Part shown: one piece after another, positions 1 through 26,077 of the stretch
Layout of the letters: each line of letters starts with the position of its first letter
Position numbering within the stretch: position 1 is the first letter of the stretch
Source of the DNA: a virus
IMG/VR virus record: IMGVR_UViG_3300010151_000131
Location: 1-26,077 of that record
Direction: 5' to 3' (one strand)
Length of the DNA: 26,077 bases
Translations under genes and position numbers: made by a program
Notes under the pieces: generated by a model
Seen by the model: the letters and a program-made list of their open reading frames with translations, nothing else
Databases searched by the model: none
Told to the model about the DNA's origin: nothing

Positions 1-904
1 CCGCGGTGCCTGTATTCTGCAACACTGTACCTGTTATAATAGCATGTGAATTATAAACATCGTAATGTTGGTATAAAAAGTGGCCGGTCTCCTCAATCTT
101 TAAAGGATCAGTGTTAAACACATATGGAAAATAATTACCTGCCTGTGGGTTAAAGGATGCCGTAACTACATTTGGGCCTTCGGCGTCTGTTTGTTTAAGG
201 CCGTTGAGTAATATTACAAATTGTTGTGAACTGGTATCAACCGAGCCAATGAGCGCGCCCTGGGAGACATTGGCGGCTTTGGATGCTTTTGTTGCTGTCG
301 TAGCTGCAGCCGCGGCTGGAGTATTATCACTTGCCACGGTTGATGAAAGTGTGAGAACAACACCATTGGCTACAAATATAACCCCACGAATAATAGGGAT
401 TGAACCAACAGTGGTAGTGGTAGTGGTCGTCGGGTGTGTGAATCCTGCTTCGCTAAAGTAGGTACTACCTGCCGACTCGGACATAAAACAACCCAAAAAC
501 GTGGTTCGACCAGCTGGGCCACCAGCATATGCATGTACATTATTTGTAACAGTACCTCCTGCTTGAACTTGTTGGCCACCAACAATAAATCCCGCATTTG
601 TAACTTTACCGGCTGAGGTTCGTATCTTACAATCCCCGGCGCCGAGAACCCTAAGATATGTCCCGGCTTGTTGGTTGGCCAACCATTGTTGAATTGCTAG
701 AGGGCCAAATTTTTCACCATCGGTTTGGCCAAATTCAGTTACAAAATCGCGATATGATGCAATTGTTATAGGTACAAATGCAGGACCTTGATCGGCGGTA
801 CCAATCACGGCAGCAGGAACACCTTGGGGTCCACGTGTAGTACGACCACTTAAATCAATTTCAGTTGTGCCGACGCCGGGGCTTCGGAAAGTTAACTCAG
901 CCAT
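1..904 (-). CDS. Tail sheath protein, second paralog (3' end outside window)
   Basis: Contractile tail sheath subunit of the T4 gp18 type; such subunits polymerise around the tail tube and shorten on injection. The frame is open from the ATG at 904 to the window edge, giving 301 residues without a stop. The N-terminus (MAELTFRSPG, then EIDLSGRTT, GPAFVPITI, KFGPLAIQQWL and YLRVLGAG) matches the N-terminus of the sheath gene immediately upstream almost block for block, so the two are tandem paralogs. A match also recurs further in (FNPQAGNYFPYVFNTDP here against a similar NP...NY...NTDP stretch there). A run of seven Thr lies near 413-434. An SD (GGAG, 8 nt spacing) precedes the ATG, and only 33 nt separate it from the upstream stop. 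The gene looks richer in GC than its sister. The C-terminus is not visible. Confidence 0.9.
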   Translation of the reverse strand, partial: MAELTFRSPGVGTTEIDLSGRTTRGPQGVPAAVIGTADQGPAFVPITIASYRDFVTEFGQTDGEKFGPLAIQQWLANQQAGTYLRVLGAGDCKIRTSAGKVTNAGFIVGGQQVQAGGTVTNNVHAYAGGPAGRTTFLGCFMSESAGSTYFSEAGFTHPTTTTTTTVGSIPIIRGVIFVANGVVLTLSSTVASDNTPAAAAATTATKASKAANVSQGALIGSVDTSSQQFVILLNGLKQTDAEGPNVVTASFNPQAGNYFPYVFNTDPLKIEETGHFLYQHYDVYNSHAIITGTVLQNTGTA

Positions 905-937
905 TTATTATGCTCCGATTCAGTTTATAAATATTCA

Positions 938-3900
938 TTATTCGAACGAGACTCCGGCATTTGTGATAATAAAATCAATTGCGATGTATTCAATTGCTCT
1001 TGTTGGTACAATAATAATTCTACCGTTCATTTTATTTTGTTCAACATCAAGATCTGAATTATTACTATTATTACAAATAATTGAGAATGATTCAATACCT
1101 GCTTGTGCCTGGATTAACGCTAGCAATGGTGTAATTTGTGACACAAACCGATTTCGTGTTGAATTATTATTTTGCTCAAACAATAATGTCATTGCCACCG
1201 ATGATATAAGGCGTTTAACTTCTAATAACATTCGCCTAACGTTGACACGGTCTAAAGCTGTTGCCGCTTGTTGCAATGTTTTTTGACCAAATATAACAAA
1301 TCCACCTGTTGGGAATGTTGCGATAGGGTTGATCCGGTTATCATACAATAAATCCCGATCCGCTTTAGATAGGCGTGTTATAACATTTTTTACAAAGCCA
1401 AGAGCGCCACGATTGAAACCAGCAGGGGCGAACCAAGGATAAGATACTTTATCATTGAATCCAATAGCGCCTAAAGCCGCAATTGTTGGGGGAACTGTAA
1501 CGCGTCTATTATTTGTTGTATCATCAATAATGACACTTGGGAAATATGACGCAACATAATTATTATCTAATGTACGACCGGCAAATTGTTCCGATGTCTC
1601 AATAACGTCTGGACGTAGAGTGCTATCACCAAATAAACGCGTTGATGTAGTACCATTGGCCATTCCGTATTCAGGGACATCAATAACCAACATTGCTTTA
1701 CTATACTCTTTAACTTTATCGCTGGCATTATCAATTATAAGACCTTCCTTAATTCCCGGAATGGCTAATAAGTTCGTATACACAGTAAATGGATCTGTGT
1801 TAAGTTTAACTGCAGCATTAAATGATGATATTGAGTTGTTGTTAAAGCTTGAACCCATGGGGTTTGTGTTGGTGCTATCATATAAGTTATTTGATAAGCC
1901 CACATCTGATGTAGACGCAGCAAGACCTAACTGTGATGTTGATTTATCATTACCATACTGAATGTCAGGATCGAGTATGTTCCATCCGTCAAACCCTCCA
2001 TAGAAAGGTAATGTGAATTTTGCATAAGGTGTAAAACGATTAAATCTTATTGAACTCGATGCCAATATTGTTGCCAACGTAATACGATTATCCGCTAATG
2101 CATATTCCTGTGAAACCCCATCAATATTAGTTGAAAGCTTACCATTTCGTACATATACGGAACCCAATATATGAGAAGCAGCAGTACCGGTTATTTCTGT
2201 ATATTTTGTGGGAAAGGCGGTTGGAGTTCCTACATTAGTGTCTGGGCCAAGGCCCACACGTGCCAATGTAAATAGATTATTATTAAATGCGTCGGCGCCG
2301 GCACCGGTCACCATGGTGTCAAGTTTTTGAACACCAAGAAACTTTGTATACGTTGACACTAGTGGGTTTGGTAAAGATGAAACATTGGTATTAAGAACAG
2401 AATTAGAAAGTGATGCCGTCGTGGCCATCTTGGTGAACTTAACACCCCAGTGATAACGTGAATCCACACGTTCCTCAGAACCAGGGGCACCTTCATAATT
2501 TGTTTCGGTTGTTGCCCCACGCGTCACCTTATATCTCATTGGAAGAGGCGGGACTATTGACGAACTAAGTGATGATGATAAATCACTTTGCAAAGCATAA
2601 GGTGCTCCTCCGCCACCCGTCAGCGCGGTGACCAGTTGCCCATAGAGGCGGTGCCCACTTGATCCTAGGGTTCTGCCATTTGAGACCAAAGCTGTAAGAC
2701 TACCACCGACGGAAGAACTATATGCAGTTAATGAGTCCGTTGTTTTTAATGTCGGAATTCCCCTGAAGCCGAAGGGTAAAGCGTTTTGAGGTATATCAGC
2801 ATCATTTACGGCAATTGAAGGGAGAACACGAATATGCCGAGACATATTAGGGTATTTACCCGTTATCACCAATCGACGTTCACCTTCACTTTCTGCATCA
2901 AAATTGTATATAACTTTTTTGTCGCCAATTAATCTTGCGATATATCGATCTGATGTTGGGTCTAGATTACATTGGGAATACTGTTCAATAATCTGTTGGT
3001 TTGTATCTGTATCCCCAAACCTTCTTACTTGTACATCAAATTTACCATATTTGTTTGTTAAATCTGTTGACGCAACAAGGTTTGAGATTGAGATTTTGAC
3101 ATTATCATTTCCATATGCACCATCGTCAAGTGTCTCAAACTTAAAAAGATCATAACCAATATTACTACCATATGGCTGTGAAATAACATATGTAGTCTGG
3201 GCTGTTGTATACCTAGTGTCAAAACGACCATATAAATCTTGATATTTACCAGCGGTGCCGGGAGGTGATTTAATACCATCAACCAAGTTACCACTTAATA
3301 TTGCAATCGGTTGTGAAATTGTTGATGCCAACTCATTTTCAACAGCAAAATCAGCATAAAGTAAATGTTGTTCACTTTGAAATTTGGTAGGATCTGTGTT
3401 TAAGATTTTCGAAATGTAATTTTCTGATGAAGGATTAAGCGAAGCCGAAAAGAGCTTAATTGACTTATTTCCACCAATGGCTGAAAGTTCGTTAGAAAAA
3501 GAGCTATTAGATGATGATAATATAAGAAGAAAATCACCAGAAGTATTTGCCATGGCACCATCTGTAAACCTGGGATCAACCCCACTACCTGGGACCATGT
3601 TTGAAAATTTAAATTGGGCATTTGTAACAAATGCCGTTGATCCTGTTGGGAATATCATCATTGCCCTAACAAGATTGACAATATCATTAGTATTACCCGC
3701 TGCCGCAATATCATATGAATCATTATCCGTAAAGGCCGGAAAACCCATTGTTTCTTGTGAATTTACAGCATGAGCTGCAGCGAGAAACTTAACAACGCCT
3801 CGAGCACGATTGTAATCATCAGCGACACCACTTTCATATGTACCACTAATCACAAAACCTGCATTTTTTACAACGCCAAGAGCGCGTGTATTCTCAATAT

Positions 3901-4186
3901 TAGTTGCTGTTGTATTCGTTCCGGCACCCAGAACGCGTGTGTATGTTACCGCTGTTCTATTTTGTAACCATTGCTGCACCGCATATGGGCCAAAACGTTT
4001 TGGATTAAGTTCACCAAATGTTTCGCTATAATTTCCTTGTGAACCTAGCGTAACAGGAACAAACGCAGGACCCTTATCGGATGTACCAATAATTCCTGCA
4101 GGGATACCTTCAATTGATGTTGTACGACCCGTTAGATCAATCTCTTGTTCGAAAAACCCAGGTGATTTAAATGTTTGTTCCGCCAT
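938..4186 (-). CDS. Tail sheath protein, first paralog (gp18-like)
   Basis: Major tail sheath protein of a contractile tail, 1082 aa, much longer than T4 gp18 (659 aa). The N-terminus (MAEQTFKSPGFFEQEIDL, GRTTSIEGIPAGIIGTSDKG, FGPYAVQQWL, TYTRVLGAG) is typical of phage sheaths. The C-terminal ~150 residues carry the conserved sheath core: a G-x-P-W-F-A-P-A-G-F-N-R-G stretch, the NRINPIATFP block, and NVRRMLLEVKRLISS. The extra length sits in the middle and is presumably surface-exposed insertion domains (inference). I start at the ATG at 4186, because it aligns with the paralog start and has GGAG 9 nt upstream; the ATG at 4195 would have its SD touching the start codon. It follows the gp15-like gene by about 50 nt. 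Confidence 0.93.
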   Translation of the reverse strand: MAEQTFKSPGFFEQEIDLTGRTTSIEGIPAGIIGTSDKGPAFVPVTLGSQGNYSETFGELNPKRFGPYAVQQWLQNRTAVTYTRVLGAGTNTTATNIENTRALGVVKNAGFVISGTYESGVADDYNRARGVVKFLAAAHAVNSQETMGFPAFTDNDSYDIAAAGNTNDIVNLVRAMMIFPTGSTAFVTNAQFKFSNMVPGSGVDPRFTDGAMANTSGDFLLILSSSNSSFSNELSAIGGNKSIKLFSASLNPSSENYISKILNTDPTKFQSEQHLLYADFAVENELASTISQPIAILSGNLVDGIKSPPGTAGKYQDLYGRFDTRYTTAQTTYVISQPYGSNIGYDLFKFETLDDGAYGNDNVKISISNLVASTDLTNKYGKFDVQVRRFGDTDTNQQIIEQYSQCNLDPTSDRYIARLIGDKKVIYNFDAESEGERRLVITGKYPNMSRHIRVLPSIAVNDADIPQNALPFGFRGIPTLKTTDSLTAYSSSVGGSLTALVSNGRTLGSSGHRLYGQLVTALTGGGGAPYALQSDLSSSLSSSIVPPLPMRYKVTRGATTETNYEGAPGSEERVDSRYHWGVKFTKMATTASLSNSVLNTNVSSLPNPLVSTYTKFLGVQKLDTMVTGAGADAFNNNLFTLARVGLGPDTNVGTPTAFPTKYTEITGTAASHILGSVYVRNGKLSTNIDGVSQEYALADNRITLATILASSSIRFNRFTPYAKFTLPFYGGFDGWNILDPDIQYGNDKSTSQLGLAASTSDVGLSNNLYDSTNTNPMGSSFNNNSISSFNAAVKLNTDPFTVYTNLLAIPGIKEGLIIDNASDKVKEYSKAMLVIDVPEYGMANGTTSTRLFGDSTLRPDVIETSEQFAGRTLDNNYVASYFPSVIIDDTTNNRRVTVPPTIAALGAIGFNDKVSYPWFAPAGFNRGALGFVKNVITRLSKADRDLLYDNRINPIATFPTGGFVIFGQKTLQQAATALDRVNVRRMLLEVKRLISSVAMTLLFEQNNNSTRNRFVSQITPLLALIQAQAGIESFSIICNNSNNSDLDVEQNKMNGRIIIVPTRAIEYIAIDFIITNAGVSFE

Positions 4187-4240
4187 AAGGCCCATCTCCC
4201 ATCTTGCTTTATATTAAATATCATCGTAAAAGGTCTAAAA

Positions 4241-5578
4241 TCAAATAATTATATCCTCTAATATTGTACTAACTTCACCTCGTAACACAGTTTCACCTTT
4301 ACGACTATTTCTACCTTTAACTCTTATCAATATTTCCTTTGTTTTTCCCGTTGTTTCGTCATATATTTTTCGGCTAATTATTTCCGTGCCTGGACCTGTA
4401 GACGAAGTTCCCACCGATGTTGATTTTTGTGTTGGTGCAGAACCATTGGGATTACGAGGATCACTTGACGCCCTATAAGCACCGGGGTCAGATTCGCCTG
4501 TTGACATTTGCGCCGCACTTGAGATAGAATCAGAGCCCATAGCGGCACCCGGTATTAAAGCTGAATCACTATCTAAGTCTTGTAATATATAGGCGTTAAC
4601 ATCACCAGAAGGTGGCCCGCCGATCGGCATAGGGTTTGCCGGGGAGTCTTCAAGAATAAACTCAAGTGTAGGTGCGGATATATACGATCTTAAACCAGTT
4701 GATTGACTTGGGGCATTTGGTTCTATTTGGTACGCAGTCACACTCATGTCAAATGAATATTTTATCACCCTTTCTGTATTTGAAAAATCATCAAAATTAT
4801 CGCCTGATTTAAATGATGTACCAATATTTCCTGTAAACCAATACCCTTTGTCTGTTTCCAAACGAAATTCACGTTGTTGATTATTTGTATATGAAGACAT
4901 AATCACTGAAAGAATATCATTCATTTGTTTCGTGTATTGTGTCCACACTGTTATATCATACATCGCCTTAAAATATTTAATCGGAGGCATTTCGATTGTT
5001 TCTATAAAATTATTATTAAGTTTCGGGCGTAACACATTACCCGTCTTAACCAAATTATTATTAAGCCCATATGTCTCACGCCGCGTTCCTTCAACACCTT
5101 TTGGACTACCCGACCTTGTCACACCTATAGGTACAGCATCACTAATCGTATACGCGTTTTTAAACCCAAGTTTGTTGATTAAACGCTGATAACGGGGATC
5201 CTCGGCACTTAAGCGACGCTTAATTGTTAATTGGAAATTTTCACCTGGGCCAAAACTATTTGCAGACAGTTGTTCGATGCCGGATCTTAAGATTGAAATC
5301 AATGGTAGGATCACAACATTATTTTCATCACGTAATGGCTTTTTACGTCGTAATATAGCAAATCGTTCACCGGTTGCAAATATCACAGGTATTCGACGGG
5401 TTTCATTATTTATTACATAATAAAGAGATATCTCTTTATCAAATAAAGAAAATACTGCCTTGTCAACATCTTCTATAGTACAAGATGGGATCTCAAAATC
5501 AACAGGGGGATTGCTTCCCTCGTGTCCTGTGGATATACTATATTCACTATTTTCTGTTTTTGTATATTTTGTTGACAT
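4241..5578 (-). CDS. Tail completion / sheath terminator protein, gp15-like
   Basis: 445-aa protein resembling T4 gp15, the hexameric protein that caps the sheath and tube at the head-proximal end of the tail. Visible support: RRIPVIFATGERFAILRRKK near residues 60-80, matching the 'PV.fas.e.f' region of gp15; a block around 200-225 (PPIKYFKAMYDITVWTQYTK) matching the gp15 'P..m.YelsifTrY..dm.qI' region; and a following stretch on relocating the tail axis (QREFRL...GYWFTGNIG). The last ~130 residues are Ser/Gly/Pro-rich and look disordered. T4 gp15 is 272 aa, so this one is longer at both ends. It lies between the gp14-like gene (2 nt gap, TAA TA ATG) and the sheath, as expected from the T4 order 13-14-15-(16-17)-18. 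Confidence 0.65.
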   Translation of the reverse strand: MSTKYTKTENSEYSISTGHEGSNPPVDFEIPSCTIEDVDKAVFSLFDKEISLYYVINNETRRIPVIFATGERFAILRRKKPLRDENNVVILPLISILRSGIEQLSANSFGPGENFQLTIKRRLSAEDPRYQRLINKLGFKNAYTISDAVPIGVTRSGSPKGVEGTRRETYGLNNNLVKTGNVLRPKLNNNFIETIEMPPIKYFKAMYDITVWTQYTKQMNDILSVIMSSYTNNQQREFRLETDKGYWFTGNIGTSFKSGDNFDDFSNTERVIKYSFDMSVTAYQIEPNAPSQSTGLRSYISAPTLEFILEDSPANPMPIGGPPSGDVNAYILQDLDSDSALIPGAAMGSDSISSAAQMSTGESDPGAYRASSDPRNPNGSAPTQKSTSVGTSSTGPGTEIISRKIYDETTGKTKEILIRVKGRNSRKGETVLRGEVSTILEDIII

Positions 5579-5580
5579 TA

Positions 5581-6249
5581 TTATGACTCATCATAGAACG
5601 AAGAACCTGTGTTACCCGTGCCTTTTGTTGTAATCTCTGCTGGGCCTGTTATTGGCACCTCCAATACATTCTTGTCAACCAATGCACGCTTATCATTTGT
5701 GAGACCGTCCCTATTTTTTGCAAACCCACGTTGTTGTGTATATTCCTTTTGAATTGCGTCGATTTCTGAATAAACTTCGCCGGTAGGCCCATGTGGTTCA
5801 AACACAATTTGACCCTGGCGCGCTTGAACCCCTGTTAATGTTACCCCTTTAAAATGCTCTATTTGACCGAATATATTGCTTTCAAAAACCAAAGATGTTA
5901 TTTCAAAAAACAAAGTCCCATAGCTATAATAGTCGCCAATTTGAATTTTTTCCTCTAAACCTTTGTCGATAAGATCGCGCCACTGAATGTAAACTTCTTG
6001 TTTATATTTTTCATCAATACCAAAACGTCCTGTGACATATTCACCAGGTGACCACTTGATTAATGAATCGATTATAATTGGCGGGTCATATACTTTTTCT
6101 GCCGCCTCTTCATATACTTCATCAATCTCCGAAAGATCATCCCTAACTTTATAATAATAAATCTTTTGACCAACGACGTCTTTTACTAACTCTTTTGTTA
6201 TGTCTGATATAAAATCAATTTCTCTGGGTGTTATAAATAATCTTGCCAT
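5581..6249 (-). CDS. Neck protein, gp14-like
   Basis: 222-aa protein resembling T4 gp14, part of the neck that closes the filled head and docks the tail. Features shared with gp14: an early 'vvGqkIYYYKVR' strand (residues ~26-36); a central GRFGIDEKYKQEVYIQWRDL block, as in gp14 where the F-G-...-q-d-e-v-t-l-s-i segment sits; and the 'GDYYSYGTLFFEITSLVFE' segment (~105-123), like gp14 'GDLIYFP...LFEI..VE', followed by FGQIEHFKGVT. The C-terminal 50 residues are polar and Gly/Thr-rich. The start ATG has AGGGTG a few nt upstream and lies 4 nt after the stop of the gp13-like gene, so the two are translationally close. The family call rests on remembered pattern plus context, not on a search. Confidence 0.6.
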   Translation of the reverse strand: MARLFITPREIDFISDITKELVKDVVGQKIYYYKVRDDLSEIDEVYEEAAEKVYDPPIIIDSLIKWSPGEYVTGRFGIDEKYKQEVYIQWRDLIDKGLEEKIQIGDYYSYGTLFFEITSLVFESNIFGQIEHFKGVTLTGVQARQGQIVFEPHGPTGEVYSEIDAIQKEYTQQRGFAKNRDGLTNDKRALVDKNVLEVPITGPAEITTKGTGNTGSSFYDES

Positions 6250-6253
6250 TTTA

Positions 6254-7450
6254 TCACCCTGTGAATATTGTTAACCCATTTGGCATAGGTATAAGTTTTA
6301 ATAAACGATTTAAAGCCTCGGCTTCATCAGCTGCGCTAGCAATTAATGCGTTATAAGTTAACTTTCCCAATTGTTCTCTTAATTGTGTTTTTAATGTCTC
6401 TTTTTCCCCTTGGCCTTGAGCAACCAATTCGGTCCCATTAAGATTAACTTCTCCACCAGGTATAGGAACTGAACCAAACTTACTTCGTACATAACCCAGC
6501 AATTCCTTTGATAACGCAATTGCATATTGTCGAATCCATTGTCGACCCATAGAGTTAATATACTTATAAGTAAGATGACCAAACGGCACATTTGATGTGT
6601 TACTTACTCCATATAATGAGTCATCTGTATATCCTGGTTTAAAAGGATCTGCACCCAATAAGACACGCATCCATAGTCTTTTTGGCTCATTTGATGTAGG
6701 TTTTGGGTATATTCGAATATTTGTTCCTATAATTTTATATGAAAAATTTGAACGACGAACACGATTTGACATATTCATCATCCCGGCGCGAAGGACATCT
6801 TCAAAAACAGGTAATACATAAAATACGGTTTCTGGAGTGTATGATTCAAATGGGAATTCATTTGCCATATAGTTCGTTGCAGATGTTGTACTAAAAAACC
6901 GATATGCATCTTGAGGGTTAAAATGGAAAACTTCGGTGATTTTCATTTTTGTTTTTGACCCTACATCTTGTGTATCAAATAATATGTCACCGGCACTATT
7001 TTTTAAATCTGTGTATATATTATAATCCTGCACACCCTTGACTAACTCAATTGAACCACTAACTTGATTATAATCACCACCCGTATTTGCTTCCGTTGAA
7101 TATGCTGCCGCCATTCTATTAACAAAGCTGTGATTAAAACGTTGTAACATTGACTCTTTGCCATGTGGGCCCACATTAAAACTACCAGATGTCTCTGATC
7201 CTGTTGCAAACCCTAGCATGTTTAATAATGAGCTTTCAGCCTCATGCATATTAATAATTGAACTATATTCAAGCGTTGCCTCTTCAAAACATGCCCATAT
7301 TTGTTTTTTCGTTAATTCAACTGAAAGAATATCATCACCCAGCTTTCGCTTAATAAATGTGATTATATTATCGGCCTCCGTTTGGAACCCGGTATCAGCG
7401 TCATAAAACCCAAATGGTGTGGGGGCTGTTGTGTTAGCGAATGTTGTCAC
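6254..7450 (-). CDS. Neck protein, gp13-like (GTG start)
   Basis: 398-aa protein placed directly before the gp14-like and gp15-like genes. The N-terminal domain reads PFGFYDADTGFQTEADNI, then TFIKRKLGDDILSVELTKKQ and IWACFEEATLEYSSIIN. This 'f.k.rLG.pvi.vELt..qi..c..eA' pattern is a recurring head-to-tail connector / neck pattern in T4-like marine and jumbo myoviruses. In T4 the equivalent position is gp13. The middle is Ser/Thr/Gly-rich, and the last ~130 residues are helical (YINSMGRQWIRQYAIALSKE, then LGYVRSKFG). The start is GTG at 7450, since no ATG lies near the conserved N-terminus; a GAGAG run lies upstream. A 14-nt gap separates it from the preceding 76-aa gene. Confidence 0.6.
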   Translation of the reverse strand: MTTFANTTAPTPFGFYDADTGFQTEADNIITFIKRKLGDDILSVELTKKQIWACFEEATLEYSSIINMHEAESSLLNMLGFATGSETSGSFNVGPHGKESMLQRFNHSFVNRMAAAYSTEANTGGDYNQVSGSIELVKGVQDYNIYTDLKNSAGDILFDTQDVGSKTKMKITEVFHFNPQDAYRFFSTTSATNYMANEFPFESYTPETVFYVLPVFEDVLRAGMMNMSNRVRRSNFSYKIIGTNIRIYPKPTSNEPKRLWMRVLLGADPFKPGYTDDSLYGVSNTSNVPFGHLTYKYINSMGRQWIRQYAIALSKELLGYVRSKFGSVPIPGGEVNLNGTELVAQGQGEKETLKTQLREQLGKLTYNALIASAADEAEALNRLLKLIPMPNGLTIFTG

Positions 7451-7464
7451 GCTTTAAGCTCTCA

Positions 7465-7695
7465 TTATTTTTTAGTACGTGAACTAGTTCTCTTTGTAGA
7501 TTTGGGTTTAAGAGTTTTTGTTACGGGTTTTTGAGTAGGCTTAATCGGTTTGATTGCAATAGCCTCAACGATAGGCTCAGGTATAATAACTGGTTCTACC
7601 TCAACGATAGGCTCAGGTATAATAACCGATGTCACTTTTTTTGTCTTTTCATTCTTAATAGCAAGAATTCTTTTCATTCTTAATCGACGACTCAT
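7465..7695 (-). CDS. Small basic Pro/Lys-rich protein with internal repeat
   Basis: 76-aa protein of unknown function. It has a basic N-terminus (MSRRLRMKRILAIKNEK), a repeated VIIPEPIVE segment (two copies), and a Pro/Thr/Lys-rich basic tail (KPTQKPVTKTLKPKSTKRTS). No fold is evident and it is probably disordered. The two peptide copies are encoded by a perfect 28-bp direct repeat (7563-7590 and 7599-7626). A GAGGAAAG SD lies a few nt before the ATG. It opens the neck-gene block just after a terminator-like hairpin. The composition would allow DNA binding or decoration of another protein, but this is inference only. Confidence 0.7.
   Translation of the reverse strand: MSRRLRMKRILAIKNEKTKKVTSVIIPEPIVEVEPVIIPEPIVEAIAIKPIKPTQKPVTKTLKPKSTKRTSSRTKK
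7563..7626 (-). repeat. 28-bp perfect direct repeat, 36-bp period, inside the 76-aa gene
   Basis: Identical 28-bp copies lie at 7563-7590 and 7599-7626, separated by 8 bp. They keep frame (36 bp = 12 codons) and encode the repeated VIIPEPIVE peptide. The perfect DNA identity suggests a recent in-frame duplication. Confidence 0.9.
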
Positions 7696-7719
7696 ATTTC
7701 TTTCCTCATTTTAAAATAT

Positions 7720-7756
7720 ATATCCAAAAATATATGGACTCACATAGAACCCATAT
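7720..7756 (-). terminator. Rho-independent terminator-like hairpin after the 85-aa gene
   Basis: On the minus strand ATATGGGTTC - TATGT - GAGTCCATAT forms a 10-bp stem (7732-7756) with two G-U pairs, followed by ATTTTT. On the plus strand the same two positions would be A-C mismatches, so the hairpin favours transcription in the minus direction. It lies 28 nt past the stop of the 85-aa gene and 37 nt before the next start. Confidence 0.6.
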
Positions 7757-7783
7757 TAAACGTTAACAACTAAATTAACATTA

Positions 7784-8041
7784 TTATTCCACTGGGGCCC
7801 AGCACAGCTCGGAACCTAATTCCTGCCATGTGAATTCACCGGGCAAAGGATTTTCATCTGGTCCTGTTGGCCAATTTGGGTCTTGTGGGTTTGGTTCCAT
7901 ACCTAATGACATAACAAAATCATTTAATGTAACGCCAAGTGTTGGCATGGGCATCTCGAACTCAGTAGACGTCTCGGCTGGGAGATTATACTCAACTATC
8001 AAACGCTGACCTGGATCAAGCTTTATAACAATGTCTTCCAT
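7784..8041 (-). CDS. Hypothetical acidic 85-aa protein
   Basis: Unknown function. The protein is acidic and rich in Pro, Glu and Asp. The N-terminal half (MEDIVIKLDPGQRLIVEYNL) could form beta strands; the C-terminal half has PNPQDPNWPTGPDENPLPGE and ends ELCWAPVE. No membrane segment or known motif is seen. It has one of the best SDs in the window (AAGGAG, 7 nt from the ATG), which suggests strong translation. It lies 29 nt downstream of the nuclease-methyltransferase stop and before the hairpin at 7732-7756, so it may share that transcript. A regulator or partner of the methyltransferase is possible but not supported by any motif. Confidence 0.7.
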   Translation of the reverse strand: MEDIVIKLDPGQRLIVEYNLPAETSTEFEMPMPTLGVTLNDFVMSLGMEPNPQDPNWPTGPDENPLPGEFTWQELGSELCWAPVE

Positions 8042-8054
8042 AATATCACTCCTT
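8042..8054 (-). promoter_or_regulatory. Strong Shine-Dalgarno for the 85-aa gene
   Basis: AAGGAG (minus strand, 8054-8049) is followed by 7 nt (TGATATT) and the ATG at 8041. This fixes the start and contrasts with the weak site before the methyltransferase on the same presumed transcript. Confidence 0.75.
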
Positions 8055-8070
8055 ACTAGTAATATATAGG

Positions 8071-9624
8071 TTAAGTCTTTATAAAGATCAAAATGGGTTC
8101 AAATTTTTGTTTCGAAATGTTAATTGATTTTTCGTTCTTTTTAGAGAAATGGTCGCGACCAATCATTAATCTTAATTCTTCTTGTAAAATAAACCCAGCA
8201 TTAAGTGCCGTTGATATAATTGTTTCCTTATGTTTATGGCTTATATTAATAACCATAATGCCATTTTGTTTTAGAAAACTATGTGCAGTTAAAAATGTTG
8301 GTAAAAGATAATTTTTAACCCATACCTCAAGTGTATTATGATCTCGCCAACATTGACCTGGTTCATCAAAATATTGTTCAGTATCAAAATATGGTGGGCT
8401 TGTAAAAACTAAATCACCTACATTGTTATCCAGTTTTAATGTTTCACTACCCATATTATGTAATATAATATCACCATCAAACATATTCGCTTGATGTATT
8501 TCATTTTTTAGTTGTGTTAAGTTTTCGAACGTTTCCTTTGCTGGATCGGTACCAATATATTTTCCGTTTTGGCATGCCGCAACAAACGCTAACATTCTTG
8601 CACCAAAACCCATTGAAGGATCCCAAACAATAGGCTTAAGGATATTATCGCAATATTTTGTATATATGTGGTACGCAACTGTTGGCTTAAACCATGATAC
8701 AGAGGCACGCTGTACAACAAACCCACGAACTAAATTAAATGGCGATATATCAAACGTCTCATTTCCCGTCCATTTTGTACCATCATCAAGTATGTATGTG
8801 TAATCTTTTGAATTGTTCAAGCCTAGACGATAATCAATGACCTTCCCAAAGCGACGTGTATTAAACCATAGCTTTGCGGGGCCCTTGTTAACATTCCAAT
8901 ATGACGTAAAAATTGACTTAAGATAATCATTGCCGATTCTTGTTAATGATGATATGTCATTATGGGTTAAATCGACTTTTCTTTCCCGTAACTTGGATAT
9001 TACTGACACTATTGTATCTTTTGTGGGATGCCGCCACCACCCATAGGTTCTAACATATTCTTGAAAAAATGTTATTAATACCGGTTTTAATATTGTTTCT
9101 GTATATTTTTTTCCTGGACCTTGTAGTGTTTCATCATTTAAACGTATTAATCTTGACCGGGTTATCAATGATTGTTTCGTTGTTTTAAACTGAAACATGC
9201 CATCTTTTTTGATATCACCATCAATTTGGGCATAATATGATATATCGATAAGATCTTTAATTGTTGAGGCGTTTTTAAGCTTTTGTTTATTCTCAATAGA
9301 CGTCTTAATTCGAATAATACTTTTTCCGGCATTAAGTGCTAACCGATTTTTAAGCATATCATTTGCCATATTGTTTATTTGTTGACTTGTAAAGTTGTTT
9401 ATTTTATCTTGGGCATGCCAATAAACATTATTAAATTCTATTAACAAATTATGGCTTGGAATGTTGACGTCATAACATTTTAAATAACCGTCTACATTTA
9501 ACCAATAATTATTAGTTATTATTAGATTTGGAAATTGACAACTTAATATTTTATAAAAGGTAACCTCTAATATTTCGTAATAAGCAACCCCATGTTTTCT
9601 TTTCTTAACTGTATTTTGTTCCAT
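8071..9624 (-). CDS. Fusion: Vsr/EDxHD-type nuclease + SPPY DNA methyltransferase
   Basis: 517 aa in three parts. Residues ~40-115 look like the Vsr-like nuclease domain of EDxHD homing endonucleases: YDVNIPSHNLLIEFNNVYWH gives D52, E63 and H70, followed by the usual K-x-x-L-A-x-x-x-G-x-x-x-I-R-I block (LKNRLALNAGKSIIRIK). Residues ~195-262 (WWRHPTKDTIVSVISKLRER, then a SYWNV..GPAKLWFNTRRFG end) resemble the small DNA-binding repeats attached to homing nucleases. Residues ~330-500 are an amino-methyltransferase: motif I DPSMGFG (335-341, SAM binding), GTDPA (358-362), and motif IV TSPPYF (408-413), typical of N4-cytosine or N6-adenine enzymes. I use the ATG at 9624; a TTG at 9636 is less likely, and the SD is weak. 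The gene is clearly AT-rich beside the capsid gene, and has its own promoter. It could modify or cut DNA, or be mobile. Specificity cannot be read. Confidence 0.85.
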   Translation of the reverse strand: MEQNTVKKRKHGVAYYEILEVTFYKILSCQFPNLIITNNYWLNVDGYLKCYDVNIPSHNLLIEFNNVYWHAQDKINNFTSQQINNMANDMLKNRLALNAGKSIIRIKTSIENKQKLKNASTIKDLIDISYYAQIDGDIKKDGMFQFKTTKQSLITRSRLIRLNDETLQGPGKKYTETILKPVLITFFQEYVRTYGWWRHPTKDTIVSVISKLRERKVDLTHNDISSLTRIGNDYLKSIFTSYWNVNKGPAKLWFNTRRFGKVIDYRLGLNNSKDYTYILDDGTKWTGNETFDISPFNLVRGFVVQRASVSWFKPTVAYHIYTKYCDNILKPIVWDPSMGFGARMLAFVAACQNGKYIGTDPAKETFENLTQLKNEIHQANMFDGDIILHNMGSETLKLDNNVGDLVFTSPPYFDTEQYFDEPGQCWRDHNTLEVWVKNYLLPTFLTAHSFLKQNGIMVINISHKHKETIISTALNAGFILQEELRLMIGRDHFSKKNEKSINISKQKFEPILIFIKT

Positions 9625-9669
9625 TACAACAACCAATATCTTAAGTTTAAAATTACCCTATTTTAATAT

Positions 9670-9698
9670 ATTATATATTGGTTACAATGCATTTTCAA
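9670..9698 (-). promoter_or_regulatory. Sigma70-type promoter for the nuclease-methyltransferase gene
   Basis: Minus strand: -35 TTGAAA (9698-9693), a spacer of exactly 17 bp, and a consensus -10 TATAAT (9675-9670). Transcription would start near 9663, about 40 nt before the ATG at 9624. It lies after the capsid terminator and before the gene, in a non-coding stretch. It is the only close match to the host consensus I found in the window. Confidence 0.72.
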
Positions 9699-9719
9699 TA
9701 TACACACATAGTATGTCCT

Positions 9720-9760
9720 ACAAACAAAATGTGGGGATCATGGTTGCCCATGATCCCCAC
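9720..9760 (-). terminator. Strong terminator after the major capsid gene
   Basis: A perfect 13-bp stem (GTGGGGATCATGG / CCATGATCCCCAC) with a TTGC tetraloop lies at 9731-9760. On the minus strand it is followed by ATTTTGTTTGT. It sits 27 nt after the capsid stop. The stem is symmetric and could act in both directions, but the T-rich tail is on the minus-strand side. Confidence 0.9.
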
Positions 9761-9787
9761 AATATCACACTTAAGTAATATATACGT

Positions 9788-11713
9788 TTAAATGACGTTC
9801 ATATCAAGGATAGTAACAGTACCATAGAAGTCGGCGCGGACCAGCTTCTTACCATACCTTGTCATCACACCCTTACGTGGTGTGAAGTCTTCAGGCGCGA
9901 AGACGGTAGGAGTGACGATAAGTGGCACATATGGAGCATACACATACCCAGTTTCAAGGTAAGACCCACCTTTGTACCCAACAAGAACCTTGTTGCGTGG
10001 AAAGTAGGGATCCTTATAAACCGTGAATCGATTAGAAAGAGTACCAGCCTTCTCGGCACCAACATTAAATGGTGTAGCAACCTGGCCGTCAGCATTAAGG
10101 CTCAGAGTTGGTCGGTAATAAACCGAAGACTCGAGAATTGTTGCAACGTCCGGACCAACCACCATGAAGTTAGCGGATCCCCGAAGAGTCTTACGATGAA
10201 TGGTATTACCCACATCAATGCAAGTCTCAATCAAAGTCTCATACCAATCCCGAACAGTACCTGTGAAGGCCGGCCCTGGGGCTGTTGCACTAGAAGCCAG
10301 AATCTCCGTACCAGTCGCCCGATTAACGAATTTACCAGGCGCCCGTGACCAATAATAATTGGCACCGGATGCACCGAGCAGAAGGTCGTTAAGGATCTCA
10401 CGATCGATTTCCAACGCAATCTGCGAAGAAAGAATCTGTGTAAGTTCAACTTCAGCGTCGAGGCTATGATAGGCATTAAGGTCTTGAGCCAGTTCAGGTG
10501 ACCAACGGGCTCGTAACTTACGAGTGTCCGCAGTAACCGGAATGGATTCAACCTTAATATCAATCTCAGGAATCTCAGGTGATGGTGTCGTACCCAGATC
10601 AGATTCGAACGTAGGAATAACCAAGGTCTCGCCATTAGTTGACGTGAAGGTCGAATCCTGAACATAAGAAAGTGACACCGTACCCGCGGCGGTCGCGGCG
10701 GCGTTGGTACCAGATACAATAAACAGAATCCCATAATCATTCGATGTTGCAACATTAGTAATTGTTGACACCGGTGTAATACCTGTGACAGAGGCCCCTG
10801 AAGCGCCAGAAGGTGTAACCTGAACCAACTGGTTGAGTCGGCGAATATTAATCAGATTTGAACCTTGACCCTGAAGATTTGTAGAGACCGAACCATATGG
10901 TGTACCAGACGTTGCGAACACACCTATTTCTTTTACAGCAGTATAATCAATAGGTTTCGACGAAGCACTCACCGCATTGGCTTGTACCACAATTGCGGTG
11001 TAGCTATTGGCTGTGGACGCCGCGCCGTTTGCACCTTCGATTAAAGTTGTCAGTGTAGGGTCAAACTGAATTAACATGCCATCCGCACCGGTTGCATGCA
11101 AGGTTTCCCCAACATTCATTGCAGTACCTCCGGCAAACGCGCCAGAGGTCATCAGCGTCCCAGCATTCCAGCCGCTCGACAGACTCGCCGCATAGACACG
11201 AGAATATCCCGCACCAGCAAGGTCGTACATACCACCGGCCTGTGTCGCACCGGTTTGAACCGACTTACCAGCAGGGTTGCCATATATGGATGACCCACTA
11301 TTATACGTTGCATTATCAGCACCAGCCGACGATGCGCCCACCGCTGTACCATATGTGTAATCGATATAGAAGAGCAAGCCAGCAGGCAGGCTCATTGGTT
11401 GCACAGATACAATTTCATTAGCGACAAGACCGCCGAACACTCGACGAACAATCGGGAATGCAATATTACTGAACCCGCCAAGATCACCAGATGCCGTACC
11501 ATTGCCGCCGCCGGTACCAACGGTGGAACTCTCGCGAAGGGCCTGAGCCGCTTGGTTTTCCATAAGCACGGCCATGTTTTCGCGCTTCTGACCTTTAAGG
11601 CCTCGAAGCAAACCTGACCGGGACCACTTTTCAACAAGGCGGTCATTGTGCTTACCAAGGTGCCGTTGCCGGATCCCTTCGGTAAGCGAATTTAATCTAA
11701 AATCACGTGACAT
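9788..11713 (-). CDS. Major capsid protein, gp23-like
   Basis: 641-aa major head protein of the T4 gp23 type (HK97 fold in this family). The N-terminal region (MSRDFRLNSLTEGIRQRH, LVEKWSRSGLL) and the block GGFSNIAFPIVRRVFGGLVA, then NEIVSVQPMSLPAGLLFYID, are hallmarks of gp23. A gp21-type cleavage site, LRE61/S62, sits close to the T4 site (E65/A66) and would remove a ~61-residue propeptide. Residues ~125-390 are rich in Ala/Gly/Ser/Thr and make it longer than T4 gp23 (521 aa), probably as an insertion domain. The C-terminal part (PEIDIKVESIPVTADTRKLR, ARWSPELAQDLNAYHSLDAE) is conserved in the family. The SD is AAGGAGA, 7 nt from the ATG. GC is much higher than in neighbours, fitting strong expression. 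Confidence 0.97.
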   Translation of the reverse strand: MSRDFRLNSLTEGIRQRHLGKHNDRLVEKWSRSGLLRGLKGQKRENMAVLMENQAAQALRESSTVGTGGGNGTASGDLGGFSNIAFPIVRRVFGGLVANEIVSVQPMSLPAGLLFYIDYTYGTAVGASSAGADNATYNSGSSIYGNPAGKSVQTGATQAGGMYDLAGAGYSRVYAASLSSGWNAGTLMTSGAFAGGTAMNVGETLHATGADGMLIQFDPTLTTLIEGANGAASTANSYTAIVVQANAVSASSKPIDYTAVKEIGVFATSGTPYGSVSTNLQGQGSNLINIRRLNQLVQVTPSGASGASVTGITPVSTITNVATSNDYGILFIVSGTNAAATAAGTVSLSYVQDSTFTSTNGETLVIPTFESDLGTTPSPEIPEIDIKVESIPVTADTRKLRARWSPELAQDLNAYHSLDAEVELTQILSSQIALEIDREILNDLLLGASGANYYWSRAPGKFVNRATGTEILASSATAPGPAFTGTVRDWYETLIETCIDVGNTIHRKTLRGSANFMVVGPDVATILESSVYYRPTLSLNADGQVATPFNVGAEKAGTLSNRFTVYKDPYFPRNKVLVGYKGGSYLETGYVYAPYVPLIVTPTVFAPEDFTPRKGVMTRYGKKLVRADFYGTVTILDMNVI

Positions 11714-11727
11714 AATGTCTTCTCCTT
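11714..11727 (-). promoter_or_regulatory. Strong Shine-Dalgarno of the capsid gene
   Basis: AAGGAGA (11727-11721) lies 7 nt before the ATG at 11713, inside the 32-nt gap after the scaffold stop. The same 7-mer, with 8 nt spacing, lies inside the scaffold ORF before codon 249. Confidence 0.8.
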
Positions 11728-11745
11728 AGGTATTAATATAGTTGG

Positions 11746-12612
11746 TTATTTTTTGTCCGAAGAAATTCCGGCCAAAGTTGCCCAACGATCCGCTAGCCCA
11801 ACACCCTCATTCAAGGTCTTAGCCCCTGACTGGGTTGTTGATTTTGACGATGAACCGCGGACCCGTCGTTTCGACTCACGAAGAACTTTACCTCGCCGTG
11901 ATGTAGATTTTGACAGGCTCTTATAAAGAAGCTTCGCTTCCCTAATTGTCTTCGCGCTATCAAGCGCTTCGACGATGGTCCGTTGCTGCCTCGCGCCCAG
12001 ATTTTTATTCTGAGTCAGCTTATTGGCATATAACAACTTCGCATTAAACAGGTTAACTTTCAAAAGTTGTTCCTGTAACTTGTAGATGATCGATTCTCTT
12101 CGATCAATTTTTTCATTCAAAGTACCATTAACTCTTTTTGCCGATTCATTGATTCTGGTTCGACGTGATCGCCGTGGGGCGGTGGTGGTTCGACGTGATC
12201 GCCGTAGGGCGGTGGTGGTTCGACGTGATCGCCGTGGGGCGGTGGTGGTTCGACGTGATCGCCGTGGGGCGACTGACATTAATGCCTGACGGAGTGCGGA
12301 TTCATCAATATCTAAGACAATATCATCATCTTCTTCTAATTCAAGTTCGAGTTCTTCCTCGTCAACGTCGAGTTCTTCCTCGTCAACGTCGAGTTCTTCC
12401 TCGTCAACGTCGAGTTCTTCCTCGTCAACGTCGAGTTCTTCTTCATCGACAAGTTCAACATCGAGCTCTAGGTCTTCAAGACCACGAATCAACTCTTCGT
12501 CCTCTTCGCCTTCACCGGAAAAAACCAGGGTTGCATCCAACTCTTCCAGTTCCTCTGTTTCATCCTGCTCGAAGAGTCGTGAAAAAACCCCTCTATTCAA
12601 ACGACGTGCCAT
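11746..12612 (-). CDS. Short, in-frame form: 288-aa gp22-like scaffold from internal ATG
   Basis: Starts at codon 249 of the long frame (MARRLNRGVFSRLFEQDE). AAGGAGA lies 8 nt upstream, as good as the capsid gene SD. Its 288 aa are close to T4 gp22 (269 aa), and very high charge fits a removable core. Sites of the gp21 type ((I/L)-x-E before A, S or G) cluster in it: long-form positions IDE352/S, INE404/S, IVE463/A, IRE473/A, LRE494/S and LNE517/G. T4 gp22 is known to be cut to small peptides by gp21 during maturation, so these fit. The DNA of this part is richer in GC than the upstream 248 codons, resembling the capsid gene. This is probably the main product; the long form would be an extension or a fused neighbour. 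Confidence 0.7.
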   Translation of the reverse strand: MARRLNRGVFSRLFEQDETEELEELDATLVFSGEGEEDEELIRGLEDLELDVELVDEEELDVDEEELDVDEEELDVDEEELDVDEEELELELEEDDDIVLDIDESALRQALMSVAPRRSRRTTTAPRRSRRTTTALRRSRRTTTAPRRSRRTRINESAKRVNGTLNEKIDRRESIIYKLQEQLLKVNLFNAKLLYANKLTQNKNLGARQQRTIVEALDSAKTIREAKLLYKSLSKSTSRRGKVLRESKRRVRGSSSKSTTQSGAKTLNEGVGLADRWATLAGISSDKK

Positions 12613-13356
12613 AATATTTATCTCCTTAAGTGTTTTTTCAATGTTACTACAAACCTGATTATTGTCAGACTCCTTAATAAGTATTGAGTCTCGTCTGATT
12701 TGTAACGCTTCTTTGAATAATAAGTTAAATTTTTGCGCAAAAAATATACATTGAGAATGATTTAAGCGCTCAATACGAATTCGTTCAAGTAATTTAAACC
12801 GTCGACGAATCCGCTTTAATCTTTGATTTAAGCCCTTTTTATTATATAATGAACTTTTTTCAACCAAAAATGCCAACGCTTTTAAATCTGCTTTTTCTAC
12901 CATTTCTTCTGTGTCTTCTTCTGCATCTTCTTCTGTTGTTTTCTCTTTGTCTAAAAGTAATTGCTTTGAATCACATTCTGAAAATTCTTCTTCCGTTTCA
13001 TCAGGTTCAGTTTCTACCTCAATCCATCCACGCAACCAAGCCTTATGTTTAGCTGAATCATTTTTAAGTGAATAAGGGTTTTGAGATTCATTAGATTCAT
13101 CCGCCAAGAACGCCTTAGCAGCTTGAATACCTAGTGAATACGCATGTGAAATATTCTCATTATCACGAAGTTGATTTTGCCATGAACTAGACCATAAATC
13201 ACCTGATTCATTAACATCACCAAAAATCTCTTCTTCAACCATTTTTTTAATCTGAGGTGTAAAAGATTTAATGATATTGTTCTTTGCAACCTCTTCGGCC
13301 ATACGTCTTAGGTTTTTTGCGTCCAATATTGCTAGCTCATACATTGATTGTGACAT
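11746..13356 (-). CDS. Long form of prohead scaffold ORF: N-terminal RMF-like region + gp22-like core
   Basis: 536-aa frame ending 32 nt before the capsid gene, where T4 has gp22, the main prohead core protein. Residues 71-113 (HAYSLGIQAAKAFLADE, SQNPYSL, AWLRGW) match the spaced pattern of ribosome modulation factor: an aromatic-x-x-G-x-x-A helix, NPY, then W-x-x-G-W. Residues 117-155 are very acidic; 170-245 are basic and helical. From residue 249 the protein is gp22-like: acidic repeats (DVDEEEL), basic repeats (RRSRRTTTAP), a helical stretch, and a Ser/Arg-rich end. The start at 13356 has its own SD (TAGGA, 6-7 nt). Whether the full length is made, or only two separate proteins once existed, cannot be told; base composition shifts at codon 249. 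Confidence 0.75.
   Translation of the reverse strand: MSQSMYELAILDAKNLRRMAEEVAKNNIIKSFTPQIKKMVEEEIFGDVNESGDLWSSSWQNQLRDNENISHAYSLGIQAAKAFLADESNESQNPYSLKNDSAKHKAWLRGWIEVETEPDETEEEFSECDSKQLLLDKEKTTEEDAEEDTEEMVEKADLKALAFLVEKSSLYNKKGLNQRLKRIRRRFKLLERIRIERLNHSQCIFFAQKFNLLFKEALQIRRDSILIKESDNNQVCSNIEKTLKEINIMARRLNRGVFSRLFEQDETEELEELDATLVFSGEGEEDEELIRGLEDLELDVELVDEEELDVDEEELDVDEEELDVDEEELDVDEEELELELEEDDDIVLDIDESALRQALMSVAPRRSRRTTTAPRRSRRTTTALRRSRRTTTAPRRSRRTRINESAKRVNGTLNEKIDRRESIIYKLQEQLLKVNLFNAKLLYANKLTQNKNLGARQQRTIVEALDSAKTIREAKLLYKSLSKSTSRRGKVLRESKRRVRGSSSKSTTQSGAKTLNEGVGLADRWATLAGISSDKK
12151..12270 (-). repeat. Four 30-bp tandem repeats coding a basic array
   Basis: Four units of 30 bp end to end; units two to four are nearly identical (one base differs in one unit) and the first is changed only over its first six bases. 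Each encodes RRSRRTTT plus two residues, giving a strongly basic array in the scaffold protein. There are no spacers, so it is not a CRISPR. Confidence 0.93.
12358..12441 (-). repeat. Four perfect 21-bp tandem repeats coding an acidic array
   Basis: Four identical 21-bp units encode DEEELDV each, with partial copies on both sides, forming an acidic stretch at residues ~304-340 of the long scaffold form. Perfect identity at synonymous positions points to recent slippage or recombination. Confidence 0.93.
12613..12627 (-). promoter_or_regulatory. Internal Shine-Dalgarno inside the scaffold ORF
   Basis: AAGGAGA (12627-12621) lies 8 nt before an in-frame ATG at 12612. The bases are read as codons L-K-E-I-N-I in the long frame, with no stop between. 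It predicts internal initiation of the 288-aa scaffold. Confidence 0.75.
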
Positions 13357-13419
13357 GTTTATTCCTACGTTACAAATATTATAAAAATAAATATCATAAA
13401 ATAACGCTAAATGCCCTGA

Positions 13420-13956
13420 TTATTCGTGATATATTTTTTCTTTTGCCAATATTTTTCGTATAAATTGCCTGATTGTAGCGTCTTCATGATCTAAAAAATC
13501 AGTAAGCCTATACTTAAGGGGCGTTTCTTCATCTGTTTTTGGTGCTCGTGACCACCCTCTTTTTGTTCCTGTTGGGCGAACTGCGGAACGAAAATCACCG
13601 GTCGATGAACCAATGTTAATGGGCATGGTCAAAACCGCAGGATCTTTATCTTCCATATATGCACTACGTTTTTCACTTAATTTTGTAAAACTATAACGAT
13701 CAGTCTTTCCATCGGCATATGGATCAGTGACTTGAACAAACCGACGAGTACGCACATTAATCCCAATCGGTATGTCATCAAGCTCAATATCGTTTATCTC
13801 TTCCGAATCCTCAACTTCCTCATCCGTCATAGAATAAGGGTATGCTGATCCTTTAATTTTGGGTTTTGTAAATTTGAGACTCGATCGGCCGTGGCCAAGA
13901 TCACTACGTGAATCCAGACCAGATGTTGCCCCATAATTACGACGGGATCGTGACAT
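13420..13956 (-). CDS. Hypothetical 178-aa head-region protein
   Basis: Unknown function. It has a basic, Ser/Arg/Gly-rich start (MSRSRRNYGATSGLDSRSDL), an acidic segment near residues 44-62 (DEEVEDSEEINDIELDDIP), a middle with probable beta strands (GINVRTRRFVQVTDPYADG), and a helical C-terminus (LTDFLDHEDATIRQFIRKIL). No known motif is seen. It lies between the prohead protease and the scaffold, where small prohead or head proteins are usual. The start overlaps the stop of the preceding gene by 1 nt (TAATG), implying coupled translation; GAG lies upstream. Confidence 0.75.
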   Translation of the reverse strand: MSRSRRNYGATSGLDSRSDLGHGRSSLKFTKPKIKGSAYPYSMTDEEVEDSEEINDIELDDIPIGINVRTRRFVQVTDPYADGKTDRYSFTKLSEKRSAYMEDKDPAVLTMPINIGSSTGDFRSAVRPTGTKRGWSRAPKTDEETPLKYRLTDFLDHEDATIRQFIRKILAKEKIYHE

Positions 13957-14444
13957 TATTGTATCTCACTAGTCCCCAACCCATAACTGCCTAATGTTGC
14001 AATTGCAATTTGTTTAGTTGTTGTTGCGGGATTTGTCACCGATCCAATGCCAGTGCCGTATGTATTAGAAGGGGTTCGACCAAAGCCGTCAGGGGCCTTA
14101 GGTAAATCTTTGGGGTCTTGACTTCCTTCACCAGGTGATGCAGGGTTTGGTACCCATGGTGATGCCGGCAGACCTTCAGCGCCGGTCTTAACATCTTGAT
14201 CGGGAGCAGAAACACCACTATCTAAACCGGTAAAATCACGATCAAATGTTGGAAGACCCAAACCATTCTGCACCACACCTTGAAGCAATTCTTCATTGCC
14301 TTGTGCCTGTACACTATCTCTTGTCATTGTCCCATTATGAATAGGAGACCCAGGAAACAACTCCCCCATCAACGTGGTATCGCTAGATCCCATGCCTAGT
14401 TTACCGGCAACAATATTAACAGTTGTTTGTTTAACGCTAGACAT
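13956..14444 (-). CDS. Hypothetical Pro/Gly/Ser-rich 162-aa protein
   Basis: Unknown function. The composition is rich in Gly, Pro, Ser, Thr and Asp, with little predicted helix (for example SPWVPNPASPGEGSQDPKDL), so it is probably extended or disordered. The N-terminus (MSSVKQTTVNIVAGKLGMGS) could form one short strand or helix. It has an AGGA SD about 9 nt before the ATG. It lies downstream of the protease gene and upstream of the 178-aa gene, overlapping it by 1 nt. Context suggests a head or prohead component, but nothing in the sequence proves this. Confidence 0.72.
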   Translation of the reverse strand: MSSVKQTTVNIVAGKLGMGSSDTTLMGELFPGSPIHNGTMTRDSVQAQGNEELLQGVVQNGLGLPTFDRDFTGLDSGVSAPDQDVKTGAEGLPASPWVPNPASPGEGSQDPKDLPKAPDGFGRTPSNTYGTGIGSVTNPATTTKQIAIATLGSYGLGTSEIQ

Positions 14445-14487
14445 TTTGTTTTATCCTATTCTCTTTTAAAGGGTTAACACAGCTTTT

Positions 14488-14952
14488 TTACGTCTTTGAA
14501 TCCTTTCCACTATAAGTATGGTCTTGTTCAAGCTTAAGACGATCAGAGTTTGGTAGATTTTTAAATGCCATTGATTCCCATGATGACACATTAATCCCAA
14601 TATTATTAAGTGAGTCCAAAGAAACACCTGAATCGGCTTTTAAACTTGTCTCATCTTGTGAAGAAAAGGTGGTTCTTGCGGTATCCTCAAATAAAGATCT
14701 CATCATTGGATCACTAGTTATATTTTTTGCCAACGCTGATATACGTTTATTTTGAGTTGCCTCGGTTGTTGTAGCTAATATTTTTTCATCTTGTTTTTGA
14801 ATCCGATTTCGACGGGTACGGCTTGGGTCTAGACAACGTTCTGTCATCATAGGCGATATATCGCTACCAATATTTCCTATCCCTTCCTGAAGAATCTCAA
14901 CCAAACACTCTTTAACAAGGCCTTTTAACATTTTACGTGATATTTTTGCCAT
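14488..14952 (-). CDS. Hypothetical 154-aa protein with possible prohead targeting peptide
   Basis: Unknown function. The N-terminus (MAKISRKMLKGLVKECLVEI) forms an amphipathic helix ending in LQE23/G24, a match to the (I/L)-x-E cleavage motif of T4-type prohead proteases. T4 internal proteins carry similar short N-terminal targeting peptides removed by gp21, so this may be an internal head protein (inference). The rest is polar and low in hydrophobic residues. Three ATGs are close together (14961, 14955, 14952); the AGGA SD best suits 14955 or 14952, and I use 14952 (8 nt spacing). The start overlaps the protease stop (TGATG), so the genes are coupled. Confidence 0.72.
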   Translation of the reverse strand: MAKISRKMLKGLVKECLVEILQEGIGNIGSDISPMMTERCLDPSRTRRNRIQKQDEKILATTTEATQNKRISALAKNITSDPMMRSLFEDTARTTFSSQDETSLKADSGVSLDSLNNIGINVSSWESMAFKNLPNSDRLKLEQDHTYSGKDSKT

Positions 14953-15557
14953 CATTTCCATCCTAAGATATCATTATATATTCTATATAAACGATCAGAC
15001 TTAGTAAATATGCGTCGTAAATCATCAGTACTAATGTTTTTTCCTTCACGCATCATGAAAGCGCCTGGGGTTGAGGGCTCGGAAACAAAATCCCAACATA
15101 TTAATTGAAAATCATCTTGCACTATTTGGTGATCACCCTCACACCTAGTTGATCCAACACCTCGAGATGATATGCCTAGTGTCACGCCTGATTCAACAAG
15201 GCTTTGTAATATCTTTCCAGAAGGCGTATTTAACAGCTCAACTGTTCCGTAACATATATCCCCGTCCATATAAGCTTCACGTATAATATGTGAGGCATTT
15301 TTTAATTCAACAACGCTTTCATCCGGATGATCACATTCCCCCAAGGCACGATTCTCTTTTATAAATTTTTGATAATTTCGAACTTCTCGTTCAAGAATTG
15401 GTAAAGGGTACATACGACCATTCTGGTTTAATGTGTTCGCCTTTTGTAACACACCTTTGAGGAGGATTTTGCCATTATTAATTGCACGTGACTCTTTAAT
15501 ACTAGTAATATCATATACGAAAGGTTGCCAAGATGTGAGAAGTTTTGCATTACTCAT
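14952..15557 (-). CDS. Prohead core maturation protease, gp21-like
   Basis: 201-aa serine protease that digests the scaffold and trims the capsid protein inside the prohead before DNA packaging. The fold is that of the T4 gp21 / herpesvirus assemblin group. Visible motifs: GVLQKANTLNQNGRMYP (35-51), the classic entry segment; the catalytic histidine H77 in GECDHPDE; and the catalytic serine S130 or S131 in GISSRGVGS. T4 gp21 is 212 aa, so the length is right. I start at the ATG at 15557 because GGAG lies ~8 nt upstream; the ATG at 15563 would have that SD against the start codon. It overlaps the preceding 277-aa gene by 8 nt. Likely substrates with matching sites are in the scaffold, capsid and 154-aa proteins. 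Confidence 0.93.
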   Translation of the reverse strand: MSNAKLLTSWQPFVYDITSIKESRAINNGKILLKGVLQKANTLNQNGRMYPLPILEREVRNYQKFIKENRALGECDHPDESVVELKNASHIIREAYMDGDICYGTVELLNTPSGKILQSLVESGVTLGISSRGVGSTRCEGDHQIVQDDFQLICWDFVSEPSTPGAFMMREGKNISTDDLRRIFTKSDRLYRIYNDILGWK

Positions 15558-16383
15558 TATCATTCTCCAATTCGTGAATAAGTTGTAACATTGTTAATTG
15601 TTTTGCCATGGCATCCTTATTAGCACAATCCATGGACTGAATCTTCTTATATACGGTATTATACTTTTCGCATAAAATATCATTTTTTTCTTGTGAATGA
15701 TATGATTCCAACATTAACAGAAGTTTAAGTTTTGTTTCTAATATTACATTTGTTATATTTTTTGGTGTGCTTGACTCTAATATCATATAACGTAAAAAAT
15801 TCTTTTGTGTTGTTAACAATTTATTGGTATAAGATTTATTAAAACGTTCATGAAACATTTTAATGCTAATATCATTAACATCATCGATTATTTTTACTTC
15901 TGTCGTTATTTCATTGAGCATCATAAAATTACGTAACTGATTTTCATAGCGGGCAGTATTAGGCACTGATAACGTTCCAGGGTTAGCCCATTCGTTTAAT
16001 AATGTTTGAACCGTTGCTAACGCCCTATATTTTTCAACTTGATCGGCAAATAATACTCCTTTGCCGAATATTTGATTTGCTTCATTAATTAATACGCCTT
16101 TTTCTTTCTTCAGTTTGTTCATATTAATGTCTTTCATCGAAGTGCGAGCCAATTCCAGTATACGATCAGCAACCTTTTCTGACACACCATGAGTACCGAT
16201 AATCGCACTAAATAATTTATATTCCTTAAAAATTTCTGAACCTAGCGCAAAATGACGTTTCAAAAATTGAGTATATACTTTTGCATCATCAACACGACCT
16301 TCGACCAAAGCTTGTGAAGATCGTTGAATAACTTGCTCGTATATAAGGCCTACATTTCTTTTTTTGTTATGTCCTTTACTCAT
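15550..16383 (-). CDS. Hypothetical 277-aa helical protein between portal and protease
   Basis: Unknown function. It is almost fully helical, Lys/Glu/Leu/Asn-rich, without membrane segments. The N-terminus (NKKRNVGLIYEQVIQRSSQA, GRVDDAKVYTQFLKRHF, IFKEYKLFSAI) recalls a conserved but uncharacterised protein often seen beside portal and protease genes in marine T4-like phages (remembered pattern, unverified). In T4 this position holds gp67 and gp68, small prohead core proteins, but this protein is much longer. It overlaps the portal stop by 8 nt. The SD is GGAG about 10 nt before the ATG. Confidence 0.75.
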   Translation of the reverse strand: MSKGHNKKRNVGLIYEQVIQRSSQALVEGRVDDAKVYTQFLKRHFALGSEIFKEYKLFSAIIGTHGVSEKVADRILELARTSMKDINMNKLKKEKGVLINEANQIFGKGVLFADQVEKYRALATVQTLLNEWANPGTLSVPNTARYENQLRNFMMLNEITTEVKIIDDVNDISIKMFHERFNKSYTNKLLTTQKNFLRYMILESSTPKNITNVILETKLKLLLMLESYHSQEKNDILCEKYNTVYKKIQSMDCANKDAMAKQLTMLQLIHELENDNE

Positions 16384-18379
16384 TTTCTAATTTCTCCGAT
16401 TCATGCAATAAAGAACCTACATTTATATTTAGGTCGTCACCCATGTTTGTTAACATTGACTCCAATTCTTTTGTCATTATGGCGTGTTGTTTAACTTTTT
16501 TTTCATAAAAATCATTAATATTGGCATTATTATTATGTTCACCTAATTTAGATATTCGGCTTAAAGTATCGGACCCAAATGGTTTTGACATTGAGTCTTG
16601 GTTTCTTGCGTTCCGGCCGACAGCTGTCATTTTTGAAAAGTTTGGCATGCCTGTTTTAGCTGGACCTCGGACTTTTCTGGATTTTTTAATCGGTTCATTA
16701 AAAACATTAAGAATTTGTGATTGTTTTTTTATTGGAAATGTTAAGACATCTTGTGTCTTAATTTCAATCTTGTCATCATCATCATCGTCATCATCGTCAA
16801 CATCATCGTCAACATCATCGTCAACATCGTAATTATAGGCAGTTAAAAGATTATCATTATGACTATCGGACAATAATAAATCACCAGTATTATTTAAGTC
16901 ACGATTATCAGACGCAAATAAATCATCAATATTATCACCGGATGTACCTTCAACCCCCTCAGGGGGTGGGGCCGTGGTCGGCGCGGTATCCAACGATACG
17001 TCTTCGAGCTTAAGATCATGTAGTTTGTCCTTCCTGAGACCACGTTCTATATCATCAATTGCCGAACTAGTTAAGCCCATTACATTTTTTCTAATCCAGT
17101 CACGATCAACAACACCCTCTGGGGCTTTTCCTGCAATATCAAAACGTGATGAAATTAATTCAAGTTTTTGTTGTTGTGCTATTGAACTTGGGTTATTAAG
17201 CTTGAGTTCAAATGCTAACAGTTGATCCCCCGTAAATCCATGTGAATATAAGTGGATTATTGCTAGCTTATTAAGTTCCGAAATGATTGTTTTTTGGATC
17301 CTTTGAATTGAGCGAGAAAATCGTATATCTTCCTGCGCTAATGTGGCCTTGGAACCGATATCTTCATCATATCCAAGATATGCCCGAGGTATCTTAAGCG
17401 CAGCAAATAATTTCTTTTGTATATATTCGACATCTTCAATTGCCGAGGTATTAGTTCCACCGGCAAGGGTTTCAATTTTTGTTCCAGAATCAGATCCTCG
17501 CACCGGTAAAAAATAATCGTGATCCACACTTAATGTGTTATATCGAAGATCCACACGACCGGTGTCTTTATCAATTACTTCATTTCTTTTTAGATTATCT
17601 TGTGCTTGTTTCATATATGTTGGGATATCTTCAGGCGCCACGTTACCGACATCAATATAAAACATTCGTCGTTCAGGAGCACGTATAATTCTATACACCA
17701 ACATTGCGTCTTCAATAAGAACTAATTGCCTCCAAATACGACGGGCGCCCTCAAGCACACTTGATCCATATGGTAAAAATGAATCATTACCTAATAATCT
17801 AAAATGTGCAATCTGCCAGTTCTCTAGCGCCTGATTACCATTTGTGATCCATCTAAAACGAACTGCAGATGGATCACTTGGATCATACCCTTCCTCCCGT
17901 TCAATTTCCATAATCGGGATAGGATAAATGTTTGTAATACCAAACTCTGGGCTTATTTCAATAAAAAGAAAAAAATCTCCATATTTACATAAGTTTCGAA
18001 CCCACATTGATAAATTAAACTCAATATTTAAAATATCATAAAATAAGTTGTCTAAAATAGATTGTATTTTTCTATTATCACTATATACATGTAGCGTTAC
18101 ACCTTTATCATCAACAGAAGTTGCTTCCTCTGAATAGATATCTAGTGCACTGGATATTTCTGGTGTTGCCTCCATTGACGAAAAATCACCATATCGTGCA
18201 GTTCGATCAAATTGACCGTATGCATTTAAAGTACTTGACGTTACATTATTTACACCCATACCAAACGCATTTAATGTGTCGGTTGTTGTTGGTTTAAACC
18301 CTTTTACTTTACGTCGAATGACGGGCCCAGAGCGAAAAAGTTTTGTTAGCCTATTAAAAAGACTTTCTTGTTCAGCCAT
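16376..18379 (-). CDS. Portal protein, gp20-like
   Basis: 667-aa portal vertex protein, the dodecameric ring through which the terminase pumps DNA and on which the prohead starts. Support: DFSSMEATPEISSALDIYSE (~57-76), WVRNLCKYGDFFLFIEI, the PERRMFYIDVGNVAPEDIPT block, and PRAYLGYDED, all hallmarks of T4-type portals. A long acidic stretch sits near residues 518-535 (DVDDDVDDDVDDD then an Asp run). T4 gp20 is 524 aa; the extra length is mainly this variable C-terminal third. The ATG at 18379 has AGGA 5 nt upstream; another ATG at 18394 overlaps the terminase stop (TGATG) and is possible but lacks a clear SD. Confidence 0.95.
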   Translation of the reverse strand: MAEQESLFNRLTKLFRSGPVIRRKVKGFKPTTTDTLNAFGMGVNNVTSSTLNAYGQFDRTARYGDFSSMEATPEISSALDIYSEEATSVDDKGVTLHVYSDNRKIQSILDNLFYDILNIEFNLSMWVRNLCKYGDFFLFIEISPEFGITNIYPIPIMEIEREEGYDPSDPSAVRFRWITNGNQALENWQIAHFRLLGNDSFLPYGSSVLEGARRIWRQLVLIEDAMLVYRIIRAPERRMFYIDVGNVAPEDIPTYMKQAQDNLKRNEVIDKDTGRVDLRYNTLSVDHDYFLPVRGSDSGTKIETLAGGTNTSAIEDVEYIQKKLFAALKIPRAYLGYDEDIGSKATLAQEDIRFSRSIQRIQKTIISELNKLAIIHLYSHGFTGDQLLAFELKLNNPSSIAQQQKLELISSRFDIAGKAPEGVVDRDWIRKNVMGLTSSAIDDIERGLRKDKLHDLKLEDVSLDTAPTTAPPPEGVEGTSGDNIDDLFASDNRDLNNTGDLLLSDSHNDNLLTAYNYDVDDDVDDDVDDDDDDDDDKIEIKTQDVLTFPIKKQSQILNVFNEPIKKSRKVRGPAKTGMPNFSKMTAVGRNARNQDSMSKPFGSDTLSRISKLGEHNNNANINDFYEKKVKQHAIMTKELESMLTNMGDDLNINVGSLLHESEKLENE
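16774..16832 (-). repeat. Low-complexity Asp-coding trinucleotide tract in the portal gene
   Basis: A run of GAT/GAC codons with GTT inserts codes DVDDDVDDDVDDD followed by a further Asp run. It is slippage-prone repeat DNA in frame within the portal C-terminal region. Confidence 0.85.
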
Positions 18380-18393
18380 TTTTATCCTTTCCA

Positions 18394-19983
18394 TCAATCA
18401 TATAACCACCAAAAATTAGAAGTGCCTTTAGTTGGGCCCTCAGCTTGATCATTATCAATAAGTATAGGTTTATCAATATCATATCCCATATTACAATGGT
18501 TGTTAACAAATTTATTTTCTGGGGGTTTGGATGATTTGTTTATGGCAAATGCTGCCATCATCGCATTCATCACACCTTGACCTTGCTTCGTTAATGATGT
18601 ATTTGTATCATACAAATATACCCCGATTGCCAATGACATAACTAAATCATCGTTTTTCCCTTTTAATGCCTGTGCTTTTCCATTACGCCAAACAAACGTT
18701 TTAAGTTCGTCATATAGGCGTGATGAGTATGATTTAATTTGTTTGCGTCGTAAAACTTCTTCAAGCTTTGTTAGTATTTGTTTACGAGTTTTTGTATTTG
18801 TTTCAAATCCTATTTTAGATAAGCCTTGACCATATGCATATCTATCTGCTTCATTTTTGTAATATAGGTTAGGATATCCATTTTCAACCAATTTCATAAT
18901 CAAAGCATACCCATATGTATTGCTTTCTGGGCATATTAACGCTTGATTATATTTTCTTCCCGCCTCGGCAAGAACGACAGCAAATTCATCAGGTGGTGAT
19001 CGACCCTTAAATTCACAAACAACTTCAGACGCGCTTGTGTCAATTACATGAAAAGTACTAAAGTCGGCAGCATCTCCTCGTGAAACATCTGCGCTGATTA
19101 CATACTTGATGTCATTTCTTGGATATTTCCATAGCCATACCCCTGCTTGGGGACCCCATCTCTCTATTGGTTCCTTAATGGTTTGTCTTAAATAATCAAT
19201 ATCATCAACTGCTAAAAATGTGTCACCTGATGCCGCAAAATCACACATTAATTCTTGTGCAATTTGTTTTTGTGACATGTTTTTCGTTTCTTTCTTGAAC
19301 CACTCATCATCACGGGCGGGGTGGACATCCCATAAAAGCTTAATATGATTAAACTCATTAACACCGGCCATCGCATCAATATAAAGTTTATGATACATGT
19401 TGCCAACGCCATTCGGGGTCGATAAAATAATGGCGCGCCCACCGGTTGAAAGTGTTGAATATATACCTGCCCAAACTTCATCAAAATTACGAACAAACGC
19501 TGCTTCATCAACAATTAAAAGTGAAAGTGCCTCTGATCTTCCTGCGTCATCAGAGGTTGGTACCGCCTTTATTTGACTACCATTTGAAAATAAAATTGTT
19601 TGTTTGTTGTTTTCAACAATTGCCGGCAATAATAGCCATTTTGGTAAATTTCGTACAACAACCTTAACTTTACGAATAAAGTTCATTGCAATTGCAAGTT
19701 TGGTTGCAATAACCAAAATATTTTTGTCTTTATAAAATATTGCCAACCATACGGCATAGGCTGCACTTAACGTTGATAACCCAAGTTGACGCGATTTTAA
19801 AACGATATTAAAACGATGTTCATTAAAATCTTTGGCACAATCATCTTGAAACTTATAGGTCTTAAACGGAATTAATCCCTTTTGGGGATGCTGAATCTTA
19901 ACATAACGATTAAAAAAATGTTTTGGTATCTTTCCACATTTAATTATTTCTTTAATTTGCCTTTGTTTGGAGATTGCTGCCAT
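18394..19983 (-). CDS. Terminase large subunit, gp17-like
   Basis: 529-aa DNA-packaging motor and nuclease; it docks on the portal and drives ATP-powered genome packaging. ATPase half: Walker A-like SRQLGLST (64-71), Walker B LLIVDEAAF with D159 and E160, and coupling motif STPNG (188-192). Nuclease half (RNase H fold): ISADVSRGDAADFS with D299, E353 in CPESNTYGY, and D445/D446 in GKNDDLVMS, the three acidic positions that correspond to T4 gp17 D401, E458 and D542. T4 gp17 is 610 aa. The ATG at 19983 has no clear SD and lies 12 nt after the preceding stop. Its stop touches the portal gene start region, so the two are probably coupled. Confidence 0.97.
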   Translation of the reverse strand: MAAISKQRQIKEIIKCGKIPKHFFNRYVKIQHPQKGLIPFKTYKFQDDCAKDFNEHRFNIVLKSRQLGLSTLSAAYAVWLAIFYKDKNILVIATKLAIAMNFIRKVKVVVRNLPKWLLLPAIVENNKQTILFSNGSQIKAVPTSDDAGRSEALSLLIVDEAAFVRNFDEVWAGIYSTLSTGGRAIILSTPNGVGNMYHKLYIDAMAGVNEFNHIKLLWDVHPARDDEWFKKETKNMSQKQIAQELMCDFAASGDTFLAVDDIDYLRQTIKEPIERWGPQAGVWLWKYPRNDIKYVISADVSRGDAADFSTFHVIDTSASEVVCEFKGRSPPDEFAVVLAEAGRKYNQALICPESNTYGYALIMKLVENGYPNLYYKNEADRYAYGQGLSKIGFETNTKTRKQILTKLEEVLRRKQIKSYSSRLYDELKTFVWRNGKAQALKGKNDDLVMSLAIGVYLYDTNTSLTKQGQGVMNAMMAAFAINKSSKPPENKFVNNHCNMGYDIDKPILIDNDQAEGPTKGTSNFWWLYD

Positions 19984-19995
19984 AACATATATTGA

Positions 19996-20382
19996 TTAAT
20001 TTAAATGATATGTCATGACACGTGTATAATATGCCGTTTGACGTGGTGAATATATCGTCATATCAACCATTTGAACATCATCAACATCGGACTCGAGTTT
20101 AGGCCTAAGCTTTGTGCTCTTGGTTTCATCATTATACGCTTTTTTTGCATTTTTTAAAAGCTCCAAGATAAGAGTCTCCGATTCTTTCGAAAATCTATCT
20201 TTTTGCTCTTTAAGCGTTACATGATCAATAAATTGAAATATCGCTTTATATCTCAGCTCCAATACTTCATCACCTAAAAATGTTGATGACAACTTGTATT
20301 GCCCATTTGACCCACCATATGTATAATCAATAACTTGTGAAAAGGCGCGAAGGCCTGTAAGATCGAGCATAAATAACCCCAT
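19996..20382 (-). CDS. Hypothetical 128-aa protein upstream of large terminase
   Basis: Unknown function. Mixed strand and helix: FSQVIDYTYGGSNGQYKLSS, a helical middle (LELRYKAIFQFIDHVTLKEQ, ESETLILELLKNAKKAYNDE), and an end rich in beta propensity (QMVDMTIYSPRQTAYYTRVM). No helix-turn-helix or known motif is seen. In many T4-like phages the small terminase lies directly before the large one, so it is the positional candidate, but T4 gp16 is a coiled-coil protein and I see no real resemblance. The ATG at 20382 lacks an SD; an ATG at 20370 (MLDLTGLRAF) has GGGG ~7 nt upstream and could be the true start. Confidence 0.7.
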   Translation of the reverse strand: MGLFMLDLTGLRAFSQVIDYTYGGSNGQYKLSSTFLGDEVLELRYKAIFQFIDHVTLKEQKDRFSKESETLILELLKNAKKAYNDETKSTKLRPKLESDVDDVQMVDMTIYSPRQTAYYTRVMTYHLN

Positions 20383-20399
20383 AGTATTTATTAAATATA

Positions 20400-20648
20400 T
20401 TATAAATGAACAAAAAAGAAAGGTTCTTTTGTACGTTCTTTAAGACGTTCCTCTATTTGCCGAGGGTTTGGGCGCCACCCTTCATCCCATAATGGTTTAA
20501 ATCTTTGTAAAAAGTGCATTTCACAATCAGCACAAATCGACACCCTATTATATACTTCTAGGTCCAATGATCGAAGTAATACATTGCAAATAGGGCATGC
20601 ATCTGGTATTTTTGGTTTATGGTACGTTAACATATGAATCTTGTCCAT
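20400..20648 (-). CDS. Small zinc-binding protein (two CxxC pairs)
   Basis: 82-aa protein with CPIC at residues 18-21 and CADC at 38-41, a four-cysteine pattern typical of zinc ribbons; the last ~40 residues are charged and helical (RPNPRQIEERLKERTKEP). It resembles small uncharacterised phage zinc-finger proteins. Its first 32 nt overlap the 3' end of the SbcD-SbcC gene in another frame, so it is probably translated by coupling; I see no SD. It could bind nucleic acid or help a replication partner, but no specific role can be shown. Confidence 0.75.
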   Translation of the reverse strand: MDKIHMLTYHKPKIPDACPICNVLLRSLDLEVYNRVSICADCEMHFLQRFKPLWDEGWRPNPRQIEERLKERTKEPFFFVHL

Positions 20649-23600
20649 TTTTTGTTATTGTTATAATATTATCAACCGAATCCTTGATGCCGTCAATATG
20701 TGATATCACCAATATTGTTTTAAACCACTTCTTGAGATTTTGTAATAAATTGTTGCATGCTTCAATATTAAGCTCATCCAGCGTCCCAAATCCCTCATCA
20801 ATAATTAGGACATCACTTCTAGGTAATGTTGTAAGATTAATAAGTGCAACCCTTATTGCCAGCGACGCCATCATTTTTTCCATACCAGAGGCACATTCAA
20901 TAATGCGTCGTGAATCACCATAATTAATATATATGTCCATTGAATTTGAGTCTGAATCCACCTCAAGCTCAATTGCAAATTCAACACTGCCTTGTAGAAT
21001 TTGTGCAATTTCCTCATTGACTTGAGGTAATTTACGTGTCAATATGTTTAATGGTATGCCCTTTTTTGATGTTGCAACTGAAACCAACTCAACAATTTTC
21101 CATTCCAGTGTTAGCTTTTTAAATGCCTCATGTTCTTTACGTATGTTTTTAATTTCATTTTGCAAACGCCCTATTGATTTTGCAAGTGATATTTGTTGTC
21201 CGTCATTATTTCTTATTTTTGTTTCGTATTCCCTTTTCTTTAACTTAAGACTATTAAGATTATTATGTTCCGGATCTGTTGAAATATGTTTAAGCATGTT
21301 TCTTAACTGTGCATCATTTAATGCCACACGTTCTTCAAATACCTTAATTTTTTCATCACAAAGCACTATTCTAGATGGGTTTGTCTTAATTTCTTGTTCT
21401 ATAGAGTTTGCTTTTAAAGTAATTGCATCAATCTTCTTTATTTTGTCACGAATACTATTGATATCATCCTCATTAATCGCACTCGACATTTCTGCTATGT
21501 TTTTTTCAATATTAATAATTTTGTTGCAAAGATCTAAAAGCTCAGACTTTGACTCGTGAGCAGACATTATAAACTTGCAAGTTGGGAATAAATCGTCACA
21601 AGGTACTTCATTTAACGCAGACATAGATTTTTCTAAGATGTTTTTTGTACGTTTTTTATTTGTTAGTGTTTTTCTCATTATGTCTAAATTACTAACAATC
21701 TTTTCGTATATAAAGACTTGTTTTTTAAGATCTTCAAGATTATATGTCTTTAAAAAATCTCTAATTTCTTTGATTTTATCACTTTTGTTTTGCCAACTAG
21801 TTGTAATATCAGTCTTTTCCTTCTCAAGATCAATGATTTTTTTCTTAAGATCTTGAATCTTTACGTTTTGTTGATCAACATCAGATTGCGTTATAATTTC
21901 TGTTGGAAGTTGTGAAAGCTTTATTTGAATATTTTGTAACTTATCGTTTATTTCTTTTTTTATTTCCCCATGTTGTTTTAGGTTAGTTTGTAATTTTGTT
22001 AATTCAATATTTTTTTCATACTCGATTGTTCCAAAATCACGTCGGCGAAAGTATGCTAGTTTTTCTTTAAGGGATGAAAGGTCTTGGCGTGCAATTTTAT
22101 TTAGATTATCAAAAATTGAAAAATCCAAAAATGATGTAAGAATTAATTTTCTATTTGTGGCACGCTCTTTTATAAAGTTATTCATTGAGCCTTGAGACGC
22201 AAATGATGTAAGCAAAAAGTTGTCTGCAGTGCCAATTAATGACCTTACTCTTTTTTCTGTTTCACGGCGCTGTTCCTCAGACATATCCTTAATAATTTCT
22301 TTATTTTCATTAAGTTGAAAGCAGTTCATGTGTGTTACGGCGTGTTCTTTACCTTGTTTTGTTACTTTTTTAACGCTCTGTCGTTCAACACGATAATGTA
22401 AACCACCAATAGTAAAGTCGATTGATACCTTGCAATGGTTTTTTCTTGCATTAATTATATGGTTGTTTTTTATTGCGCCACGGTCGGTACCATTAAATAA
22501 CCCATACATAATTGAACCTGGAATTGATGATTTGCCGGTTCGGTTTTTGCCAAATATCCCATTAATACCACGTAATGCATTAAAATTAATCTTATTACCC
22601 AAACCATATGAATAGATGTTATCAAATTCCAAGGAGTCAATTGACCACCTTACATTGCGTAAACAATCTGGTTCCAAAATTTGATCATATATTTTTCGAT
22701 AATAATTAATTATATTCTCTTTTTCCTCAGCAGAATATTCCAATGATTCCAACCACATATTCATATATTTTATTAACGTATTAATATCTCTAAAATTTTC
22801 ATTTTCAAGTTTTAGATCATCTTTCGATTTGGAAATTTGTGTTTTATCGCGACGAAGATCATAAACCAATTCATTGACGTTATAATTTTCCTTCATATAT
22901 GATTGTAGATGTTGCCAACTAATTTGCTGAATTGGCGTTTTACTTTGAATTCGAATCCTAGCACCTTTTGGGATATATGCATATTTGTTTAATGTTTCTT
23001 GGATTGTATCTCGCCAATCGATTGTGATATATGGTACTTCATTTTTGATTTGTTTAAATGAGACATCAAAATTATCTTTATCATCAATTTCCCATAACAA
23101 ATAACCTTTTTTGGTATGCTCAGCAAAATTTTGTTGGATTGTACTACCACTAAATGCTATAGTTTTTTCCCCATTAATAAATTGTGCCTTATGTATATCA
23201 CCCAAAAATGCAAATTCATATTCCTTAAAGAATGATACGTCAACATCCCCATCAAGACCCCAATTTGTGTCTGTTTGTGCATCTGTGACTGAACCATGAA
23301 AACACGCTATATTTGTGTCGTTTGGTATTGGTTTAACATTTTCCCAACCCTCTTCATCAAAACAAGAAAAAACACAAAAATTATAACCAAGGATATGTGT
23401 GTTATATGTTCCGGATTTTTTGTGTAAATAAACATTATCTAAATTTAATGCAGACAATATTGGTGATATTGCATCTTGTCGTTCTTTGTTTAACATTAGA
23501 CCATCATGATTACCTAAGATAATATGTACGCTTGGAGCTGATTTTGAGAGCCCCTTAAACCACCATGATAAAATATCAATAAGTTCAGGGGATATCCCTT

Positions 23601-23769
23601 GTGTTTTACTATGAACAATATCACCACCTACAAAAATAATATCAGGTTTAATATCATTCATTTGATCAAAAAAATCGTTAAATGATTCTCTATATTGTTT
23701 ATGTCTTGAAAGACCTCGAAAGTGTATATCAGATATGTGTACACATCTAAACTTTCTATCAATATTCAT
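20617..23769 (-). CDS. SbcD-SbcC (Mre11-Rad50, gp47-gp46) single-chain fusion
   Basis: 1050 aa that joins the two subunits of the recombination nuclease in one chain. Residues 1-~230: calcineurin-like phosphoesterase with HISDIHF (D14, H16), GGDIVH (D50), GNHD (87-90 region), CFHGS (H158) and LGDIHK (D191, H193), the metal ligands of Mre11/SbcD. From ~375: Rad50/SbcC ATPase with Walker A GKNRTGKSS (407-415), long coiled coils (~590-900), a C-x6-C pair at C724/C731 at the hairpin tip in place of the usual C-x-x-C zinc hook, signature ASGMEKMMAS, Walker B LIIDEG (D991, E992), D-loop GTLDE and ISHID. T4 keeps gp47 and gp46 as separate genes; their job is end processing for recombination-driven replication. 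The ATG overlaps the primase stop (ATGA). Confidence 0.94.
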   Translation of the reverse strand: MNIDRKFRCVHISDIHFRGLSRHKQYRESFNDFFDQMNDIKPDIIFVGGDIVHSKTQGISPELIDILSWWFKGLSKSAPSVHIILGNHDGLMLNKERQDAISPILSALNLDNVYLHKKSGTYNTHILGYNFCVFSCFDEEGWENVKPIPNDTNIACFHGSVTDAQTDTNWGLDGDVDVSFFKEYEFAFLGDIHKAQFINGEKTIAFSGSTIQQNFAEHTKKGYLLWEIDDKDNFDVSFKQIKNEVPYITIDWRDTIQETLNKYAYIPKGARIRIQSKTPIQQISWQHLQSYMKENYNVNELVYDLRRDKTQISKSKDDLKLENENFRDINTLIKYMNMWLESLEYSAEEKENIINYYRKIYDQILEPDCLRNVRWSIDSLEFDNIYSYGLGNKINFNALRGINGIFGKNRTGKSSIPGSIMYGLFNGTDRGAIKNNHIINARKNHCKVSIDFTIGGLHYRVERQSVKKVTKQGKEHAVTHMNCFQLNENKEIIKDMSEEQRRETEKRVRSLIGTADNFLLTSFASQGSMNNFIKERATNRKLILTSFLDFSIFDNLNKIARQDLSSLKEKLAYFRRRDFGTIEYEKNIELTKLQTNLKQHGEIKKEINDKLQNIQIKLSQLPTEIITQSDVDQQNVKIQDLKKKIIDLEKEKTDITTSWQNKSDKIKEIRDFLKTYNLEDLKKQVFIYEKIVSNLDIMRKTLTNKKRTKNILEKSMSALNEVPCDDLFPTCKFIMSAHESKSELLDLCNKIINIEKNIAEMSSAINEDDINSIRDKIKKIDAITLKANSIEQEIKTNPSRIVLCDEKIKVFEERVALNDAQLRNMLKHISTDPEHNNLNSLKLKKREYETKIRNNDGQQISLAKSIGRLQNEIKNIRKEHEAFKKLTLEWKIVELVSVATSKKGIPLNILTRKLPQVNEEIAQILQGSVEFAIELEVDSDSNSMDIYINYGDSRRIIECASGMEKMMASLAIRVALINLTTLPRSDVLIIDEGFGTLDELNIEACNNLLQNLKKWFKTILVISHIDGIKDSVDNIITITKNGQDSYVNVP

Positions 23770-24737
23770 AAAATTGTTCCATTTTTGATTCCAGATATCT
23801 TTTGGTATAATTGATCAATTGGATCCCAATTATACGCAAGACGTTTTTGCTCTATAAATTGTTCTTTTGACATTTCGCCTACATCACTAAACTTACCGAG
23901 TGGCATTATTTTAATATTACACCCTGCCATATGTAGGGCTTTTGATATTTTCTGTATTTTTATTGGCATATCGGCATCAAGAGCCAACAATATTGGGGTT
24001 CTATGTTTTGCACATTCGCGAAATAAAGAATACTTTTCATTAAGATCTGAACCCAATAAGCAAATTGCATTCTCATCACACTTTACCAGATCAAATGGGC
24101 CCTCAACAATTGTGAGACGTTTAGTAAAGTCAATATTGATTTCATTAAATATAATCGTCTTTTTTGTCGCTTTTGAGTTGCAATATTTATAGGTTTTTCC
24201 TTCATCAATTATACGAGCAACCCAATAATTAACATCACCATCCAAATTTAACGAAGGAAAAATAACACGACGCCTTGTTCTACCAAATGTGGTTGTACCT
24301 AATCGATAATACCACATATCTTGTATTGTGATATCTCTTGTTTTAAGATATTTTAAAACCGCTTTAACGTCCGGATGTTTGGAATCTAGATTTGATGCAA
24401 GTAATAAGAAACCCTTTGGTAATTTTACTTCCTCTTTTATTATATCAATTTGTTTTTGTGTTATATTATCATATGAAAATATTTCCTTTGCCTGATCAAA
24501 GTATGAAGGTGCATATTTTCGAAATAACGTTAATATTTTTCGCCCTTTTAATCCACAAACCCAACAATGATATAGTTCTTCATCAAGTTTTATTACCAAC
24601 TTAAGTTTTGTATGATTTAAACGAGAATTGCAATTATGATTAACACACCTTAATGAAGCATTAACACCATCATTTGCTAACACGCACTTACCAAATGCCT
24701 TCTGCAGTAAGGACATCCGTTCACGTAAACTAATCAT
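23766..24737 (-). CDS. DnaG-like DNA primase (zinc finger + TOPRIM)
   Basis: 323-aa primase that should make RNA primers for lagging-strand synthesis. Zinc-binding part: C31-x2-H34-x-C36 and C58-x2-C61 (residues 31-61), as in CHC2-type primase fingers. Catalytic core: RRRVIFPSLNLDGDVNYWVA (156-174), similar to the DnaG 'R.mFPi.d..G' segment, KTYKYCNS, then TOPRIM motifs TIVEGPFD (E212) and LALDAD (D254, D256). It lacks the C-terminal helicase-binding domain of DnaG; in T4 this role is held by gp61, which differs in sequence. It lies between resolvase and SbcD-SbcC, a replication/recombination cluster. The SD is weak. Confidence 0.9.
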   Translation of the reverse strand: MISLRERMSLLQKAFGKCVLANDGVNASLRCVNHNCNSRLNHTKLKLVIKLDEELYHCWVCGLKGRKILTLFRKYAPSYFDQAKEIFSYDNITQKQIDIIKEEVKLPKGFLLLASNLDSKHPDVKAVLKYLKTRDITIQDMWYYRLGTTTFGRTRRRVIFPSLNLDGDVNYWVARIIDEGKTYKYCNSKATKKTIIFNEINIDFTKRLTIVEGPFDLVKCDENAICLLGSDLNEKYSLFRECAKHRTPILLALDADMPIKIQKISKALHMAGCNIKIMPLGKFSDVGEMSKEQFIEQKRLAYNWDPIDQLYQKISGIKNGTIL

Positions 24738-24754
24738 TAATCAATAATAAACCA

Positions 24755-25315
24755 CTAATCACATATTTTCAAATATGCTAATCCAGTTACTATTGCATCA
24801 ACCTCATCGTATACACCATTATCATGTATTTCTAGGCCCTTTCTTGGGCCCGACTTAAGTATCCTTGTTCCCCATTGTATTTTTTGATTGGATGTTGCCA
24901 AGAGGCTATCTAGTGCTTGCTTGACCTGTTCTTTTGTTGATAGTCCACAAACTTTTTCCCTAAGTATTTTGAAGCCTAGAGATCTACGTGCTTGATTAAC
25001 ATCAATGTTTGTTAATGGGATATTAAGTGTAGAGGCCACGGCATATGATAAAGCACCATTAAACCGGGCAAGAGTGTTAATAACTTGTGCAGATGAAAGG
25101 CCTCTTCTAAATGCCTGTAGATTTTTCTCAATAGCTAGCGCCTCAATATCAAGGCCTTCAATAGAAGATAATATTTTCTCTTTTGCTTTTGTTACTTTCT
25201 TAATAAAACATTTTTCTTTTCTTAAATCAACATGACCATAAACTTTAATTAATCCGGTTTTGTCAATAATCGCATACCCGGTTATTGATGTAGATATATC
25301 TAGCGCTAATATCAC
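24755..25315 (-). CDS. RuvC-like Holliday junction resolvase
   Basis: 186-aa RNase H-fold nuclease of the RuvC family, which cuts four-way junctions made by recombination. The four acidic metal ligands are present: D6 (LALDISTS), E63 (LAIEKN), D170 and D173 (YDEVDAIV); RuvC of E. coli has 173 aa. The conserved 'QVINTLARFNGALSYAVA' helix and NIDVNQARRSLGF strand also fit. In T4 the same job is done by gp49, an unrelated endonuclease VII. The start is GTG at 25315, forced because D6 needs this N-terminus; AAGGA precedes it by 6 nt, inside the end of the upstream gene (TAGTG overlap). Confidence 0.9.
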   Translation of the reverse strand: MILALDISTSITGYAIIDKTGLIKVYGHVDLRKEKCFIKKVTKAKEKILSSIEGLDIEALAIEKNLQAFRRGLSSAQVINTLARFNGALSYAVASTLNIPLTNIDVNQARRSLGFKILREKVCGLSTKEQVKQALDSLLATSNQKIQWGTRILKSGPRKGLEIHDNGVYDEVDAIVTGLAYLKICD

Positions 25316-26077
25316 TAAAAATCCTTTTTTAACCTAAATGTTATTGCGTCTGTTATCCGTTTAACAATAGGTTCAGATAATGTTGTACGACCAATAACGT
25401 TCATATCCTTATCATGTAACAATATAGTTGTTATATATACAAACTCATCTGCTGTTTCATTTGCATTATCGGTAGGTGCCAATTTTAGGTATGTAGGATT
25501 AGATGACACATTTAATAAATTTTTAGGTGCCTCGATTAACATCTCTCTATTAATCACATCCTGTATACCATTAAAATCAATATTAAAACTACCACTACCG
25601 AATTGAAATAAATGCGGGGACTTTATTGCAATAATCCCTTCATTATAAAATACATTACCAACTGAGTGAAGACGATTTGGCGTTGGGGCGTTTGATCTAT
25701 ATAGATTACCAAACCCATCATCCTTAAGTGTCATATTTATTTTATTGTCACTACCTATTAGTCCTGTGTCACTAATTGTTAGCGTTCCTGGTTTTATTCT
25801 TTTTCCATAAAATATATTTGACACATTGAAAAATACTGCTTGATTAGATGATTCATCACCGGTTGCCTCGAACACATAAAAACCCCTTGCTGTAGAGCTT
25901 GGCGTGTGGGGTGATTGCATTCGGTCTAGACCATTGGGCTTAAACATAATATTACTTTCAAATTGTTTACCTATGATCATAGGGCTATTTAGTGTTTCGT
26001 TCCAATCATCACCTATTGAAGTCTCAAATTGCCGATCATTATAAAATGCGCCATCTGTTGGATCTGTTGATGGGTAA
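25315..26077 (-). CDS. Structural-type protein, 5' end outside window
   Basis: The frame is open to the right edge of the window, so this is the C-terminal 253 residues of a longer gene. Beyond the first visible ATG (25980) it keeps coding for protein-like sequence (for example DGAFYNDRQFETSIGDDWNE), so that ATG is not the true start. The region is beta-strand-rich with many Asn/Gly/Ser/Thr turns. Near the end, EFVYITTILLHDKDMNVIGR, then TTLSEPIVKR and a closing 'ITFRLKKDF', resembles a C-terminal pattern common to uncharacterised structural proteins of T4-like phages (strand 'yi..iglyd..n...a...l..pi.k', then a short final strand). Baseplate or tail function is possible but unproven. The stop overlaps the GTG of the RuvC gene by 1 nt. 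Confidence 0.75.
   Translation of the reverse strand, partial: YPSTDPTDGAFYNDRQFETSIGDDWNETLNSPMIIGKQFESNIMFKPNGLDRMQSPHTPSSTARGFYVFEATGDESSNQAVFFNVSNIFYGKRIKPGTLTISDTGLIGSDNKINMTLKDDGFGNLYRSNAPTPNRLHSVGNVFYNEGIIAIKSPHLFQFGSGSFNIDFNGIQDVINREMLIEAPKNLLNVSSNPTYLKLAPTDNANETADEFVYITTILLHDKDMNVIGRTTLSEPIVKRITDAITFRLKKDF

Follow-up and report, generated by a model that had tools for sequence, protein, structure and literature searches.

A Vsr/EDxHD-type nuclease fused to an amino-methyltransferase behind the capsid gene of a T4-like phage, a candidate self-protecting homing element

What is a gene that encodes a nuclease and a methyltransferase in one chain doing directly behind the major capsid gene of a phage? 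The question is raised by the stretch of DNA analyzed here (the window, 26,077 nucleotides), a 26-kb piece of a T4-like tailed phage whose minus strand carries a series of genes for a RuvC-like resolvase, a primase, an SbcC-like protein, a terminase, a portal, a head protease, the major capsid protein, a neck protein, and a tail sheath. A preliminary description had placed the gene of interest at 8071-9624. These coordinates held and the strand is minus: the open reading frame runs from an ATG at 9624 to a stop codon at 8073-8071 and encodes 517 amino acids, and the plus strand of the same interval is crowded with stops. The fusion gene starts 164 bp downstream of a gp23-type capsid gene, in the following setting.

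8071..9624, minus strand: whole gene, EDxHD nuclease-methyltransferase fusion, 517 aa; an in-frame upstream TTG at 9636 is a possible alternative start
9788..11713, minus strand: gp23-type major capsid protein gene, directly upstream of the fusion (phrog_138, 1.4e-69)
6254..7450, minus strand: neck/head-tail adaptor gene on the other side of the interval (phrog_211, 2.2e-11)
7451..9787, minus strand: variable interval (insertion hot spot) from capsid gene to neck gene; homology to relatives ends and restarts at its edges
7784..8041, minus strand: 85-aa ORF in the variable interval, without assignment, which may belong to the insert
9730..9761, minus strand: strong intrinsic terminator of 14 pairs between the capsid gene and the fusion (terminator scan)
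9670..9698, minus strand: near-consensus promoter-like TTGAAA-17-TATAAT (11/12) ahead of the fusion

It should be noted that promoter-like sites occur at chance frequency in this AT-rich stretch. A model of the whole chain was obtained with a pLDDT of 90.3 and a pTM of 0.85.

The preliminary description had read the protein as a Vsr/EDxHD-type nuclease fused to an SPPY methyltransferase, and both profiles and fold support this reading. The N-terminal half comprises the following features.

9235..9624, minus strand: Vsr/EDxHD-type nuclease domain, residues 1-130 (helix 19-30, strands 37-44, 47-55, and 60-65, helix 80-98, strand 102-107)
9469..9471, minus strand: catalytic-type residue D52, invariant in an alignment of fusions and free-standing endonucleases
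9436..9438, minus strand: catalytic-type residue E63, at least 90% conserved in the same alignment
9415..9417, minus strand: catalytic-type residue H70, invariant in the same alignment
9349..9360, minus strand: D89-M-L-K92, the second acidic residue and the conserved lysine; D89 is kept in the closer EDxHD fusions and K92 is at least 90% conserved in the larger alignment

D52, E63, H70, and the KNRLALNAGKSIIRI block were found where the preliminary description had placed them, and in alignments they correspond to the EDxHD catalytic positions of free-standing homing endonucleases and of the other fusions. The D, E, H, D, K pattern of EDxHD homing endonucleases is present in full (D52, E63, H70, D89, and K92); the usual D/N-G after the glutamate is replaced by N-N in the window protein. 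Residues 1-130 match PHROG homing/HNH endonuclease families (E 3e-8 and 3e-4), and a profile built from the nuclease domain and its relatives matches one solved structure well, the I-Bth0305I catalytic domain (PDB 3r3p, E 6e-8). The domain was folded separately because Foldseek with the whole model returned methyltransferases only. The resulting AlphaFold2 model (pLDDT 87) aligned best to Vsr (Z 9.0 for 1cw0 and Z 8.4 for 1vsr), then to I-Bth0305I (3r3p, Z 7.3 over 93 residues), DrdV (Z 6.7), and BpuSI (Z 5.3), whereas Foldseek alone on the domain gave E values of 0.02 or worse. The window protein has the Vsr-like catalytic fold of EDxHD homing endonucleases, and the possibility that its N terminus adopts a non-nuclease fold was not borne out, as residues 1-145 match the Vsr/EDxHD fold. 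A match to ribosomal protein L15e was dropped as a weak local similarity across the first strands.

A NUMOD or zinc-finger DNA-binding region is absent from the window protein, whose N terminus is the nuclease itself. Such a region is present in the related fusions of phage LR756508 (Pfam zf-C2H2 and NUMOD3) and IMG/VR locus L101 and was recognized by eye in L092 and L256. Because the window protein lacks this part of its relatives, it is possible that this copy is partly degenerate or that it uses the methyltransferase part for recognition. We therefore regard membership in the EDxHD catalytic-domain family as shown and do not claim it for the whole protein; cleavage and homing are inferred.

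The remainder of the chain, residues 150-517, is the counterpart of an entire stand-alone phage methyltransferase, consisting of a helical domain of ∼155 aa and a class I domain.

8725..9177, minus strand: helical domain, residues 150-300, common to stand-alone phage methyltransferases of the same family (alignment, model)
8074..8724, minus strand: class I amino-methyltransferase domain, residues 301-517 (Pfam, model)
8596..8622, minus strand: motif I DPSMGFGAR, residues 335-343 (motif check)
8389..8406, minus strand: motif IV FTSPPY, residues 407-412 (motif check)

The C-terminal half matches Pfam N6_N4_Mtase above the cut-off (E 7e-7), and motif I together with an (N/D/S)PP(Y/F) motif IV in a class I fold is what defines that group. 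The claim of a complete-looking amino-methyltransferase at the C terminus therefore held; DNA methylation itself is inferred. The best structural matches of this half are RNA methyltransferases (TrmN and Trm11), so the assignment of DNA as the substrate rests on the Pfam match and on a weak profile match to the modification methylase 2zie (E 0.0015). PADLOC "mads_2" matches were set aside as reflecting only the common methyltransferase fold. A full-chain match to a known restriction-modification family, which would have refuted the preliminary description, was not found in Pfam, PHROG, NCBIfam, or PADLOC.

Relatives of the methyltransferase are common. One scan of IMG/VR returned more than 590 relatives, which is a lower bound, and nearly all of the 80 that were retained are about 340-390 aa long and lack a nuclease. 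Other additions to the same methyltransferase were seen in passing: an N-terminal ParB-like domain, recognized by eye, in L150, L152, and L170, and part of a T4-like RNA ligase 1 (Pfam RNA_lig_T4_1, 2e-10) in L029:6590-8062.

The fusion is not confined to the window. Among the phages of the annotated collection, the joining of a homing nuclease to this methyltransferase is limited to two uncultured ones with genomes of 484/485 kb (LR756508 and LR745208). The LR756508 protein consists of C2H2 fingers, NUMOD3, Vsr, and methyltransferase and lies downstream of gp23 and another endonuclease gene; the order capsid-(HE)-fusion recurs in L092, L093, L101, and L256. The LR745208 protein joins LAGLIDADG_2 (1.7e-38) to the methyltransferase and sits behind a capsid gene unrelated to the gp23 type. 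Direct IMG/VR scans with P0001 (the window protein) or P0006 alone returned no relatives and alignments were required, which yielded further EDxHD fusions (L092, L093, L097, L101, and L256), at least sixteen LAGLIDADG fusions, and a methyltransferase with a C-terminal NUMOD4-HNH_3 (L008). Homing-repeat proteins joined to the methyltransferase were found in L099 and L100, in which a PD-(D/E)XK-looking motif was read by eye, and a zinc finger joined to the methyltransferase without a nuclease in L088 and L259. The matches of the nuclease partners range from E 1.7e-38 to 4e-15 for LAGLIDADG_2 and reach 4e-15 for NUMOD4-HNH_3 and 4e-23 for the homing repeats. Two assignments are weaker: the L282 nuclease (EDxHD) was read by eye, and L163 was grouped with the LAGLIDADG fusions by position and by-eye similarity, as Pfam detects no LAGLIDADG there. 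A scan of chromosomes gave distant methyltransferases and no capsid-flank fusion.

The position of the fusions sets them apart from the rest of the family. A capsid gene is directly upstream in 29 of 32 non-redundant fusions (first-scan loci, later loci, the window, and the two uncultured phages) versus 0 of 92 stand-alone copies, the control being limited to stand-alone loci with enough upstream sequence. In the first scans, capsid-family HMMs detected a capsid gene at most 2.5 kb upstream of the fusion in 20 of 22 fusion loci, in most cases at less than 250 bp. Since these HMMs were built from fusion loci, other capsid families at stand-alone loci could have been missed. An independent PHROG tally of the upstream neighbors of 74 stand-alone copies found no major head protein among the 25 commonest families and instead returned replication genes, i.e., those for DnaB helicase, primase, clamp loader, and exonuclease. 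The capsid genes next to fusions belong to two mutually non-matching families, gp23-type and HK97-like (290-340 aa), and one methyltransferase clade spans both. The exceptions to capsid adjacency are L097, L008, and L282. L282 is a fragment, the upstream gene of L008 could not be assigned as a capsid gene (the same holds for L094), and the L097 fusion is ∼50 kb from its gp23 and adjoins a TnpB-like gene. This TnpB-like ORF (L097:3969-5303) immediately precedes the sole EDxHD fusion located far from gp23.

Comparison of the window with its gp23 relatives revealed that homology ends at the capsid stop codon and restarts at the neck gene. In the relatives, the gap between the two genes is either short or occupied, by unrelated genes or by an endonuclease. 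EDxHD endonucleases were found in 7 of 57 gp23 relatives, always 62-1000 bp downstream of gp23 and nowhere else in the fetched loci. A homing endonuclease occupies the site in at least 8 of the 57 and the fusion occupies it in the window, L092, L093, and L101; most relatives have no element, and the methyltransferase is absent from all 57 examined. Such scattered occurrence at one fixed position next to a conserved gene is expected of a free-standing homing element. The capsid proteins of the closest element-free relatives are only 72-78% identical, and insertion is therefore read from patchiness and not from near-identical pairs. The capsid gene at 9788..11713 is likely to be the neighborhood of the homing target, although the target itself is inferred.

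Several other observations were made at these flanks. Most fusions begin just past an intrinsic terminator of the capsid gene, as in the window; the terminator scan found none in L105 and L157 and only weak ones in L110, L130, and L005. Between gp23 and the neck gene, L176:5250-6422 holds a 390-aa ORF with a tubulin/FtsZ-like GGGGGTGSA signature (by eye). An ORF of 250-330 aa with an FFKPMKVAGSS-like start, sulfotransferase-like by eye, recurs at the gp23 flank (behind gp23 in L208, L217, L224, L229, L231, L233, and L237, and at L088:7752). Gp23-type capsid genes are in tandem duplicate in L244, L245, L247, L248, and L203. Extra endonuclease genes lie between gp23 and the (zinc finger-)methyltransferase gene at L256:4324-5292, L259:4785-5771, and L088:5144-6142; they are of different kinds, with TnsA-like, DUF559, and DUF7487 repeats.

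Fused and split versions of one pair exist at one locus. L008 and L094 share an upstream gene (50% identical), and the HNH that forms the C terminus of the methyltransferase in L008 is the next separate gene in L094 (44% identical over 173 aa). Behind the gp23 of L257, a zinc-finger-EDxHD gene, a second endonuclease, and the methyltransferase follow as separate genes, and the first of these aligns with the initial 395 residues of the L092 fusion. In L090, the order is gp23, endonuclease, small genes, and methyltransferase. All three split pairs (L094, L257, and L090) keep a full methyltransferase.

On a phylogenetic tree of the methyltransferases, one supported clade (SH-aLRT 95-99) unites the HNH and homing-repeat versions with all EDxHD versions other than L282, which was assigned by eye, and the LAGLIDADG-linked ones fall outside of it. 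The first tree made it seem likely that the EDxHD and LAGLIDADG fusions had separate origins; we do not claim this, as a single clade of all nuclease-linked methyltransferases was not rejected by the AU test (p 0.53). Within the supported clade, the nuclease is of the EDxHD, HNH, or homing-repeat/PD-(D/E)XK-looking kind and is located at either end. Based on the tree groupings and the fused and split pairs, we consider the methyltransferase to be the constant partner and the nuclease the exchangeable one.

Motif I is kept in 34 of the 34 nuclease-linked or nuclease-adjacent methyltransferases checked, and motif IV is the canonical TSPPY in 27 of them, the variants being TSIPY/TSIPF in four EDxHD fusions, TCPPY in two, and TSSPY in L104. 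The EDxHD-fusion subclade of LR756508, L093, L097, and L101 combines the TSIPY/TSIPF motif with a shortened methyltransferase C terminus. In two close pairs of LAGLIDADG fusions, dN/dS was 0.14-0.16 for the nuclease and 0.07-0.12 for the methyltransferase. Both halves are under purifying selection in these two pairs; the EDxHD fusions are not covered by this analysis.

Our current hypothesis, which we hold by a modest margin over its competitors, is that the gene is a free-standing (intronless) EDxHD/Vsr-like homing endonuclease gene at the capsid flank with a fused methyltransferase that plausibly protects its own site. The domain architecture, the fold, the catalytic-type residues, the position, the empty, otherwise filled, and endonuclease-filled sites, the recurrence with exchangeable nucleases, and the fused and split pairs are shown; cutting by the nuclease, methylation, DNA as the substrate, the target site, and the protective role of methylation are inferred. 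According to this hypothesis, the fusion would be expressed from its own unit behind the capsid terminator, and the nuclease part would cut the genome of an element-free relative during co-infection, at a site within the capsid gene or close to it. Repair from the element-bearing genome would then copy the element into the cut genome. The methyltransferase part would methylate the same or an overlapping site, with N4-cytosine or N6-adenine as the modified base predicted from the TSPPY motif, and the phage's own genome would be spared. Free-standing elements do not interrupt their target, and the genome that carries them is spared in some other way, usually by target divergence. A fused methyltransferase would be a direct way to spare it and would explain why nuclease and methyltransferase stay together despite changes of nuclease family. 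Such protection would let the element tolerate an uninterrupted target, and a single-site cutter would become a selfish modification-restriction unit.

The main rival, which remains possible, is that the methyltransferase is useful cargo: it would modify the phage genome against host restriction, and the phage would gain by keeping the selfish gene. In its favor, the methyltransferase family is widespread and often stand-alone, and so has a phage function without any nuclease, and the catalytic motifs are retained. However, cargo requires neither one chain with the nuclease nor frequent swapping among nucleases at capsid flanks, and the nuclease-linked copies are separate from most stand-alone ones on the tree. 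We consider it unlikely that the protein is a restriction-modification enzyme of the Type IIG kind that attacks co-infecting phages (or host DNA) and is kept by killing rivals rather than by homing. In favor of this, Type IIG enzymes generally combine a nuclease, a helical connector, and a methyltransferase in a single chain; the nuclease model aligns with DrdV and BpuSI, there are weak PADLOC Type II methyltransferase matches, and in one known case a phage homing endonuclease harms a competitor through interference competition (PMC11620839). Against this, the nucleases come from homing families (EDxHD, LAGLIDADG, and NUMOD4-HNH) with zinc fingers or NUMODs, no Type IIG profile matched in Pfam, NCBIfam, or PADLOC, and the location at a capsid flank has no explanation under this reading other than a target in the capsid gene. 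Nor does interference exclude homing.

Two further alternatives find less support. A methyltransferase domain that has lost methylation and merely provides the nuclease with DNA binding or targeting would fit the TSIPY/TSSPY variants in some copies and the lack of a separate DNA-binding domain in the window protein, but this reading is highly improbable in view of the retention of motif I in every copy checked and of the canonical TSPPY in most, the methyltransferase dN/dS values of 0.07 and 0.12, and the full methyltransferases of the split pairs. That nuclease domains invaded a methyltransferase gene as their target, as did the ShiLan element in an actinophage methylase, is the least likely of the readings. 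Homing endonucleases inside phage methylase genes do exist (PMC11855218), but the nuclease here is in frame at the N or C terminus, and the fused genes occupy capsid flanks, away from the replication-gene neighborhoods in which the stand-alone methyltransferases lie. Of the options that the preliminary description had left open, the selfish element with self-protection is thus favored over a general anti-host or anti-phage weapon, based on its location, its patchy occurrence, and the repeated presence of homing-type nucleases downstream of capsid genes; activity, target, and protection are all inferred.

The proposed self-protecting homing gene resembles several known systems in part. It shares the nuclease fold and the D/E/H/D/K pattern with the EDxHD homing endonucleases (I-Bth0305I, 3r3p) and Vsr, and its relatives also carry zinc fingers and NUMOD3; however, no described EDxHD member was found with a fused methyltransferase, and the window copy lacks the NUMOD/zinc-finger part and is not in an intron. 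The Seg enzymes of T4 are encoded by free-standing genes beside essential phage genes and spread by cutting element-free relatives in mixed infection, segD being located between genes 23 and 24 (PMC2988022), and phage HEGs are enriched near terminase, RNR, and capsid genes (PMC10448857). The window family has the capsid-gene flank, the patchy presence, and the clustering of several endonucleases at one site in common with these T4-type elements, but differs in its fused methyltransferase and in having EDxHD, LAGLIDADG, or HNH instead of GIY-YIG nucleases. Type IIG/IIL enzymes (BpuSI and DrdV) likewise consist of one chain with an N-terminal PD-(D/E)XK-like nuclease, a helical part, and an amino-methyltransferase. 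The window protein meets the one-chain criterion for Type IIG and not that of a chain-wide profile match, and the fusions differ in their exchangeable homing-family nucleases and phage capsid-flank position. The chain of the window protein ends with the methyltransferase, without a further domain; the role of target recognition domain could possibly fall to residues 150-300. The ShiLan element similarly associates a homing-type nuclease (HNH) with a phage methylase, but it is an out-of-frame insertion inside the methylase gene, whereas the window has two domains of one open frame at a capsid flank; according to its authors, no strong association of HNH enzymes with methylases is known so far (PMC11855218). 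The phrog_12517-like phage methyltransferases share the helical domain, the methyltransferase, and TSPPY, but are usually stand-alone, 350-360 aa long, and beside helicase, primase, and clamp-loader genes.

Homing endonucleases at capsid flanks, Type IIG fusions, and an HNH element in a phage methylase are therefore already known. What is new, within the literature searched, is a methyltransferase-fused free-standing homing endonuclease: no description of a homing endonuclease-methyltransferase fusion was found there, subscription papers being largely outside its scope, and the preliminary remark that no described system of this exact layout was known to its author held to the same extent. A bolder reading, which we put forward as a prospect and judge slightly short of probable, is that the window represents a broader class of mobile elements of phages. 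In this class, a single methyltransferase lineage would be paired, within one chain or as a neighboring gene, with homing endonucleases from four different kinds and would mark the genome of the element itself. Homing would then act as site-specific restriction-modification directed against capsid genes, and the elements would be living intermediates that connect homing endonucleases with restriction-modification systems.

The recurrence of the methyltransferase behind capsid genes with at least three other kinds of nuclease suggests a little-known class of mobile elements equipped with a modification enzyme of their own. In the common view, homing endonucleases are target-limited and decay after insertion or target mutation. 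If our hypothesis is true, the methyltransferase joined to the nuclease would keep the element safe without disruption of the target, which would alter its population dynamics, and selfish homing genes would be tied directly to restriction-modification in evolution. Because the pair exists fused, split, and with swapped nucleases, the idea of self-protection is open to direct test. Capsid-gene flanks emerge as a contested site at which phages may damage each other's capsid genes in co-infection.
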